This document shows, piece after piece, positions 1 through 64,000 of a stretch of 64,000 nucleotides of DNA. The notes beneath the pieces were generated by a model that was given only the letters and a program-made list of their open reading frames with translations, was not told the DNA's origin and ran no database searches. A program made the translations under genes and the position numbers. The first letter of the stretch is position 1. Each line of letters opens with the position of its first letter. This stretch comes from Akkermansia muciniphila (GTDB taxonomy: Bacteria > Verrucomicrobiota > Verrucomicrobiia > Opitutales > UBA953): contig CALQLO010000002.1 in assembly GCA_943331445.1 (NCBI GenBank), positions 1 through 64,000 on the forward strand. The letters are read 5' to 3'.

Positions 1-2381
1 GCGACCTTGATGACGGCCGTCTTGCCGTCGAGGACGGTAAGGCTCGGGGAAGACATCAAGTCGCTCCCAGCGGTCTGCTCAATCGCGCGAATCAGGACCG
101 AGAGATCGAAGCTGCCCATCACGCCGACCTTGCCGGCATAGCTACCGTTGCTGGGGCCGTAATTAATGCCTCCTGGGAAATTCGGCGCCGAATCCGCAAT
201 GGGGGCCGGGTCAGTCGCTGGAGTGCCTGAGGTGATCGTCAGGCTCTTCCCGCTGCCGTTATTATTCTTAAACACATCCGAGACGGAACGGAGGTTGGTG
301 TTCGCGCCGGCGGCCGAAAACGTGTTGCTGTTACTAAGTGCACCGCCCGTGGGGCTGAGGTTCCAGTTCACACCGAGCTCATTGAGCATCTTCTGCTCCA
401 CTTCCATGAACTTGGCTTCGATGTGGACCTGCTTAATGTCAGAGTAGCGGCGGATGATGTTCTTCACGCGGTCCAGATTCTTGCGGCTCTGGTAAACGAT
501 GAGGTTCGTGCCGTCATACGAGAGGGTCGCCGGAGGCTCAAAGGCGACGCCCGAACGGGTGAGGAAATTCTTGATGGCGACTTCTTCGGGACGCTGTCCG
601 TCACCAGAACCAGCACCACCGGCAGCGGCTCCGCCGAACGGATTAGCGGCGGCACCGGCGGCAGGAGCACCGGCGGCAGGGGCGCTACCGCTGGCGCTCA
701 GGCCCGTCATCTTAAGCACGGCAGCCGTCGATAGCGGGTAGATTTCGGTTTCCAGGAGGCTGTCGCCAGAATCCTCGCGGACTTCGATGATGCCACTAGC
801 GCTGACGGAGAAACTGAAGCCAACGCGCTTACAAACGTAGCCAAGGCACTCGTAGACGGAAACGCCACGTAGCTGGATGCTGACGCTCGGGTTCTTGTTG
901 GCCGGATCGAGGAGGACGATGTTCACGCCCTTCTGGTCCTTATCGTAAGTCTGGGAATTCTGGACGAGGCTCTGCAGGGCGCGCTCGAGAGGCTGGTCGC
1001 GGACGCTGAAGCCGGGGTCAGGAATCTGAATCGACTTCATCTTTTCAATCACCGGGTCGGCCATGTTGCTGGTGTCGGCCTTGGCGAGTTCGCGATTGAA
1101 GACTTCGGGCAGCTTCCAGCTTTCATCGAGGAGCTCCAGGAGTTTGCCCTTGGTCACGCCACGATTCCACTGACCAGAGTTCTCGGAAAGCATCTGACGG
1201 ATGCGGACCTGATAGGCCTTGGATTCGGAATTGTTGGGCTGGTACTGGAGGACTTCGCGATAGGCATCGAGGGCGCCCTGATAATCGCCGTAGAGGTAGC
1301 GAGCGCGGCCCTTCACGAGGAGCTCGGTCACCTTATCATCCTTGGCGCGGAGGCCAGGGGACAGTTCTTCGATATTCCGGTAAGTCGGGTTGGCGCGCTT
1401 GGAAGCGAGCTCGTTCTGCAGCCGGATGGCGCTGGGGTCTTCGGCGCCCTTGAGCTTAGCGTAGTCACGCACCAGGGATTCGGCCTTGGTCATCTCGCGG
1501 TCTTCCATCGCGACGAGGGCGCGGCGGGCGATGGCGGAAGCCTTGGCGTCGGCGAGGCGCTCCTTGATCGACTTATTCGAAATGCTGATGGCACCCAAAT
1601 CGCGATCGGCGTCATCAAGCTGAACGATGGCCTTATCCAGTGACTCGGCGCTGCCCTTGCGGATCAGCGACTCAGCAGCGGAAATGGCTTCGTCGCTCTT
1701 GTGCAACTTCTCGGCATTCAGACCAGAGAGGCGGGCAACTTCTTCGCGAGCCACGACGGCGCTACCCTTTTCGCCGGAATCGCGCTGGAGCACGATTTCC
1801 TGACGAGCAATCGCCAGATTGTCAGCGGCCTTCTTGGCGGCAGGGGTCACGGGAATCTTGGCGAGTTCCTCCGAAGCTTCCTTGATGAGTTTGAGGGCAC
1901 CTTCAAACTGTCCGTCGGCAGCCTGCTTCTTCGCTACTTCGGCGGCCTGGGCGACTTCGGCGAGCAGCTTCTCGTGCTTGGCGGCTTCGACTTGCAAGGG
2001 GGTGAGCAGCTTGGCGGCGGCGGCGTCGTCGTCATCGGCCTTCTTCTTGGCAGCAGCGGCGGCTTCCTCGTCGGTCATCTTCTTGGCGGCGGCAGCGGCG
2101 GCTTCCTCAGCGGCCTTTTTCTTGGCTTCGGCGGCGGCAAGGATGTCGTTTACTGAGGCCAGGCCTTCGGAGGCGCCTTGGTCCTTGGAGTCAATCTGGA
2201 GGATCTCCTTGTACTTATCTTGGGCGACCTGGAGATTGCCGTCCTCGCGGGCCTTGAGGGCTTCGCCGAGGAGCTGGGTCTTGCGGACCTGCGGATCGCC
2301 GCTCTGGGCGATTAAGGAACCGGCAGCGAGGGCGAGGGCCAGTGCGGCCCAGGCAAGCTGCGAACGATGGAGGGATTTCAT
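1..2381 (-). CDS. Amuc_1098-family type IV pilus secretin (PilQ-like), C-terminus cut by window edge
   Basis: Outer-membrane secretin expected to form the pilus exit channel. The minus-strand frame is open from ATG at 2381 to the window edge (at least 793 residues). A signal peptide is followed by an Ala/Lys-rich coiled coil (about residues 60-115), a helical repeat region with TPR character, an N0/STN-like domain containing RDQPLERALQSLVQN, a Gly/Ala-rich linker, then the secretin core with IEAKFMEVEQKMLNELGVNW and, at the edge, MSSPSLTVLDGKTAVIKV. The last two are typical secretin signatures. It is the last gene seen of a five-gene operon and starts 18 bases after the preceding stop. The long N-terminal coiled coil and TPR region is typical of the verrucomicrobial family rather than of proteobacterial PilQ. 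The final beta-barrel strands lie outside the window. Confidence 0.9.
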   Translation of the reverse strand, partial: MKSLHRSQLAWAALALALAAGSLIAQSGDPQVRKTQLLGEALKAREDGNLQVAQDKYKEILQIDSKDQGASEGLASVNDILAAAEAKKKAAEEAAAAAAKKMTDEEAAAAAKKKADDDDAAAAKLLTPLQVEAAKHEKLLAEVAQAAEVAKKQAADGQFEGALKLIKEASEELAKIPVTPAAKKAADNLAIARQEIVLQRDSGEKGSAVVAREEVARLSGLNAEKLHKSDEAISAAESLIRKGSAESLDKAIVQLDDADRDLGAISISNKSIKERLADAKASAIARRALVAMEDREMTKAESLVRDYAKLKGAEDPSAIRLQNELASKRANPTYRNIEELSPGLRAKDDKVTELLVKGRARYLYGDYQGALDAYREVLQYQPNNSESKAYQVRIRQMLSENSGQWNRGVTKGKLLELLDESWKLPEVFNRELAKADTSNMADPVIEKMKSIQIPDPGFSVRDQPLERALQSLVQNSQTYDKDQKGVNIVLLDPANKNPSVSIQLRGVSVYECLGYVCKRVGFSFSVSASGIIEVREDSGDSLLETEIYPLSTAAVLKMTGLSASGSAPAAGAPAAGAAANPFGGAAAGGAGSGDGQRPEEVAIKNFLTRSGVAFEPPATLSYDGTNLIVYQSRKNLDRVKNIIRRYSDIKQVHIEAKFMEVEQKMLNELGVNWNLSPTGGALSNSNTFSAAGANTNLRSVSDVFKNNNGSGKSLTITSGTPATDPAPIADSAPNFPGGINYGPSNGSYAGKVGVMGSFDLSVLIRAIEQTAGSDLMSSPSLTVLDGKTAVIKV

Positions 2382-2399
2382 GGTTGGGGCTTTGAAAGG

Positions 2400-3341
2400 T
2401 TATTTCTTGATGGGGGTTTTCTCGACAGTCGGGGTCTTCGCCTTGGGGGGAGGCGGAGGGGGAGGAGGCGGCACGGTCAGCTCCTCGGTAAAGGTCTTCT
2501 TCGGCTTCTTGGGGTTAGGAGCGAAGTGCTTAGTAAAGGTCACCGTCTTGGCCTCCAAGTCAATGCCTTTGACCGTGTAGACGGCCTCCTTGTAGGTAAA
2601 CTTATCCCCAACAAGATGCAGGGTGGTAGACCAAGAGGGCTCTGAAGTAGAGACCAGCAGGATGTCTGTCTGGCCCTTGTATTCCAGCGGCTTGATATCA
2701 TCAATCTGGACGGTCTTGCCGAACTGGCGGTCCTCAACCGTGAGGACATTGCGCGTGGTGATAAAGCCGTCCGCATCCTTTTCTTTCACGAACTCGTACT
2801 TAAGAATGGTCAGGAAGGGAGCCTCCGCGATGGGCTTGTTGATCTTCGCGTGATCGATGTACTGCTTAGTCTTAACGTTCTGCAGAGAAAACTCCCGGTC
2901 CTCTTCCTTGCCCGAGCGAGCCTTAAGGGTGGAGCTGAGCATGAACGTGTAAGTCGGGTGACCGACGGAAACGAGGGCAACGCCGAACGGCGGCATGATT
3001 TCAGCCTTACGGCGGCGCGGTACGTAATCCTTCAGGATAGGGTCCCAGACGATGTCGATGGTGGTGAACAGATCGTAATCCCAGCTCTCTTCGTTCTCCT
3101 CAGGGCTGAGCCAGTCTTTGACATTATCCTCCAGCGAGGCGCGAGCGGAAGCAGGGTAAACTACGCCTGAGGCCTTCGCTTCGGCGAGATTCTTAAGGAC
3201 TTTGGCTTTAGTCTCATCATCCAACACGATGGGCTTAATGCCCGGGATTGAGCCCATCTCGAGCCCAGCGAAAGCCACCAACCCGCCAATCAAAAGGGCC
3301 GCGGCAAGGGCGATGAAAAGGATGTCCTTACGAGGATTCAT
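2400..3341 (-). CDS. Amuc_1099-family pilus-system protein (PilP position)
   Basis: 313 residues. One N-terminal membrane segment (about 8-28) is followed by a periplasmic part with two short beta-rich stretches and a Pro run near residue 295 before a basic tail. It lies between the PilO-like gene and the secretin gene, where pilP lies in a pilMNOPQ operon, and probably links the inner-membrane platform to the secretin. Family assignment rests on synteny with the Akkermansia Amuc_1098-1102 cluster and on general architecture. It has no lipobox, unlike proteobacterial PilP, so functional equivalence to PilP is inferred. Start chosen because it leaves only 12 bases after the upstream stop. Confidence 0.8.
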   Translation of the reverse strand: MNPRKDILFIALAAALLIGGLVAFAGLEMGSIPGIKPIVLDDETKAKVLKNLAEAKASGVVYPASARASLEDNVKDWLSPEENEESWDYDLFTTIDIVWDPILKDYVPRRRKAEIMPPFGVALVSVGHPTYTFMLSSTLKARSGKEEDREFSLQNVKTKQYIDHAKINKPIAEAPFLTILKYEFVKEKDADGFITTRNVLTVEDRQFGKTVQIDDIKPLEYKGQTDILLVSTSEPSWSTTLHLVGDKFTYKEAVYTVKGIDLEAKTVTFTKHFAPNPKKPKKTFTEELTVPPPPPPPPPKAKTPTVEKTPIKK

Positions 3342-3353
3342 GTCCGGAGTGCT

Positions 3354-4484
3354 TTATTTCTTGGGTTCGCCTTCAGGGGTCGCCGGAGCCTTCGGCTCGG
3401 GCAGGAAGAGGTAATCAATCTGCACCGTGAAGGCGGAAGGTGCTTCCTTCATCACGACGGGGCGATCATCCCGCTGGGGGCCGCTCGGCGTGCCCGGCTT
3501 ACCCGCATTGGTCGGAGCATTGTCGCCGTTGAAAAAGGCGGCGGCTAGGCTGGAGGGGATGCCATTGGCGGACGCTGGCGCGGCAGCAGTCGGAGTGGCG
3601 GACGCGGCTGAGACTGCGACCGTCGTCAGCAATTTTTCATTCTCGCGCGTGGTCGGGGTCACTTCGACCGTCGTAATGGCGAACGGGCGACCGGAGTTAC
3701 GGACCTTGTTGACGAAAGTACGAAGCGTCGGCGTGTAGCCCACGAAACGCACCCGGAAAGAAAGGGTCTCGACCAAGCCGCGTCGGTCAAAAGTCCGCGT
3801 CGGCACAAATTCATCGGGCTCATTGCGAGCACCTTCAGCCTCTGGCCCCATAGTGCCGGCATTAGGCTTGCCCTCGGGAATCACCACGAAGGTTTCAATC
3901 GGCTCGCGATCGACGGACTCAAAGAGGAGCGGCGAACCAGGCGGGCGGGATTCAATGAGCTGATGGAAGAGGAAGTCCACAATCTGGCGCTGCTGGTCGA
4001 CCCGCTGGAGATCGCGCTTCGGAGAGGTACCCGGATTACGGATGTAGCGGCGGAAACCGAAGTCAGAGAGCTCGCTGGCCGGCATCTTGACGTCTTGATC
4101 CTTGGCGAGCTTGCGCCACTCATCGACGGATTGCTTCAGCTGGGTGGTGAACTCGGAGGAACTGGTGGCGACCTTGCCGCGGATAGCCAGCTCGGCGTTG
4201 CCCGCAATGTTGGCCCGGAGCAACTCGATGTGCTTCGTCAGGGCGTCGAGGTCGGCCGTGGCCGCGGTGACATTATCTGTCGTCAGCGAAATCGCCGGGG
4301 CGCCAACGGCCAGCGGATGGCCCTGGAGCAGTGCGGCCGCCTCCTTATCCACGGCTACGAACGCCGCGGCTGACTTGCCCTTCGCCAGATACTTCTCCAC
4401 CGCAAGGACGCAGCCCGCGACGAAGAGGGCAGCGACCAAAACGAGGGCGCTGTAAAAAATCTTATTTTTCTTAAACTTATCCAT
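3354..4484 (-). CDS. Amuc_1100-family pilus-like protein (PilO-like)
   Basis: 376 residues: a cytoplasmic basic tip, one membrane segment (about 10-29, FYSALVLVAALFVAGCVLAV), a coiled coil, then a periplasmic domain including a GYTPTLRTFVNKVRNSGRPF stretch that resembles PilO-type alpha/beta domains. An Ala/Pro/Gly-rich insertion follows around residues 285-345. Members of this family belong to an inner-membrane pilus-like assembly; the Akkermansia protein Amuc_1100 is known for its effects on host signalling. Here the protein is longer than Amuc_1100 (about 317 residues), mainly because of the low-complexity insertion. It is followed after 12 bases by the Amuc_1099-type gene and preceded by the PilM-PilN gene with 3 bases between. 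Confidence 0.87.
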   Translation of the reverse strand: MDKFKKNKIFYSALVLVAALFVAGCVLAVEKYLAKGKSAAAFVAVDKEAAALLQGHPLAVGAPAISLTTDNVTAATADLDALTKHIELLRANIAGNAELAIRGKVATSSSEFTTQLKQSVDEWRKLAKDQDVKMPASELSDFGFRRYIRNPGTSPKRDLQRVDQQRQIVDFLFHQLIESRPPGSPLLFESVDREPIETFVVIPEGKPNAGTMGPEAEGARNEPDEFVPTRTFDRRGLVETLSFRVRFVGYTPTLRTFVNKVRNSGRPFAITTVEVTPTTRENEKLLTTVAVSAASATPTAAAPASANGIPSSLAAAFFNGDNAPTNAGKPGTPSGPQRDDRPVVMKEAPSAFTVQIDYLFLPEPKAPATPEGEPKK

Positions 4485-4487
4485 GGC

Positions 4488-6215
4488 TCAGAGGGCCTTG
4501 TCTGATCGAATGATCAGGGTGAAGGTAATCTTAGGGGTGTTGGGTGAAGTCAGGATCGGCTTAATTTCGTCCTCGGGAATCGAGGCCACGTAAGGAGACT
4601 TGCGGACTTCGTCGAGCAACTGCTTCTGCTGACGCTGCAGGACCGAGGCCTTCAACGGGGCCGGCGCAAACTGGGGGCCGACGAGATGGACTTCGGGAAG
4701 TAAGAAGCGGGCCGTGACGGTTACTTTAGCCTGGAAGACGGGCGTCGGAGGCGTCGTCGAAGACGGCTGCCCATCGACGGGCGGCGGAGTCGGCAAAGCT
4801 TCATAGCGAACGTGCAATTCTTCGATCCAGGTATTCTTGCAATTGCCCACGCGGCCCTGGAGGTCGCCCAAGAAGGCCGGCCAGTTAGAACGATTGAGCA
4901 CCACTGACTCGAGTTCACGCGTAACACCCTGGAGCTCGAGCGCTTTCTTGTGCGACTCGATGAGGGCGATCCGGTACTGGGTGAGTTCTTTCTTCTTAGC
5001 GGTCAGCGTCGTAACCTTCTCGTGGTTCTGGGCATCGGCGGCGTCAAACGCCATCCAGACCGGCCAAGGGGCGAGGGCGGCGAGCAAGGCGGCGGCGATT
5101 AACCCCGGCTTGCGAGCATCGAAGGCCATCTGCGAGGCGATATCGCGCGGGACAAGATTGACGCCCGCAGTCTGCGGCAAGATGAGGCGCGCGGCCTCAC
5201 CGATGACTTCGGAAATCTGGTAGCGGGCGCGCTGGACATGCTCCGTGTTAATCTCCGCACCGAGCGTCAGCACGGAGGATGGATCAAAGGGTTCAACAGG
5301 CAGGCGGAGGGTTTCGCACAGTTGCTCCGAAAGCCCGGGCACCTGAGACCCGCGGCCAGTGACAAGAATCCGGGCGGGCTGGCGACCATTCGTGCCACGG
5401 CGCACATTGATGAGGCGGCGGTTGATGTCCTGGGCCAGGCGGCGAATGAAGGTCTGCGAGTTGGCCTGCAGAATGGCCACCTGCGGATCGGCCTCGGCCA
5501 AGTGAATCACTCCGGAGAAATAGCCAACCTTAATGGCTTCGGCGGTCGCGAAAGGCTGGCCGGTGTTATCCGAGACGCCCTGGGTGAGGAGATTGCCGCC
5601 GATGTTCGTGGCAGTCTGGATATTGACGCCGCCGGGACCGACGAAACTCAGCGTGGTCGAACGGGCGCCCACGTTAATAATCAGAACTTCTTCCGTGGCG
5701 GAACCTCCGGCCAGACGGAAGGCCTGACTATCCAACAAGGGGGCGGCCTGAATCGAAGACGGGCGGAGGCCCGTGCCAGAAACCAACGTGGCGATACGCG
5801 TGGCAATTTCCGTGCGGAGGGCGAAGAGCAGGACTTCCGCTTCCACGCCATCCGAAGACATCACCTGGCTATCCCAGATGACTTCATTCAGCGGATACGG
5901 AATCGCATTCTGTGCCTCAAAAGCGACAATCTGAGCCTGGCGCTGGCGCTCCACCTGGGGAACCTTCAACGGCTTCTGGAGCAGCAGGAAGGCCGGGGCG
6001 ATGACGGTCACGCGTCCGCGCAGCTGGTGGGCGGAGACGAGGCCTGCGAGCGCTGCAATGGCCGCATTCAACCACTCGTCATCACCGGTGAGACCAGGGG
6101 TGATTTCCTCGACGTAAAACTGCTCGAGTACGAGGCTGCCGGAATCGGCGGAGAACTGGGAAACCGAGACGTTAGACGCGGCAAGATTGACAATGGTGGC
6201 CTTTTTCTGGCTCAT
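4488..6215 (-). CDS. Amuc_1101-family PilM-PilN fusion protein
   Basis: 575 residues. Residues 1 to about 345 look like PilM, an actin-fold ATPase: VPQVERQRQAQIVAFEAQNA, then LIINVGARSTTLSFVG as the phosphate-2-like motif, and RILVTGRGSQVPGLSEQL as the adenosine motif. After about residue 350 the protein continues as PilN: GVNLVPRDI (the INLLP-like motif), one membrane segment (about 370-390), a coiled coil with alternating Lys/Glu, and a small periplasmic domain. Fusing PilM and PilN fixes the cytoplasmic ring to the inner-membrane partner in one chain. It overlaps or nearly touches its neighbours in the operon. The fusion reading is from sequence; the role in pilus platform assembly follows from the families. 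Confidence 0.88.
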   Translation of the reverse strand: MSQKKATIVNLAASNVSVSQFSADSGSLVLEQFYVEEITPGLTGDDEWLNAAIAALAGLVSAHQLRGRVTVIAPAFLLLQKPLKVPQVERQRQAQIVAFEAQNAIPYPLNEVIWDSQVMSSDGVEAEVLLFALRTEIATRIATLVSGTGLRPSSIQAAPLLDSQAFRLAGGSATEEVLIINVGARSTTLSFVGPGGVNIQTATNIGGNLLTQGVSDNTGQPFATAEAIKVGYFSGVIHLAEADPQVAILQANSQTFIRRLAQDINRRLINVRRGTNGRQPARILVTGRGSQVPGLSEQLCETLRLPVEPFDPSSVLTLGAEINTEHVQRARYQISEVIGEAARLILPQTAGVNLVPRDIASQMAFDARKPGLIAAALLAALAPWPVWMAFDAADAQNHEKVTTLTAKKKELTQYRIALIESHKKALELQGVTRELESVVLNRSNWPAFLGDLQGRVGNCKNTWIEELHVRYEALPTPPPVDGQPSSTTPPTPVFQAKVTVTARFLLPEVHLVGPQFAPAPLKASVLQRQQKQLLDEVRKSPYVASIPEDEIKPILTSPNTPKITFTLIIRSDKAL

Positions 6216-6235
6216 ACGAAAACAGTGTGGGGAGA

Positions 6236-6943
6236 TTAGCGGGAGCCGGCGTCGTCGCGGATGAACTCAGGCGAAGGCGGAATCGCCGCCTCCACTGGAT
6301 AGAGCATCAAATACTGCGGACGCAGGATACCTTGATTGGCACCGACTCCGCGATCGGCGCCGTCCTTCGCGTTATCAAAAAACTTCTTATCGGCGATTTG
6401 CTTATGTACCGCCAGTTGCTGTTCCGGAAGGATGCGGCCCTTCTCGTCGAAAATCGCCAACTCCGTGCCACCGACCTCGAGTTGCACGAAGTAAAAGTCC
6501 GGCTCCTTGCGGAGGCGGTCACGCTTCACGATGTCGCCCGGAAGGTAGAACAATACCGAGCGGGGCTTATTGAGCTCCATCGTCAGGACGGTGGCTGAGG
6601 ATCGGTAGTAATTATACTCCGTCGCGTCCTTAGCATTCTGGCCCTTATAAATCTGGGTGACAGTGACCTTCACTTTATCCACCCACTGCTTATTCGAGGC
6701 CTTTTTGCCTTCCTTGGGATCCTTGGAGTCGGGGTTAAAATTGGCCTGAAGTTCGACGAGCATGCGATTCCAGGCGGTATCCTGACCGCCCAGCTTCATG
6801 GATTCAAACTTCACCGCGCGGATGAAAACCGGGGCTTTACCACCCGTCGCACCGCCTTCGGTCTTGGTGGCCTGAGCCAAGGCAACCGTCAAAGAGAGGG
6901 CTACCGCCATTACATAGGCAAAAACAGCACGTACTTGGGGCAT
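6236..6943 (-). CDS. Amuc_1102-family pilus-like protein
   Basis: 235 residues from ATG at 6943. This start puts a clean signal peptide at the N-terminus (VRAVFAYVMAVALSLTVALA), whereas the longer reading from 7006 adds an unlikely polar leader. The mature part is beta-rich, with EFNYYRSS-like and FYLPGDIVKRDRL stretches and no recognised catalytic motif. It is the first gene of the five-gene pilus operon and has the size and position of Amuc_1102 in Akkermansia. Probably a periplasmic accessory of the pilus machinery. No clear Shine-Dalgarno sequence is visible. Confidence 0.78.
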   Translation of the reverse strand: MPQVRAVFAYVMAVALSLTVALAQATKTEGGATGGKAPVFIRAVKFESMKLGGQDTAWNRMLVELQANFNPDSKDPKEGKKASNKQWVDKVKVTVTQIYKGQNAKDATEYNYYRSSATVLTMELNKPRSVLFYLPGDIVKRDRLRKEPDFYFVQLEVGGTELAIFDEKGRILPEQQLAVHKQIADKKFFDNAKDGADRGVGANQGILRPQYLMLYPVEAAIPPSPEFIRDDAGSR

Positions 6944-7015
6944 GGGGATGAATAGTATTTGAGATACCCACCCCCTAGAGCAAATGCAAAAGAGGCGCGG
7001 GAACATTTAATTATT

Positions 7016-7028
7016 GCAACTATGTTGC
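7016..7028. promoter_or_regulatory. Palindrome before metal importer, possible Zur/Fur-family operator
   Basis: GCAAC-TAT-GTTGC, a perfect 5-3-5 inverted repeat, in the 113 bases between the pilus operon start and the metal-importer gene, 28 bases before the GTG start at 7057. Fur-family metalloregulators (Zur, Mur) bind short AT-flanked palindromes in such positions. The assignment to a metalloregulator is inferred from the downstream genes. Confidence 0.4.
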
Positions 7029-7056
7029 GTCTAGAGGTTTCATCCTGCCTCCTGTC

Positions 7057-7920
7057 GTGCTGAGGTTTTTCCTGACCATCTTCTTCGCTATCCTGGGCCT
7101 CGCCCAGCTCGGTGCGCAAACCACACCGCCAATCCGGATTGTGGCCAGCTTCACGATCCCCCATGAATGGTGTCAAGTTGCTGTTGGACAATCACTTAAT
7201 GTTAAATGTCTCGTTCCAGAAAAGAGCGAATTGCATGGCTTTCAACTCAGCGCCAAAGATGCCCAAAGCCTCGACCGGGCCTCGCTCATCATCGGGATGT
7301 CGCCCGACCTTGAACCATGGCTAGCGGCTTGGGTGAAAGCCAATCATCGGGAAGCAAAGGTTATCTGGCTTTCACCAGCCTCGCCCACGACAGATCCACA
7401 CCGGTGGACGGACCCCCAGGAGGCCCTCAAAATGCTCGAGGCCTTGCACCTGGCCTTGGGCCGATTGCTCCCGGGCGTAGCCTCCCCCCAGACGTATGAG
7501 CGCCAGGTGGCCGAAATGAAGGCGGTCGACCAAGACCTGAGTCGGCTCTTCAGCTCCCTGCCGGAAAACGCGCGGACGGTGATCACCCAGCATCCTAACC
7601 TGAGCTGGTTCGCCAAGCGCTACGGCCTGCGCATCGCTGACACCATCCTTGCGAGTGGTTCCGCTGAAGCGGCCGACCCCTCCGCCCGTCATTATTCAGA
7701 CCTACTCACCCAAATCCGCACCCAACAGGTGCGCGTCATCATCACCGACGAAGGCCAAAATGAGACCCTCGCCCGTCGCTTGGCCAAGGATGCAGCGATT
7801 CCCGCGCCCCTAGCCCTCTCCTTTGAATACCTCGAACCGCGCGGGCAGGATGGGGACTCCTGGGCGTCGATGATGCGACGCAACGCCCAACGACTCCACG
7901 CCGCCTTGATGACCCCATGA
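7057..7920 (+). CDS. Metal ABC transporter substrate-binding protein (ZnuA/TroA family)
   Basis: 287 residues from GTG. A signal peptide (about 1-20) is followed by a two-lobe metal-binding protein of cluster A-I. Candidate ligands sit in the usual order: His in SELHGFQLSAKDAQSL, His in DPHRWTDPQ, His in VITQHPNLSWFAKRYGL and the acidic residue in IITDEGQNETLARRLA. The His-rich loop common in zinc-specific ZnuA proteins is missing, so zinc and manganese cannot be told apart. The stop overlaps the start of the ATPase gene (ATGA), consistent with a three-gene operon. A palindrome upstream suggests metal-dependent repression. Confidence 0.9.
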   Translation: MLRFFLTIFFAILGLAQLGAQTTPPIRIVASFTIPHEWCQVAVGQSLNVKCLVPEKSELHGFQLSAKDAQSLDRASLIIGMSPDLEPWLAAWVKANHREAKVIWLSPASPTTDPHRWTDPQEALKMLEALHLALGRLLPGVASPQTYERQVAEMKAVDQDLSRLFSSLPENARTVITQHPNLSWFAKRYGLRIADTILASGSAEAADPSARHYSDLLTQIRTQQVRVIITDEGQNETLARRLAKDAAIPAPLALSFEYLEPRGQDGDSWASMMRRNAQRLHAALMTP

Positions 7921-8702
7921 GCGCCACTCCCTCCTCATGGCCGAGTCGCCTCAGTCGGGCGATGTTCGCACTACTCCCAACCTTACCTTATGCCCCGTCA
8001 GAGAAGGCCGGTTGCGGAGGCATTGCCATTCGCGCCACGAACCTCACCGCCCGCGCTCGTGCGGACGGACCCGTGGCGTTCCAAGATGCGAGCTTTGAAA
8101 TTCCCTGCGGCTGCCGCGCTGCGCTCATCGGACCTAACGGCTCCGGTAAATCCACCCTCCTCCGCGTCCTCGCTGGGCTAACGCGTGCGGAAAGTGGGAC
8201 CGTGCTCATCGGCGATGCGACCCCGCGGACTGGGCGCCGGCGAATCGCTTACCTCTCCCAGCGCCCGCACCTCACCGCCTATTTCCCGCTACGACTTCGC
8301 CGCCTAGTCCAAATGGGCACCTACGCCCACCACGGCTGGCTGGAGGAGTGCTTCCACGGCGACCAAGCCGTCGATCTAGCCCTCGAACGCATGGGCCTTA
8401 GCGAACTCTCTGATCGCCCGGTGCACACACTCTCGGGCGGGCAACTGCAGCGCGGGCTCATCGCCCGGGCCATCGTGCAGGGTGCCGAAATCCTGCTACT
8501 CGATGAGCCCTACGCAGCGCTCGATCAATCGAGTCGTGAAATCATCGACCGCTTTCTCTTCAGCCAAGGACAACACTTCACCGTCCTGATGGCGACCCAC
8601 GACCCGGCCGACCTCGCCCGCTTCGACCGTATCCTCGAACTGCGTGATCACGCCGTGACCACGCGACGCGCGTGCGACGGACACGGCCACCACCATGCTT
8701 GA
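7917..8702 (+). CDS. Metal ABC transporter ATP-binding protein (ZnuC type)
   Basis: 261 residues. Walker A GPNGSGKSTLLRVLAG near residue 73, signature LSGGQLQRGLIARAIVQ, Walker B ILLLDEPYAAL, and the switch His in MATHDP. The chain ends with a short His-containing tail (GHGHHHA). About 35 residues precede the first strand of the nucleotide-binding fold, an unusual extension; an internal start is possible. It overlaps the preceding gene by 4 bases and the permease gene by 8 bases, so the three subunits are translationally coupled. Confidence 0.93.
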   Translation: MSATPSSWPSRLSRAMFALLPTLPYAPSEKAGCGGIAIRATNLTARARADGPVAFQDASFEIPCGCRAALIGPNGSGKSTLLRVLAGLTRAESGTVLIGDATPRTGRRRIAYLSQRPHLTAYFPLRLRRLVQMGTYAHHGWLEECFHGDQAVDLALERMGLSELSDRPVHTLSGGQLQRGLIARAIVQGAEILLLDEPYAALDQSSREIIDRFLFSQGQHFTVLMATHDPADLARFDRILELRDHAVTTRRACDGHGHHHA

Positions 8703-9507
8703 ATCCCTCCGCGAGCCCCTCGGTGAAGCCTTCTTCGTCCGCGCCCTAACGGCGGTGGTGATTAGCGGGATCACCTGCGCCTGCCTCGGCGCATACGTGG
8801 TCCTACGCCGGATGGCCTTCGTCAGCACGGCACTGACCCATTCCATTCTGCCCGGCGTCGTCGCAGCGATGCTCCTGGGCTTCTCTCCATATCTCGGCGC
8901 GCTCGGCGCGGCCCTGCTCACCGCCGCCGGAGCCGCCTGGCTCGCTTCACGACGCGACACCAGCGAAGACAGCGCGGTGGGCGTCATGCTCTCGGTGATG
9001 TTCGCCGCGGGCATCGCGCTCATGCAGCAAGCCAACTCTTGGCGCGATTTCGCCGGCCTCCTATTCGGCAGCGTCGTCTCCGTCGGCCCAGAAGACCTGC
9101 TCGTAATCGGCCTCACGGCGGCGGTGGTGCTCACGGGCTTGCGCTTACTGCATAAGGAACTCGAGCTCGCCTCGTTCGATGAAGAATACGCCCAGCTGCT
9201 CGGAGCGCGGCCCGGGCTCATGCGCGTGGTGCTACTCGCGCTCGTTGCGCTCGGAGCGGTCTCGTGCGTGCGCCTCGTGGGAGCCCTACTCACCACGGCA
9301 CTCTTCGTGATCCCGGCCGCGACCGGCGTACTCCTCGGTCGCACCTTGCCGCAAGTGATGGCCTGGGGCTCCGCCTGCGCCGTCGCCGGCGGCGTGGTCG
9401 GCCTTTATCTTTCCTACTATTTCCCAGCCATCCCTTCGGGCGCCGGCATCGTACTCTGCTGCGCCCTGCCCTACCTAGCGGCCCGCCTCATCGCTCCGCG
9501 GCGTTAA
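8695..9507 (+). CDS. Metal ABC transporter permease (ZnuB/ABC-3 family)
   Basis: 270 residues with 7-8 hydrophobic segments. The N-terminus RALTAVVISGITCACLGAYV and the VLRRMAFVSTALTHSILPGV stretch with its conserved His are typical of ABC-3 zinc/manganese permeases. It is the last gene of the metal importer operon. Its stop codon is immediately followed by the convergent gene ending at 9508, leaving no room for a separate terminator. Confidence 0.92.
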   Translation: MLESLREPLGEAFFVRALTAVVISGITCACLGAYVVLRRMAFVSTALTHSILPGVVAAMLLGFSPYLGALGAALLTAAGAAWLASRRDTSEDSAVGVMLSVMFAAGIALMQQANSWRDFAGLLFGSVVSVGPEDLLVIGLTAAVVLTGLRLLHKELELASFDEEYAQLLGARPGLMRVVLLALVALGAVSCVRLVGALLTTALFVIPAATGVLLGRTLPQVMAWGSACAVAGGVVGLYLSYYFPAIPSGAGIVLCCALPYLAARLIAPRR

Positions 9508-9864
9508 TCAGCAGCGCGGCGGACGAAGTGCGAGCGGCGGGCCCAGCACCTCCCGGGCGATCATCGCGCGGCGCAAGGCGCCCCGGCCGCGAAAATCAGC
9601 ACACACCTTCGCATGTGCCGGGCGAGTGACCTGCAGATTACTGGCGTCGAGGTGCGTCGCGCCAAGCACGGGCGGCACCTCCGATACAGGCTCGGGACTC
9701 GACTTCAAAGCTGGCGGGCGAGTGCGGCGGGTGCGGCGCGGGATAGCGGGCGGCGCGATCGGGGCTGCCACCGTCTCGCGCGCCTTCATCACGTACTCAA
9801 CCAACGCCTTCACGATGGTGATGACGACAAAGACCAACCCGAGCGTGCCGATGCCCGCCTTCAT
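9508..9864 (-). CDS. Small membrane protein coupled to floA
   Basis: 118 residues: one N-terminal hydrophobic segment (about 5-25) followed by a Pro/Arg-rich basic tail. Its ATG overlaps the floA stop (TAATG), so it is probably translated by coupling. I do not recognise the family. The position suggests a cytoplasmic-facing partner of the FloA membrane domain; this is only inferred. Codon use is similar to neighbours. Confidence 0.6.
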   Translation of the reverse strand: MKAGIGTLGLVFVVITIVKALVEYVMKARETVAAPIAPPAIPRRTRRTRPPALKSSPEPVSEVPPVLGATHLDASNLQVTRPAHAKVCADFRGRGALRRAMIAREVLGPPLALRPPRC

Positions 9865-10886
9865 TAAACTTTAGCGCCCGGGGAAGGATTATCGCCAGCG
9901 ATGCCCTTACGCATCTCCGTGTCGGAGCGCAGGTTCTCGAGACGCTGGAAATCCATGTAGCCCATGCGTCCAGAGCGCAGCGCATCGGCGAGCGCCTGCG
10001 GAATCTGGGCCTCGGCTTCCACGACACGGGCACGCATTTCTTCCACGCGGGCACGCATTTCCTGCTCGAGCGCGACGGCGGCCGCACGACGGATTTCGGC
10101 CTGGGCCTGGGCCATGTTCTTGTTGGCGTTGGCCTGGGCCTCCTGGAGCATCGCCCCGATGTTGTCGCCGACGTCGACGTCGGCGATATCGATGGACATG
10201 ATTTCGTAAGCGGTGTTGGCGTCGAGCCCGCGCTCCAGGACGGTCTTGGAAATGCGGTCCGGATTCTCGAGCACAACCTTGTAGCTCTCCGAGGAACCAA
10301 TGGTCGTAACGATGCCTTCGCCGACGCGGGCGATAATGGTCTCTTCCTGCGCACCGCCGACAAAGCGATCGAGATTAGTGCGCACGGTCACGCGTGCCTT
10401 CACCTTCACCTGAATGCCATCCTTGGCGACCGCATCGATGGTGGTGCGGCCGCTCGCCGGATTAGGCACATCGATAACCTTCGGGCTGACGGAGGTGAGT
10501 ACCGCCTCGAGCACAGATTTGTTCGTGCCGCGAGTGGCGATGTCGATGGCGCAGGCGCGATTCCAATCAAGGTGGAGGCCGGCTTTCTGCGCAGCAATGA
10601 GTGCTTGCACCGTCTGCACGATGTTGCCGCCGGCGAGGTAATGGGCGTCGATCTTTTCGACTTCGACAACTAAGCCGGCCTTGGTCGCGGCGATCTTAGC
10701 ATCGACGATCACCGTGTAAGGCACGCCGCGCAGGCGCATGCCAACCAGATCGAAAAGCCCGACCTCAGCCCCGGCGAGCCGGGCCCGCACCCAAACCGCA
10801 AGGAAGGAGAGCAGGAAGAGGACGAACAACAGGAGCGCACCGGCGGAAAACCAGGCGACGATGGTGAGGAGGGTATTGTCAGGCAT
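9864..10886 (-). CDS. floA: Flotillin-like protein FloA (UPF0365 family)
   Basis: 340 residues, close to the 331 of Bacillus FloA. An N-terminal hydrophobic hairpin (about 8-32) is followed by an SPFH/band-7 domain: [40 protein letters not shown] and [18 protein letters not shown] match the UPF0365 pattern. After that come EAQ-rich coiled-coil repeats ([20 protein letters not shown]). FloA organises functional membrane microdomains. It is co-directional with an NfeD-type gene 8 bases upstream, the normal pairing for this family. Confidence 0.93.
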
Positions 10887-10894
10887 GGTGAAAA

Positions 10895-11464
10895 TCAGCG
10901 GGAGCGGCGGACCGTGATACGACCCGAGCCAGCCTCGGTCACGACGACGGCGGCGTCACGCTCCACAAATCCATCAGAAGAAAAAGCTTCGACGCGCGTG
11001 CCATCGACTTCGACCGTACCAGAGGGCGCGAGCACGGTGACCGCGCGGCCCGTGCGGCCCACATAAAGTGCATAACCCGCCGCGGCGGGGACCGCCGAAC
11101 CCGCATTACTGCTGGCATTAATCATGGAACGGCCGATGCCCGTGCGCGGCAAGAGCCAGCGAAAACCCACGAATTCCAACGTCAAAACAAGGATGAAAAT
11201 GCCGCTGAATACCCCGCAGGTCACGACTCCCGCGCCAGCAGAGAGGTAGATGCCCACGAACGAAACGACCGCGCCGGCAAACCCGAGGATGACGGTGGGG
11301 AGAAAGAACTCCGCACCAATCAGTACCAGGCCGGCCAGAAGAAGACCGCCCGGTAAAAGTAAGGAGACTTCGCCGGAGTTGGCGGCTAGATACAACATGA
11401 CGATGACGGTGGGTGGTCGGCCCCATTTTTCAACCTTTCCCAGAACGGAATAACTATAATCCAT
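10895..11464 (-). CDS. NfeD-like membrane protein
   Basis: 189 residues, or 167 if translation begins at the ATG at 11398, which would place the first membrane segment nearer the N-terminus. Hydrophobic stretches [39 protein letters not shown] and [16 protein letters not shown] precede a C-terminal OB-fold domain ([20 protein letters not shown], then [16 protein letters not shown]), the NfeD signature. NfeD proteins partner with flotillin/stomatin proteins, and floA follows directly. Confidence 0.87.
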
Positions 11465-11528
11465 CCGCCCGCTTATAATCGGTCTCCAGATACTTGCAGA
11501 AACAACCGGAAGCCCCCTAGTCTACCGC

Positions 11529-12059
11529 ATGCCCAAGAAGCCCCCCGCCCCGCGCCGGACACACGTTAAAGAAGCCCACCTCGTAATGCAGGAGGCCCTC
11601 CTGCGAGCAGGCAAGACGGACGGGGTTGGTGGCGGCCAAGGGACTCAGCTCAAAGCCCACACCGATATTGCCAAGGCACTCGGTGTCTCGACTTCCATGC
11701 TCTATAAGTGGCGCGAACCATCCCACAAGGGAAGCGGGCAGCCGAATCCTCTGGAGCGCACCGCTCGCCTGATCGAGGTGACCGGCGATACCCGCATTGT
11801 CGACTGGCTGGCTCAACGCGCGGGCGGACAGTTCACCCCCAATGACCCTACCGCCCCCCCAGCTGGACTCGATCGGGCCGCGAATGCGCTAGTCCGGGAA
11901 TTCGGCCTACTGATTGCCGAAGTCGTCGATGCCACGGATGATCAAAAAATCACCCCGGATGAATCGCAATCCCTCCGCGAGAAATGGAACAGCATGCGGA
12001 AACGGGCCGAAGCCTTCGTCCGAGCCTGCGAAAAGGGTGAGTACAGCCCGAAGGGTTGA
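11529..12059 (+). CDS. CII-like helix-turn-helix regulator
   Basis: 176 residues. After a basic N-terminus, residues 40-60 (KAHTDIAKALGVSTSMLYKW) form a helix-turn-helix. The layout, with RLIEVTGDTRIVDWLAQRAG and a C-terminal helical part (REFGLLIAEVVDATDDQKIT), resembles phage CII/CP76-type regulators, which recur as chromosomal copies in this phylum. No phage genes surround it. It starts 65 bases from the divergent NfeD gene and precedes the deformylase gene by 44 bases. Target unknown. Confidence 0.7.
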   Translation: MPKKPPAPRRTHVKEAHLVMQEALLRAGKTDGVGGGQGTQLKAHTDIAKALGVSTSMLYKWREPSHKGSGQPNPLERTARLIEVTGDTRIVDWLAQRAGGQFTPNDPTAPPAGLDRAANALVREFGLLIAEVVDATDDQKITPDESQSLREKWNSMRKRAEAFVRACEKGEYSPKG

Positions 12060-12103
12060 CGCTTTTCGCTTTCCCCGCCCGAGGGAGCGAGTAACCAGAA
12101 CCC

Positions 12104-12682
12104 ATGGCTGAATTCACCATCCGTCCTTACGGCGACCCGATCCTTCGGGCGAAGGGCGAACCCGTCAGGGAATTCGGCCCGGCGTTGCGTTCGCTGGGCG
12201 AAGCTATGCTCGGTGCCATGCGTACCGCGAAAGGCATCGGCCTGGCCGCTCCGCAGGTCGGGCTCTCGTTGCAGCTGTTCGTCATGAATGTGAAAGACGA
12301 GGACTTCCAACCGGTACTCGATGGTAAACCCTGTGATCCGTCGGACATCATGCCGATGTTGTTAGCTAATGCCACGGTGACCGTACCGGCCGGCGAGCCA
12401 GACATTTATACCGAAGGATGCCTCTCCTTCCCAGGCATCACCGGCGAGGTGGAACGCGTCGAACGAGCGATTGTCCGTTACCGTGATGCCGAAGGTGCGC
12501 CGCACGTCCTCGAATGCGAAGGCTTGCTGGCACGATGCGTGCAACATGAGCACGACCATTGCCAAGGCGTGCTTTTCATCGACCGCATGTCCCGCCCGCA
12601 CCAATTACTCACGGCCGCTAAGGTGAAAAAACTCCAGCGAGCAACGCTCGCGGAGATCAAGGCCGCCCGCAAAAAAGCCTGA
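12104..12682 (+). CDS. def: Peptide deformylase
   Basis: 192 residues. All three active-site motifs are present: GIGLAAPQVGL (GxGLAAxQ), EGCLSFPGI (EGCLS, metal Cys) and QHEHDHCQGVLFIDRM (HExxH, two metal His and catalytic Glu). The enzyme removes the N-formyl group from nascent proteins. The usual Leu after the HExxH is Cys here. An insertion around residues 70-95 (between the first and second motif) is longer than in the E. coli enzyme. The stop is followed 2 bases later by the end of the convergent gene. Confidence 0.95.
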   Translation: MAEFTIRPYGDPILRAKGEPVREFGPALRSLGEAMLGAMRTAKGIGLAAPQVGLSLQLFVMNVKDEDFQPVLDGKPCDPSDIMPMLLANATVTVPAGEPDIYTEGCLSFPGITGEVERVERAIVRYRDAEGAPHVLECEGLLARCVQHEHDHCQGVLFIDRMSRPHQLLTAAKVKKLQRATLAEIKAARKKA

Positions 12683-12684
12683 GG

Positions 12685-13890
12685 TTACTTCGCGACGGGC
12701 TTCGGAGTGTCGTCGACGCGCAAGACAATCTGGCCGACCTCCACCGCCGCGGCTCCCACCGGCTTGGCGGAAACCTGGAAAATGACTTCCTTCGGATCCG
12801 GCTTGCCGGGGATGACCCGCCAGTGGGCGCGCACGCCGTCCAAGCCAGGCGTGCCGGCGCCCGTCACCACCGCAACGTAGGGGCTCGCCGAGATACCGAG
12901 TTTCGTCTGCTGAACCGCCACATGGGCGAGCAAGGCGGAGCCGAGGGCGGCGCTCTCGCGGTCAAAGGCAAAAATCCAGTCGCCCGAGGAAGCTAAGCGC
13001 GGCACGAAACTGCGCTGATCCTTCAAGGCGAAGGTCGCGGTCTTCGGTGCGGCCGAAGCATCGACCGTGACGGGAGAAGTTAGGTAGGCCTCCGAGCCGA
13101 GGATACGCATGGTGTAGGCATCGGCCAAACGAACGACGAGCAGGCCAAGCGACCCTTCGGAGGGCACGGCATAAAACTCCGCCCAGAGTACGGCCTCTTG
13201 GCGAGCGGACGTGGCCGGCTTCAAACCTTTCGAGAGAGCGGGAGCGGACTTCTCATCCGTAGCTGGGACATAAGCATAGCCTTCGGCCGGCACCTTGGTG
13301 AGGGACTTTTCGTCAGCCTTGATCCAGGCGGCGCGCAGATCGTCCGCCAGCGTGGATGTGCGCACCAGCTTTCCGTCGGCCTGCAACACGATAGCGCCGA
13401 TTAAGTGGACCTTTGAAAATCCTGCGTCGCGGGCCTGCTTCTGCAGCCGCACCGCGGCGTGACTAACGGAAACATTCCAGGCGGACTGAGGCAGCTCACT
13501 CCCAAACTCCAGCGGCTTCGTCTTCTCGGCGAGACGGGCGGCAGCCGCGGCCCGGAGGCGCGTCAGCGATGGCAAGGCCTGTTGAATCTGGACATTGCCT
13601 TCGTCGATAATCTTCTGGGCACGGGCCTTGGTCTGCTCTGGGGCCTCCGTGAGGCCGCCCACGGTCGGCGCCTTGATGGCCTTCGGGTCAGGCGGGCGAA
13701 TCATCGCCATGATGCTATTCCCTTGGCGTGCTCGGGTCTCCCCAGCCTGGGTGAGTCGCTGCGAATTAGCCCACTCGACCAACTCTGGCGGCTTCAAATA
13801 CTTGACGACCTCCACATCCGGCATGACGGGCACAGGCGGCGTTGCCTCGCCGGCGGCGAGCAAGAGAAAGGAGGCCAGGAGGGCGTGCAT
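12685..13890 (-). CDS. Exported protein of unknown function
   Basis: 401 residues with a short signal peptide (MHALLASFLLLAAGEA). The mature protein has a helical N-terminal half (SLTRLRAAAAARLAEKTKPL) and a C-terminal half rich in beta strands (HLIGAIVLQADGKLVRTSTL; SLGLLVVRLADAYTMRIL). No catalytic motif or known domain is evident. It follows the HPr gene after 5 bases on the same strand, so the two are probably co-transcribed, but the link to phosphotransfer is not obvious. Confidence 0.7.
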   Translation of the reverse strand: MHALLASFLLLAAGEATPPVPVMPDVEVVKYLKPPELVEWANSQRLTQAGETRARQGNSIMAMIRPPDPKAIKAPTVGGLTEAPEQTKARAQKIIDEGNVQIQQALPSLTRLRAAAAARLAEKTKPLEFGSELPQSAWNVSVSHAAVRLQKQARDAGFSKVHLIGAIVLQADGKLVRTSTLADDLRAAWIKADEKSLTKVPAEGYAYVPATDEKSAPALSKGLKPATSARQEAVLWAEFYAVPSEGSLGLLVVRLADAYTMRILGSEAYLTSPVTVDASAAPKTATFALKDQRSFVPRLASSGDWIFAFDRESAALGSALLAHVAVQQTKLGISASPYVAVVTGAGTPGLDGVRAHWRVIPGKPDPKEVIFQVSAKPVGAAAVEVGQIVLRVDDTPKPVAK

Positions 13891-13895
13891 GGGAA

Positions 13896-14183
13896 TCAGG
13901 ATTCGTCAAACTTACGGATGAAGAGCGCATCCATCTCATCAAGGAGAGTGGCGGCATCCTTACCCCGGACGGAGAAGCGGAGCTTCGATCCCTGACCGGC
14001 AGCGAGCATCATGAGCCCCATGATGCTTTTGCCGTTCACGGATTCCTCGTCCTTAGAAACCGTGATATCCACCTCGGGGTACCGATTGGCCAAACGGACA
14101 ATCTGGGCAGCCGGCCGGGTGTGGATACCCATACGGTTCTGAACGGTGAATTCTCGGGCCAAAGCCTCGTGGGTTTCTTCCAT
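13896..14183 (-). CDS. HPr-family phosphocarrier protein
   Basis: 95 residues from ATG at 14183, the normal HPr size; the longer frame to 14252 adds an implausible leader. Phosphorylation site His21 lies in NRMGIHTRPAAQIV and the regulatory serine in NGKSIMGLMMLAAGQGS. HPr carries phosphate from enzyme I to PTS components or acts in regulation through Ser phosphorylation. No PTS permease or enzyme I is in the window, which suggests a regulatory role as in other bacteria with incomplete PTS. Divergent from the pyruvate dehydrogenase operon. Confidence 0.9.
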   Translation of the reverse strand: MEETHEALAREFTVQNRMGIHTRPAAQIVRLANRYPEVDITVSKDEESVNGKSIMGLMMLAAGQGSKLRFSVRGKDAATLLDEMDALFIRKFDES

Positions 14184-14326
14184 GTTAAAAGGGTAGGTCC
14201 TGCGACAGGCGTAGGATAGACGAAAAGGGAGGCTGGCCGCAAGGCGGGTCAAGGCAAATTGAGCCCCCGGGAGGGGACGCTTGACCTTCCCGGCTAGACC
14301 CCTCCAATCAAACCAAACGAACTACC

Positions 14327-15433
14327 GTGGCCAAGCCCGCTGTCCTCACCCATCCGGAATCCCTGAAGCGCCCCGCCGGCCCTTCTGAGTACGCCAAAGA
14401 CCCGGTCAACGCCGCCCTGTCAAAGGCCGAGAAGATCGCCCTTTACACCAAAATGGCTCGTATCCGCCATTTTGAGCAGCGCTGCATCCGCATCTACCAG
14501 CAAGGCAAGATCGGTGGCTTCCTTCACCTCTACGTCGGCCAAGAAGCCGTCGCGGCTGGCACCATCTCCCTGCTCGGCAAAAATGACCACCTCATCACGG
14601 GATACCGCGACCATGGTCACGGCCTGATGGTCGGCATGGGCATGAACGAGTGCATGGCTGAATTAACGGGCCGGGTAACAGGCTGCTCCCAAGGCAAGGG
14701 TGGCTCGATGCACTATTTCGCCCCTGATAAGAACTATTGGGGCGGCCACGGCATCGTGGGCGGCCAAGCTCCGCTCGGCACCGGCTTAGCTTATGCAGTC
14801 AAATACATGGGCCTGAAGGGCAGTTGTCTCGTCTACATGGGCGATGGCGCCGTCAACCAAGGCGCGGTACACGAAGCCTACAACCTGGCCTCCCTGTGGG
14901 ATCTCCCGGTCATTTTCGTCGTCGAGAACAACGGCTACTCGATGGGCACCTCCCAGGAACGCTCCACCGCCCACCCCGGCTGCCTCGCCAAACGGGCCGA
15001 AGGCTACAACATGGCGTGGGATGTGATCAACGGCCACGACGTCTATGAAGTCCGCGCCAAGACCGCGATCGCCCTGAAGCGAGCCCACGAAGAATCCAAA
15101 CCCACGGTCTTGGAAATCTTCACCTACCGCTACTTCGGCCACTCGATGGCTGACCCGGACAAGACCTATCGCGATAAAGAAGAAATCAAGGAGTACCGCG
15201 AAAAGAAAGACCCGGTCCTCGCCTTCGAACAGGAACTGCTCCGCGAAAAAGTCCTGACCCCTGAACTCTCCCAGAAGATTAACGAGGAAGCGATGGCGGA
15301 GGCCGATAAGGCCGCCATCTTCGCCGATGAATCCCCCGATCCCACGGTGGCCGATATCACCAAACACATCTACTGGGAAGAAGACAACCGCGGGCCCAAG
15401 ACCACGAGTCGCGGTACCATCATCTTCGAATAA
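14327..15433 (+). CDS. pdhA: Pyruvate dehydrogenase E1 component, alpha subunit
   Basis: 368 residues from GTG. The thiamine-diphosphate motif GDGAVNQGAVHEAYNLA ending in ENN (about 172-200) and RYFGHSMADPDKTYR (phospho-loop region) are typical of E1 alpha. FEQRCIRIYQQGKIGGFLHL at the start is also conserved. Together with E1 beta it decarboxylates pyruvate and passes acetyl to lipoate. It is the first of a three-gene operon with 21-base gaps. The alternative, a branched-chain 2-oxoacid dehydrogenase, is less likely given the PdhA-like HGIVGGQAPLGTG. Confidence 0.95.
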   Translation: MAKPAVLTHPESLKRPAGPSEYAKDPVNAALSKAEKIALYTKMARIRHFEQRCIRIYQQGKIGGFLHLYVGQEAVAAGTISLLGKNDHLITGYRDHGHGLMVGMGMNECMAELTGRVTGCSQGKGGSMHYFAPDKNYWGGHGIVGGQAPLGTGLAYAVKYMGLKGSCLVYMGDGAVNQGAVHEAYNLASLWDLPVIFVVENNGYSMGTSQERSTAHPGCLAKRAEGYNMAWDVINGHDVYEVRAKTAIALKRAHEESKPTVLEIFTYRYFGHSMADPDKTYRDKEEIKEYREKKDPVLAFEQELLREKVLTPELSQKINEEAMAEADKAAIFADESPDPTVADITKHIYWEEDNRGPKTTSRGTIIFE

Positions 15434-15454
15434 TCCTCCTTCGCACATACTGTC

Positions 15455-16432
15455 ATGGCTGTCATTTCCTACCGCGAGGCGCTCCGCGCCGCGATGCGCG
15501 AAGAACTTAAGCGCGACGACAAGGTCGTCATCATGGGCGAAGAAGTCGCCCAGTTCAACGGCGCCTATAAAGTCACCGAAGGCCTCCTCAAGGAGTTTGG
15601 TCCGAAGCGCATCGTCGACACCCCGATATCCGAAGCGGGCTTCATCGGCCTGGGCATTGGCGCCTCGATGCTCGGCATCCGCCCGGTGATGGAACTGATG
15701 TTCTGGTCCTTCTCGTACGTCGCGTTCGACCAAATCGTAAACAACGCGGGCAACATCCGCTACATGTCCGGCGGACTTATCAATTGCCCGATCGTTATCC
15801 GCGGCCCCGGCAACGGTGGCACCAACGTCGGCGCGACCCACTCGCATACACCCGAGGCCATCCTCGCCTCCCACCCCGGCATCAAGGTGGTCTGCCCGGC
15901 CACCCCGTACGACGCGAAGGGCCTGCTCAAAGCCGCCATCCGCGATAACGACCCGGTGTACGTGATGGAGAACACGATTCTTTATAACGATAAGGGCGAA
16001 GTGCCGGACGAAGACTATATCGTGCCACTCGGCGTCGCCGACGTAAAGCGCGTGGGCACCGACCTCACCATCGTGGCCCACGGCCGTGCCGTCATCACGA
16101 GCCTCAAGGCCGCCGAGATCCTCGAACAGGAACACGGCGTCAGCGTCGAAGTCGTCGACCTCCGCTCGATCCGTCCGCTCGACGAAGAAACCATCCTCGC
16201 CTCCGTCCGGAAGACGCACCGCGCCCTGCTCGTCGAAGAAAATAAGCCCTTCTGTGGCGTCGACGCCCAGGTCGCTTACCTCATCCAGTCGAAGGCCTTC
16301 GACGAACTCGATGCCCCGATCCACCGCGTGTCCTCCATCGACGCTCCGCAGATTTACTGCAAGCGCATGGAAGACCAGCAGCTCCCCGACGTGAATCGCG
16401 TCGTCCGCGAAGCCCTCAAGGTCCTCGCCTAA
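15455..16432 (+). CDS. pdhB: Pyruvate dehydrogenase E1 component, beta subunit
   Basis: 325 residues, normal length. REALRAAMREELKRDDKVVI and IMGEEVAQFNGAYKVTEGL at the start, DTPISEAGFIGLGIGASMLG, and RGPGNGGTNVGATHSHTPEA are E1 beta signatures. It completes the E1 heterotetramer with the gene just upstream and is followed after 21 bases by the E2 gene. Confidence 0.96.
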   Translation: MAVISYREALRAAMREELKRDDKVVIMGEEVAQFNGAYKVTEGLLKEFGPKRIVDTPISEAGFIGLGIGASMLGIRPVMELMFWSFSYVAFDQIVNNAGNIRYMSGGLINCPIVIRGPGNGGTNVGATHSHTPEAILASHPGIKVVCPATPYDAKGLLKAAIRDNDPVYVMENTILYNDKGEVPDEDYIVPLGVADVKRVGTDLTIVAHGRAVITSLKAAEILEQEHGVSVEVVDLRSIRPLDEETILASVRKTHRALLVEENKPFCGVDAQVAYLIQSKAFDELDAPIHRVSSIDAPQIYCKRMEDQQLPDVNRVVREALKVLA

Positions 16433-16453
16433 TCCCCCACCCTCTTAAACCCG

Positions 16454-17737
16454 ATGGCTGAAATTATCGATATGCCGAAGCTCTCCGACACGATGTCGGT
16501 GGGGACTTTGGTTAAATGGAACATCAAGGAAGGCCAAGTCGTGGCCTTCGGCGATATCTTGGGCGAAATCGAAACCGATAAGGCGACGATGGAACTCTCG
16601 TGCACCGTTCCGGGCACGATCCTCAAACTGTACGCCGCCGCCGGTGCTCAGCTCCCCGTGGGCGCTCCGATCTGCGCCATCGGCAAGAAGGGCGAAGCCG
16701 CCCCCGAGCCCACCGCCGCTCCCGCGCCGAAGGCTCCGGCGAGCGCTGTCCCGGCGATTCCGGAAAAAGCCGAAGTGAGCTGCGTACCCGCCGCACCCGC
16801 TTCCTCCGGTTCAGTCGCTTCTCAATCTGACGCCTCGCGCACCAAGGCTTCGCCTTACGCCAAGCGCATGGCTGAAAAGGCCGCCCTCAATGTCGCCTCC
16901 CTCGCTGGCTCCGGTCCAGGTGGCCGCGTGGTCGGACGAGATGTCGCCGCCGCCGCTTCAGCTCCGGTTACCACTTCCCCTTCTGGTCCGCTCAATGTGG
17001 CCGTAGCTCCACCGGCGGACGGCAAAGGCATCCAGCCTGACGCCGATGTCCCCGTGGGCGGCATGCGACAGACCATCGCCCGTCGTCTCCTTGAGTCGAA
17101 GATTACCGTACCGCACTTCTACCTCGAAGTCGAAGTCGATGCCGCTCCCCTCATGGCCATGCGCGAATCGCTGAACAAGCGCCTCGCTGAAGCCGGCGGT
17201 GAAGCTGCGATTAAGCTCTCGGTGAATGACTTCATTTTGAAGGCCTCCGCGGAAGCCCTCCGCCGCGTCCCCGCGGTCAACGCCTCCTGGGCGGGCACGA
17301 GCATCCGGACCCACAGCGCAGTTCACCTCTCCTTCGGCGTCGCCCTCGAAGATGGCCTGGTCACCCCCGTCATCCGCGACGCGCACGCTAAGACGCTCAA
17401 GGATATCGCGATCGAAGCCAAGGCCCTCATCGGTAAAGCGCGCTCGAAGAAGCTCACCCCGAATGAGATGTCGGGCTCGACCTTCACGGTTACCAATCTC
17501 GGAATGTTTGGCGTCACCGGCTTCTTCGGCATCATCAACGTGCCTAACGCCGCGATTCTCTCCGTCGGCGCGACGATTAAGAAGCCCGTGGTCGACGCCT
17601 ATGACCGTCTCGTGATTGGGCATCGTATGGTGATCGGCCTTTCTGGTGATCACCGGGTGGTCGACGGCGCCAACGGCGCACAGTTCCTCCAGGCGCTCAA
17701 ACAGCTCCTCGAGGAACCCGCCTTGATGCTGATCTAA
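16454..17737 (+). CDS. pdhC: Dihydrolipoamide acetyltransferase (E2 of pyruvate dehydrogenase)
   Basis: 427 residues. A single lipoyl domain carries the lipoylated Lys43 in EIETDKATMEL. An Ala/Pro linker (about 80-135) is followed by the peripheral-subunit-binding domain (KASPYAKRMAEKAALN ... GSGPGGRVVGRDV) and the catalytic domain ending in GDHRVVDGANGAQFL with His400 and Asp404 of the HxxxDG motif. It transfers acetyl to CoA. No E3 (lipoamide dehydrogenase) gene follows; an intrinsic terminator does, so E3 must be encoded elsewhere. Confidence 0.96.
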   Translation: MAEIIDMPKLSDTMSVGTLVKWNIKEGQVVAFGDILGEIETDKATMELSCTVPGTILKLYAAAGAQLPVGAPICAIGKKGEAAPEPTAAPAPKAPASAVPAIPEKAEVSCVPAAPASSGSVASQSDASRTKASPYAKRMAEKAALNVASLAGSGPGGRVVGRDVAAAASAPVTTSPSGPLNVAVAPPADGKGIQPDADVPVGGMRQTIARRLLESKITVPHFYLEVEVDAAPLMAMRESLNKRLAEAGGEAAIKLSVNDFILKASAEALRRVPAVNASWAGTSIRTHSAVHLSFGVALEDGLVTPVIRDAHAKTLKDIAIEAKALIGKARSKKLTPNEMSGSTFTVTNLGMFGVTGFFGIINVPNAAILSVGATIKKPVVDAYDRLVIGHRMVIGLSGDHRVVDGANGAQFLQALKQLLEEPALMLI

Positions 17738-17758
17738 GCGGAACGAAAACTTCCCCGC

Positions 17759-17793
17759 AAAACCCGGGTCCGCGAGGCATCCGGGTTTTTTGT
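17759..17793 (+). terminator. Intrinsic terminator after pdhABC
   Basis: AACCCGG (17761-17767) pairs with CCGGGTT (17781-17787), followed by a T run. It closes the pyruvate dehydrogenase operon. Confidence 0.85.
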
Positions 17794-17797
17794 GCCT

Positions 17798-18493
17798 TCA
17801 GAAAGTGCGCACCGCCGACAGCCCGCCGTCCACGTGGAGCACCTGACCAGTCATGAAGCGTGCGTGCCCAGAGAGCAGATGCACGACAAAGGTAGCGAGA
17901 TCCTCCGAGCGACCAATCTGCTGCAATGGGTGCCGCTTGGCGGCGGCTTCTTTCTTTAAATCGGAATTAAGTAGCGACGACGCCAATGGCGTATCCGTCA
18001 ACGAGGGCGCGATGACATTCACGCGGATGGCTGGCGCCCATTCGGCGGCGAGGCTCCGGGCGAGGCCTTCAATCGCTCCCTTCGCCGCCGCAATGCTCGC
18101 GTGCATAGGCATGCCTTGCGCGACGGCCACGGTGGAGAAGAGCACGACGGAGGCGTTGCCCGAAGCTTTGAGCGCCGGCAGGGCGGACTGCAGCGCGGCG
18201 ATCGCCCCAAGCAGATTTACCTGCAGGTCGCGCCGGAAATCCTCCGCGGTCAACCGATGGAAGGGGCGAAGGGAGATCGATCCAGGAAAATAAACGAAGC
18301 CATCCAGCCGTTCTGGCCAAACCAAAGGACCTGGCGCGCTCGCATCGAAAGGCTGCGCAACAATGCCGAGATCGGCGAGTTTCTCCGGCGAGCGGCACGC
18401 GGCATGCACCTGATGGCCTTCCGCCTGAAGCTGGGCGATGGTCGCACGGCCGATACCGGAAGTGCCGCCAATCAGTGCGATATGCTTAGACAT
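17798..18493 (-). CDS. Short-chain dehydrogenase/reductase lacking the catalytic Tyr
   Basis: 231 residues. A Rossmann N-terminus with IALIGGTSGIGRAT (TGxxxGxG type) and a C-terminal HVDGGLSAVRTF identify an SDR. The usual active-site YxxxK reads IAAAK (in MHASIAAAKGAIEGLA), so the catalytic Tyr position holds Ile while Lys and the preceding Ser (FSTVA) remain. I recall related SDRs with the same HAS-AAAKGA pattern, so this looks like a conserved subfamily rather than a decayed gene. Substrate unknown. It runs alone on the minus strand, separated from the following gene cluster. Confidence 0.85.
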   Translation of the reverse strand: MSKHIALIGGTSGIGRATIAQLQAEGHQVHAACRSPEKLADLGIVAQPFDASAPGPLVWPERLDGFVYFPGSISLRPFHRLTAEDFRRDLQVNLLGAIAALQSALPALKASGNASVVLFSTVAVAQGMPMHASIAAAKGAIEGLARSLAAEWAPAIRVNVIAPSLTDTPLASSLLNSDLKKEAAAKRHPLQQIGRSEDLATFVVHLLSGHARFMTGQVLHVDGGLSAVRTF

Positions 18494-18552
18494 ATGCCCA
18501 AGGTTGACGGAGCGGCGGGCAGGTCAAATCACCCGCTTCTTTTCTAGACATG

Positions 18553-18580
18553 AAAAAGGCCGGAGGCGAACCTCCGGCCC
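18553..18580 (-). terminator. Intrinsic terminator of the ThuA gene cluster
   Basis: GGCCGGAGG (18558-18566), loop CGAA, CCTCCGGCC (18571-18579). On the minus strand the stem is followed by TTTTT. It lies 23 bases past the ThuA stop. Confidence 0.85.
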
Positions 18581-18602
18581 GATCCAAGCAACCAAGGGAC
18601 GC

Positions 18603-19568
18603 TTACTTCTTCACCGGGGGCTTGCGCGCGCCCTTCGGGTCAAGGTTGGCCTTGAGTTCTTCTTCCGAGAACTTGGTGGCGACGCCATTGGCCGGCACTT
18701 CCGCCTTCGCGGTCCAGACAATCGCGTTCAGCGCCAACGTGCGCTGGCTGTCAATCGACCAGCCGGCATGGTAATGGCCACCGGTGAAGCCGAAGCCACG
18801 ACCGCCATCCTTGCGCGACACAGCCCAAGCGACAACCTGCGGATTCTTGTCTTCGAGCACGGACTTGCGCACTTCCGGGTTACCGGCGTGAGGTCCTTCA
18901 CCGCGCTTCATGGTCTCCGGAGGCGCGATGGCCTGCAGGATGGGCGTCACGCCTTCCATGTTATCACGGAAGCGCATGTTAAAATACCATTCATCTGAGG
19001 ACGAATAAGGCTTCACACCGCGGCTCACGGGATGGTCCGGCAGAGTTTTGAAGTCAGCCATCCAATGCGGATTCACGGAGAGGTGTTGCTCGAAGTAGCC
19101 ACCGAGCCAATCCTTGAACTCTTTGGCTCCCTTGCCGGTCGAGGAACGACCAGGAGGCGCTGGGCTGACGGGCTTACCATCGACGCTCAACCAACCGGCA
19201 CGCTCATAGGCGGGCTCGACGGCGTAATGGAGACAGACGAAGCCGCAACCGGCTTCCATCTTCTTGGCCAGCTGATCGAGGTGAGCAATTGCCGGGTGTC
19301 CGCCACCGCCATCGGAATAAATCACGATGGTGTCGGCCTTGGCAATGCGCTCATCGGACGGCCACTGGCCGCCCAAGGAAACATCCACATTCACGAGGTC
19401 CGACGCGCTTTGCTTCAGACCGGCTGCCAAGAGTTGGATACCGGCATTATGCTCGTGCTCGCCCGGACCGTGGCTCGGACGGCCGGCGATGAGGAGGACG
19501 TTCTTCTTGTCCGCAGCCGAAACGAAAGCGGCCGAGAGCAGAAGGAGGCTGAGAAATGACTTCTTCAT
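18603..19568 (-). CDS. ThuA-domain protein
   Basis: 321 residues with a signal peptide (MKKSFLSLLLLSAAFVSA). The ThuA/glutamine-amidotransferase-like fold begins at KKNVLLIAGRPSHGPGEHEH; HYAVEPAYERAGWLS and SDEWYFNMRF are family features, as is GFGFTGGHYHAGW. ThuA proteins act in trehalose and other disaccharide use, probably on 3-keto sugars. It follows the DUF1080 gene by 1 base, so both are made together and exported. The C-terminus is basic and not part of the domain. Confidence 0.88.
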   Translation of the reverse strand: MKKSFLSLLLLSAAFVSAADKKNVLLIAGRPSHGPGEHEHNAGIQLLAAGLKQSASDLVNVDVSLGGQWPSDERIAKADTIVIYSDGGGGHPAIAHLDQLAKKMEAGCGFVCLHYAVEPAYERAGWLSVDGKPVSPAPPGRSSTGKGAKEFKDWLGGYFEQHLSVNPHWMADFKTLPDHPVSRGVKPYSSSDEWYFNMRFRDNMEGVTPILQAIAPPETMKRGEGPHAGNPEVRKSVLEDKNPQVVAWAVSRKDGGRGFGFTGGHYHAGWSIDSQRTLALNAIVWTAKAEVPANGVATKFSEEELKANLDPKGARKPPVKK

Positions 19569-19569
19569 A

Positions 19570-20277
19570 TTACTTAATCTCCTTGAGGACGATATCCTTG
19601 AACTGGACGGTCATCGCGGTGCCGGCGTGGAGCTGGAGGGCGAGGACGCCCTTCTTGGCGCCGACGGCAGTCTCATCGGTGACGTCGACGGTCTGGACAC
19701 CGTTGATGAAGTGCTGAAGGTGGCCGCCTTTCGCGACGATGCGGTATTCATTCCAATCGGCTGGCTTGATCTTAGCCTGGATTTCGGCGGACTTGCCGAC
19801 TTCACCCGAGACTTCGATCTTCGGCTTATTAGGCGCAGCGCCTTCATGGATGACGACCTTCTGGCCACGCTGGGCCAAAACGCCACGTCCCTGCTCTTCG
19901 TACAGAATCCCGGAGTAGGTTTTGCCGCATTCGAAGTCAGCTTGGTAGCCACCGACCACGAACTTCTCCGCGTTAATGAGTCGGCTGCGATACTGGATAC
20001 CCGAGTTGCCAAACTTCTCGGACTTACCGTCGAGGTCGACGATCTTGTACTGGAGCGTGAGCTCGAAGTCGGCGACTTCACCTTCCCACACGAGGAAGGT
20101 ATTGCCCTTAGTTGGGTGCTCCTTGGTCGTCTGGCCAGTGATGGCGCCGTCCTTGACGGACCAGAAATCCAGACCCTTCCAGCCGGTCAGGTCTTTGCCG
20201 TTAAACAGGTTCTTATCCTCAGCGGAAACCGTCGCGCAAAGCGCGGCGAGGGCGAGGAGGGGGGTCAGGAGCTTCAT
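19570..20277 (-). CDS. DUF1080 protein (3-keto-disaccharide hydrolase family)
   Basis: 235 residues with signal peptide (MKLLTPLLALAALCATVSA). The concanavalin-like DUF1080 domain shows NLFNGKDLTGWKGLDFWSVK, a QYRSRL-type core and QLHAGTAMTVQFKDIVLKEI at the end. Members hydrolyse 3-keto-glycosides. It sits between the sugar-isomerase-like gene and the ThuA gene in a minus-strand group, which supports a shared role in extracytoplasmic breakdown of oxidised sugars. Confidence 0.9.
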   Translation of the reverse strand: MKLLTPLLALAALCATVSAEDKNLFNGKDLTGWKGLDFWSVKDGAITGQTTKEHPTKGNTFLVWEGEVADFELTLQYKIVDLDGKSEKFGNSGIQYRSRLINAEKFVVGGYQADFECGKTYSGILYEEQGRGVLAQRGQKVVIHEGAAPNKPKIEVSGEVGKSAEIQAKIKPADWNEYRIVAKGGHLQHFINGVQTVDVTDETAVGAKKGVLALQLHAGTAMTVQFKDIVLKEIK

Positions 20278-20296
20278 GTTTTGTTGGGGTAAAGGC

Positions 20297-21151
20297 TTAC
20301 TTCTGCTTGCCGAAGAAACGGTTCAGGTTCTTGAGGCCCTTGACGGCGATATCGTCACGGTGTGGCTCCATGGCACGCCAGATGGCGGCCGCACGGGCGA
20401 TCACCTTAACGTCGGTGGTAAAGGATTCGATGACGACGTCCTTCTGGTAGCCGATCTTCTTGAGGGCGCCGACAATCGGCTTCCAATCAAGGGAGTCATT
20501 GCCGGGGGTGCCGCGATCGGTGCCACAGGCATGGAAATGTCCGAGGTGCTTGCCGCACTTGATAATGGCGGCGGCCTGGTTCTTTTCCTCGATGTTCATG
20601 TGGAACGTGTCGAGGTGGAGCTTCACGTTGGGCAGGTTGATGGCCTTCACGAGGCGTAGGCCCTGATCGCAGGTATTGAGGAAGTCGGTCTCGAAGCGGT
20701 TCAGCGGCTCGATGTCGAGCTCGATGCCCTTCTTCTGAGCGTATTTACCGATGACCTTGAGGTTCTTGACGACCATCTTGAAATGCTTCGCCTTGGTCTT
20801 GTCGTCATGGGCACCAATTAGGCCGACGACGGAGTAGAGGGGGCCGATGATGCGAGGGCAGCCGGCGATGGCAGCCTGGTCGATCAGTGCCATGATGTAT
20901 TTGCTGCCAGCGGCTTGGTCCTGAGCGCTGCCGCGAAGATCGCGACCAGGGCCCATGCAGGCACAGATCGAACCGATGGCGATGCCCGCCTTGGCGGCGG
21001 CGGCCTTCAGGACCTTCGGGTCGGTGTGAGAAGGATCCTCGATCGGAATCTCGACCGTCTGGAAGCCCCAGTTCTTGAGCTTCTTGAAGAGATGTACGCT
21101 GTCGTTGGTGAACGGCGAGGCATAGAGGAAGGTGTTAAGGCCGAAACGCAT
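20297..21151 (-). CDS. Sugar phosphate isomerase/epimerase (xylose-isomerase-like TIM barrel)
   Basis: 284 residues from ATG at 21151 (MRFGLNTFLYASPF), which is the typical start of this family; the frame extends 19 codons further without similarity. Barrel features: VEIPIEDPSHTDPK, GIELDIEPLNRFETDFLNT with the metal-binding Glu, KLHLDTFHMNIEE with Asp and His, and FHACGTDRGTPG. It resembles D-tagatose/D-psicose 3-epimerases and, in 3-keto sugar clusters, isomerases of the keto sugar. No signal peptide, so it would act in the cytoplasm. Confidence 0.88.
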   Translation of the reverse strand: MRFGLNTFLYASPFTNDSVHLFKKLKNWGFQTVEIPIEDPSHTDPKVLKAAAAKAGIAIGSICACMGPGRDLRGSAQDQAAGSKYIMALIDQAAIAGCPRIIGPLYSVVGLIGAHDDKTKAKHFKMVVKNLKVIGKYAQKKGIELDIEPLNRFETDFLNTCDQGLRLVKAINLPNVKLHLDTFHMNIEEKNQAAAIIKCGKHLGHFHACGTDRGTPGNDSLDWKPIVGALKKIGYQKDVVIESFTTDVKVIARAAAIWRAMEPHRDDIAVKGLKNLNRFFGKQK

Positions 21152-21232
21152 AGGTGTGTGGGGGATTGGGGAGAGAGGGACTTTTGGCGGGCGGGCGGGG
21201 GCGGTCAAGGCTGGGCGTCTAAACGGGGGCTT

Positions 21233-22522
21233 TTAAGGGACGAGTTCGCCCAGAATCAGCAGGCCGCCAGGGAAAAAGTTCAACGGGGCGTAACGCTCGG
21301 GCTTATCAATGACGTTCTTGTTCTTCGCGAGGACGGCGGCCTTGTCGATTGGGTCGGCCAGCAGCTCGAGGCGCACGGTGTGGACGCCTTCTGGCAGGTC
21401 CGTGCCAATGGTGAAAGTACTCAGGCGCGCATAAGTGCAATAGGCGTCAATCCGTGGAACTTTCTTCGTTGTCTTACCGTCCAGGGTGACGGCCACTTGC
21501 CCGCCCGCCGGGCCAACGACGTCATACACAGCACAGTGGGTGCCCTTGAATTTAAATTCAATGCTTTGGCCAGGCTGGGTAAGTTTAACCATGGCGGGAA
21601 GCCGGTTGGCCCAGCCCTTGGCGAAAGCATCGGACTTCATGTCGACGGGCACCAACCCATCGGAAAGTTTAGCGGACGTGATCGGGGCGAGCGTCGCGCG
21701 TTCATAATTCAATGGATCCAGCGAGAGATTGAAGACATGCGTCAGGGGTGCGTTGTAGGCAATGGCGAGCGCCGGCAAGGAGCGCACGATGGCTTCGGTG
21801 TAAAGTTTATGGCCGGTGGCTTCATACGGATGCACCCCATCGTTCGCGAAGACTACCTTGTCGCCGACGGCTTGCATCTGCTCGTCGGTCTTAGGCAAAG
21901 GCGCCTTCCAGAGCAGTTTGCCTGCCTTGGCTAGCTTCGCGACTTCCATGCCGAGGGTGATCGTCGGGATGCCGTAATGTTCGGCGACCTTCTCCATCGC
22001 ACTGGCCGAGCGCTGTAGCTTGCCCTCCAACATCGCCGGGGAAAGGAACTCGGTTAGGGTGTAGACGAAACAGATGTCGCACTTCGGATTAGATTTCCAG
22101 GTCTGACGCACGATGCCTTCCATACAACGGATGATGCGCTGCGGATCGGCGCCACCGTCGTTCACCGCGAACTCAACGAAGAGAAGATCCGGCTTCTGAG
22201 ATAGCACGTCCTGCTGCAGACGGAAAACGCCCAAGTCCGAACCCGTGCCGCCGATAGCTGCATTGATTTCCGTGAACTTGGATTGCGGGTAGGCCTTCTT
22301 GAAATGGGCGAGCGACTGGATCCGCCAGCCAGCCTGTGCAGTGATAGACCCGCCCAAGTAGCCGACCTTCAGCTCTGAACCTGTATTCTGAGCCTTAAGC
22401 AGGAAGTTCGGCAGGCCGCCGCGCGGGCGACACTCCTTGGCCTCAATGAGCGGGTAATCATTCTCGGCGGCGGAGCCAGTGGCGTAAAAGCAGAGCGCGA
22501 GGGCGGCAAGAAACAGTCTCAT
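21233..22522 (-). CDS. SGNH/GDSL hydrolase, exported
   Basis: 429 residues with signal peptide (MRLFLAALALCFYATGSA). Block I is VGYLGGSITAQAGWR (Ser nucleophile in GGSIT), block III FAVND, block V NDGVHPYEATG (Asp/His). A C-terminal beta domain (about 290-390) with FKGTHCAVYDVVGPAGGQV resembles a carbohydrate-binding or jelly-roll module. Likely a carbohydrate esterase acting outside the cytoplasm. It is 81 bases upstream of the sugar isomerase-like gene and may be part of the same sugar cluster. Confidence 0.87.
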   Translation of the reverse strand: MRLFLAALALCFYATGSAAENDYPLIEAKECRPRGGLPNFLLKAQNTGSELKVGYLGGSITAQAGWRIQSLAHFKKAYPQSKFTEINAAIGGTGSDLGVFRLQQDVLSQKPDLLFVEFAVNDGGADPQRIIRCMEGIVRQTWKSNPKCDICFVYTLTEFLSPAMLEGKLQRSASAMEKVAEHYGIPTITLGMEVAKLAKAGKLLWKAPLPKTDEQMQAVGDKVVFANDGVHPYEATGHKLYTEAIVRSLPALAIAYNAPLTHVFNLSLDPLNYERATLAPITSAKLSDGLVPVDMKSDAFAKGWANRLPAMVKLTQPGQSIEFKFKGTHCAVYDVVGPAGGQVAVTLDGKTTKKVPRIDAYCTYARLSTFTIGTDLPEGVHTVRLELLADPIDKAAVLAKNKNVIDKPERYAPLNFFPGGLLILGELVP

Positions 22523-22639
22523 GGGAGTGAGTGATTAGACGGAGGCGGCCCCCTTAAGTTCCAGCCTTTTAAGGTCGGCGGGCCTTAAAAATAAGAAAGT
22601 CCGCCTTCCCCCCTGACCATGGAGGCCTAGGCTGGGTCC

Positions 22640-23671
22640 ATGGATAACGTCACCCACGCCGCCCTAGGCATCGCCGCCGGCATCGCCGTGCATCGCCGCG
22701 GGGGCTCAGTCTCCGCGGCGGCGCTGGCCGCCTTGCTGGCCGCCGAGGCCCCGGACTTGGACGTCTTCATCCGCTCGGCCGACGATCCGTTGGTATCTTT
22801 TCGGTGGCACCGCCACTTCACGCATAGCTTCGTCTTCATGCCCGTCTGGGCCCTGCTCAGTGCTTGGATTTCCGCCTGGCTCTTCCGGCGAACGCATAAC
22901 GGCGGCTGGAGGTCCCTATTCCTTCCGGGTCTCGTCGGTACACTGACGCACCTGCTTTGCGACGGCTGCACGAGCTACGGGACTATGCTACTCTGGCCGT
23001 TCACCGAAGCACGCTACGCGTGGGATTGCCTACCGATCATCGACCTGCTGGCCACCCTGCCCTTACTCGTGCTCGCCATCATAGCCTGGCGCAAGCATTC
23101 CGCCCGCCTCGCCATTTACGGCCTCGTCTGGTTCACCGCCTACGCCTCACTCGGCCTCTGGCAACACGCTCGGGCCGAACGCAGCCTCCGCACGTGGCTT
23201 GCCCAGAAAAATATCGAGCCGGAGCGACTGGCCCTGAAGCCGACCATCTCTAATCTCATCGTGTGGCGGGCCGTCTGGCTAAACGACGGCCGCTGGCAGG
23301 TTGCCGCGCTCCGCAATGTGCCGTTCACTTCAACGCGACTCGTGGTCGGCGAAAGCCGCGCGGCCTGGTCGGCGACTTCCGCTGGCAATCCGCCACCCTA
23401 CTCCGAAGGGGCCCATGTGATTGCTGATTTCTCTCGCTTCACGGGCGGCTGGAATAGCTACGCTGTCGTGCCCGGTGCAATCACCGTCGGCGATATCCGT
23501 TTCGCGATGCTCCCAACCAGCAGCCGGCCACTGTGGTCTGTGCGCTGTGCCCCTGGTGGCGGACTGGCGGACACTTCGCTCATGATGGATCGCGGGCTGA
23601 ACGACGGCGACTGGACGCGCCTCGCGGCCCTACTCACTGGTTCCGACCCGCGCTTTATTCTCATTAAATAA
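22640..23671 (+). CDS. Membrane-bound metal-dependent hydrolase (YdjM/PF04307 family)
   Basis: 343 residues. The N-terminus MDNVTHAALGIAAG carries the first conserved His, followed by APDLDVFI and RHFTHSFVFMPVWALLSAW with the His/Asp set of this family. Four or five hydrophobic segments occupy residues 1-180; the C-terminal half is soluble. The family is annotated as metal-dependent hydrolase of unclear substrate. The gene ends one base before the glycosyl hydrolase start, so the two are likely co-expressed. Confidence 0.87.
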   Translation: MDNVTHAALGIAAGIAVHRRGGSVSAAALAALLAAEAPDLDVFIRSADDPLVSFRWHRHFTHSFVFMPVWALLSAWISAWLFRRTHNGGWRSLFLPGLVGTLTHLLCDGCTSYGTMLLWPFTEARYAWDCLPIIDLLATLPLLVLAIIAWRKHSARLAIYGLVWFTAYASLGLWQHARAERSLRTWLAQKNIEPERLALKPTISNLIVWRAVWLNDGRWQVAALRNVPFTSTRLVVGESRAAWSATSAGNPPPYSEGAHVIADFSRFTGGWNSYAVVPGAITVGDIRFAMLPTSSRPLWSVRCAPGGGLADTSLMMDRGLNDGDWTRLAALLTGSDPRFILIK

Positions 23672-23672
23672 G

Positions 23673-24437
23673 ATGCGTACCCTCCTCTGCTTATTACTCA
23701 GCTCGGCCGGCCTCGCCGCCGAGACGAAGTTCAAATTAGTCCTCGAGGAAAACTTCGAGGGCACCGCTTTAAACGAAAAGATTTGGAATATCGAAACCGG
23801 TAAGCGCAAAGACGCCGTGAACTCGGAAAAATCCGTGGACGTCAAGAACGGGCAACTGACTATCACGACCTGGACCGACACCGATGGCACCACTTACTGC
23901 GGCTTCGTGACGACGCGAAAGAAGTTCGCGATCACCCAAGGCAAGACGGAGGCACGCTGCCGCTTCGCCGTCGCCCCAGGCACGCAGTCGGCCTTCTGGG
24001 CTCAATCCGAGACCTACGGCCAAGGCGGGCCAACCGCGGCCGCGACGGCTGGCGTGGAAATTGATATTCTGGAGACCACTGGCGTCATGAAGGGCACCTA
24101 CCAGTATGCCCTGCATTGGGGCGGGTATGAAAATCCCGCAACCCACAAGGAGAGCAACCAGCGGTTCACGACCGTCGCTGGGAAATCTTGGCATGTCTAC
24201 GGCGTCGAGTGGGATGATGCCGGTTACCGCTTCTCTTTTGACGGGAAAGTCGTCGCCACCGACAAGAAGTGCCCCGGCTCCAAAGCCCCCGAGTATCTGC
24301 TCCTGACCAGCGAATCTACCGCCAAATCATGGAACGGCGAAAGGCCTAAGGGCGGCTACGGCCCGAAGGAGAAATCGAAAAATACCTTCGAAGTCGACTG
24401 GGTGAAAGCCTGGGAGCGCGACGTCGCCGCGAAGTAA
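23673..24437 (+). CDS. Glycosyl hydrolase family 16 protein
   Basis: 254 residues with a signal peptide (MRTLLCLLLSSAGLAA). The catalytic motif ExDxxE appears as VEIDILETTG (about residue 130), with KLVLEENFEGTALNEKIWNI at the start and WHVYGVEWDDAGYRFSFDGK later, the usual GH16 layout. Enzymes of this family cut beta-1,3 or beta-1,4 glucans or galactans; the specificity cannot be read here. Length matches a single-domain secreted enzyme. Confidence 0.92.
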   Translation: MRTLLCLLLSSAGLAAETKFKLVLEENFEGTALNEKIWNIETGKRKDAVNSEKSVDVKNGQLTITTWTDTDGTTYCGFVTTRKKFAITQGKTEARCRFAVAPGTQSAFWAQSETYGQGGPTAAATAGVEIDILETTGVMKGTYQYALHWGGYENPATHKESNQRFTTVAGKSWHVYGVEWDDAGYRFSFDGKVVATDKKCPGSKAPEYLLLTSESTAKSWNGERPKGGYGPKEKSKNTFEVDWVKAWERDVAAK

Positions 24438-24438
24438 A

Positions 24439-25059
24439 TTAGCGCAGCTCGAAGCGATACGTCGCGACCGCTTCGGAAGCCACGGGGCGACCATGGCGCT
24501 CCGCGTGCGTGAAGCGGGAGGCTCGCGCGGCGGCCAACGCCGCCTCATCGAGCAACCGACTGCCGGAACCGCTGAGGAGTTCGACCTGTTTGATTTCCCC
24601 AGACTCTGAAAGCATGACCTTCACCACGACCTGGCCTTCCGTGCCAGCTCGGCGCGCGCGGGCCGGATAGACCGGCTCTTGGCGCAGTTCAAAAGTGGGC
24701 GGCACGTATACCTCCGCCTGCGGAACGAAAACAGCTGCCGGCGTCTGACCTGAGCTCGAGGCCGCGACGGCGGAGGCCGCCGGTGCGCTCACCAAAAAAG
24801 AAGGTGTGGCCACGGTTACTGGCGCCGCGGCGACCTTGATTGGTACGGCCACCGGCTCACCCGCACCCGCTGCGACGCCCGCCTTTACTTCTCCTGGCAA
24901 AGCAATCGGGTCGGAGACCAGAGAGATCAGCAACATCCCGCCCTCCGGTAGCGGCTCGCGCCCCAGGCCGGCTCCACCGAGTGCCATCGCTCCAAGTGCG
25001 ACCAAATGCGCCGAGGCCACGGCGCTCCAAATCAGACGATGGCGGCGGCTCTCATTCAC
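24439..25059 (-). CDS. TonB-family energy transducer
   Basis: 206 residues: one membrane segment (about 13-33), an Ala/Val/Pro-rich periplasmic linker, and a C-terminal TonB domain (about 125-206) containing FELRQEPVYPARARRAGTEG, VVVKVMLSESGEIKQVELL and the terminal YRFEL. It passes proton-motive force to outer-membrane receptors. No ExbB/ExbD genes or receptors are adjacent. It lies convergent to the GH16 gene with 1 base between stops. Confidence 0.9.
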   Translation of the reverse strand: MNESRRHRLIWSAVASAHLVALGAMALGGAGLGREPLPEGGMLLISLVSDPIALPGEVKAGVAAGAGEPVAVPIKVAAAPVTVATPSFLVSAPAASAVAASSSGQTPAAVFVPQAEVYVPPTFELRQEPVYPARARRAGTEGQVVVKVMLSESGEIKQVELLSGSGSRLLDEAALAAARASRFTHAERHGRPVASEAVATYRFELR

Positions 25060-25106
25060 GTGGCCAGAGTCGGGCGGGCTGGTCCGTCAGTCAAGAACAG
25101 GGCGTG

Positions 25107-25595
25107 TCATTTCGTCAGATCTGGCGGCACCATCCACAGCAGACTCCACGTCCCGTAAGGCCGGAGCCGCGAGGGCTTGGCGGTGCGCTCCAACGCCATC
25201 AGGCCAGCCTTACGAAAACGGATCGCCTGATCGCCGCCAGGGAGGCCGAGCAAGCAGGCCGCCAAAGCGGCGAGGTGCGGATTATGTCCGACGAGCAGAC
25301 GGCTCCGGCGGGATTTTCCGAGTTGGAGCGCGGTGCGTTGCCAATCACCTTCAGGCTCGAGCCCGGCGAGCACCTTCAGAGGTAAGCCGGATCCCGTGGC
25401 GAGGCGCAGTAGCTGGGCCGTGCGCACGGCCCGCACGAGCGGGCTATGCTCGATGGCGGAGACGACCTCGACCGGCACGCGACCGGCTCCCTTCGCGAGC
25501 TCCGCCACCTGACGCTGCCCGCGCGGCGTCAGATCGCGCGTTGCATCGGGCAGACCCGGAACGGCTTCAGCATGGCGGAGCAGGAAAACACGCAT
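25107..25595 (-). CDS. sixA: Phosphohistidine phosphatase SixA family
   Basis: 162 residues from ATG at 25595 (MRVFLLRHAEAVPG), giving the normal SixA length; the frame further upstream runs into the divergent carboxypeptidase gene. The catalytic RHG-type motif is LLRHAE, with TRDLTPRGQRQ and the second His in LLVGHNPHLAALAACLLG. SixA removes phosphate from histidine residues of phosphotransfer proteins. It is 47 bases upstream of the TonB gene. Confidence 0.9.
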   Translation of the reverse strand: MRVFLLRHAEAVPGLPDATRDLTPRGQRQVAELAKGAGRVPVEVVSAIEHSPLVRAVRTAQLLRLATGSGLPLKVLAGLEPEGDWQRTALQLGKSRRSRLLVGHNPHLAALAACLLGLPGGDQAIRFRKAGLMALERTAKPSRLRPYGTWSLLWMVPPDLTK

Positions 25596-25670
25596 GCTCC
25601 CACCCTGCCCGATTATAATATTTATGCAAATCGGTCTTGCCCCCCTGCGCCCCACGCAAACCAATCGCGC

Positions 25671-26654
25671 GTGCGCTTCGCGATAGCCACGGCCCTTCTT
25701 CTCTGCCTGCTCCCGCCGGCCAGTGCCGTCGTCACCACCCGCTACTCCCCGGCCGGCATGACGTTTGCGGGCACCATCTGCCTCGACGCCGCGACGGGCG
25801 CCGTGCTCTCGGAGAACAAGGCGGACTGGCCGGGCCATCCCGCCAGCGTTACCAAGCTCATGACCTTCCTCCTCGTGATGGAGGATATCCGCGACAAGAA
25901 GACCTCCCTGGGTGCCCGGGTGATTATCGGCCCGGAGCCCAGCCGGGAAATCGGCTCACGGATCGGCCTCGTACCTAAAGAGAACTTCAGCGTCGAAGAG
26001 TTACTCTTCGCCCTGATGCTGCATTCCGCCAACGACGCCGCGGTCGCCCTCGCCGTGCATCGCGAAGGTACGGTCGCAGCCTTTGTGGCCCGCATGAACA
26101 AGCGCGCGGCTGAATTAGGGATGACCCGCTCCCGCTTCGTCACGCCGAACGGAATGACCCAAGGGCGCGGCCCCCATGATGACTCCACTGCCCGCGATCT
26201 AGGGAAGCTCTGCGTGATGCTATGTAAGATGCCCGAAGCCTTGCGCTTCACGGGGAGCAAGTCCTACACGTTCCGCCGCCCGCTCAAGCCCCTCGACCTT
26301 ACTAATCATAATCACCTCCTGACGCTTTACCCCGGGTGCGATGGATTGAAGACGGGCTGGACCGTCGCGGCCAACGCCTCGATCGCCACCACCGCCCGGG
26401 AAGGCGACCGGCGGGTTATCGCCATTGTCTTGGGTTGCGACAGCCCCGGAGGCTCGAAGGCCGCCCAGCGCTTAAGGGACAAGCTAGCGGCGGACCTGAT
26501 GACCGAAGGACTCGCCAAGCTAGCCACCCTGCCAGCCCCCGCGCCCAAGCCAACGGCGGTTCCAGCGACCACCCCCGTCGCCCCTAAAAAAGTCGTTATT
26601 GTTAATAAAGAGCCAGGTTTCTGGGACTGGCTGAGTGATTTATTTAGCTTCTAA
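25671..26654 (+). CDS. D-alanyl-D-alanine carboxypeptidase (peptidase S11, DacA type)
   Basis: 327 residues from GTG at 25671, which gives a proper signal peptide (MRFAIATALLLCLLPPASA); the ATG at 25572 would add a polar leader overlapping sixA. The three penicillin-binding motifs are present: SVTK (in PASVTKLMTF), SAN (in LMLHSANDAA) and KTG (in GLKTGWTVAANAS). The PBP5 C-terminal beta domain is absent. A Pro/Ala linker leads straight to an aromatic amphipathic end (PGFWDWLSDLFSF) that could hold the enzyme to the membrane. It trims pentapeptides in peptidoglycan. Confidence 0.9.
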   Translation: MRFAIATALLLCLLPPASAVVTTRYSPAGMTFAGTICLDAATGAVLSENKADWPGHPASVTKLMTFLLVMEDIRDKKTSLGARVIIGPEPSREIGSRIGLVPKENFSVEELLFALMLHSANDAAVALAVHREGTVAAFVARMNKRAAELGMTRSRFVTPNGMTQGRGPHDDSTARDLGKLCVMLCKMPEALRFTGSKSYTFRRPLKPLDLTNHNHLLTLYPGCDGLKTGWTVAANASIATTAREGDRRVIAIVLGCDSPGGSKAAQRLRDKLAADLMTEGLAKLATLPAPAPKPTAVPATTPVAPKKVVIVNKEPGFWDWLSDLFSF

Positions 26655-26685
26655 CCCCTACCCAAAGGGGGGTAAAAAGAAGTAG

Positions 26686-26699
26686 TGAACATTTGTTCA
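26686..26699. promoter_or_regulatory. SOS (LexA-type) box upstream of recA
   Basis: TGAAC-ATTT-GTTCA, a perfect palindrome with the GAAC-N4-GTTC core, 56 bases before the recA start. This is the form recognised by LexA in Gram-positive bacteria. LexA control of recA is inferred from position and sequence; no lexA gene lies in the window. Confidence 0.75.
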
Positions 26700-26754
26700 T
26701 TTTGCTTGCAAGACTCCCCTGCGTGGGCAGTTTCCCTTGTGCATACCCAACGCT

Positions 26755-27837
26755 ATGTCCGCCAAATCCGAACCCACCGCTAAGGAAAAATCTGCCACCC
26801 AGGCAGCCGAGAAGAAGACCCTCGATCTGGCTCTCTCCGCCATCAACAAGCAGTATGGCGATGGTACCCTGATGCGCATGGGAGACGCGACCAAGATGCA
26901 GGTCTCGTCCGTCTCCACTGGCTCGGTCGCCATCGACCTTGCCCTTGGCGTCGGTGGCCTCCCCCGGGGACGTATCGTCGAAATCTTCGGCCCGGAGTCC
27001 TCGGGTAAGACGACCCTCTGTCTCTCCATCATCGCCGAAATCCAGCGCCAAGGCGGCAATGCCGTCTTCGTCGACGTCGAACACGCCCTCGACCCCCGCT
27101 ACTCCAAGGTCGTCGGCGTGGATCTTGACAACCTCCTCGTCTCCCAGCCTGAGTCTGGCGAAGACGCCCTCAATATCGTCGAAACCCTTATCCGCTCCGG
27201 TGCCGTAGACGTGGTCGTCATCGACTCCGTCGCCGCCCTCGTCTCGAAACAGGAATTAGACGGCCAAATGGGCGATGCTACCGTCGGCGTCCAGGCCCGC
27301 ATGATGAGCCAAGCGATGCGCCGCCTCACGGCCGCCATCAGCCGCACGAACTGTATCTGTATCTTCACGAATCAGATTCGCGAAAAGATTGGCGTGATGT
27401 TCGGCAGCCCCGAAACCACCCCGGGTGGTCGTGCCCTCAAGTTCTTCTCGTCCGTCCGTATCGACATCCGCCGTATCGGCCAGATCAAGGAACCTTCCGG
27501 CAAGGTCATCGGCAACCGCACTAAGGTAAAAGTGGTGAAGAACAAAGTCGCCCCTCCCTTCACGGAGTGCGAGTTCGACATCATGTACACCGAAGGCATT
27601 TCCCGCAGCGGCTCCGTCCTCGACCTCGGTATCGAACACAAGATCCTCGAGAAGAAGGGTGCCTGGATCGCTTATAACGGCCAGCTCATCGGCCAGGGCC
27701 GCGAGGCCGCCAAGGATTACCTGATCAAGAACCCCAAGGTCCTGGAAGAAATCCAGAAAATCATCATGGAGAAAGTTCAGGTCGTCGGCGGCATGACCCT
27801 CGGCGTCGGCGTGGCGGATAACGTCACGGTCGAATAA
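26755..27837 (+). CDS. recA: Recombinase RecA
   Basis: 360 residues from ATG at 26755; a GTG in frame upstream (26737) would add six residues of no similarity. Walker [13 protein letters not shown] (79-90), Walker [12 protein letters not shown], the loop 2 region ([20 protein letters not shown]) and CIFTNQ are all canonical. It drives homologous recombination and activates LexA self-cleavage. A SOS-type palindrome lies upstream and an intrinsic terminator downstream, so it is probably a single-gene unit. Confidence 0.98.
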
Positions 27838-27863
27838 TCAATCGTTGTTGGCTAGCCATAGCC

Positions 27864-27892
27864 CGGGCCGCACGAAAGTGCGGCCCGTTTAG
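27864..27892 (+). terminator. Intrinsic terminator of recA
   Basis: CGGGCCGCAC (27864-27873), GAAA tetraloop, GTGCGGCCCG (27878-27887), then TTT. A very stable 10 bp GNRA hairpin with a short T tail. Confidence 0.8.
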
Positions 27893-27906
27893 TTGGTGCC
27901 GTTAGC

Positions 27907-29205
27907 TCAGAGCACTTCCTCGACCTTCAGCGTCGAGTCCACCGGCTTGATGGCATCCTTGAGGACGCCAGCCAGACGGTCATGCTCCAGCTCCGAGCTC
28001 TTCACGACCGCAGCCATATCGGCCTTAGCTTCAGGGCTGCGGAAAAGCTTCTGCATCTGCTTGGTCTCGTAGGCCTGCTTTTCGCCGACAGCCTGCCAGA
28101 TCTTGGCGAACGTAGCGGAGGTCGGGTTCTGAGGGAATTCGGCAGCCAGATTCACGCCCTGCTTGAGTTGCCCCGCGGTAAAGACCTTGGACGCCTCACC
28201 CCAGGTGATCTTGACCTTGGCGGCCTTGGCGCCCGCCACTTTCAAGGTGAGGCGATTCAGCTTATTCTGGAAATTGGCCAGCGCCACGCCCGCGGCGATG
28301 GTGTTATCCTTGGTGACGTCGCCAGGCTCGAAAGAGAAAGGGAGGCGGGAACTACGTAGAGAAACAGTGCCGCTCTCATACTTCATAACGCGCTGGCCTT
28401 CCTTGGCCGTCGCCTTGCCGGCCGCTAGGTCGACTTTAATTTCACCAATGTCTCCATACAGGCCAAGGGCCTCGAGGTAGGCGGTCGCCATCATGACGTG
28501 ACCAGCCCAGCCGGGGTGCACGCCGTCATTGCCTTCCAATTTGAAGCTGTCGCCATACTTGGCCCGGGACTCCTGCCCCTTGATCAGCATCGGCCAGTAA
28601 ACATCCGCAAAGGCCACCTGCTCGGCCTCGGCGACTTCGATGTCGATGTTGCGGAAATTAAGCAACGCGAGGTTGAGGTCCTGCCAGGTGCCCTTCGCCG
28701 ACTTCACCCAAGGCGGGACCGAATGAATGGTGCCCGAAGATCCGAGCACAACGCGCGTGCCGGCTGCCTTAAACGCCTGCACGACCTTAGTTTGGTTCTG
28801 ACGATAGGTTGCGGCGATGGCGTCGTCCTTTGGGACGTAACGGAAATCATTCATGCCATAGCAGGTAGTCGCGATGGTCGGCTTGAAGCGCAGCACGTCG
28901 CTCTCCATCCGCTTCAGGAAACCACCCGCCTGCTCACCGCTCCAGCCATGCTGGCGAACCGTCACGTGCAAGTCTGAGCGAGCCGTCACAATGTACGCTT
29001 CCATCATTCGGCTATACATTTTCTGTTCGGTGATGGAGTCGCCGCAGATGGCCAGACGATCACCCTGTCGTAAAAGGAGCTCCGGAATAGCTGGGGCCTG
29101 GAGGCCGATATAATCAGCCGGGACGACATCCGGGCGGGCCTGATGCTGCTGACAGCCGACCAAGCAGGCCGACAAAAGGAAGAGGAGAGAGCGGGGGTGA
29201 CGCAT
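27907..29205 (-). CDS. SGNH hydrolase, lipoprotein
   Basis: 432 residues. The signal peptide ends in a lipobox (LLSACLVGCQQ). Block I RLAICGDSITEQKMYSRM, block III TCYGMNDF and block V GNDGVHPGWAGHVMMA carry the catalytic Ser, Asn and Asp/His. The C-terminal part (about 260-430) is a separate beta and helical region of unknown role. Probably a carbohydrate or acyl esterase anchored in the cell envelope. It is unlike the SGNH protein at 21233-22522 in domain order. Confidence 0.88.
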   Translation of the reverse strand: MRHPRSLLFLLSACLVGCQQHQARPDVVPADYIGLQAPAIPELLLRQGDRLAICGDSITEQKMYSRMMEAYIVTARSDLHVTVRQHGWSGEQAGGFLKRMESDVLRFKPTIATTCYGMNDFRYVPKDDAIAATYRQNQTKVVQAFKAAGTRVVLGSSGTIHSVPPWVKSAKGTWQDLNLALLNFRNIDIEVAEAEQVAFADVYWPMLIKGQESRAKYGDSFKLEGNDGVHPGWAGHVMMATAYLEALGLYGDIGEIKVDLAAGKATAKEGQRVMKYESGTVSLRSSRLPFSFEPGDVTKDNTIAAGVALANFQNKLNRLTLKVAGAKAAKVKITWGEASKVFTAGQLKQGVNLAAEFPQNPTSATFAKIWQAVGEKQAYETKQMQKLFRSPEAKADMAAVVKSSELEHDRLAGVLKDAIKPVDSTLKVEEVL

Positions 29206-29495
29206 GCCAAGGTTCTACCCTTTGACTTTCGGAAATCTACCCTGTTCTGTCCGATGACTTGCATTTTTGGGATAAATGGCCCATATTGACTGTCCCCTGC
29301 GGTGTTCGACACCCGCGGCAGTCTCCTTCTCCTACGAACATATCAAACGGGAGGTGCGACCCGACCGGCCTCGTCCGAGCCGTGGCAACGCCCCACCCAC
29401 TTTAACTCCAGGAAGTATGGAACTCCAATCGGAACCGGCACAGGTGGGGGACCCTTTAAGAGCAGATGACAGAGCAAAGATGGCGGATGTCAGGT

Positions 29496-29573
29496 CAGTA
29501 ATAGGCCGAGGACAGCACCACGTGCTATCCTCGGCCGTACTGCCTTGAGTAGGGTTGAGCGAAGGGGGCAGTA
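29496..29573. repeat. Double hairpin element after the DUF1552 gene (REP-like)
   Basis: A near-perfect palindrome at 29504-29536 (GGCCGAGGA-C-AGCAC-CAC-GTGCT-A-TCCTCGGCC) is enlarged by CAGTA (29496-29500) and TACTG (29538-29542). TACTGCC (29538-29544) can instead pair with GGCAGTA (29567-29573), so two exclusive folds are possible. The core GGACAGCACCACGTG recurs, with one base changed before it, in the inverted-repeat element at 45303. The rest of 29206-29582 shows no gene. Confidence 0.6.
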
Positions 29574-29582
29574 TGGGGTCCC

Positions 29583-30896
29583 TCAACCTAACTTCAGCGG
29601 ACCGGCCTCACTGAGGCTCGGGTTGCCGAAGGTCTTCAGCTTGTGGCCGAAACCATGCGTGAGCGCCAAGAGTAGGCGATTGTGCGGCTCCTTCGTGAAT
29701 TTGAGAGCCCGCCCGGTCTTGAAGCCCAGCCCGCCGCCAATGAGCACCCATGGGATGTCTTCATGGGTGTGGCTATTACCCTTCCCGAGTTCATTCGTCC
29801 ATACGATGGTCGTATTATCCAACATGTTACCTTTGCCGTTCGGCTCCGGCGTTTCCTGCAGGCGCTTGGCGAGGTAGGCAATCTGTTCGGCGAACCAAGT
29901 GTTGATCTTAATGAGTTTCTCCGTGGAGCCCGTGTTGAGATCCGGGTCATGCGAAAGCGAGTGGTGCCCCTCCTCGATGCCAATCCACTTCATGCGCGCA
30001 CTGCCCACGGAATTAGTGAACTGGAACGTCGAGACGCGGGCCATGTCATTCTGGAAGGCGCTGATCAGAAGTTCCGTCTGCATGCGGGTAATCTGCGGGA
30101 TGCTATCGTTGTCCAACGCCACGCCCGGAACCGGGACCGCCGGCACCTGTAATGCCGCGGCGGCCTGGCTCTCCTTGAGCCCACGCTCCAATTCGCGCAA
30201 CGCGGTGGTATGCTGATCTAGGAGTGCACGGTCATGCGAATCCACGTTCTTGGCCACCTTGGCAACGTCACCCTTCAGCCCGTCGAGGACGGAAGCAAGG
30301 TTTTCACCTTCCTTCATCGAGCCGTAAAGTTTATCGAAAAGTTCGTAGGGGCTGGAAAGCGGCGCGACGGGCTGATTGGCACCAGCGTAACTCCAGCGAG
30401 TCCACGGATCCGCACGATTACCCACGGCCACCCCGATCTCCAGCGAGCCCATGCGGGTCTTGGTCTCGGGCTTGGATTGAAGATAATTGCGGATGACTTG
30501 GTCAACAGAGGGGCCGCTGGCCCAACCCGCCGGGGCGCCGCCGCCCCCCATGATATTTCCTGGGAAGAGTTCAATCCCCGTGAGCAAGCAACTCATGCCG
30601 CGCATATGCCCGTCGCCATCTCCGCGGACGCGGTTGTTGACGCCCTTGAGGGTGAGGATGCGATTCTTGAAGGGCTCAAACGACTTCATGATCGGCTTGA
30701 GTTTGAAGTTCGCACCTTCTTCATCGGGCCAGAAGGCGGGCGGCACGGTGCCATTGGGCGAGAAGACAAAGATGACGCGCTGACGACTGGCGACTGGCTC
30801 AGCGGCGCCGAGCGAGGTGAGTCCGCCGAGGAGCGGGAGCGCTGCGGCGGAAAGGCCGAGGCGACGGAGGAATTCTCTGCGGTGTTGGAGGGACAT
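29583..30896 (-). CDS. DUF1552 protein with Tat signal
   Basis: 437 residues. The N-terminus RREFLRRLGLSAAALPLLGG is a twin-arginine signal. VIFVFSPNGTVPPAFWPDEE, GDGHMRGMSCLLTGIE and WTNELGKGNSHTHEDIPWVL match the DUF1552 pattern seen in Planctomycetes and Verrucomicrobia. Function is unknown; the gene almost always follows a DUF1592 cytochrome gene, as here (20 bases upstream). The two may form a secreted redox or hydrolase pair. Confidence 0.9.
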   Translation of the reverse strand: MSLQHRREFLRRLGLSAAALPLLGGLTSLGAAEPVASRQRVIFVFSPNGTVPPAFWPDEEGANFKLKPIMKSFEPFKNRILTLKGVNNRVRGDGDGHMRGMSCLLTGIELFPGNIMGGGGAPAGWASGPSVDQVIRNYLQSKPETKTRMGSLEIGVAVGNRADPWTRWSYAGANQPVAPLSSPYELFDKLYGSMKEGENLASVLDGLKGDVAKVAKNVDSHDRALLDQHTTALRELERGLKESQAAAALQVPAVPVPGVALDNDSIPQITRMQTELLISAFQNDMARVSTFQFTNSVGSARMKWIGIEEGHHSLSHDPDLNTGSTEKLIKINTWFAEQIAYLAKRLQETPEPNGKGNMLDNTTIVWTNELGKGNSHTHEDIPWVLIGGGLGFKTGRALKFTKEPHNRLLLALTHGFGHKLKTFGNPSLSEAGPLKLG

Positions 30897-30916
30897 GGTC
30901 TTAGCGGTTAAGTGGG

Positions 30917-33232
30917 TTAGGGGGTTGCCTTGAGAGCGGCCACGACCGCAACCTCGATGGCGAGGTTGCGCACGTGGAAATGATCAGCGCGGAACTTGTC
31001 CGTCAACTGCCCGAGTAACTCTGGCGAGTAAGCGGCCGGCGGCTGCTTGACGAGCGAGTGGAAAAGATTGCGGACAAACCCGGCCTGCCCGGCCTGGCTT
31101 TCGGCGGCATGCACGGCCACATCTCGGGCGCCCTTAAGCTTGATGACCGAACCATCCGTGGCGGTGTAATCTGCGGAAGTGTCGACGGGCTTCTTATTGT
31201 CGGTCTCGCGGATACGACCCACGGCGTCAAAACGTTCGAAACTGAAGCCGAGCGGATTAATGGTCACGTGACACGACTGACAAGCCGGCTTGGCGGTAAG
31301 CTCGGTGACTTTCTCGCGCATCGTAAAAGAGGGATCGAACTTATCATCCATGAACGCAATCGCCATGGGTGGCGGCTTCAGCATCCGGCCGAGAATATTA
31401 CGCGTCACGAAAACGCCGCGATGAATCGGCGAAGAGGACTTGGTGTAAGAGAAGGTCGCGAGGACGTAAGGGTGCGTGAGCACGCCGGCCCGCTGATCAG
31501 CATCCATCTTCACAGGCTGGAAGCCAGCGTTGCTGACGATCTTCTGGCCGTAGAATTTGGCCAAGCGGTCATTCATCAGAATGGTGTCGCTCAGGAGTAG
31601 CTGGCGATAGTCGGAGGCATCCGACCATACCACGCTTTCGGAAAACAGATCTAGCGAGGTGCGCAAATCCATCACGACACCTTGGTCGAAGCCCGGATAC
31701 TCCTTCTGATCCTTGGCAATTTCGGATCCTTCTTCGACATGCAACCAGTGATGCAGGAAGTCGCGCATCTTGGAGCGGGCTCGCGGGTCCTTCATCATCC
31801 GCTGCGCATGGACGCGCACCTGCTTGTCGTCGTGGAGCGAGTTGGCAGCGGCGGACTTCAATAAAGCTTCGTCGGGTACCGAGTCCCACAGGGCGAGGGC
31901 GAGGCGGGAGGCGACAGCGTAGTCATCCTGAGGGCCCGCACCTGGATAAAGGAAGTAAGGCGAGGAGAGCGTGAAAATCATCGCCCGCTTGGCCGCCGCC
32001 TCGGGCGTAATCTCGCCGGCAAAAATCCGGACGATGTCCGCTTTCTGGACGTCCGTCAGCGGTCGGCGGTAGGCCAACTCGGCGAAGTGCAGGCAGAAGG
32101 CCTTGAGTTTGTCCCCACGATCAGGCGCATCCACCTTGGTCGCCGCATAACCGTAGAGTCGGTTGCCCAAGTGCGCAGAAACCTGTAAGGCGCCCTTGGC
32201 CACGGCCTCAGTCCACTCGCGCGAAACCGAGGCTCCGCGCTCATAGCCGATGCTGCTATCGTCGGGCGGCAGGGAGACATCAATCACGTCGACCGAGGTT
32301 GAGAACTTGGGGGAGAGGTTTTCCGTCGGGATAATCGTCCAAGCACCACCTGGCGGGCGCCACTCGAGCTTAATCCCCGCCGTCTTATCCTTGAACTTGA
32401 AGAATTCGATTTTGATGGGATAGCTGCGCCCCCCCAAGAGGAACAGCGGCGACTGAGCGGAGCGCACCATGCCCGAACTGACCCACAGGTCGATGAGCGC
32501 ATTCTTCTCGCTGCCGCCGTCGGGCGCATTGACATACAGGCGCACCCCATTGGGCGTCGTGATTCGGAATTCGTATTCGCCGGAATCGGGAACAATCAAG
32601 GAGCCCGTCCAGTCGATCTTGAACTGGTCGGTATAGGTACCTTTCTCTGGCGGCTTGGAGCCGAAATCGAAATTAATCACCGGGTCGAGGCGGCTATCGA
32701 AGCGAACCTCCGGCTTATCCGGGTCGGCGGGCTTGGCCTTGTTCGGTTTCTCCCGATAGCTACCCGTGAGCCCGCCCGAGACGGTCGTGGCACTCGTCCG
32801 CCGAAGGGAGCCAAGCAAATCGGCAATGCTCTCGCGGTATTGGCGGTCAGTCAGGTGGGCTAGCTCAATCCGGGGCGGGTGATTACGCGCCCGCGCTTCA
32901 GCGGAGTAGAAAGCTTTGTGGATATACTCAGCAGAGGCCGCGGACTCGGCGGCGGAAAGCGAGCCGACATCATCCTCCGGCATTTCCCGGGAGATATACT
33001 TAGCCAAAAATGTCGGAGACTTTTCCCCGACGAGGGGCTCGTCGGCCTTGCCGGCGACCCCCTGCCCGACGGGACCGTGGCACCGCATGCATTCCTCCCG
33101 GTAGACAACCTCCCCTGAGCGCGGGGCAGCGATATTCTTTTTGTAGTACCGCTTACCCTGTCGGACGCCGAACGCGGCGACGGCGACAAAAAGGATGGCC
33201 AAAGAGACCTTGGTGACACGGGCAAGCGACAT
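30917..33232 (-). CDS. DUF1592 family cytochrome c-like protein with PA14-type insert
   Basis: 771 residues. An N-terminal membrane segment is followed by a c-type heme motif CMRCH (48-52), a DUF1587-like stretch (HLTDRQYRESIADLLGS), an inserted PA14-like domain (about 200-310, with DSGEYEFRITTPNGVRLYVN and LEWRPPGG), then DUF1595, DUF1592 and DUF1588/DUF1585 parts. A second CxxCH (CQSCH, about residue 660) sits in VTINPLGFSFERFDAVGRIR. The family is restricted to PVC bacteria and close lineages and is thought to act in periplasmic electron transfer linked to polymer degradation; this is not proven. Confidence 0.9.
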   Translation of the reverse strand: MSLARVTKVSLAILFVAVAAFGVRQGKRYYKKNIAAPRSGEVVYREECMRCHGPVGQGVAGKADEPLVGEKSPTFLAKYISREMPEDDVGSLSAAESAASAEYIHKAFYSAEARARNHPPRIELAHLTDRQYRESIADLLGSLRRTSATTVSGGLTGSYREKPNKAKPADPDKPEVRFDSRLDPVINFDFGSKPPEKGTYTDQFKIDWTGSLIVPDSGEYEFRITTPNGVRLYVNAPDGGSEKNALIDLWVSSGMVRSAQSPLFLLGGRSYPIKIEFFKFKDKTAGIKLEWRPPGGAWTIIPTENLSPKFSTSVDVIDVSLPPDDSSIGYERGASVSREWTEAVAKGALQVSAHLGNRLYGYAATKVDAPDRGDKLKAFCLHFAELAYRRPLTDVQKADIVRIFAGEITPEAAAKRAMIFTLSSPYFLYPGAGPQDDYAVASRLALALWDSVPDEALLKSAAANSLHDDKQVRVHAQRMMKDPRARSKMRDFLHHWLHVEEGSEIAKDQKEYPGFDQGVVMDLRTSLDLFSESVVWSDASDYRQLLLSDTILMNDRLAKFYGQKIVSNAGFQPVKMDADQRAGVLTHPYVLATFSYTKSSSPIHRGVFVTRNILGRMLKPPPMAIAFMDDKFDPSFTMREKVTELTAKPACQSCHVTINPLGFSFERFDAVGRIRETDNKKPVDTSADYTATDGSVIKLKGARDVAVHAAESQAGQAGFVRNLFHSLVKQPPAAYSPELLGQLTDKFRADHFHVRNLAIEVAVVAALKATP

Positions 33233-33269
33233 ACTGGGGTAAGACCCCCAACATCATCGGCAAGTTCCT

Positions 33270-33950
33270 CTAAATCAAGCCTGCCTCGCCGAAACTGAAC
33301 CAACCTTTGCCCGCGGGATCGGCTTCGGGGCGGCCAATAACGACATGGTCCAGCAATTCGACGCCGACGACCCGCCCAGCGTCCGCCAGCTGGCGGGTGA
33401 CGGCCCGGTCGGCCGGGCTCGGCGACGGGTCTCCGCTGGGGTGGTTATGAGCCACAATTGCCGCCGAGGCAGCGTGCTTCAGGGCCTGCCGGAACACCTC
33501 GCGCGGGTGCAGCAGGGAACTCGTCGCCGTACCCGAGCTCACTTCATGTAAGGCCAACAACCGGTTGCGGCGGTTTAAACAAAGTACCCAACACTTCTCG
33601 ACCGAGAGGCCGGCGGACACGGGCTCCAGTCGCGCCCAGACCTTGGCCGGCGCATCAAGTTTCTCCCCGGGGTCATGCGCCCGCTCCCGGATACGCCGGG
33701 CCAGTTCCATCGCCGCGGCAAGCTCCGCCGCTTTAGCGGGGCCCAGGCCGTGCACCCGACCGAAGTCATGGGTGTCCCAAGTCGCCAACGCTGCTAGCGT
33801 GCCAGACTCCGCCAGCAAGGCCGCGGCAACATGTGGCGCGGGCGCACCCTTGGTGCCAGTGCCAATAAGTAATTCAATGAGCTCCGCATCAAGCAGCGCG
33901 CGCGGGCCGAGGCGAACGAGCCGTTCACGCGGCCGATCCTGTGGAATCAT
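33270..33950 (-). CDS. radC: RadC-family JAB-domain protein
   Basis: 226 residues. A helix-hairpin-helix part (FGRVHGLGPAKAAELAAAME) is followed by the JAB/MPN metalloprotease-like domain with HNHPSGDPSPSPADRAVTRQ, the metal motif, near residue 165, and DHVVIG. Named after a radiation-sensitive allele, but its biochemical role is unsettled. It sits alone between the cytochrome gene and carbonic anhydrase, on the same strand. Confidence 0.93.
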   Translation of the reverse strand: MIPQDRPRERLVRLGPRALLDAELIELLIGTGTKGAPAPHVAAALLAESGTLAALATWDTHDFGRVHGLGPAKAAELAAAMELARRIRERAHDPGEKLDAPAKVWARLEPVSAGLSVEKCWVLCLNRRNRLLALHEVSSGTATSSLLHPREVFRQALKHAASAAIVAHNHPSGDPSPSPADRAVTRQLADAGRVVGVELLDHVVIGRPEADPAGKGWFSFGEAGLI

Positions 33951-33990
33951 CGCCGCAGTTTGCCGCCGCCACCCGGCGGCTCAATGCGAC

Positions 33991-34656
33991 CTATCCCCCA
34001 GCAGTTCCCCCCATCCGGCGATAATGGGCAAGCACCTTGCCGTAGGCAGGCGTCAACGCCTCAAGGGAGGCGACATTCAAGCCAAGATCCTTAATCAAGC
34101 CGTCGCGCAGGCCGTAAATCCAGGAGTGCACCTCGACCTTCTGTCCGCGCGCCCAGGCGTCCTGCATCACGGTCGTTTGACAGACGTTAGCCGCCTGCTC
34201 GATGACGTTGAGCTCGCAGAGCGTGTCGAGCTTCGCTGGACCAAGTACTGATTCAACGGTCAGCGCATGCTTATGGTGCACATCGCGGACGTGCCGTAAC
34301 CAGTTGTCGACGAGGCCAACCTTACGCCGCTCGAGCGATGCCTGCACGCCGCCGCATCCGTAGTGACCACAAACGATGACGTGCTCGACCTTGAGCACAT
34401 CGACCGCGTATTGCAGCACCGAGAGGCAATTAAGGTCGGTATGCACGACGACGTTGGCGACGTTGCGATGGACGAAGAGTTCGCCGGGGAGCAGCCCGAC
34501 AATCTCATTGGCGGGCACTCGACTGTCCGAACAACCAATCCAAAGGTAGCGGGGTGACTGCTGCCTGGACAGTGTCTCGAAGAAGGAGGGATCCCGGAGC
34601 CGAACGCCCTCCGACCACTCGCGATTCTTGCCGAACAAATTTTCGATGGAGGACAT
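33991..34656 (-). CDS. can: Beta-type carbonic anhydrase
   Basis: 221 residues from ATG at 34656 (MSSIENLFGKNREWSEGV), the usual start of the E. coli Can type. Zinc ligands and catalytic residues: Cys/Asp/Arg in IGCSDSRVPANEIVG, and His/Cys in VCGHYGCGGVQASL. It interconverts CO2 and bicarbonate in the cytoplasm. NLFGKNREWSEGVRLRDPSF and the IYGLRDGLIKDL end are also conserved. The 351 bases upstream to 35008 hold no gene. Confidence 0.95.
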   Translation of the reverse strand: MSSIENLFGKNREWSEGVRLRDPSFFETLSRQQSPRYLWIGCSDSRVPANEIVGLLPGELFVHRNVANVVVHTDLNCLSVLQYAVDVLKVEHVIVCGHYGCGGVQASLERRKVGLVDNWLRHVRDVHHKHALTVESVLGPAKLDTLCELNVIEQAANVCQTTVMQDAWARGQKVEVHSWIYGLRDGLIKDLGLNVASLEALTPAYGKVLAHYRRMGGTAGG

Positions 34657-35007
34657 CGAAGCGGTCAGATTGTGGAAAGTCTTGTGCGAGCAAGCCAATA
34701 GCGAACAAGTGCCTGAATTTTAAAATCATCACACCCAACCACCGCCGAAATATACTCGGCGATCGGCCGCACGTGCCAGCCGGTGGCCTAACCCTCGCGG
34801 CACCCCTGCTCGCCAACGACCACCTCAAAGTTGTCCATGCATGCATAAAGGGGGCATGAGACGCACCCTGGACGGGTTTGCTGAGAGGCGAGAAGTGAGA
34901 ATTAGACTATTAATAGGCTGTTTTCTACATCTCCGGTTCCGTCGACTTCATTCCCCGGCCCGACAATGGTTGAAACTGCTAAGCGGGTGTGGTGTATTAT
35001 ACACATT
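34657..35007. other. Intergenic region between can and a secreted-protein gene
   Basis: 351 bases, divergent promoters expected. CGCCGA (34743-34748) and TCGGCG (34756-34761) form a small hairpin with an AT-rich loop. GTGTAT-T-ATACAC (34992-35004) is a perfect 13-base palindrome only 3 bases before the ATG at 35008 and could be an operator or block ribosome access. No coding frame with support is present. Confidence 0.5.
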
Positions 35008-35487
35008 ATGAAGATTAGCGTTCTTGCCCTCCTCGCCGCTGCCGCCCTGGCGTCGGCCGCCACGAACACCACCACGACGAAGCCCACGTCGAACAAGGTT
35101 ACGGTCACGCTTGATCCTGGCCAGGCCCCGGTGGACGCAAAGAAGAAGCCGAAGGCTGATGCTAAGGCTGCCATGGCCGAGCCCACCTCCTTGGTCGCTG
35201 ATTCTGTCGATGCGGCCACCCAGATTGCGCTCGAAGCCGCGAAGGCTGCGCAAGCTGAAGCCGCGAAACTCGCTGCCATCGGTACCGACAAAGCCGCCCC
35301 AGCCGCAGGCAAAGTCGCCGAAGCCGCCGTCGCCGGCACCGTTGCCGCCGCCAAGGAAATTAAGAAAGCGAAGAAGGAAGTGGACGCTGAAAACGCCGAG
35401 CGCTCCAAGACGCCGGCGAATGAGAAGGCCGACCCCGCTCCAGAGCCGAAAGCCCCGAAGGCCAAAAAAGCGGCGAAAGACGCCTAA
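35008..35487 (+). CDS. Secreted Ala/Lys-rich protein
   Basis: 159 residues from ATG at 35008, which opens a clear signal peptide (MKISVLALLAAAALASAA). The mature chain is low-complexity: Thr-rich at first (TNTTTTKPTSNKV), then helical Ala/Lys/Glu repeats such as AAKAAQAEAAKLAAI and KEIKKAKKEVDAENA, ending in a basic Pro/Lys tail. It resembles neither histone H1 nor known coiled-coil lipoproteins closely. Possibly a periplasmic spacer or cell-wall-binding polycation. Flanked by a palindrome before the start and an intrinsic terminator after the stop, so it is expressed as a single unit. Confidence 0.7.
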   Translation: MKISVLALLAAAALASAATNTTTTKPTSNKVTVTLDPGQAPVDAKKKPKADAKAAMAEPTSLVADSVDAATQIALEAAKAAQAEAAKLAAIGTDKAAPAAGKVAEAAVAGTVAAAKEIKKAKKEVDAENAERSKTPANEKADPAPEPKAPKAKKAAKDA

Positions 35488-35498
35488 GCTAGGTCTTT

Positions 35499-35528
35499 TA
35501 AAAAGCCCCGCCCAGCGGGGCTTTTTTG
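35499..35528 (+). terminator. Intrinsic terminator after the Ala/Lys-rich gene
   Basis: AAAAGCCCCG (35501-35510), loop CCCAG, CGGGGCTTTT (35516-35525) and a T run. A textbook rho-independent terminator. Confidence 0.9.
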
Positions 35529-35597
35529 TGCCCAACTGAAATCTATCACCAGGCTGTTGCAACCTTCTCGGCGCATGGCTGTATCAAGTTCACCCCT

Positions 35598-35807
35598 ATG
35601 AATAAAATCTTCCTCGCGTGCCTCTTCGCCGCCACGCTGGCACAGGCCGCCGACACGGCGCCGACCAAAGAAGCGCCAGCCACCCCTAAGCCTTTCTACG
35701 ATCCAGCCGCCCCCGCCCCAACGGTTGACCCGACCAAAGACGTGCCGCCGCCCGTCATTCCGCCGCCCACCGCACTACCACCTGAAAAGAAGAAGAAGAA
35801 GCAGTAA
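35598..35807 (+). CDS. Small secreted Pro/Lys-rich protein
   Basis: 69 residues from ATG at 35598. A signal peptide (MNKIFLACLFAATLAQAA) is followed by a Pro-rich segment (PATPKPFYDPAAPAPTVD, then PPPVIPPPTALPP) and a lysine-rich end (EKKKKKQ). Like the gene before it, this is a small exported basic protein with its own terminator. Function unknown. The larger frame beginning at 35526 only adds a leader without similarity. Confidence 0.6.
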   Translation: MNKIFLACLFAATLAQAADTAPTKEAPATPKPFYDPAAPAPTVDPTKDVPPPVIPPPTALPPEKKKKKQ

Positions 35808-35825
35808 GCTTCCGCTCCGAAAGCA

Positions 35826-35864
35826 AAGAACCCCGGAACTCGCAGGAGCCCGGGGTTCTTCTTT
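35826..35864. terminator. Bidirectional terminator between the small secreted protein gene and ftsK
   Basis: AAGAACCCCGG (35826-35836) pairs with CCGGGGTTCTT (35850-35860) with a 13-base loop; T-rich on the plus strand (TTCTTCTTT) and, on the minus strand, followed by TGCTTT. Serves the convergent genes on each side. Confidence 0.8.
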
Positions 35865-35879
35865 GGCCGAGCGCCAACC

Positions 35880-38435
35880 TTAGTCGACGAGGACTTCGCG
35901 CGGGCTCGAGCCATTCTCGGGACCGACATAGCCTTTGTCGTGCAGAATATCCATAATGCGCGCGGCCCGGTTATAGCCGAGCTTCAGACGACGCTGCAGT
36001 AATGAGACCGACGCCCGGCGTGTCTCCTTGATAATCGCCCAGCTCTGCGCGACGAGGGGATCTTCGCCGTCTTCCCCGTCCACGCCGTCCTCGAGACCGC
36101 TTTCAGCGCCATCCTTGATGGCCTTGATGACGTCTTGAGCGAACTCAGGTTTGCCGTTCTTTTCAGCGAGGTACTCCACAATGGCGGCGACTTCGTGTTC
36201 ACCAACGAAAGCGCCCTGCACACGGTTAAGCGTAGCGCTGCCCGGAGGCACGAAAAGCATGTCACCACGGCCGACCAAGGTCTCGGCGCCACCGCGGTCC
36301 AGGATAGTACGCGAGTCGATCTGCGAGGCGACCTTGAAGCCGATACGGGTCGGAAGGTTCGCCTTGATCAGGCCGGTGATGACATCCGTCGAAGGTCGCT
36401 GGGTGGCGAGCACGAGGTGGATGCCGGCCGCACGGGCAAGCTGGGCGATACGAGCAACCGAAGTCTCAATATCCTTGGCGGCAACCATCATTAAATCCGC
36501 CATCTCATCGATGATGCAGACGATATAAGGGAGTTTCTCCGTTGGGACCTGCACCCCATCGTCCAGCACCTCTTCCGCTGCCGCCGTCGCGGCGGCCTGT
36601 TCCTCGGGGCTAAGCGCGAGCTCTTCTTGCTTCGGCGCACCAACTTCCTTGGCCAACTTGGCATTGAAGCCAGTGATGTTCTTCACTCCGCACTTAGCGA
36701 AGATTTTGTAGCGCTGCGACATCTCCGCGATGAGCCACTTGAGGGCGGCAGGTACGCGCTGGGCATCGGTCTCGACCGGAATTAGCAGGTGGGGTAGGTT
36801 ATTGTAAATCTGTAACTCGACCACCTTGGGGTCGACCATGATGAAGCGCAGGTCCTGTGGCGTGCAGCGATAGAGGAGCGAAACGATAATGGCATTAATG
36901 CAGACAGACTTGCCCTGACCGGTGGCGCCGGCGATGAGCGCGTGGGGCATCTTGGCGAGATCCTGAATGACCGGCTTGTTGGTAACACTATCCACGCCGA
37001 GCACGACGGGCAGTTCCATCGCCGCTTCGGCCCACGCCTTGGATTCGATGATTTCGCGCAGGAGCACGTCCTTGCGATTCTTGTTCGGGATCTCGATGCC
37101 GACCGTGCCCTTCCCGGGCACGGGCGCGAGAATGCGCACCGCCTCGGCCTCGAGGTTCATCGCGATGTTGTTCGAAAGGTTGGCAATCTTCTCCACGCGC
37201 ACGCCTGGGGCGGGCTTGATTTCATAGCGCGTGATGGAAGGCCCTTGCTGGATGCCTACGTCGATGCCGTTGGCGGCGTCGACCGGAACACAATCCACTT
37301 TGAATTGCTTGAGGGTCTCAATGAGATCGGAGGCCCGCTTCCGGAAGTCCTCCGGCACGAGAGTGCCCGCGGCCGCGGGGGCGTTGAGCATGCTCACCAT
37401 CGGGAAGACGTAATCTCCCCGGCGCTTCAAAACTTGGCTAGCGGTGGCCCGCTCGATCTTTTCCAGCTTCACAACTTGCACCTTGCCGACACTCGTACCC
37501 AGCGGCTCGGGCGGCTTACGCTCAGGCTTGAGCTCGGGCTTCGGTTCCATTTGAACCTCTGGCTTAGGTTCAGACTTCTGATCGGCGGTCGGAGTAATGG
37601 TAACCGACTCGGGTTTGACCGTCTCGGGGCCGACCGCTTCCTCTGGGCCTACATGCGGAATATCGAGAATCTCCACTTCCGGGGCTTTGGCCTTGGCCGC
37701 CGGCTTGACGGCCACCGGCACCACCATGGTGGCTCCGACGACCTCCTGTTGCTTACGGCGTAATTCCGAGGCGAGGGTGGCCTTACGGCGTTGCTCTGCT
37801 GCCGCCGCGATAGCGGCGGCCTTACGGGCAGTATTCCAAGCTCCGAACCCATCGCGCAGTTCAGCAATCCATGCCGCCAGCGTGGCCTTCGGATCATCCG
37901 CAAACACCCCCAGCAAACAGAAGCCGTAAGGGAAGACGAGAATCCAGGTGCCATACTCCAAGTTCTGCTGGAACACCGATTTGTAGAGCATGTTTCCGAG
38001 ACTGCCGCCGGCACCCTTCGGATCGAACGCCGCCGTAGCGTCCGTGACCGGGCCGAGCCATTGGGTAAGGATCGGCGTAAAGAGCAGCACGCTCAGCACC
38101 ATCAAGGTAACCTTGACCGGCCAGAGGGTGTGGGCGCGCTGATTGAGCGCGAACCACGCGGCCGCCAAGAGAAAGAAGGGAATTAAGAATCCAGCGTAAC
38201 CGAAGAGGCTGAAAAGGATGACGGCAATGGTGGCGCCGAGCGCACCGCAATAGTTGGACGAGGGCTTGATGGTGGTGTCCGGCGGCGGCAACCAGCTCAC
38301 ATCGTTGCTCGCGTGGGTGATCATCGCCACCGCCAAGAAGAGCCCGATTAAGGCGAGGACGACCGCGAGGATGGGCTTACTCTCGCTCGCCGGGCGGGCA
38401 AGGGTGGCGGAGCGTTTACGGGCAGGAGCTGGCAT
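35880..38435 (-). CDS. ftsK: DNA translocase FtsK/SpoIIIE
   Basis: 851 residues. Four membrane segments lie in the first 180 residues, followed by an Ala/Lys/Pro linker, the motor domain with Walker A AGATGQGKSVCINAI near residue 500 and Walker B YIVCIIDEMADLMM, and the C-terminal gamma winged-helix domain (LLQRRLKLGYNRAARIMDIL). It pumps chromosome DNA through the division septum and recognises KOPS-type sequences. It is 5 bases downstream of a HAD hydrolase gene on the same strand. Confidence 0.96.
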   Translation of the reverse strand: MPAPARKRSATLARPASESKPILAVVLALIGLFLAVAMITHASNDVSWLPPPDTTIKPSSNYCGALGATIAVILFSLFGYAGFLIPFFLLAAAWFALNQRAHTLWPVKVTLMVLSVLLFTPILTQWLGPVTDATAAFDPKGAGGSLGNMLYKSVFQQNLEYGTWILVFPYGFCLLGVFADDPKATLAAWIAELRDGFGAWNTARKAAAIAAAAEQRRKATLASELRRKQQEVVGATMVVPVAVKPAAKAKAPEVEILDIPHVGPEEAVGPETVKPESVTITPTADQKSEPKPEVQMEPKPELKPERKPPEPLGTSVGKVQVVKLEKIERATASQVLKRRGDYVFPMVSMLNAPAAAGTLVPEDFRKRASDLIETLKQFKVDCVPVDAANGIDVGIQQGPSITRYEIKPAPGVRVEKIANLSNNIAMNLEAEAVRILAPVPGKGTVGIEIPNKNRKDVLLREIIESKAWAEAAMELPVVLGVDSVTNKPVIQDLAKMPHALIAGATGQGKSVCINAIIVSLLYRCTPQDLRFIMVDPKVVELQIYNNLPHLLIPVETDAQRVPAALKWLIAEMSQRYKIFAKCGVKNITGFNAKLAKEVGAPKQEELALSPEEQAAATAAAEEVLDDGVQVPTEKLPYIVCIIDEMADLMMVAAKDIETSVARIAQLARAAGIHLVLATQRPSTDVITGLIKANLPTRIGFKVASQIDSRTILDRGGAETLVGRGDMLFVPPGSATLNRVQGAFVGEHEVAAIVEYLAEKNGKPEFAQDVIKAIKDGAESGLEDGVDGEDGEDPLVAQSWAIIKETRRASVSLLQRRLKLGYNRAARIMDILHDKGYVGPENGSSPREVLVD

Positions 38436-38440
38436 GAAAA

Positions 38441-39517
38441 TTAGTCGCCGAAGAGCGTTCCCTGGGCAGCCGGATCATCGGCACCAGGCGGCGGGGCTTC
38501 GGCATGTAGGTGGCGAGGCGGGCGAGTGACGCGGGCCGCGAGGGCGCGCGTACGTTCTTGAGCCAGTCGCTCGACCATCGCCGCAAGGGCGTGGCGAATC
38601 CACTTCGGCGTGAATGATGCCGCGGAATAATCGCACGGGCCGTAGCCATGAACGCGGCCGGCTTGCAGGAGTGCATCGTTCTGCGCGAACTCGGCTTCGC
38701 TCTCGGGTACATAGACCGCGAAAGCCTTGCCGCCATTCTTACGCAGGAGTGAGAAAGCCGGGACGTCGCTAGGGCCGTCGGCGACGTAAATCATGTTCTC
38801 AAAGGGCACGCGGCGATCTTCAGCCCGCACGACGGCGTTCACATCGATTTCGGCGCTCTTGTTGGAGCCCTTGTTAATCTCAAAAAGGAAACGGGTCTTG
38901 ATGGTGTTATCGACCATCGCGGCGACTTGCGTGATTTCTGTCGGCAGATCCAGGGAGAGTTCGTCCTGCTTGGTGAAGTGTGGCGGCAGCGGGTGCTCGA
39001 GGAATTCGCAGCCGTAAATACCATCGCAATGCGCAGCCAGTGACGTGCCTCGGATCATCTCGGCGAGACCCGTACTGATGATGTAGTGCTCGAGCACGAC
39101 TTCGACGTTATGCTTTCGGCCGAGTTCGCGGACGTGCTCTTTCAGGGCCGGGAAGAAAGCGGGGAGGCCTGGGCAAAGTTCAATGTCCGCCCCTAATTCC
39201 CGCAGGCGCTTATTGGTCAGGCCCTTCATGAGGCCCGACTTCACGTAGCTGAGCAGATGGTTCAGGTAGACCGAGTCTTTCGGCGTGCGGATCCCCTTGC
39301 GGGCATAAAGCGCAGGCAGCTGGTTCGTTTCCTTCCAAAATTGCTCTTCATCGACCCCAAAAGCCTTGAACAAGGGGGTCTGCATATAGCCCGGGCAGAG
39401 GGTCTTATCAAAGTCCCAGACGCAGGTGACGACGTGGGTGCCGCGAAGTGCGGGTTCCTTGGGCTGCATGAGTTCGGAAAGGGATGAAGGTCGGGCTTGC
39501 GGAGAGGGTCCAGCCAC
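38441..39517 (-). CDS. HAD-superfamily phosphatase
   Basis: 358 residues. Motif I is WDFDKTLCPGY (nucleophile Asp), motif II YIISTGLAEMI (Ser/Thr), and motif IV YVADGPSDVPAFSLLRKNGG (acidic pair). A large cap lies between motif I and motif II. Resembles HAD-IB-like haloacid dehalogenase proteins; the substrate is not evident. C-terminal about 50 residues are basic and Ala/Pro-rich. Probably shares a promoter with ftsK. Confidence 0.85.
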   Translation of the reverse strand: MAGPSPQARPSSLSELMQPKEPALRGTHVVTCVWDFDKTLCPGYMQTPLFKAFGVDEEQFWKETNQLPALYARKGIRTPKDSVYLNHLLSYVKSGLMKGLTNKRLRELGADIELCPGLPAFFPALKEHVRELGRKHNVEVVLEHYIISTGLAEMIRGTSLAAHCDGIYGCEFLEHPLPPHFTKQDELSLDLPTEITQVAAMVDNTIKTRFLFEINKGSNKSAEIDVNAVVRAEDRRVPFENMIYVADGPSDVPAFSLLRKNGGKAFAVYVPESEAEFAQNDALLQAGRVHGYGPCDYSAASFTPKWIRHALAAMVERLAQERTRALAARVTRPPRHLHAEAPPPGADDPAAQGTLFGD

Positions 39518-39575
39518 TCTCCATTGAATAACCTACGGACCCCTCCTATCCAAGCCCGATTAACCAACCTTACCG

Positions 39576-40667
39576 ATGTCCGCCAGCCCCCTCCGCCCCG
39601 ACTTGACGGGCTTTCGCCGTCGCCTGGCCGAACTCGAAGGCCTGATGGCCGACCCGGCCACCTTTGCCGATGGCCGGAAAGCTGCAGCCCTGGGAGCGGA
39701 ACTCCGCTTCACCTCCAAGGCCGTGAAGGCCGATGATGTCCTAGTGGCCCTAGAAAAGGAGCTGGCCGAGTCCCGCGCCATGTCCGGCGAGGCCGACGCC
39801 GAGTTCCGTGCCATGGCCGCCGAGGAGATTACCCGCCTAGAGCCAGCCGTCGAGGTGGCCCGCGAACAGCTGATCCGGGCCATCATCCCGGTGAATCCCG
39901 ATGACTCCCGCAACGCCCTCGTGGAAATTCGGGCCGGCACGGGTGGCGAAGAAGCCTCCCTGTTCGCCGCCGAATTACTCCGGGCCTACACCCGCTTCGC
40001 CGAGAAAAAGGGTTGGAAGTGCGAACTGATGTCCCTCTCCCACTCCGACCTCGGTGGCGTCCGTGATGCGGTGATCCTCATCGAAGGCGAAGGGGCCACC
40101 GCCCTGCTCCGCCATGAAGCCGGCGTCCATCGCGTCCAGCGCGTACCCGCCACCGAAGCCTCGGGCCGCGTCCACACTTCCGCCGCCACCGTCGCCGTAC
40201 TCCCCGAAGCCGAAGAAGCCGAAGTGGTGCTCAAGCCTGAGGATCTCGATATGTCTGTGGCCCGTGCCAGCGGGGCCGGCGGTCAGCACGTCAATAAGAC
40301 CGAGTCTGCCGTGCAGATTATCCATAAGCCGACGGGGCTCATGGTCTACTGTGCCGACGAACGCTCCCAGCTCCGCAACCGCCAGAAAGCCATGCGCGTG
40401 CTCCGCTCCCGCTTGCTTGACTTGACGCGCGCCAAAGAACGCGAAGCCCGCGCCGACGCCCGCAAAACCCAGGTGGGCTCAGGGGACCGCTCGGAACGTA
40501 TCCGGACCTATAATTTCCCGCAGAACCGCATCACCGATCACCGCATCGACCTCACGGTCCACGGCATCGAGCAGGTACTGGAAGGCAACTTGGACCAGTT
40601 GGTCGACGCGCTCTTCGAGGCCGATCTCCGCGAGCGCGCCGAAGCGATTACTCGGCCGTCAGCGTAA
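39576..40667 (+). CDS. prfA: Peptide chain release factor 1
   Basis: 363 residues. The peptidyl-hydrolysis motif GGQ occurs in ASGAGGQHVNKTESAVQI (about residue 230-245), and the stop-codon reading loop VPATEASGRVHTS contains PAT, the RF1 (UAG/UAA) form of the tripeptide. AGTGGEEASLFAAELLRAYT and RIRTYNFPQNRITDHRI complete the pattern. Its last 20 bases overlap the end of a convergent gene. Confidence 0.97.
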   Translation: MSASPLRPDLTGFRRRLAELEGLMADPATFADGRKAAALGAELRFTSKAVKADDVLVALEKELAESRAMSGEADAEFRAMAAEEITRLEPAVEVAREQLIRAIIPVNPDDSRNALVEIRAGTGGEEASLFAAELLRAYTRFAEKKGWKCELMSLSHSDLGGVRDAVILIEGEGATALLRHEAGVHRVQRVPATEASGRVHTSAATVAVLPEAEEAEVVLKPEDLDMSVARASGAGGQHVNKTESAVQIIHKPTGLMVYCADERSQLRNRQKAMRVLRSRLLDLTRAKEREARADARKTQVGSGDRSERIRTYNFPQNRITDHRIDLTVHGIEQVLEGNLDQLVDALFEADLRERAEAITRPSA

Positions 40668-41151
40668 GCCACGCCTTCGCCTCCGTCACCCGCAGGTCGC
40701 CCGCCGCGGCGAGCCCGTCGTCCATCCAGCCATCGACGACCATCAGTACCCGCTTAAAGGAACTGCCCGCCGAGCTGGGCGTAAAAACGACGGCCGGCTT
40801 TCCCTCGGGACCGTTCTGGGTAAACATCCAAACGCCGACCACGCGGCATTTGCCGACAAGCTCGGGCAGCAACTTGGCGTTAAATGCCGCCAACTCCGGG
40901 GCGGCCTTGGTGAGATTGAAATCCGCCGGCCAGCCACCTTTCTCGTGATGATACTGGAGCAAAGGCCGCCGCGCCTCCTGCATCACCTGTGAGACCGAAT
41001 TAGCCTTACTGTGATCGTAAGTCATGATGCCCAAGACGATGAACAAGCCAACCAGCAAGCCCCTCCCGGCCCATTGACAGGCCTGCTGCCAGGCAGGAGT
41101 CAGCGAGGTCCTGATGATGGGGGTGGCGGGCGGGGTTGCTTCTTCAGCCAT
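40648..41151 (-). CDS. Single-pass membrane protein of unknown function
   Basis: 167 residues. Thr/Pro-rich N-terminus, one hydrophobic segment (about 31-45, GLLVGLFIVLGIMTY), and a periplasmic domain with HHEKGGWPADFN and CRVVGVWMFTQNGPEGKPAV. Layout is reminiscent of pseudopilin-like or DUF-type anchored proteins, but the segment is not at the extreme N-terminus. Convergent overlap of 20 bases with prfA. Confidence 0.65.
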   Translation of the reverse strand: MAEEATPPATPIIRTSLTPAWQQACQWAGRGLLVGLFIVLGIMTYDHSKANSVSQVMQEARRPLLQYHHEKGGWPADFNLTKAAPELAAFNAKLLPELVGKCRVVGVWMFTQNGPEGKPAVVFTPSSAGSSFKRVLMVVDGWMDDGLAAAGDLRVTEAKAWLTLTAE

Positions 41152-41251
41152 AGCGGATGGCCATCCTTGGCTGGCTCGGCTCCGTCATCAAGCCCCGACG
41201 GGATGTTTTGTTTCCTTGGAGGAACGCCGTGAAACGCCTTGATGGGAGCTC

Positions 41252-42034
41252 ATGGACCCGGAACACCTCCAGCGCTTCGCCGGCATCGGCCGACTTTACG
41301 GACGCGCCGGCATGGAACAGCTCGCCCGGAGTTCCTTCCTCGTGGTCGGACTGGGCGGCGTCGGCTCCTGGACCGTCGAGGCCCTCGCCCGCTCCGGCGT
41401 TGGCCATCTTTCACTGGTCGATGGTGATACCGTCTGTATCTCCAACACCAACCGGCAGCTGCACGCCGTCGCGGGCAACGAAGGTAAAGCGAAGACCGTG
41501 GCCGTGGCGGAAAGGGCCCGCGCCATCCACCCCGGAATTCGCACCACCCTCCACCAGCGCTTCCTGTCCCGCTTCAACCCGCACGAAGTCCTCGCGGATT
41601 TCGACGGCGTCGTGATCGATGCGATGGATGCGCTGTCGCCGAAATGCGGCCTCATCGCCGAGGCGGTGAATCGAAAACTGTGCGTGGTCACCGTCGGTGG
41701 CTGCGCTGGGCGACTCGACGGCACGCGCCTGAAAGTCACCGACCTCCGCGATTCGCGCGACGATCCACTGATGATGCTCGTGCGTAAACGCCTGCGCCAG
41801 AATTTTGACTTCCCCCGCGGCAAGGCGCCCTTTGGCGTCTCGTGCGTGTGGTCGGATGAACCATTCACGCAGCCGACTGATTGCGAAGGCCTGCCGGGCG
41901 GCGAGATTCCCGAAGGCGAAGACCTGCACCCGAATTGCGAATGGGGCTACGGGACGGCCTCGCATGTGGCTGGCGCTTTCGGCCTCGCCGCCGCGGGCGA
42001 AGCCCTGCGCCTCTGCCTACTCCCCCAGGAATAA
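41252..42034 (+). CDS. tcdA: tRNA threonylcarbamoyladenosine dehydratase (TcdA)
   Basis: 260 residues. E1-like ThiF/MoeB fold with the nucleotide motif GLGGVGSWTVEALARSGVGH, then SLVDGDTVCISNTNRQLHAV and VVIDAMDALSPKCGLIAEAV, and the Cys near residue 190-200 (GVSCVWSDEP). It converts t6A37 of ANN-decoding tRNAs into cyclic ct6A. The last 18 bases overlap the convergent TatD gene. Confidence 0.93.
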   Translation: MDPEHLQRFAGIGRLYGRAGMEQLARSSFLVVGLGGVGSWTVEALARSGVGHLSLVDGDTVCISNTNRQLHAVAGNEGKAKTVAVAERARAIHPGIRTTLHQRFLSRFNPHEVLADFDGVVIDAMDALSPKCGLIAEAVNRKLCVVTVGGCAGRLDGTRLKVTDLRDSRDDPLMMLVRKRLRQNFDFPRGKAPFGVSCVWSDEPFTQPTDCEGLPGGEIPEGEDLHPNCEWGYGTASHVAGAFGLAAAGEALRLCLLPQE

Positions 42035-42814
42035 GCGGCGGAAATTCTGCGCGGTCAGGGCGGCCGATCCTTCGGCCGTCACGCCGAGCGTGCGGGCCAG
42101 CTCCTGGTTATTAGACACGAGGTTTGATGGGTGATTCTGTTCCGTACCGTCAGCCGCGGTCGGAAGTTCGTGCCGCCGAAACTCTGGCGCTGGACACAGC
42201 GCGGGCGCATCGGTCTCGAGGAGGATGCGCTCCCGCGGAATCGCCGAGGCGAATTGTGCCCGCAGGTCAGCCTTACGCGGAATGAGGTGATGGGCGCTGA
42301 AAGAAAAATGTGCTCCGAGCTGCGCGAGCTCGGGCACGAGCTCAACGGGTCCATTCCAGCTGTGCAGTAAAAACCCGCGCGGCGGCAACACTGAGGTGCG
42401 CAGGATATCCATCAGTGGCCCGATGGCCTTCACGCAATGAATGGTGAGCGCGCGATTCAGTTCCACGGCGAGTGCCAACTGCGTACGGAATGCCCGCTCC
42501 TGGGCTACGGGGTCGAAATCTTTTACCCATCGATCGAGCCCCATCTCACCGACCCCCGCAGCAGGATTCTTAAGAAGTATCGCCCGGAGCTGCTCCGCCC
42601 AATCCGCCGGCGCGGTCGGCACGTCCCAAGGATGGAGCCCGAATGAGAGCAGATTGCGTGAATCCCGCCGCCCGAGAGCGGCCACGTCTTCCCAGTCGAC
42701 CGGGGCGGTACCGTTGATCATCACCAGCCCAACGCCATCCCGCCGGGCCTGTTCGACTGCAGCATAAGGCACCTCAGCGAACTGGTAGTGGCAATGGGCA
42801 TCGCAGAGTTCCAT
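42017..42814 (-). CDS. TatD-family metal-dependent hydrolase
   Basis: 265 residues. Metal-binding DAHCHYQF near the N-terminus (the usual HxH shown as HCH), AVGEMGLD-like GVGEMGLDRWVKDF (Glu), TIHCVKAI (His), LHSWNG (His) and ILLETDAPAL (Asp) give the TatD active site. These enzymes act as 3'-5' DNA/RNA exonucleases or D-aminoacyl hydrolases. Overlaps the end of tcdA. Confidence 0.92.
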   Translation of the reverse strand: MELCDAHCHYQFAEVPYAAVEQARRDGVGLVMINGTAPVDWEDVAALGRRDSRNLLSFGLHPWDVPTAPADWAEQLRAILLKNPAAGVGEMGLDRWVKDFDPVAQERAFRTQLALAVELNRALTIHCVKAIGPLMDILRTSVLPPRGFLLHSWNGPVELVPELAQLGAHFSFSAHHLIPRKADLRAQFASAIPRERILLETDAPALCPAPEFRRHELPTAADGTEQNHPSNLVSNNQELARTLGVTAEGSAALTAQNFRRLFLGE

Positions 42815-42870
42815 CGAGTGCCATGGATGCTGACCGCGGCTCCCTTCGCCTCAACGACGAACCACCTTGC

Positions 42871-42905
42871 CCTGCCACCCCGCCCTCGCCTATCTCCGTG
42901 GCAGG
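42871..42905 (+). promoter_or_regulatory. Leader hairpin directly before purC
   Basis: CCTGCCAC (42871-42878) and GTGGCAGG (42898-42905) are fully complementary, with a 19-base loop. The right arm ends one base before the purC ATG, so the fold would cover the ribosome-binding region. It might control purC translation; this is inferred from position only. Confidence 0.4.
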
Positions 42906-43802
42906 ATGAAGACGCCGCCCTTGCCCGCTGAAGCGCTGATGACCGTCACTGGCCTGCCCTACCCGCTGAAGGCGAAGGGTAAGGTCCGTGAAGTCTTCGA
43001 CCTCGGCACGCATTACCTCATCGTGGCGACTGACCGTCTCTCGGCTTTCGACGTCGTGATGCCCAACGGCGTCCCGGGCAAAGGCATCCTGCTCACGCAG
43101 ATTAGCCTATGGTGGTTTGACCAAGCTCGCCTCGTGTTCCCGACGCACCTCGTGCCGGATCACGCCAACGCGTTGGCGAAAGCCCTGCACGGCCATGAGC
43201 ACCTGATTGCCCGCTCGATGCTCGTGCGCAAATTGACCCCTCTCCCCGTCGAAGCCGTCGTCCGCGGTTATCTCGCCGGCGGTGGCTTCAAGGAATACCA
43301 GAAGACCGGCGGCATCCTTGATCACCCGCTACCCGCTGGGCTACTCGACGGGTCAAAACTACCGCAGCCGATCTTCACCCCTTCGACCAAGGCCGCCGAA
43401 GGCCACGATGAGGCCATCACCCGGGCCCGCTGCGGTGAAATCCTCGGCGAAAAAGTCTTCCGCACGATTCAGGAAACCTCCCTCGCGCTCTACCGCATGG
43501 GCGCCGAGCGTGCGGCCAAGGCGGGCGTCATCCTCGCCGATACAAAATTCGAATTCGGCAGCGCGGCAGATGGCTCACTCGTGCTCATCGACGAAGTCCT
43601 CACGCCCGACTCCTCCCGCTACTGGCCGGCCACCACGTGGCAGCCCGGCCGGGCCCAGCCTTCTTACGATAAGCAGTTTGTCCGCGATTGGCTAGAGACT
43701 CAGCCCTGGAACAAGACCGCCCCTGGCCCGACCCTGCCGGCAGATGTCGTCCAGAAGACCCAGGCGCTCTATGCAGAGTGCCTCGAGCGCCTCACGGCCT
43801 GA
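42906..43802 (+). CDS. purC: SAICAR synthase (phosphoribosylaminoimidazolesuccinocarboxamide synthase)
   Basis: 298 residues from ATG at 42906, the larger frame adding 13 residues without similarity. KGKVREVFDLGTHYLIVATD is the ATP-binding start, VEAVVRGYLAGGGFKEYQKT and LADTKFEFG contain catalytic residues, and DEVLTPDSSRYWPA is the signature. It joins CAIR with aspartate in purine synthesis. This is the ~300-residue eukaryote-like or type-2 form rather than the ~240-residue form. No other pur gene is near. Confidence 0.95.
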   Translation: MKTPPLPAEALMTVTGLPYPLKAKGKVREVFDLGTHYLIVATDRLSAFDVVMPNGVPGKGILLTQISLWWFDQARLVFPTHLVPDHANALAKALHGHEHLIARSMLVRKLTPLPVEAVVRGYLAGGGFKEYQKTGGILDHPLPAGLLDGSKLPQPIFTPSTKAAEGHDEAITRARCGEILGEKVFRTIQETSLALYRMGAERAAKAGVILADTKFEFGSAADGSLVLIDEVLTPDSSRYWPATTWQPGRAQPSYDKQFVRDWLETQPWNKTAPGPTLPADVVQKTQALYAECLERLTA

Positions 43803-43844
43803 AGTCTGGTTCGACAGCGGTCGGTGAAGCGGCTTACTGACCGC

Positions 43845-44972
43845 ATGAAGCCCACCCCGCTCCTCGCCGTCCTGCTCGCCTCCGTCGCCTTCGCCGCACC
43901 GGAGCCCAAGTTCCGCATGCAGGAAATCGATAAGATCAGCATCGGCTACGGCCTGGCGATCGCCGACGTGGATGGCGACGGCAAGCCGGACATCATTCTA
44001 GCCGACCAGCACACGGTGCAGTGGTATCATAACCCTGACTGGAAGAAGCACGTCATCGCCGAGAACCTCACCAAAGAGGATAACGTCTGTGTCGCCGCGC
44101 AGGACATCGACGGCTCTGGTAAATGTGCCATCGCCATCGGCGCCGGCTGGAATCCTTCCGATACGGTCAAGAGTGGCGCGGTGTTCTACCTCATCCCGCC
44201 GGCCGACCGCACCCAGAAATGGGAAGCCGTGAAGCTCCACCACGAACCCACTGTGCACCGCATGCAGTGGGTCCAGTTGACGAAGGGCCGCTGGGACTTA
44301 GTCGTCCAGCCGCTCCACGGCCTCGGCAATAAAGCCGGCGCCGGCGCAGGTGCCAAGATGCTCGCCTACGAGAAGCCTGCCAACCCCAAGGACGAATGGA
44401 AGGTGCGTATCGTCAATGACGTCAGCCACATGACGCATAATCTGCAGCCAGTCCGCTGGGCACCTGGTGCCGCTCAGCAAATCGTCTCGGGCTCAAAGGA
44501 AGGCCTCTGGTTTAATTCCGCCCAAGGTGAAGGCTGGACCGCCGTCCAGATGACTAACGTCGCCACCGGCGAGGTTCGCGACGGCAAGCTGCCGAACGGC
44601 CAAACCTACCTTGCCACGGTCGAACCGATGCACGGCACCGCTTCCGCCATTTACACCAAGGCCTCCGATAGCACCTGGAACCGCCTGCAGGTCCTCGATG
44701 GCTTCAAAGACGGCCATGCGATTGCTTGCGCCGACTTCCTCGGCACCGGCTCGGATCAGTTCATGGTCGGCTGGCGCGGCACGGATCCCGGCATCCGCCT
44801 GCTCACCCCCAACGACGATGCCGGTAAGAGCTGGCGCTCCAGCGTCATCTCTACCAAGGAAGCGGCCGTCGAAGATTTCAAAGCCGCCGACCTTAATGGC
44901 GACGGCAAGCCCGACCTGATCGTCGCTGGCCGCCAGACTAAGAACCTCGTCATCTTCTGGAACGACCGGTAA
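43845..44972 (+). CDS. FG-GAP/VCBS-repeat secreted protein
   Basis: 375 residues from ATG at 43845, which starts a signal peptide (MKPTPLLAVLLASVAFAAP). Asp/Gly-rich repeat motifs (AIADVDGDGKPDIILADQ near the start, AQDIDGSGKCAIAIGAGW, ADLNGDGKPDLIVAG near the end) are FG-GAP/VCBS calcium-binding blades of a beta-propeller. Such proteins are common in PVC bacteria and bind carbohydrates or partner proteins. Ends before an intrinsic terminator. Probably transcribed with purC, but functional relation is unclear. Confidence 0.87.
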   Translation: MKPTPLLAVLLASVAFAAPEPKFRMQEIDKISIGYGLAIADVDGDGKPDIILADQHTVQWYHNPDWKKHVIAENLTKEDNVCVAAQDIDGSGKCAIAIGAGWNPSDTVKSGAVFYLIPPADRTQKWEAVKLHHEPTVHRMQWVQLTKGRWDLVVQPLHGLGNKAGAGAGAKMLAYEKPANPKDEWKVRIVNDVSHMTHNLQPVRWAPGAAQQIVSGSKEGLWFNSAQGEGWTAVQMTNVATGEVRDGKLPNGQTYLATVEPMHGTASAIYTKASDSTWNRLQVLDGFKDGHAIACADFLGTGSDQFMVGWRGTDPGIRLLTPNDDAGKSWRSSVISTKEAAVEDFKAADLNGDGKPDLIVAGRQTKNLVIFWNDR

Positions 44973-44990
44973 GCCGCCGTGGCCAGGCAT

Positions 44991-45017
44991 AAAAAAGCCC
45001 TCGCGAGAGGGCTTTTT
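44991..45017 (+). terminator. Intrinsic terminator after the VCBS gene
   Basis: AAAAAGCCCTC (44992-45002), GCGA loop, GAGGGCTTTTT (45007-45017). Symmetric and able to work in both directions, thus also ending minus-strand transcription from the tRNA. Confidence 0.9.
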
Positions 45018-45029
45018 GCTTTCAGGAAA

Positions 45030-45100
45030 TAGTCCGACTAGGATTTGAACCTAGACAAGGAGAATCAGAATCTCCTGTGCTACCATTACACCATCGGACT
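45030..45100 (-). tRNA. tRNA-Gln (CUG)
   Basis: A 71-nt tRNA read on the minus strand. Acceptor AGTCCGA/TCGGACT, D arm around GGTGTAATGGTAGCAC, anticodon loop TTCTGAT with anticodon CTG on a GGAGA/TCTCC stem, T arm around CTAGGTTCAAATCCTAG, discriminator A. No encoded CCA. The overall sequence matches the bacterial tRNA-Gln pattern (…CCGATGGTGTAATGG…). Confidence 0.93.
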
Positions 45101-45229
45101 GTCCTGAGTCGGTTGACGATGGGACTCCCCGGCGGTTCGTCAAAAAGAAAGGAGAGTCATTCGGTGCCGAAATTGCCTTAAAACAGAGGCCCAGAGGCCC
45201 GGAGGCTCAGTTGACCAGAGGGACATTCC

Positions 45230-45480
45230 CGTTTCGGGTGGCGGGTGGCAGCCTCAGGTGGCGGGTGGCAGGATGAAATTTCCTGGTGCCTGGATCGAGG
45301 TAGGGACAGCACCACGTGATGTCCTCTGCCGCCGAACGCACGACTCAGATTAGGACGCGATAGTGATCACGTCCCTACCTCAAGACAGCCGCAGCCCAAT
45401 CATCCGGTTTACGTCTCCCTTTGAGCGCCATATTTACCCCGCCACCTGAACCCCGGGGCCGCCACCCGCCACCCGAAACG
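45230..45480. repeat. 251 bp nested inverted-repeat element
   Basis: Three nested inverted repeats share nearly one centre: 45230-45249 with 45461-45480 (20 of 20), 45255-45265 with 45439-45449 (11 of 11), and 45297-45307 with 45371-45381 (11 of 11). A small inner hairpin GGACA...TGTCC at 45304-45324 carries the GGACAGCACCACGTG core also seen at 29511. No coding frame. Could be a non-autonomous mobile repeat (MITE-like) or BIME/REP cluster. Confidence 0.7.
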
Positions 45481-45532
45481 AGAACTAGGGCAGCACGCGG
45501 CGCTGACCCTACCTTAAGATAATCACTCCCCA

Positions 45533-45560
45533 ATACTCCATACTCGATACTCCATACTCT
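45533..45560. repeat. Tandem heptamers (4 x ATACTCN)
   Basis: ATACTCC, ATACTCG, ATACTCC, ATACTCT in direct order, 40 bases beyond the end of the toxin gene. A simple tandem repeat; the rest of 45481-45600 holds nothing else recognised. Confidence 0.7.
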
Positions 45561-45600
45561 CCTTCACCTCTCTCCCATCCTCGAGTCCTCCAGCCCTCGC

Positions 45601-46029
45601 TTACTTCCTCTTCTTCGGCTTCTTGGCGACCTTCGGCAACAAGGCTCTCAACAGCCTCGTGGCCTCTTCGCGATCAATCTTCGAGTCGGCGATTGCAAAG
45701 GTGAGCTGCTCCCATTTGACCGAATCAGGCTTCGGCTTCACGCCATTCAAGCGGAGAAAGACCAAGGCCGCACCCAAAGCCGTCCGTTTATTCCCATCCA
45801 GAAACGGGTGATTCCGGCAAAGGTAGAAAAGATAAGCCGCCGCGACTTCAGCGAGATCTGCAAACGGCGAGAAACCTCCGATGGTGACCTGCGGGGCCGC
45901 GACGGCGGATTCCAGTAACGAAGGTTCGCGCAGGCCGTCGGCACCGCCGAAACCCGCCAGTGCCGCCGCATGGATTTCACGAACGATTTCCACCGAAAGG
46001 TGGAAGCAATTCTCCGGCGTGATCTTCAC
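45601..46029 (-). CDS. Doc-family (Fic fold) toxin
   Basis: 142 residues. The Fic/Doc motif is HPFLDGNKRTA (His74, Asp78, Asn80, Lys81, Arg82), in the HxFxDGNKR form of Doc kinases, which phosphorylate EF-Tu. YLFYLCRNHPFLDGNK continues as usual. An Arg/Lys-rich tail (KVAKKPKKRK) extends the C-terminus. It overlaps its antitoxin gene by 4 bases (ATGA). Doc is normally paired with a Phd antitoxin; here the partner is an AbrB/MazE-type protein. Confidence 0.93.
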   Translation of the reverse strand: MKITPENCFHLSVEIVREIHAAALAGFGGADGLREPSLLESAVAAPQVTIGGFSPFADLAEVAAAYLFYLCRNHPFLDGNKRTALGAALVFLRLNGVKPKPDSVKWEQLTFAIADSKIDREEATRLLRALLPKVAKKPKKRK

Positions 46030-46253
46030 GCGAGCTTCCGCATCGTGCGGGCATAGTTCTTCATCACGCCGCGGACGGCCGCCGTTACTTCCTCCTTGGA
46101 GGGACGAGGGCGGAGAGGGGTAATGGTGATCGTGCCGCCTTCATGCACCTCGACATTGACGTCATCCCCGACCTTAAGGCGGGCGAGCTCCATCAGAGCG
46201 GCATCGAAAACGAGTCCTTGGGAATTACCGAGCTTGGTCAGTTTTTTATGCAT
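46026..46253 (-). CDS. AbrB/MazE-type antitoxin
   Basis: 75 residues. The N-terminal SpoVT/AbrB swapped-hairpin DNA-binding domain is clear: LTKLGNSQGLVFDAALMELA, then LKVGDDVNVEVHEGGTITIT. The C-terminus is helical and basic (AAVRGVMKNYARTMRKLA), the part expected to cover the toxin. It is the first gene of the toxin-antitoxin unit, and a palindrome lies 2 bases upstream of its start. Confidence 0.9.
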   Translation of the reverse strand: MHKKLTKLGNSQGLVFDAALMELARLKVGDDVNVEVHEGGTITITPLRPRPSKEEVTAAVRGVMKNYARTMRKLA

Positions 46254-46255
46254 GG

Positions 46256-46272
46256 GTAATACAATGTATTAC
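46256..46272. promoter_or_regulatory. 17 bp palindromic operator of the toxin-antitoxin unit
   Basis: GTAATACA-A-TGTATTAC, perfect 8-1-8, just before the antitoxin start codon. Read on the minus strand it follows TTGACA (46283-46288) by about 10 bases, so it overlaps the expected -10 region and start site. Binding by the AbrB-type antitoxin, alone or with toxin, would repress the operon. AAGGAG (46273-46278 region, minus strand) precedes it. Confidence 0.75.
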
Positions 46273-46340
46273 TCCTTAAGCATGTCAAGTCGGTCCAACA
46301 AGGAACTCGCCCCAGGTTGAATTTCTAAAATCCGCCCTCC

Positions 46341-47270
46341 TTACCGAACCTTACGGGCACCCTTCGCCGCGGGCAGTTCGTCGTCGATCGACCACTCCGG
46401 CCAAGTCTCGCGGGTGTAGCGCTGAAGTTCAATGAGCGCACTACGCACCAGCTCGGAGGGTTCGCCCTTCCACATGAGGCCGACGCTCATGGGCTTGAAA
46501 TCATCAAGCGGCAAGGCCCGTACTTCCGGATGATCAGCCCCGCCGCCGAGCGCGAGGTTCACCCCATAGCCTTCGCCATTGGCCACATAGCTGGTAACGA
46601 GCTCCATGGATGTGGCTTCGATCGATTGATTCCAAGTGACGCCGCGTCGCTTTAAGTCGCGCTGGAAACTCCGCATGACGGTGGTCGCCAGAGGCAGGCC
46701 GACCAGCGGCTCGGTGATCTTCTTGTGCTTCCAGAGTTCCGCCGCGGTCTTGATGGGCGACTTGCGCGGGACAATCAAAACGAGCGGCACGCGCGTCAGG
46801 CGCAGCTGGCGGAACTTCACGTTCGGGCGCTCATCAATGGGCACCACGGCGATATCAATGACCCCGTCGGCCAGCCACGTCTCGAACTGAGTCTGATAAC
46901 CCGACCGCATGCTGAGCTGCAGTTTCGGGAACTGCGTCCGCAGGCGCCGAGTGACCGTGGGAATGTGATGCAGCAGGAGTAGTTCGGCGGCGCCGAGGCG
47001 TAACTCGGGCTTATCCTCGCCCCGCAGCTTATCCGCCACGGCCGGCAACCCATTGAAGAATGGCTCGATATGGGCAAAGAGTTTCTTGCCAGCCGCCGTG
47101 AGCCGGAAGGGAGTACGCTCAAAGAGCCGGACGCCCGCCTGGTCTTCCAAGGAGGACATCTGGCCACTCACGGCTGGCTGCTGGATGCCATAAGGGATGT
47201 GCCGGACCGCCGCGCTGATCCCCCCATGCTTGGCGACGTAATAGAATAGCTCAAGGTGATGGACGTTCAT
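46341..47270 (-). CDS. LysR-family transcriptional regulator
   Basis: 309 residues. The winged helix is at 2-62 (NVHHLELFYYVAKHGGISAA, then PAVSGQMSSLEDQAGVRLFE), followed by the effector domain with two periplasmic-binding-like lobes (RLGAAELLLLHHIPTV and DIAVVPIDERPN). A C-terminal basic stretch (AAKGARKVR) is longer than usual. It is divergent from the desaturase gene, with 138 bases between starts that hold two T-N11-A sites. Confidence 0.92.
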   Translation of the reverse strand: MNVHHLELFYYVAKHGGISAAVRHIPYGIQQPAVSGQMSSLEDQAGVRLFERTPFRLTAAGKKLFAHIEPFFNGLPAVADKLRGEDKPELRLGAAELLLLHHIPTVTRRLRTQFPKLQLSMRSGYQTQFETWLADGVIDIAVVPIDERPNVKFRQLRLTRVPLVLIVPRKSPIKTAAELWKHKKITEPLVGLPLATTVMRSFQRDLKRRGVTWNQSIEATSMELVTSYVANGEGYGVNLALGGGADHPEVRALPLDDFKPMSVGLMWKGEPSELVRSALIELQRYTRETWPEWSIDDELPAAKGARKVR

Positions 47271-47299
47271 CGGGGTGAGGCCATCTCACCGCCCCCACT

Positions 47300-47324
47300 C
47301 CCCCGAAGCAACGCCCTTCGGGGG
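47300..47324. promoter_or_regulatory. Strong hairpin between lysR and the desaturase gene
   Basis: CCCCCGAAG (47300-47308) and CTTCGGGGG (47316-47324) are fully complementary with a 7-base loop. It lies 30 bases beyond the lysR start, in its leader on the minus strand. Could be an attenuator-like leader or insulator. Confidence 0.5.
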
Positions 47325-47329
47325 TGCTT

Positions 47330-47365
47330 ATCAGATATATCGATGCCGCCATCAGGTTTATCGAT
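47330..47365. promoter_or_regulatory. Pair of LysR-type binding sites
   Basis: Two direct repeats, ATCAGATATATCGAT (47330-47344) and ATCAGGTTTATCGAT (47351-47365), 13 of 15 bases identical, 21 bases apart (two helical turns). Each contains a T-N11-A unit (47331-47343 and 47352-47364). They sit in the divergent lysR-desaturase region, where LysR regulators usually bind. Confidence 0.6.
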
Positions 47366-47408
47366 TAACGCCCCGCCCCCCGGCGGCGTTATAATATTAA
47401 CCTTAAAA

Positions 47409-48086
47409 ATGAGCTCGTTCGTCCTCATCTGCGCCCAGGCCATCGGGGTCGTCGTGCTCGCTGACTTCATCTCCGGCCTCGTCCATTGGCTGGAGGATGC
47501 TTACGGCACGGAAACCACGCCGTTGGTTGGCCCGCTGATGATCCGCCCTAATATCGTCCACCATCACTATCCTCGGCATTTCACGAAGCTCAATTGGTGG
47601 CAAAGCTCCTGGGACCTCGTGCTCCTCGGCATCGTCCTCATCGGGGCCACCGCCTGGGCTGACGTGCTGACCTGGCATGTCGGGCTGTTCGTCGCCATCT
47701 GCGTCAACGCCAACCAAATCCACAAGTGGTCCCACCAGACGCGGGCCGAGAACGGTCGCATCGTCTCGTTCCTGCAAGACATGCATCTGCTCCAGACGCC
47801 GCGCCAGCATGGCCTGCACCATACGGACCCCAAGAACACCTACTATTGCCCGATCACTAATATGGTGAACCCAGTGCTAGAATTTATCGGCTTCTGGCCG
47901 AAGATGGAAGCGGCTGTTGAAGCGCTCACCGGCGCCACCCGCCGGACCGATACCTCCAACCGCGGCGAGGGCCCAGTCCCCGCCTGGGTTGCCGAACTCC
48001 GCCGCACCTCGCCCACTCATGTGCATGACCTCAGTTCCGCCCACCGCCCCGCCGCAATGAAAGCGACGGATGCAGAGAGAAGTTAG
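47409..48086 (+). CDS. CarF/PEDS1-family plasmanylethanolamine desaturase
   Basis: 225 residues from ATG at 47409; the longer frame to 47256 overlaps lysR and lacks similarity. Two to four membrane segments. His motifs: His26 (GLVHWLED), His51-53 and His57 (VHHHYPRHF), His105 and His109 (IHKWSHQT), His126, His134 and His137-138 (HGLHH). These are the ligands of the CarF/TMEM189 family, which makes the vinyl-ether bond of plasmalogens. Myxococcus CarF is needed for light-induced carotenoid genes. The neighbouring LysR gene suggests control. Ends 4 bases inside the convergent rtcB 3' end. Confidence 0.85.
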   Translation: MSSFVLICAQAIGVVVLADFISGLVHWLEDAYGTETTPLVGPLMIRPNIVHHHYPRHFTKLNWWQSSWDLVLLGIVLIGATAWADVLTWHVGLFVAICVNANQIHKWSHQTRAENGRIVSFLQDMHLLQTPRQHGLHHTDPKNTYYCPITNMVNPVLEFIGFWPKMEAAVEALTGATRRTDTSNRGEGPVPAWVAELRRTSPTHVHDLSSAHRPAAMKATDAERS

Positions 48087-49510
48087 CTACCTTCTTCCCG
48101 GTCGACTTCATTGCGTCCAGCCATGCGAACAATGCGGGGGTGGAATTCCGCGAGGACATCGACCAGTTCTGACTGTGCGGCCATGACCGAATGGATATCC
48201 TTGTAGGCCCCTGGCGCCTCATCTAGTCCGCCACCGAGTAATTCGACGTTTCCGGCCAGTAACTCCTGATCTCGTTGCGCTTCAGTTATAGATTTGAACG
48301 CATCACGACGCGACATGCGACGACCGGCGCCATGTGATGCTGAGCTCAACGAATCAGCTCCCCCTTTACCACGCACGAGGAATCCAGGCGTAGCCATCGA
48401 TCCGGGAATGATGCCTAAGACGCCGGGCGCAGCTGGCGTTGCTCCTTTCCGATGAACATAGAGCTCCTTGCCTCCATGAGTCTCCTTCCAGGCGTAGTTG
48501 TGATGGTTGCTGATAGCACGGATGGGAGTAAGTTCTGCTAAGCGAATAACCGTATCATGGATGACCTGATGGTTGGCTGCCGAATAGTCCCCTGCCAATT
48601 CCATCGCATCCCAGTAGGCCTGACCTTCCTCGGTATCCATGTTAAGCCAGGCGAGTTCCTCATATTCCTTAGGTAGCTTGTTCATCTTACCGGCCAGCTC
48701 TGTAAAGAAGTTAGCGACGCGGAAGCCCAGAGCACGAGATCCGGAGTGACTGAGTAAAGCGAGCCAACGACCTGCGGGGATGCCGTCGGTCTGCTCAGTC
48801 AACACGAGTTCACCGAATTCGACGAAGTGATTACCGCCGCCCGAACTTCCGAACTGCTTCGCGGCCCACTCACGCGTACCCCTCGAACGGCAGAACTTTT
48901 CAATGCGCTTAAAACGTAAATCATCAAGTAAAGGATGCTCTGACAAAGGGGCTTCCCTCAGGCTTCTCCCGAAGTAGGTGCCATTCAGCAGGGAGGCCTT
49001 GAGCCTTTCACGCAGGGCGGTGATACTGGACGCCGATTCCGTGAAGACGGTGAGGTGCATGCGGCAACCAATGTCGACACCAACCGCAAAAGGCATGACC
49101 GCTCCTTCCGTAGCGGCGACACCACCGATTGGCATACCAAAGCCGACATGTGCATCCGGCATAAGCGCCCCAGAGACAACCGGTCCAAGGCTCATGACTT
49201 TGGCCATCTGATTGTGCGCGCTCTCCTCGATGCTTTCCGACCCGAAGACCTTATATGGTAGTGGTGCAGAGCGTGGCTCGATTAAGCGATGGCGACGACT
49301 CTCCTTAGCCACTTCCTCGCGGACGGCCTCGAGCTCGGCCCAGAGTCCGACCTGTGGCTGCTCTGGAGCAGCTAAGAGGGTCGCGATTGCCTCCAAGAAG
49401 CCTGGCTCGTCCACACAACGCATGCGGCGCAGGCGACCAGCCAGACGTTTAGCGACGAATTCGTCTAAGGTGCCGAGATGAGCCAGGATGGTGTTATAGT
49501 CGGGAGGCAT
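48083..49510 (-). CDS. rtcB: RtcB family RNA ligase
   Basis: 475 residues, near the length of archaeal RtcB. Metal and active-site motifs: PDAHVGFGMPIGG (about 118-130), VGVDIGCR with Cys149, GGGNHFVEF (His228), HSGSRALG (His255), HHNYAWKE (His337) and SHGAGRRMSR, whose His393 is the one guanylylated in this family. It joins 2',3'-cyclic phosphate and 5'-OH RNA ends using GTP and Mn2+. No archease gene is next to it. It is preceded by a 178-residue unknown gene (52-base gap) and a long region with tRNAs and structured repeats, which suggests that the group repairs or handles tRNAs. Confidence 0.92.
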   Translation of the reverse strand: MPPDYNTILAHLGTLDEFVAKRLAGRLRRMRCVDEPGFLEAIATLLAAPEQPQVGLWAELEAVREEVAKESRRHRLIEPRSAPLPYKVFGSESIEESAHNQMAKVMSLGPVVSGALMPDAHVGFGMPIGGVAATEGAVMPFAVGVDIGCRMHLTVFTESASSITALRERLKASLLNGTYFGRSLREAPLSEHPLLDDLRFKRIEKFCRSRGTREWAAKQFGSSGGGNHFVEFGELVLTEQTDGIPAGRWLALLSHSGSRALGFRVANFFTELAGKMNKLPKEYEELAWLNMDTEEGQAYWDAMELAGDYSAANHQVIHDTVIRLAELTPIRAISNHHNYAWKETHGGKELYVHRKGATPAAPGVLGIIPGSMATPGFLVRGKGGADSLSSASHGAGRRMSRRDAFKSITEAQRDQELLAGNVELLGGGLDEAPGAYKDIHSVMAAQSELVDVLAEFHPRIVRMAGRNEVDREEGS

Positions 49511-49562
49511 AGCAGAAGTATCTAATTTTTGAGATAGTCTTAAGAGCAGATATCTCGTTAGA

Positions 49563-50099
49563 CTAGGAAAGGCGATACGCCCTCACCATCTGATCGGCGG
49601 CGGCGCAGGCAAAGTCAGCCAAATCAGCGCCCTCGCTGCGAACGCCTCCGGTTGCGATTTGAAATATGAATTCCTCGAAATCCATACGGCGAAGGTCAAC
49701 GTCGGGGCCAACAGGAAGCCTTTCAGCGCATAAACGAGGAATCTTAGCGAATGATTTCCAGGCCATGCGCGCAAGCGCGACATCCCGACGAAGCAAGGTA
49801 GCAAAGGCGGCGATAGGCCAGATTACGCAGCCACGTATATTGCAGATGCAGTGCGTCTCCCGGCGTAGGTTAGGTCCGAGGATCAAGGCAGCGCCCTTTA
49901 GGAAGGCGACAAGCTCAGCATCGGTCAGCGCCTCGACATCACCGACCGCAGGCTCCGCCTCGACAGTGGAACCAACAGGGATGAGCGAGGTGAGCGCTTC
50001 ATTCCCGGTATAAGCGGCGATGAGCGAGGTGCGGACTTTCGACTTAGGCAACATGCCGATGATGACGATGTGGCGGAGGATTTCGGCTTTGGTGGCCAT
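49563..50099 (-). CDS. Unknown protein encoded before rtcB
   Basis: 178 residues, mostly alpha-helical with a Cys pair in the middle (THCICNIRGC, about residues 83-92). N-terminus MATKAEILRHIVIIGMLPKSK, C-terminus AAADQMVRAYRLS. I do not recognise a domain. It is not a TROVE/Ro protein, archease or RtcA. It is the first gene of the likely rtcB operon and follows the structured RNA region. Its codon use is close to its neighbours apart from a few rarer codons. Could be an RNA-binding partner or regulator of the ligase; this is speculative. Confidence 0.6.
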   Translation of the reverse strand: MATKAEILRHIVIIGMLPKSKVRTSLIAAYTGNEALTSLIPVGSTVEAEPAVGDVEALTDAELVAFLKGAALILGPNLRRETHCICNIRGCVIWPIAAFATLLRRDVALARMAWKSFAKIPRLCAERLPVGPDVDLRRMDFEEFIFQIATGGVRSEGADLADFACAAADQMVRAYRLS

Positions 50100-50143
50100 A
50101 GTGGTGATTAATTATTGATGAATGTTTATTTGAAAGAGGTCAT

Positions 50144-50159
50144 ACCCGGCGAACCGGGC
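50144..50159 (-). promoter_or_regulatory. UUCG-loop hairpin upstream of the 178-residue gene
   Basis: On the minus strand CCCGG-TTCG-CCGGG, the classic stable cUUCGg tetraloop, 45 bases before the gene start. It may mark the end of the upstream RNA block or a processing point. Confidence 0.6.
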
Positions 50160-50192
50160 CAAAACCAGAAATGAAGAATCTACGAAATCATT

Positions 50193-50337
50193 ATAGGCTC
50201 GGTTACTACTAACCGACTTACGTCCCGTGGTGCTACTACTCACGTCGGGGAACCTATTTTGATGGTCCAATTAGGTAGGATTCGTAGTCCGCCAAGGTGC
50301 CAAACAAAGTTGAAGAACCTGTAAGACCAGAGGACAA
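50193..50337. ncRNA. Structured repeat copy 1 (three-way junction plus second module)
   Basis: First module 50193-50257, given as plus strand: ATAGG ... CCTAT closing stem, hairpin TCGGTT/AACCGA, linker CTTACGT, hairpin CCCG/CGGG with inner GTG/CAC, then GAA. Second module 50258-50337: GATGGTC, hairpin GGA-TTCGTAG-TCC, and a 3' part GAACCTGTAAGACCAGAGG that pairs through TGGTC/GACCA. The hairpin loop read on the minus strand is CTACGAA, an anticodon-like loop with ACG. About 80% similar to copy 2, with sequence changes concentrated in paired positions. Transcribed strand unknown. Confidence 0.6.
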
Positions 50338-50393
50338 GCGTACCAAGGCTTATGTGTGAGGTACTGTCCTACCGTCAGTATGGTTCCAAATTC

Positions 50394-50473
50394 AGGGCAG
50401 ATAGGCGTATCGAGGTCGTGATGCGATACCTTGCGTCCCTATCAATTAAGGGAACCTATGGTTCTTCTGCCCT
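50394..50473. ncRNA. Structured repeat copy 2 (divergent, first module only)
   Basis: Module 50401-50459 keeps ATAGGC, a first hairpin of different sequence (GTATCG/CGATAC), the linker CTTGCGT, a shorter second hairpin (CCCT/AGGG) and AACCTAT. It is enclosed by a further stem, AGGGCAGA (50394-50401) with TCTGCCCT (50466-50473). The hairpin arms share no sequence with those of the other copies, yet pair perfectly; this is what makes RNA structure likely. It borders the CCA end of the tRNA-Pro gene. Confidence 0.55.
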
Positions 50474-50477
50474 TAGA

Positions 50478-50552
50478 TGGTCAGCCAGACAGGACTTGAA
50501 CCTGCAACCCCCTGCTCCCAAAGCAGGTGCAATACCATTATGCTACTGGCTG
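50478..50552 (-). tRNA. tRNA-Pro (UGG) with encoded CCA
   Basis: 75 nt with CCA. Acceptor CAGCCAG/CTGGCTG, anticodon stem CCTGC/GCAGG with loop TTTGGGA (anticodon TGG, G37), T stem GCAGG/CCTGT with loop TTCAAGT. C1-G72 and A73 are the ProRS recognition set in bacteria. The body is unlike the usual bacterial tRNA-Pro, which begins with CGG; the anticodon and T arm look more like a phage-borne tRNA. Confidence 0.85.
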
Positions 50553-50559
50553 ATTGAAG

Positions 50560-50631
50560 TCGTCAGAGAGGGAGTCGAACCCACATCTCTCGGTTCGTAA
50601 CCGAGCGCTCTTTCCATTGAACTACCCGACG
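50560..50631 (-). tRNA. tRNA-Arg (ACG)
   Basis: 72 nt without encoded CCA. Acceptor CGTCGGG/TCTGACG (with two G-U pairs), D arm GTTC-AATGGAAA-GAGC, anticodon stem CTCGG/CCGAG with loop TTACGAA (anticodon ACG), T stem GTGGG/CCCTC with one T-T mismatch and loop TTCGACT, discriminator A. A20 and A73 fit arginyl-tRNA synthetase recognition. The mismatch and G-U pairs are unusual for a housekeeping tRNA. It lies 8 bases from the tRNA-Pro gene. Confidence 0.82.
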
Positions 50632-50729
50632 TAAATTATTTGTATCACTTTGCAGTCACGCCTCAACGTGATGTCACACCCTCCTGCGCGTACGATACAT
50701 TCGTCTACACTATGTTTATGAAAGTGATT

Positions 50730-50872
50730 ATAGGCCCATGGAATGGCTTACGTCCCGTGGTGCTACCAATGCACGTCGGGGAACCTATCTTGATGGTCAT
50801 AGGGAGGATTCGTAGTCCACCTAGATTTCATACAAGATGATTAAGGAACCTGTAAGACCAGAGGACAAGATA
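50730..50872. ncRNA. Structured repeat copy 3 (three-way junction plus second module)
   Basis: First module 50730-50788: ATAGG/CCTAT, hairpin CCAT/ATGG (736-739, 743-746 within 50700), linker CTTACGT, hairpin CCCG/CGGG with GTG/CAC inside, and GAA. Second module to 50872: CTATCTTG (50785-50792) pairs with CAAGATAG (50865-50872), TGGTC pairs with GACCA, hairpin TAGG..GGA-TTCGTAG-TCC..CCTA inside. A 24-base stretch beginning GAACCTGTAAGACCAGAGG is identical to copy 1. Confidence 0.6.
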
Positions 50873-50882
50873 GTTGCGTGCA

Positions 50883-51050
50883 GTTGATCTTCATCTGGCC
50901 GATCAAGTCGTTTAAAGTTGAGCCGCTCGAACCAAGTGTCCGGCGCGGCCAGGTCGGAATGACCTGTAAAAGTAAAAGCCTGAGGGCGGAGTATTTCCAC
51001 CCGGGCAGTCTAGCTGTCTCCGAGCGGTGCCGCCCTCAGGCGGTGTTTTT
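50883..51050. ncRNA. Hairpin cluster with 12 bp stem and T run
   Basis: TTGATC/GATCAA (50883-50905), AGGTC/GACCT (50951-50965) and a perfect 12 bp stem GCCTGAGGGCGG (50978-50989) with CCGCCCTCAGGC (51030-51041). Plus-strand TTTTT follows at 51046-51050; minus-strand TTTTACTTTT follows the other arm, so it could end transcription either way. May be a further RNA gene, or the promoter-proximal boundary of the rtcB region. 51051-51288 shows AT-rich DNA without coding support. Confidence 0.45.
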
Positions 51051-51288
51051 CTTCATTCTGTTTATTGGCCCGAGCGTTGCTCGGATATTTCAAGGATCTG
51101 GGGAGGGTTGATGAAAGACACGGTCGTCGTCGTTGCTTGCCATAACCTGATGGCGTGTAGGGTCGGGTTTTCATGTTTGTTAGATAAGTAGGAGAATTTA
51201 ATCCCTTCTCGGTGTCAACACTTGATAAGTAGTTAATCGAACTATTATATTACGTGCTTAAGGCATTATTAACCAGAGGTTTACACAC

Positions 51289-51320
51289 AAAAACCCTGCG
51301 CTTCTCACGAAAAGCGGGGT
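51289..51320 (-). terminator. Intrinsic terminator after the PVC cytochrome gene
   Basis: On the minus strand CCCCGCTTTTC-GTGA-GAAGCG-CA-GGG followed by TTTTTG. Stem has a small bulge. It lies 35 bases past the stop at 51355. Confidence 0.7.
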
Positions 51321-51354
51321 GTTGCGCGCCAAGCCTATGGGCTAAGTCTACGGC

Positions 51355-54300
51355 TTACTTCGCCAACGGGACCTGGGCGTTGCCCATAAGGTAGGCGAGG
51401 AGGTCGCGCTGCTGCTCAGGCGTGAAAGCCTGCAGGAGTCCTTCCGGCATGAGCGAGAGGGGCATGATCTTGCGCGCTTTGATGTCCTGCTTATCGATGA
51501 CGATCTCCTGGCCGACCGCACGCAGCGTGAGCGTGCGTTCACTCTGCGCACCGACGATGCCGCTGAGGACGCGACCATCCTTGAGCTCGAGGATGTTGAG
51601 ATAATATGCGGCGTCCACGACGGCGCTGGGATCGACGATGTTCTCGACGAGGTAACTGAGGTCATGTCGACCGCTGCCGGTGAGGTCGGGCCCAAGCGCA
51701 CCACCTTCGCCATAGAGTTTATGGCACTGGCCACACACGCTCGCAAAAATCGCCCGGCCCTTGCTCTGGTCGCCCTTGGCGAGCGAATCAGGCGTATGCC
51801 GCGCCTTGAGCTCGGCGACGAGCTTGAGTTTATCCGCCGAGGTCTCGTGCGTCTCTCCCCAGACTTTCGCGAGCTGCTCATTCAGCTTGGCGTCATTGAA
51901 CGCGCGGATCTGACGCGCGGCCGAAGGGCCGAGATGTTCCCGGCCGATCTTGCCGGCTTCGATCGCGGCGAGGAGTTCGGCGGCGAACTTCGTACGGGAG
52001 ACGAGGGCCATGATCACCTGCGGGCGTTCATGCGGATAGAGCTGCGGATAGCGGGCGATGATCTTCTTGGCGACGTCACGGTCGTCGAACTGCGTCAGGC
52101 CCTGCACGGCTTCCAAGCTCAGGCCTCGCACGTTCAGGAGTTTCTCGCAGTCGCCGCGGAGATTCTTGTCCTTCGCCTCGATGAGCGAAAGCAGGGCGAC
52201 GACGCGCTGCTCCATCAGGGCACCATCATCGAGCGCGACCTTGCGGATATCGGCGAGGGCCTGCCCGTCGCCGAAGATGACGTTGAGCTGGCGAACCTTG
52301 CCGGCCGTGGCGGCATCGGCAGCGGGAATCATGGAGACGAAGCGGTCCCAGGCCGTGGGCTTGGTCGCCTTGCGGAGGCCCTTCAAAGCCTCAGCCATGC
52401 CAGCGACCACGGATGACTGGCCTTCCGGCATCTGGGAAAAGCCTTCGATGAGGGCATTCAACGCCGCCGGATCCTTCACGGAAGCTTCGGCGATGCGGCG
52501 GGAGATGAGCTTGGTAACAAGGGGCACGCGGCTGACGTGGGCGCAATTCGCAAGTTCAGTCGGTGAAAGCTCGCGGATACCCGTCCAGACGAGCAACGGG
52601 AGATTATGGTCGGTGACGTCTTGGTCGTAACGCAGCAGGTGCTGGGCCACGAGCGTGCGGACCGCAGGAGTGAGGAGCGGCAAGGCTTCGGCGAGCGCGA
52701 GACGCGCACGCTGGCCGTGCGGCTCGCTGGCGAGCTTGAGGAGTGCGGCTTCCTGTACGTCGCAGGTCGCAATCATGCCATCGGCGAACTTAGCTAAGAT
52801 GTTGTTCCGTTCCACGAGCGGATCGGTGAGCTCGCGTTCGATAAGACGCGCGAGGACATCGATGCGCTTCTCCTTGAGAATCGCGGCCGGGGCATAATGG
52901 GCGGCATGCTGCGCGGCGAAAGGCTTGTCGGCAGACTTGACGGTGCGCATCGCCTGCAGGGTCGAATGGGCGTTCAGCGCGAGGACGGTGTCCACTTCGG
53001 ACGCGAGTTTCTCCCAAGCGGAAATGCCGGACGAAAGGTCGATGCCCTTCCAGGCGCGTTCGCGAAGTTCCCAGCGCGCCATGCGTACGAGCCACTCGTT
53101 CTGGCTGCGCTGCAACTCAACGAGTTCCGCGGGGGTAGCCTTAGCGAAATCGACGCCGGGCTGCTTGGGGTCGCCGTAGCTAACCTTGAAGATACGACCG
53201 GTGGTGCGATGGATGCCGTCTTGGTCGTGGCACTCGCCGATATCGCTCCAGTCGAGAATGGTGACGGCGCCATCGGGACCTTGGCTGATTTCAATACCGC
53301 GGAACCATTCGTCGTCGGACTTCAACATATCACCGACGTGCTTCATGACCAGTGCGCTGCCGACCTTCTCAATGCGGTCGATATTGGTACGGCGACCATG
53401 AAGGTTAAGGGTGAAAAGCTTGTCGCGATATTCCGCCGGCCAGTTGTCGCCTTGGTAAATCATCATCCCCACATGGGCGTGGCCCCCGCCGAAGCTATCG
53501 GCGCCGCCGCGGCCGCCATTGGCATCGTTCCACTTCTTGCCGCTATCCCAGTGGTAGTGATCGGCCTGCTGGTCGATGAGTTCGTAGACGAACGGGTACG
53601 GGTCCTCGCCATGCATGCGCTTGAAGTGCCCGCCGTGAATACCCTGCCAGCCATGACCGATGACCGTGTTGATAAAGAGCATTTCGTGGTCCTTCGTCCA
53701 ATCGGAGCCCCAGGGGTTGGTCGTGCCGTGGCAATAGGGCTCGAAGACTTTCGTCACCGGGTGGTAGCGCCAAAGGCCACCGGCAGTGGGCTGCCGCTTT
53801 TCGCGCGGCACTCCAGGGACGTCGATCCACGAGGTGCTCGAGATGCCGACGCGTCCGTAGAGCCAGCCATCGGGACCCCACTTGAGTCCGTTGGCGAAAG
53901 TGTGGCGGCTGGCCGCCGTGGTACTGAAACCATCGAGCACGACCTGTGGCGGGCCGGCGGGCTTATCGCCGTCCATCGGAATGAAGAGCAAGTTGGGCGG
54001 GCACATCGCATAGACGCCGCCGAAGCCGCGCTCGATGCTCGTGAGCATTTGCACGTCGTCCGTGAAGACCGTGCGCTTGTCGAAATGCCCCGTGTGCTGG
54101 GAGTCCTCGAGGATGACAATCCGATCGCGCAGCTTAAGATCGAAGCGCTCCTTGCCGTCGGAGTACGTGTAGTTCTCGGCGACCCAGAGGCGACCGCGTT
54201 CATCCCAGCAAAGGGCGATGGGCTGGCGCACATCTGGCTCGGCGGCGAACAACGTGGCCTTAAAACCCTCAGGCAGGTGTAGTTTGGAGAGCGCCTGCTG

Positions 54301-54405
54301 CGGGGTCAGCAGCGGGATGGTTTCGACCTGGTTATTGGTCGGCTCCGGGAAGGGCGCGGCGAAGGCGGCGACACCGAGGACGAGGGCAAGACTACGGGCG
54401 AACAT
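51355..54405 (-). CDS. PVC-type dehydrogenase with C-terminal cytochrome c
   Basis: 1016 residues. Signal peptide, then an NHL/GSDH-like beta-propeller (about 35-400) with FKATLFAAEPDVRQPIALCW and GPDGAVTILDWSD, then a helical (HEAT/ARM) repeat region (about 450-850) and a C-terminal heme domain with CGQCHKLYGEGGALGPDLTG near residue 890, ending LLAYLMGN. The family is typical of Planctomycetes and Verrucomicrobia and is thought to oxidise sugars or alcohols in the periplasm. It is followed by a terminator and preceded by 65 bases from the ebo cluster. Confidence 0.88.
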   Translation of the reverse strand: MFARSLALVLGVAAFAAPFPEPTNNQVETIPLLTPQQALSKLHLPEGFKATLFAAEPDVRQPIALCWDERGRLWVAENYTYSDGKERFDLKLRDRIVILEDSQHTGHFDKRTVFTDDVQMLTSIERGFGGVYAMCPPNLLFIPMDGDKPAGPPQVVLDGFSTTAASRHTFANGLKWGPDGWLYGRVGISSTSWIDVPGVPREKRQPTAGGLWRYHPVTKVFEPYCHGTTNPWGSDWTKDHEMLFINTVIGHGWQGIHGGHFKRMHGEDPYPFVYELIDQQADHYHWDSGKKWNDANGGRGGADSFGGGHAHVGMMIYQGDNWPAEYRDKLFTLNLHGRRTNIDRIEKVGSALVMKHVGDMLKSDDEWFRGIEISQGPDGAVTILDWSDIGECHDQDGIHRTTGRIFKVSYGDPKQPGVDFAKATPAELVELQRSQNEWLVRMARWELRERAWKGIDLSSGISAWEKLASEVDTVLALNAHSTLQAMRTVKSADKPFAAQHAAHYAPAAILKEKRIDVLARLIERELTDPLVERNNILAKFADGMIATCDVQEAALLKLASEPHGQRARLALAEALPLLTPAVRTLVAQHLLRYDQDVTDHNLPLLVWTGIRELSPTELANCAHVSRVPLVTKLISRRIAEASVKDPAALNALIEGFSQMPEGQSSVVAGMAEALKGLRKATKPTAWDRFVSMIPAADAATAGKVRQLNVIFGDGQALADIRKVALDDGALMEQRVVALLSLIEAKDKNLRGDCEKLLNVRGLSLEAVQGLTQFDDRDVAKKIIARYPQLYPHERPQVIMALVSRTKFAAELLAAIEAGKIGREHLGPSAARQIRAFNDAKLNEQLAKVWGETHETSADKLKLVAELKARHTPDSLAKGDQSKGRAIFASVCGQCHKLYGEGGALGPDLTGSGRHDLSYLVENIVDPSAVVDAAYYLNILELKDGRVLSGIVGAQSERTLTLRAVGQEIVIDKQDIKARKIMPLSLMPEGLLQAFTPEQQRDLLAYLMGNAQVPLAK

Positions 54406-54470
54406 AGGGGTACGACCACCTTGGGCGGGCGTGGTTTCCGCTTCAACCCCAGACCAGAGGAAATGGCCGC

Positions 54471-55835
54471 TTAAAAGCCCTTCGCGATCTGGCCGTACAC
54501 GTCCGTCGAGCCGATCTGTGCAGGCAAGGTGGCCGAGGCGGGCGCGATGAGCACCGGCCAGTCGAGCGGGTCCTCAGGGATGCGACCATGCGAGCCCTTC
54601 ACGAGCGAGGCGTCCTGCGAGATGACCTTCATGAGCGCCTTGAAGCCGAGCTTCTTCTTCAGCAGGAACCAGGCGACAGAGAGCATCGGGAAACGGATCT
54701 TGGGGTCGATGAACAGCTCCACGGGGTCGTAGCCAGGCTTGCGGTGGATATCCACGCAGCGCGCAAAGTCAGGTTCACCCTGTCCTTCTTCCCACCAGTA
54801 ATACGAGAACCAGCTGTGTCCGTCGGCGATGACGACGAAGTCGCCGCTGCGCACGTGCTTAATGCCGGCGGCGGCCTGGCCGTCAGCGTCGAGCACCTGC
54901 GCGACGCCGGGAGTGGCGAGCAGGACCTTGCGGACTTCCTCGCGGATTGACGGATCAAGGACCACGACATGTGCAATCTGATGGTCGACCACAGCGAAAG
55001 CCTTGGAGTTAAAGGTGTCGAGCGTGAGGCTGCCGTCCTCGGGCTTGAGCTCGAGCCAGTCGTGCGCACGCAGGACCTTGTTCAGCGGGACGGCGCGGTC
55101 GACGGCGGTGATGGCGTATTCGGAGACGATGAGGACTTCGACGCCGCGGGCTTCGAGGAATTCGGCGAGGTCGCCAACGAGCTTATCGACGTCACGACGC
55201 GCGGCATCACAGCGCGGATCGGCCGGGCCGAAGCGCTGGAGGTCGTAATCGAGGTGTGGCAGGTAGACCAGGCTGAGGTCGGGCTGCTCGTGCTCTTCAA
55301 TCCAGCGGGCCGAGTCGGCAATCCACTGCGAAGAAGGCAGGCCAGCACGTGGGCCCCAGAACGAATGGAACGGGAAATCCCCGAGGTCGCGCTTGAGCAA
55401 CTCCTTGGTGCGCTGCGGGTAGCTCGCGATGTCGAAGATCTTCCCGCCGTCGGCCTTGTAGACCGGGCGCGGCGTGACGGAGATGTCCGCTGCGGTACCC
55501 ATATTGTACCACCAGAAAAGGTTCGCGACCTTGAGCTTGGGGTTCTTGGCATGGAGCTCATCCCAGATCTTCGGGGCGAGGACGACGCGGTTCGACTGCT
55601 TCCAGAACTGCACCTCGCTGAGCGTGCGGTCGTACCAGCCATTACCAACGATGCCATGCACGCTCGGTTGCTTTCCCGTCAGGTAGTCGGACTGCGCGGT
55701 GCAGGTGACGGCCGGGAACGCGGGGCGCACCTTCGCGACGCTGCCCCGGGCGGCACGGGCGGCGAGACGCGGCATGACGCCGGAACTCAGATCCCGGGCG
55801 GAAAGGCCGACGACGTTCAGGACCGCGCGGCGCAT
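54471..55835 (-). CDS. eboF: EboF-like alkaline-phosphatase-superfamily protein
   Basis: 454 residues. Metal/nucleophile Thr lies in VTCTAQSDYLTGKQPSVHGI, with DRAVPLNKVL and YLPHLDYDLQRFGP (Asp/His metal ligands) and DFVVIADGHSWFSYYWW (Asp-Gly-His). This is the type I phosphodiesterase/nucleotide pyrophosphatase fold seen in EboF proteins. Its start overlaps the eboD end by 19 bases. Last gene of the ebo cluster. Confidence 0.85.
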   Translation of the reverse strand: MRRAVLNVVGLSARDLSSGVMPRLAARAARGSVAKVRPAFPAVTCTAQSDYLTGKQPSVHGIVGNGWYDRTLSEVQFWKQSNRVVLAPKIWDELHAKNPKLKVANLFWWYNMGTAADISVTPRPVYKADGGKIFDIASYPQRTKELLKRDLGDFPFHSFWGPRAGLPSSQWIADSARWIEEHEQPDLSLVYLPHLDYDLQRFGPADPRCDAARRDVDKLVGDLAEFLEARGVEVLIVSEYAITAVDRAVPLNKVLRAHDWLELKPEDGSLTLDTFNSKAFAVVDHQIAHVVVLDPSIREEVRKVLLATPGVAQVLDADGQAAAGIKHVRSGDFVVIADGHSWFSYYWWEEGQGEPDFARCVDIHRKPGYDPVELFIDPKIRFPMLSVAWFLLKKKLGFKALMKVISQDASLVKGSHGRIPEDPLDWPVLIAPASATLPAQIGSTDVYGQIAKGF

Positions 55836-56968
55836 GGCTGCTGATCCCGCGCCCGCAGTTCGTCGGCAGCCTTGCGCACGATGGCGGAAGCCATCTCGTG
55901 GACCTGCGTGGACTTACCGATGGCGGTCGGCAGAACGAGCGTGAGCTGGCCGCCGAGGTGTTCGCGGAATTCTTCGAGACCGGCGAGCATCGGCGCACCA
56001 CCATCGAGATGCATCTCGGGGGCATAGATCCGGAAGCCCAGGGCCAGGAGCAGGTTGAGTGAGCGTTCGGTCTCTTCCTTTCCGAAGAGCCCGAGCTCAC
56101 GGGCGCAGATGAGGTCGAGCGCCAGGCCGACGGCCACGGCCTCGCCGTGCGTCAGGCGATGCTGGGTCATCGACTCGAGCTTATGCGCGGCCCAATGGCC
56201 GAGGTCGAGCGGACGGGCGCTGCCGAGTTCGAAGGGGTCGCCATTGCCGGCGATGTGCTTCGCGTGCAATTCAGCGGAGCGGCGCACCGCTCGACCAATG
56301 GCCGGAATATTGCCATCGGCGAGCAGGCCGGACTCTTTCTCGAGATTACCAAAGAACACTGGGTCCTTGAGGAGCGAAACTTTCACGGCTTCGACGAGGC
56401 CATCGCGCAGGCCGCGCGCATCGAGCGAGGCGAGTAACGCGAGGTCGTTGACCACCGCGGCGGGCACGGCGAAGGCGCCCGTGAAATTCTTCTTACCAAA
56501 GGTGTTGATCCCATTCTTCACGCCGACGCCGGCGTCACCCTGACCGAGGGTCGTGGTAGGCATACGCACAAGACGCACACCGCGGTGGGCGGTAGCGGCC
56601 GCAAAACCAACGGCATCGAGGAAAGCGCCGCCGCCGATGGCGAGGACGTAGGAGTGGCGGCAGATTTTGTCTGCTTCGATAGCGGCCAAGGCGGCCTTCA
56701 CGACAGCGGAGTCTTTCTTGGCGGATTCTCCTCCCGTGAGCACCAGCGGCTGGCGGGTGAAATTCACGCCCATCGCTTTGCCGTAGGCAGCGACCTCGGC
56801 GGCGAAGCTAGGGCGAGCGTTGGCCAGGCCTGCGTCGACGATCGGGATGACCTTCGCGCCGGCAAAGAGGTCGGCAAGGACGCGGTTGCCCGAAGCAAAC
56901 GCCCCTTCCGTAAAGAAGATGCGGTGGCGGTAGGTTACCGCGAATTCGAGGTCAAGGGAGTCGTCCAT
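55817..56968 (-). CDS. eboD: EboD, 3-dehydroquinate-synthase-like protein
   Basis: 383 residues from ATG at 56968 (MDDSLDLEFAVTYRHRIFFT); the larger frame to 57061 lacks similarity. NAD-binding AIGGGAFLDAVGFAAATAHRG and PTTTLGQGDAGVGVKNGIN, and zinc ligands in GLVEAVKVSLL (Glu), LDLGHWAAHKLE (His) and THGEAVAVGLALD (His) follow the dehydroquinate synthase pattern. In ebo clusters this paralogue makes or modifies a cyclitol-like moiety rather than serving shikimate synthesis. Confidence 0.88.
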   Translation of the reverse strand: MDDSLDLEFAVTYRHRIFFTEGAFASGNRVLADLFAGAKVIPIVDAGLANARPSFAAEVAAYGKAMGVNFTRQPLVLTGGESAKKDSAVVKAALAAIEADKICRHSYVLAIGGGAFLDAVGFAAATAHRGVRLVRMPTTTLGQGDAGVGVKNGINTFGKKNFTGAFAVPAAVVNDLALLASLDARGLRDGLVEAVKVSLLKDPVFFGNLEKESGLLADGNIPAIGRAVRRSAELHAKHIAGNGDPFELGSARPLDLGHWAAHKLESMTQHRLTHGEAVAVGLALDLICARELGLFGKEETERSLNLLLALGFRIYAPEMHLDGGAPMLAGLEEFREHLGGQLTLVLPTAIGKSTQVHEMASAIVRKAADELRARDQQPCAARS

Positions 56969-57064
56969 AGCCCTGGGGGAGGGTTTATCAGAAGATGTTA
57001 GACGCCGAAGGACAAGCCAAGTTCCCATTATTACCCACCTTAAAAACCCCAAATCTCGCAAATC

Positions 57065-58087
57065 TTAGGTAACCGGAATCCAGCGGCGCAAAAATAGGGT
57101 CAGGAGAAATGACCCGAAGGGCACCATCCATGCCAGTCTCATCGCCAAGGCCGCCCAACCGACTTGAATCGAATTCTCGACGCCGTCTCGCATGAAGCCG
57201 GCATAATAATAAAAGAGGCCAGCGGCCGCGAAATCGACTATCGGGAAGGCCGCGAGGCGATCGGCGACGCGGCGGCCGACGCCCATAGGCAAAGGATGCC
57301 GACGATTGGAAAGCCAGACCCAGAGCCAGAATAAACAACAACCAAGGAGCGCGACCTTCGCTGGGCCGGTCTGACCGTCCGTCACGTGTGGTAGGTTCGG
57401 CGCCAGCAGCAATGGAACGGGCACGAGGTAAAGCAACCATTCGGCCCAGCGCGGTGGCGCCCCGGGACCAGCCTCATGGCGGGCAACGAGCGTGATCGAA
57501 AAAGTCACCAGCCAGAGCACAAACGGATGCGCGAGCAAAGCGACGAGATGCCAGCCGCGAAAATGCGGGCCGTCGATAAGGCCACCCACCGCGAAGAAGC
57601 CGATGAACGGGAGGAGTGCCCGGCAAAGCCCCATGACGGCTGGGGCCCAGCTTACCCCCTTGTGCCAGCGATCATAGACGACGACGCCCGCCACAAGCAG
57701 GGACACCAAGACGGAAGTGATGCCGCGATGCCCGCCTAGGGAAGCCGCGACGGTACACCAAGATCCGCAGAGGAGCAGGCAGATACCGACGATGAAAGCG
57801 GACTTCACCGAGATAATCCCGGCAGGGATCGGGCGCGTCGAGCGCCGCTCCGTATCCCAGCGAGCATCAAACGCGTCGTTCAGGATCATGCCGCCGACGT
57901 AGATCAACGAAACCCCGAGAAGTAGGCCGAAGAGCGAAAGCAGCAGCCCCATGGCGTAAGGGAAACGGTTCGTGAAGGCATACCCGAGCAACCAGCCCGC
58001 GAAGAGATTACTCCAGACGGTCGGAAGATTTGAGCCCCGCGTGAGAACTAGCCAGGCGCGGACTTTTATCCAGAAGCGGGCGAGCAT
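57065..58087 (-). CDS. eboC: EboC, UbiA-family prenyltransferase
   Basis: 340 residues with 8-9 membrane segments. The Asp-rich motif of UbiA enzymes is GMILNDAFDARWDTERRSTR (NDxxDxxxD), at about residues 65-85; a second is near VDFAAAGLFYY. Attaches a prenyl chain to an acceptor. The start lies 1 base after the eboE stop and its end lies 96 bases before the eboD start used here. Confidence 0.9.
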   Translation of the reverse strand: MLARFWIKVRAWLVLTRGSNLPTVWSNLFAGWLLGYAFTNRFPYAMGLLLSLFGLLLGVSLIYVGGMILNDAFDARWDTERRSTRPIPAGIISVKSAFIVGICLLLCGSWCTVAASLGGHRGITSVLVSLLVAGVVVYDRWHKGVSWAPAVMGLCRALLPFIGFFAVGGLIDGPHFRGWHLVALLAHPFVLWLVTFSITLVARHEAGPGAPPRWAEWLLYLVPVPLLLAPNLPHVTDGQTGPAKVALLGCCLFWLWVWLSNRRHPLPMGVGRRVADRLAAFPIVDFAAAGLFYYYAGFMRDGVENSIQVGWAALAMRLAWMVPFGSFLLTLFLRRWIPVT

Positions 58088-58088
58088 C

Positions 58089-59261
58089 TCAAAGTGGCTT
58101 CACGCCGCGCTTCGCGAGTTCGGCGAGCGTCCAGCGGTATTCCTCGGCGATCATGTCGGCGACGTCAGCCGCACGCAGTTCCGGCGGCAGGACTTCCCAC
58201 GTATACGTCTCGATCTCGAGCTCACGGCAAGCGCCCGGCGCCTTGGCGATGACATCGAGCGCGGCCTTGAGGTGATCGTTGGTCGTGGAGAGCTCGTCCG
58301 ACAAGTGATCGGCGTTCACCGGTACGTGGAAGTGCACGCGGAGTTCCTCGAGCGCGCGGAGTTGATCAATCGCCGCCATGGCGAACGGGATGTCCTTGAA
58401 GCGCACGATGGAGCCGTCCTTGGCGCGGCCCATGGTCTGGTGCAGGTAGGTGGGCTCGTGCATCTTCGCGAGGCGCGCGAGGGCGACCTCGGTGGGCTTT
58501 AACTTCAGCGCGGAGCTGAGGTGGAACTTGAGCACGGGCGCGCCGCCGGTGTTGAGGCGCGCGATGGCCTCGTGGGCCTCTTCGTATTGCAGGGCGAAGT
58601 GACAGGTATCGTAGGCGATGCCGAGGTGCGCGTCGACGAGGCCCTTGGCGGGCTCCTCAGCGCGAAGCTGTTCGAATAGGCGTAGCGCTTCGGGCGTGTT
58701 CTCGGCGTGGCCGATCGGCTCTGGCTCCAAGGCCAGGCGGAGATGCGTACCCGTGCGATCGCGTAAGCGGGCGAGGTGTTCGGCGCACGCAAGCAAGTTG
58801 CGGCGCATGACCTTGAGCTCGTCGGCGTTGCGACCAAAGCCCTTGAATGAACCCGGCAGTGTGCTGACGGTGCCGACTTTATCTGGCGGACCGAACGCAG
58901 CGAGGAGGTCGAAGAGGCGGTTGGTGTATTCGAGGCGCGGGGCCTCGCACCAATCCGGCGCAAAAACATTATCCTTTACCGCTTGCCCGTGGAAGGGGCC
59001 GAACGGGAAACCATTGATGCCGGCGACAACGCAGTTCTCTTGATCGAGCCAAGCGCGAAACGCCGCGAGCGTGGCAGGCACGGCGAGTTCCTTTGCGGCG
59101 AGATCGCCGAGGCGGAGGCCGAGCACGTAGGTCTTGCCGGGCGAGACGCGGTCACGCACGCGCAACGCGTGGTCGCGCAAACCAGCGAACGTCTCCACCC
59201 ACCCTTCGCCGCGATGGACGTTGGTGCAGTAGGCGAGGGAAAGTCCGGACGTGAGCTTCAC
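58089..59261 (-). CDS. eboE: EboE, metabolite traffic protein (TIM barrel)
   Basis: 390 residues. The N-terminus SLAYCTNVHRGEGWVETFAG is the EboE signature. LRLALEPEPIGHAENTPEAL and LGIAYDTCHFALQYEE carry Glu, Asp and His metal ligands of the xylose-isomerase-like barrel, and LEIETYTWEVLPP closes it. Required in ebo-bearing cyanobacteria for export of scytonemin precursor. Six bases separate it from the eboB stop. Confidence 0.9.
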   Translation of the reverse strand: MKLTSGLSLAYCTNVHRGEGWVETFAGLRDHALRVRDRVSPGKTYVLGLRLGDLAAKELAVPATLAAFRAWLDQENCVVAGINGFPFGPFHGQAVKDNVFAPDWCEAPRLEYTNRLFDLLAAFGPPDKVGTVSTLPGSFKGFGRNADELKVMRRNLLACAEHLARLRDRTGTHLRLALEPEPIGHAENTPEALRLFEQLRAEEPAKGLVDAHLGIAYDTCHFALQYEEAHEAIARLNTGGAPVLKFHLSSALKLKPTEVALARLAKMHEPTYLHQTMGRAKDGSIVRFKDIPFAMAAIDQLRALEELRVHFHVPVNADHLSDELSTTNDHLKAALDVIAKAPGACRELEIETYTWEVLPPELRAADVADMIAEEYRWTLAELAKRGVKPL

Positions 59262-59266
59262 GCGGG

Positions 59267-60082
59267 TCAGGCTTGGGCGGCGGGGGCCTTGAAGCGGCTG
59301 TTCTGCGAAAGAAACTTCACCGGATTACCGTAGACAAGGTTATCGATCGCGGTGGCGGAGTGACCGCGGCGGCGCATCTCTTGCGCAGCCTTCGGCACCG
59401 AAAGCGGATCGCTGTGACCCCAATCGCACGCGCTATTGAGCCAGACACGTTGGGCGGCGACGGCCTCGATCATATCGACCGCGCGGGTCGGCGTGGCCTT
59501 CGATTCAGGATAGAGCGTGATGCCGGCCCAGAAACCTTGGTCGAGCACGTCGCGAATTGTATGTTCTTCGACGTGATCGATGATCACGCGCTCGGGTTTC
59601 ACGACGCCATTGGCCTTGAGGCAATCCATGATCAGGCGGGTGCCCTTGCGCTTGTCCTCGAGATGCGGCGTGTGCACGAGAATCATCTGGTCGAACTGCA
59701 CTGCGAGGGCAATATGCTGCTCGAGCACCTTCATCTCATTGCGCGTGTTCTTATTGAGGCCGATTTCGCCGATGCCGAGCACGGTCGGGGCTTTCAGAAA
59801 TTCTGGGATGAGCGCGAGGACGTCAGCGGCGAGCGCCATATCTTCCGACTCCTTCGGATTGATGCAGAGCCAGGAGTAGTGCGGCAGGCCGTAACGGGCA
59901 GCGCGCTTGGGCTCATGTTGGGTGAGCTGGCAGAAGTAGTCGTAGAAGCCATCGGCCGACTTGCGGTCGAAGCCCGCCCAGAAAGCTGGTTCGCAGATTG
60001 CCGCGCAGCCCGCGAGGGCCATCGCCTGGTAGTCGTCTGTGGTGCGGCTCACCATGTGGCCGTGTGGTTCGATATAGCGCAT
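59267..60082 (-). CDS. eboB: EboB, TatD-like metal-dependent hydrolase
   Basis: 271 residues. IEPHGHMVSRTTDDYQAMAL (HxH at the start), GIGEIGLNKNTRNE (Glu), ILVHTPHLEDKRKGT (His), RVIIDHVEEHT (His) and WLNSACDWGHSDPLSV (Asp) place the metal ligands. Differs from housekeeping TatD at 42017-42814 and fits the EboB family in a cluster with EboC, D, E and F. Overlap with neighbours is minimal (5-9 bases). Confidence 0.88.
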   Translation of the reverse strand: MRYIEPHGHMVSRTTDDYQAMALAGCAAICEPAFWAGFDRKSADGFYDYFCQLTQHEPKRAARYGLPHYSWLCINPKESEDMALAADVLALIPEFLKAPTVLGIGEIGLNKNTRNEMKVLEQHIALAVQFDQMILVHTPHLEDKRKGTRLIMDCLKANGVVKPERVIIDHVEEHTIRDVLDQGFWAGITLYPESKATPTRAVDMIEAVAAQRVWLNSACDWGHSDPLSVPKAAQEMRRRGHSATAIDNLVYGNPVKFLSQNSRFKAPAAQA

Positions 60083-60091
60083 GGACGGGGC

Positions 60092-60394
60092 TTACTTGAG
60101 GCCGGGCCAGACGCCCGAGGCCGCCTTGGTGTCGGCCTTTTCGATGGGGACAATGGAGGGGTCGCTCCAGAGATTCAGGATCTTGGCCACGCGGCCTTCA
60201 TCCTTTTCCAAAAGGAGCGGGAGAGCGGCGCGGAGGCCGCGGACGCGATGGTCTTCGCCGCCCGAAGCGCGGTCGAGTCGGTCAAGGAAGGCCGCGAGAT
60301 CAAGGAGCTTGTAGCGAGCATCCATGAAATGGAGGTCGGCCACCTGCTCGCGGGTGCGAGCGGGGGCGCCGGGATGGGGTTGGGGGGTCGACAT
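60092..60394 (-). CDS. Small protein in the eboA position
   Basis: 100 residues from ATG at 60394; the longer frame to 60460 adds an unlikely leader. Helical, with MDARYKLLDLAAFLDRLDRA and GLRAALPLLLEKDEGRVAKI. It occupies the eboA position at the head of the cluster but is shorter than cyanobacterial EboA, so identity with EboA is uncertain. Nine bases precede the eboB start. Confidence 0.65.
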   Translation of the reverse strand: MSTPQPHPGAPARTREQVADLHFMDARYKLLDLAAFLDRLDRASGGEDHRVRGLRAALPLLLEKDEGRVAKILNLWSDPSIVPIEKADTKAASGVWPGLK

Positions 60395-60485
60395 GGGGGA
60401 GGCACGCCTGCGCGCACTTTGATGAGACACCAAAGTGCGGCAGAGGTCCCCGCTGGTCAAGCCACCCCGCCCGGAGGCGGCCAGC

Positions 60486-60950
60486 TTACTTCTTGGCCGG
60501 CTCTTCCTTGGGCTCCTTCTCGTACTCGGCCGCAGTCCAAGGGGTCTTGCGCTCGGCGTACTTCTTCTTGATGGCGGTGACTTCGGCTTCCGTGACGGTG
60601 GCGCCAGAGTTGCCGAAAGAATTGTTCACGTAGGTGACCACATCAGCGATTTCCTTGTCGGAGACGCCGGCCAGGGGCGGCATCATGCTATTGTAGGTCG
60701 TGCCCTTGACGGTCACGGGGCCAATCATGCCGTTGATGATATTGCGGACAGCGATGGAGGCGCTCTTCGCGATCCACTCGGACCCGGCGAGGGGCGGGAA
60801 CACCGGAGGCAGGCCCGTGCCCGTCGGCTGGTGGCAGGCGATGCAGGTCTTAGCGTAGACGGCCTGGCCGCGCTTCATCGTGTCGGCGTCAGGGGCGGCC
60901 GCGACGGAGGCGGCAAGGAAGCAAAGGGCGAGGGACTTCAGGGAGGTCAT
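60486..60950 (-). CDS. Cytochrome c, secreted
   Basis: 154 residues with a signal peptide (MTSLKSLALCFLAASVAA). Heme motif CIACH at 36-40 in YAKTCIACHQPTGTGLPPVF; axial Met in NSMMPPLAGVSDKEIADVVT; C-terminal helix AEYEKEPKEEPAKK is charged. Class I cytochrome like those of oxidases or sugar dehydrogenases. It lies 91 bases before the ebo cluster on the same strand and could be part of its electron supply, though that is not shown. Confidence 0.9.
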   Translation of the reverse strand: MTSLKSLALCFLAASVAAAPDADTMKRGQAVYAKTCIACHQPTGTGLPPVFPPLAGSEWIAKSASIAVRNIINGMIGPVTVKGTTYNSMMPPLAGVSDKEIADVVTYVNNSFGNSGATVTEAEVTAIKKKYAERKTPWTAAEYEKEPKEEPAKK

Positions 60951-61139
60951 GGGGTTTGGGTGTGAGGGGAAAGGAGGCGGGTTTCACGAAGACCTCAAAA
61001 CGAAAATAGAGTTCCCCGCAGGATGGTGAGGTAATTAGCCCAAGCCCGAGGGGGCATTAGCCGGGAGGCCCAAGGTTTAAACGACAAAGACCCGTTGGGG
61101 GCGTTGACGATATAATACCATAAAACCCTTTGAAATCGG

Positions 61140-61907
61140 ATGGAAAGCCGCCGGATGTCCCTCAACCTAAATAGTATGAAAACGCCAGAGTACCGGGAGG
61201 AGTGGATGCGCCGGGTCGCCCCGGCCAGCCTGCGCGGCGTCTTCGACCACCTGCCCGGGGTGATGTTCTTCGCCAAGGATTTGGCGGGCAGGTTCACCAT
61301 GGCCAACCTGGCTTTCGCCCAGCGCTGCGGCTGTGCCGATGAAGCGAGCCTACTCGGCAAGACAGACGCCGACATCTTTCCGCCGGAGCTCGCGGCGGCC
61401 TTTAAGAAGAAGGACCTCCAGATCTGCCAGACGGGCCAGCCCCTGCCCCGCATCATCGAACTCTTCCCGAACGAGAGCGGGGAACACGTCTGGTATGAGA
61501 CGACCAAGCTTCCATTGTTTGATGCCGAGGGTAAAGCCTGCGGGGTCTGCGGCACGGTCCGCAGTTACGTCGGGACCAAGGCCCTGCTCGAGCCCTTCCT
61601 GCAGGTCGAGGCGGCAGCAGAATTCATCAAGGACAACCTCGGGTCGCCTCTTAATATAGATAAGCTCGCGAAGCTCACCGGGATGTCGGTCCGCCAGTTC
61701 GAACGCAAATTCCATAAGGCCTACCAGATGAGCCCGCGGGCCTATCTGGTGCGTATGCGGGTGGCGGCAGCCTCGGATCTACTCCGCACGAGCGGGCTCC
61801 GTCCGTCCGAAATCGCCCACCAGACGGGCTTTTATGATGCTAGTGACTTCTCGCGACAGTTCCGGAGGGCCATGAAAGTAAGCCCCACCGAGTACCGCCG
61901 GGGGTAA
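61140..61907 (+). CDS. PAS-domain AraC-family regulator
   Basis: 255 residues; an internal start at 61176 is possible. A PAS domain (about 20-140) with [20 protein letters not shown] and [20 protein letters not shown] is followed by an AraC-type HTH (about 155-252): [20 protein letters not shown], then [20 protein letters not shown], ending SPTEYRRG. The combination suggests sensing by the PAS domain of a small ligand, redox or heme signal. It directly precedes the MFS gene (106 bases) and probably controls it. Confidence 0.93.
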
Positions 61908-62013
61908 AATCCGAGCCGCCGGGCAGGCCCGTCGGAATAATCATACTCCAAGAAGCCTACTCGACAGAGGCGGGTTGATGGGTTTTATTCACACCCGTAC
62001 CCCCTACCTCCCT

Positions 62014-63543
62014 ATGCAAGAAACTACTGCACCTAATGCGAAGCGCCTACTCTGGGCTGGCTTCATGGCTATCCTTGCGGCCGGCGTCGGCTTCGCCCTC
62101 CGTGGCGGCATCTTCGGCGCTTGGGCCTCCGAATACGGCTTTACCGCCACCCAACTGGGTGCGATCGGTGGTGCTGGCTTCTCGGGCTTCTGCTTCGGCA
62201 TCATCATCGGCGGCGTCCTGGTCGACAAGTTCGGCTACGGCAAGCTGATCGCCCTCGCCTTCTTAGGTCACCTCATCTCGGCCGTCGTCACCTTCGGTGC
62301 CACCACGCCTGCCAACGCGTATGACTTCCTCTATTGGGGCATGTTCATCTTCGCTTACGCTAACGGAACCCTCGAAGCCGTGGCCAATCCGCTGGTCGCC
62401 ACGACCTTCCCGCAGAACCGCACGCACTACCTCAACATCCTGCACGCCTCTTGGCCCCTCGGCATGGTGGTCGGCGCCGTCGCCTCGTACTTCCTCGGCT
62501 CCGTCCTCCACCTCGGCTGGAAGGGCCAGCTCGCCTTCTACCTCGTCCCGACCGTCGCCTACGCGGTGATGTTCTGGGGTCAGACCTTCCCCAAGTCAGA
62601 AGCCGCGCTCAAGGGCGCCAACTTCGGCGAAATGTTCAAGGATGTCGGCCTCCTCGGAGCCGCGGTCGCTTGCTACCTCGTGGCCCTCTTCTTCGGTGGC
62701 GCCACCACCGGCTTCATCATCGGCGGCGTGCTGCTCATCGCCGTCGGCTTGATCACCCGCTTCTCTGTCGGCTCCCTCCTCCTGTTCGTGCTCTTCATCA
62801 CCCACGCCCTCGTCGGCGCAGTTGAACTTGGCACCGACTCTTGGATCGAAGCTATCACTGGCAACCTCTTCACCGCCGACCAAGGCAAGACGCTCTTCAT
62901 CTGGACGTCCGCCATCATGTTCGGCCTGCGCTTCTGCGCTGAGTTCATCGAGAAGAAGGTCGGCTCCCCGATCGGCTTGCTCGTCGGCGCGGCCGTGCTC
63001 GCCGTCGTCGGCCTGCGCCTCGCCTCGGGCATGGACTCCTTCGTCGTGGCCCTCATCGCCCTCGGCATCTACGCCCTCGGCAAGACGTTCTTCTGGCCCA
63101 CCATGCTCGCCGTCATCGGCGATCGCTTCCCGCGTTCGGGTGCCGTCGCGATGTCCATCATGGGTGGTATCGGCATGCTCTCCGCTGGCCTGATCGGTGG
63201 CCCCGGCCTCGGCTACGCCAAGGACCGCTACACCGCTGAAGCCCTCCAGAAAGACGCCCCTGCTGCCTACGCTTCGGCCAAGGCTACTGGTGAGTCGAAG
63301 TTCCTCTTCCTCGCGCCCGTGACCGCTGTGGACGGCACTAAGCTCGAAGCCGCCAAGAAAGCTGGCGATAAGGGTGACGCCAACCAGAAGGCCATCGTCG
63401 CCGCCAACCAGGCCGGTGACCGCGCCACGCTGAAGGCTGACTCCTTCATCCCCCTCGTCATGGCCGGAATCTACCTCCTATTGCTCTTCTACTTCAAGAG
63501 CATCGGCGGCTACCGCGCCCTGAAGATCGAAGAGCAGGTCTAA
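62014..63543 (+). CDS. MFS transporter with long cytoplasmic or periplasmic insert
   Basis: 509 residues from ATG at 62014 ([17 protein letters not shown]); the longer reading adds a leader. About 12 membrane segments; [37 protein letters not shown] (motif A-like) and [15 protein letters not shown] are typical of sugar-type MFS proteins. Before the last segment is a hydrophilic stretch of about 55 residues ([20 protein letters not shown] ... [14 protein letters not shown]) that normal MFS proteins lack. Substrate may be a sugar, given the regulator and oxidoreductase next to it. Confidence 0.9.
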
Positions 63544-63567
63544 GTTCCTGCCCTCGCTATGAAGCTG

Positions 63568-63600
63568 AAGGCCGCCCACCCGGGCGGCCTTCTTCATTTG
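63568..63600 (+). terminator. Intrinsic terminator after the MFS gene
   Basis: AAGGCCGCCC (63568-63577) and GGGCGGCCTT (63582-63591) with a 4-base loop, followed by CTTCATTT. Ends the transporter transcript before the oxidoreductase gene. Confidence 0.8.
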
Positions 63601-63686
63601 GTAGGTTGGCGAACAATTTCCGTCGGTTTCATCCTAGCAAATCGGCTTCCGTCCCGTGGCCCGTTCGGGCTGAATGGGTCACCCCT

Positions 63687-64000
63687 ATGAGTACGAAGAA
63701 AATCCGCATCGCCCTCGCCGGTCTCGGCTTCGGCGCCGAATTCATCCCGATCTACCTCGCGCACCCGAACGCGGAGATCGCCGCGATCTGCCAGCGCAAC
63801 CCCGCCAAGCTGAAAGAGATCGGCGACCGCTACGGCATCGCGAAGCGCTACACGGATTTCGATGCGCTACTGAAGGACCCGGACATTGACGCGATTCACA
63901 TCAACACACCCATCCCGGACCACGGCCGCCAATCCATCGCCGCCCTCAAGGCTGGCAAGCACGTGGCTTGCACGGTGCCGATGGCGACCTCGATGGCGGA
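63687..64000 (+). CDS. Gfo/Idh/MocA family oxidoreductase, cut by window edge
   Basis: The first 104 residues are visible from ATG at 63687. NAD(P)-binding IALAGLGFGAEFIPIYLA, then DFDALLKDPDIDAIHINTP, and the catalytic-site region KHVACTVPMATSMA, which in this branch replaces the EKP motif. Probably a sugar or inositol dehydrogenase acting downstream of the transporter. The rest lies outside the window. Confidence 0.9.
   Translation, partial: MSTKKIRIALAGLGFGAEFIPIYLAHPNAEIAAICQRNPAKLKEIGDRYGIAKRYTDFDALLKDPDIDAIHINTPIPDHGRQSIAALKAGKHVACTVPMATSMA

Follow-up and report, generated by a model that had tools for sequence, protein, structure and literature searches.

The stretch of Akkermansia muciniphila DNA analysed here (64,000 nucleotides in full, called the window) contains a short motif in three copies, next to an RtcB RNA ligase gene and two tRNA genes. 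An earlier note, made from the letters alone, had proposed that the motif is an RNA whose structure is under selection. Is it an RNA, where does it come from and what could it do at this locus?

Three copies of a three-way junction on the minus strand

The three copies of the three-way-junction (3WJ) motif were present exactly where the earlier note had placed them. The note had written the motif on the plus strand, and here we had to correct it. The RNA strand is the minus strand, because R1, a covariance model built from copies 1 and 3 only, scored copy 1 at 92.1 bits on the minus strand versus 8.3 bits on the plus strand, one junction pair is U.G in all 13 distinct aligned members (the plus-strand equivalent would be A.C), and RtcB, ORF178 and both tRNAs lie on the minus strand as the motif does. 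Read on this strand, the motif has the order ATAGGTTCCC - hairpin - GGGACGYAAG - hairpin - GCCTAT. The features of the locus are given below; R2 is a covariance model trained on the tRNA-linked form only.

48083..49510, minus strand: RtcB RNA ligase (PF01139, 264 bits)
49563..50099, minus strand: ORF178, with its ATG 93 nt after copy 1
50193..50257, minus strand: copy 1 (C1) of the 3WJ RNA, R1 92.1 bits
50258..50345, minus strand: upstream module of C1, with about 65 consecutive bases (about 50315-50379) identical to phage
50401..50459, minus strand: copy 2 (C2) of the 3WJ RNA, R1 27.9 bits, R2 42.1 bits
50195..50557, minus strand: stretch of tRNA-Pro, C2 and C1, sharing 314 of 368 columns (85%) with phage contig L036
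50478..50552, minus strand: tRNA-Pro (TGG), 98.7% (74/75) identical to the phage tRNA
50559..50631, minus strand: tRNA-Arg (ACG), closest to the host-relative array L026 (81% over 64 nt)
50730..50788, minus strand: copy 3 (C3) of the 3WJ RNA, R1 80.0 bits
50789..50869, minus strand: upstream module of C3
50960..51060, minus strand: element S, structured and distinct from the 3WJ copies, heading the non-coding stretch, with the helix GCCUGAGGGCGG/CCGCCCUCAGGC

In C1 the helices are P1 AUAGGU/GCCUAU, P2 CCCG/CGGG with an inner GUG/CAC, and P3 UCGGUU/AACCGA, with ACGUAAG as J2/3. C2 has P2 CCCU/AGGG (CCCC/GGGG in the phage copy) and P3 GUAUCG/CGAUAC, and the P3 of C3 is CCAU/AUGG. C1 and C3 lie within longer duplicated units (50193-50338 and 50730-50869), which have CTTGTCCTCTGGTCTTACAGGTTC and GGACTACGAATCCT in common on the minus strand. 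C2 is without the upstream module and follows shortly 3' of tRNA-Pro. A UGGUC/GACCA stem was seen by eye 5' of C1 and C3 and was considered as a Ro-binding helix formed from RNA ends.

Folding of the single sequences gave minus-strand z values of -3.0 for C1 and -0.7 for both C2 and C3. The minimum-energy fold was the 3WJ for C3, nearly the 3WJ for C1 and a different fold for C2. Single-sequence folding is weak evidence, and the support for the structure comes from comparison. A sigma-70-like promoter match on the minus strand (51272-51244, 10 of 12 positions) lies upstream of the non-coding stretch; with three promoter-like sites in the region versus a shuffled mean of 1.7, it is suggestive only.

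The motif is not a chance product and has no Rfam match in the loci tested

R1 recovered C2, which it had not been built from, at 27.9 bits (E 6e-6), with the next match at 14.2 bits. The pattern GGTTCCC N8-34 GGGACGYAAG N9-39 GCCTAT occurred three times in the genome, always at this locus and on the minus strand; the 371 other genomes searched from the order had none, and the reversed-pattern control also gave 0. In a strictly filtered R1 search of 79 family genomes, which missed C2, the only strong matches were C1 and C3 of this genome, and two other genomes appeared at E 0.03-0.04. The strict motif pattern found nothing in a collection of 84,980 species, which may omit this genome and whose search used a pattern that C2 would not fit. 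As judged from these searches, the three-copy motif is not a product of chance.

In the Rfam 15 comparison the motif had no match in the window at the gathering threshold or at E up to 5, none in phage contigs L036 and L050-L052 at gathering or in L036 4395-4640 at E up to 10, and none in the late-gene phage contigs L055, L056 and L058 at E up to 5; its scope omits L065, L066, L094-L120 and L122. In the loci tested this bears out the earlier view that the motif belongs to no known family, and leads us to reject identity with a known riboswitch, ribozyme or sRNA. GGGACGCAA has a loose likeness to the c-di-GMP-I riboswitch, and that family gave no Rfam match. A tRNA identity was rejected, as ARAGORN and RF00005 called the neighbouring tRNAs only. 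A Y RNA identity had been suggested by the locus in relatives and was rejected with no RF02553 match in the window and no Ro60 match in the genome; the same type of search finds a YrlA RNA elsewhere, in contig L027. A literature search, which covered the candidate-RNA surveys incompletely, found no such motif named, and it may have been described before.

A probable phage cassette in the host locus

A scan of viral contigs with the window motif returned one phage contig, IMGVR_UViG_3300027754_003212 (L036). Its match to the window runs through tRNA-Pro, C2 and C1 and includes an identical run of about 65 bases. The window tRNA-Pro, which differs from the phage tRNA at a single position, is 75% identical over 71 nt to the tRNA-Pro of a host relative. 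Because tRNA-Pro, C2 and C1 are nearest to phage while tRNA-Arg is nearest to a host-relative array, the locus has the look of a mosaic in which a phage cassette sits inside a host tRNA/RtcB locus. The transfer probably went from phage to host, since eight phage contigs and one host genome carry the motif. When one protein of L036 was searched against 79 host-family genomes, a single weak match was found in another genus (E 5e-6). A similarity search with L036 gave tRNA matches in the best 20 of 93 records, and the pattern TCCTCTGGTCTTACAGG matched 11 contigs, among which only L036 carries the motif and the others are unrelated by inspection.

The tRNA-linked form in phages

We found one form of the motif linked to tRNAs in eight phage contigs (L036, L050, L051, L052, L065, L066, L100 and L105) with 14 copies. 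These contigs are metagenomic and may be fragments. Some copies are identical among contigs (L051a and L052a; L100 and L105), and two are weak (L051b, 17.3 bits; L066b, 11.1 bits, E 1.6). The main copy of the six phage contigs found first scored 53-65 bits with R1, so the covariance-model search that the earlier note had proposed does find homologues outside the window. The window copies belong to this form, in which P3 is short and has no U-run.

Seven of the eight contigs have a same-strand tRNA 20-167 nt upstream of the element, and 12 of the 14 copies, some of them identical between contigs, end at a distance of 15-40 nt from a following ATG. Two ORFs recur after these copies, one membrane-like of 32-39 aa and one of 65-67 aa. 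The exceptions are L036a, where the next thing downstream is another unit, and L065a, where the first ORF of at least 30 aa comes at 185 nt and a 29-codon ORF is seen by eye about 50 nt away. In the window, C1 lies 93 nt from ORF178; C3 precedes a tRNA and C2 another unit, neither directly before an ORF.

The membrane-like ORF (MNKxQI..LWVVAL..) stands just after the element in L036, L050, L051, L052, L066, L100 and L105. The other strand of the L052 record holds a further weak R2 match (G377:C1:22383-22438, plus strand, 15.8 bits, E 0.04).

The paired arms change together

The alignment A9 contains 16 matches up to E 0.06, of which 13 are distinct, with L066b excluded. Compensatory changes were present in all four helices, and 14 of 20 pairs had changed on both sides. 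Such both-side changes filled 44 cells versus a mean of 14.9 in shuffles, and 95.4% of cells were paired versus 77.6%, in an alignment that was fitted to the model, which favours structure, and whose rows are related to one another. On four of five measures none of 500 shuffles reached the observed value, and on the fifth, further pair types, 2 of 500 did. When the partners were slid by 1-3 columns, pairing was at most 43.8%. Changes in P1, P2 and P3 can be seen directly between the window, L036 and L052b. In this alignment the P1-P2-P3 fold of the proposed 3WJ phage family is backed by covariation. The earlier claim of selection on RNA structure is supported here, with homologues beyond the window and shuffle controls that the covariation passed.

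These changes also bear on whether the motif might be a mobile repeat or packaging signal at the DNA or RNA level, with no functional transcript element. By the searches made, it is found in phages and one host genome only, and with several copies per locus, which would suit such a repeat. The earlier note had named hits inside mobile repeats without RNA evidence as a reason to give up the RNA reading. A mobile cassette of phage origin does hold the copies, but it is the phage family itself that supplies the RNA evidence. Both the compensatory changes and the U.G pair, which is strand-specific and present in 13 of 13 members, point to RNA, and the copies are placed at ribosome-site distance from start codons, so that a mere repeat is scarcely credible to us.

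A late-gene form with a terminator-like arm

Pattern scans gave a second form in 18 phage contigs with 15 distinct elements, in the order GGGTTCCC - hairpin - GGGACGCAAG - long hairpin - U-run - G-CCC. The search patterns impose GGGTTCCC and GGGACGCAAG; they leave free P3, the outer pairs of P1 and the G-CCC strand that closes it. P1 and P2 were in the minimum-energy fold of 12 of the 15 distinct elements (cut at P1). As for the exceptions, in L110 the register of P1 pairing is shifted, L094 takes another fold, and L118 gives the full fold when cut correctly. In L095, L101, L109 and L113, P1 is little more than GGG/CCC. By inspection, P3 looks like an intrinsic terminator hairpin; in L118 the terminator scan picked out only a weak hairpin within P3, not P3 itself. 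The apex of P3 recurs by eye as X-GGWGCC-X'-ACC-X'', in which X is pairable with X' or X'', a possible alternative pairing. A tRNA scan of L055, L056 and L058 found none.

The distance to the next start was 11-38 nt in 13 of 16 distinct rows (the 15 elements and BK063671.1, see below). It was 75 nt in L055, and the script misassigned it in L056 and L118. We compared ten flanking proteins from seven contigs with PHROGs, and six matched head or connector families (head scaffolding, head-tail adaptor, portal, head maturation protease twice, and major head protein). Of the remaining four, one had phrog_3742 (function not annotated) as best match and a protease family as second, two matched families without assigned function and one had no match.

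With default filters, R2 recovered the element in 9 of the 16 late-gene loci that it was given (11.9-21.6 bits); with filters off it did so in all seven loci given (17.6-30.2 bits). The two forms are likely homologous; we go no further than likely because the late-gene patterns imposed GGGTTCCC and GGGACGCAAG.

One member was reached by similarity, independent of the motif pattern. BK063671.1 is a tailed virus whose record gives Methanomicrobiales as host, and it came up as a weak similarity match from L113 (E 0.04). Its element lies in the intergenic sequence CCGGGTTCCGG...CGGACGCAAG...TTTTTTATTGCCCGG; the genes upstream are a head-tail adaptor and two small ones, and those that follow are phrog_3742 and the major head protein. 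P1 is extended, and P2 is CCG/CGG in place of the pattern-fixed CCC/GGG. R2 gave 15.2 bits (E 0.06), the best match of that locus. P1 was not seen in folds of three sub-stretches, each of which was without part of the P1 5' strand.

Several candidates were set aside. The later pattern scan matched 31 contigs, of which 18 were late-gene, three tRNA-linked and ten dropped (L096, L097, L102, L103, L104, L107, L111, L115, L116 and L120), with no downstream U-run or closing CCC by inspection. The dropped L102 still scores 15.4 bits with R2 (E 0.35), cut off at the contig end. In L102 (1-74, minus strand) and L104 (8226-8277, minus strand), GGGTTCCC-hairpin-GGGACGCAAG stands shortly 5' of an apparent ribosome-binding site and ATG; with no visible P3 or closing P1, they are possibly partial members. 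L053, L054, L057 and L059-L064 from the first pattern scans were also dropped on inspection, and the genome-contig matches L092 and L093 had no 3WJ in their fold. Similarity matches in one Streptomyces, one Faecalibacterium and one Arthrobacter phage (one record each) lacked the motif by inspection. Similarity searches with the L055, L098 and L118 elements gave nothing in the phage collection.

A probable folded leader before phage genes

Both phage forms stand before a ribosome-binding site or start codon, which argues for a leader acting in cis. We hold, with slightly better than even confidence, that the motif belongs to a tailed-phage RNA family whose members serve in cis as folded 5' leaders, and that it was captured with a phage tRNA in the host RtcB locus. 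The unit folds as a 3WJ with an outer P1, P2, the fixed linker GGGACGYAAG and P3, closed by G-CC, and in phages it directly precedes the next gene's ribosome-binding site or start codon. In the late-gene form P3 is terminator-like in appearance, and the closing 3' strand of P1 comes after the U-run in the sequence order, so that P1 can form only in read-through RNA. Terminator activity of P3 does not follow from this order; we infer it, as we do transcription of the element and the coupling to read-through. The element would then limit entry into the downstream gene, and the closed P1 would cap or stabilise the leader of the read-through mRNA, while a protein or ligand may make contact at the fixed linker. 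In the tRNA-linked form, where P3 is short and has no U-run, only a role as folded leader or transcript end would remain. C2 and C1 would have come into the bacterial RtcB locus together with the phage tRNA-Pro.

Candidate leader RNAs such as GP20-a and GP20-b reportedly precede phage head genes. Their likeness to our motif is one of position, a structured RNA before a phage scaffold or head gene. The manA and wcaG motifs (PMC2864571) are also structured RNAs carried by some phages; they are reported from cyanophages, near metabolic genes, whereas the 3WJ motif lies near virion genes or tRNA-linked small ORFs and has no Rfam match.

A phage riboswitch that senses a ligand, with the linker GGGACGYAAG and the junction as pocket and the P3 terminator as expression platform, would account for a near-invariant linker in a 3WJ, a terminator-like P3 and the position 5' of the ribosome-binding site. 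The constancy of the linker is, however, partly imposed by the search patterns, the downstream genes tested (virion genes, proteins without an assigned function or small membrane-like ORFs) share no metabolite theme, and no Rfam riboswitch matched. We consider a riboswitch quite improbable.

The put RNAs of phage HK022 are processive antitermination elements that bind RNA polymerase. As short cis RNAs near terminators in phage transcripts they resemble our motif, which lies at hairpins resembling terminators, at the entrance to late genes. In the 3WJ motif, however, the terminator-like hairpin is nested inside the junction and not placed after it, unlike in the put RNAs, and the tRNA-linked form is without a terminator-like P3. 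An element of the put kind is therefore very improbable. The cis-acting leader remains the reading that we favour.

The host RtcB locus and its relatives

The window copies adjoin tRNAs and RtcB, and this makes a role in trans the main rival to the leader. The motif would then be a stable non-coding RNA of the tRNA/Y RNA world, tRNA-like or a decoy from a tRNA operon. Its partner would be RtcB, joined by Ro60 in relatives, and its task the repair of damage done by anticodon nucleases or protection against it.

ORF178 had no Pfam or NCBIfam family above cut-off and no PHROG. Its homologues adjoin Ro60 in L006 and L007 (57 genomes searched, three with a match, this genome included); the ORFs at its place in L025 and L026 were assigned by position and length only. 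Ro60 was found in 4 of 55 genomes searched in the genus, this one included in the search (G004, G026, G082 and G086), and as a partial match in G063, of another genus (E 6e-16). In our own genome (G000, 94.8% complete, so that a Ro60 gene may have been missed) neither PF05731 nor the Ro60 protein of a relative gave any match; this genome thus has RtcB and ORF178 with no Ro60 match. RtcB matched in G000 and G086 within the genus, marginally in G014, and not in G004, G026 or G082, so three of the four Ro60 genomes are without detected RtcB. ORF178 and RtcB may have a role in the host.

ARAGORN called tRNA arrays in L006 (6), L025 (12) and L026 (7). In these Ro60-bearing relatives (L025 7900-10430, L006 7100-8600, L026 6600-8215) tRNAs are mixed with degenerate tRNA-like stretches and with others that resemble Y RNAs by eye (CGAGCCGA...TTGCTCG), some of the latter forming a hairpin set within a tRNA-like anticodon arm (L025 about 9712-9830). 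The Ro60 gene of G082 is split across two reading frames (L026 4785-6475, minus strand). Contig L027 (G063), from a genome of the same taxonomic family, holds the partial Ro60 match, a YrlA Y RNA (RF02553, 7529-7657, 77.5 bits) and RtcB in one stretch. At L027 7380-7900 a tRNA match overlaps YrlA between the partial Ro60 match and RtcB, and the ORF just after YrlA resembles RtcA by eye. The likeness of our motif to YrlA is one of neighbourhood in some relatives (Ro60, RtcB, tRNAs); YrlA consists of a Ro stem and a tRNA-like domain, whereas the window motif is a 3WJ with no YrlA match.

Other elements of these loci were seen in passing. Element S has relatives at L006 8457-8542 and L025 about 7960-8025, with a long GC-rich helix in which two pairs have changed on both sides among the three sequences. 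L006 also carries two units of about 190-210 nt (7776-7962 and 8031-8240, minus strand; ATAAGGTT/GGCCTTAT) with a 3WJ-like fold beside tRNAs. They looked like relatives of the motif by eye and by RNAalifold on the two sequences, and were rejected, with only 9.1 bits (E 2.5) from R2 for one of them. Elsewhere in the window, an ORF of the Fic/DOC family (45601-46029) lies near a tRNA-Gln (45030-45100).

For the trans-acting RNA speak the two tRNAs and RtcB next to the window copies, the same-strand tRNA 20-167 nt upstream in most tRNA-linked phage contigs, the Ro60, ORF178 and tRNA arrays that some relatives hold at the locus, and the position of C2 and C3, which are not directly before an ORF. 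Yet the elements match neither tRNA nor Y RNA, the genome has no Ro60 match, most phage copies lie just 5' of start codons, and the scanned late-gene contigs L055, L056 and L058 have no tRNA. We regard the trans-acting role as unlikely, and keep the cis-acting leader as our main reading.

What the family may mean for phages and for the RtcB locus

A wider claim can be built on the leader, and we think it doubtful. The motif would be a widely spread, phage-specific regulatory RNA in which an intrinsic terminator is nested as an arm of the 3WJ and the closing helix forms only after read-through. It would first limit and then protect the late-gene mRNA and be sensed via the near-invariant GGGACGCAAG linker, with one lineage captured to govern a bacterial RtcB locus.

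Our results point to a structured RNA family of tailed phages without a match in the RNA library used. Several phage contigs, and one virus whose record names an archaeal host, carry it before portal-, scaffold- and capsid-proximal genes, and the element would be a testable control point for late gene expression. In Akkermansia muciniphila, it appears as a phage tRNA/RNA cassette within a bacterial RtcB locus, at which some relatives keep Ro60 and large tRNA arrays.
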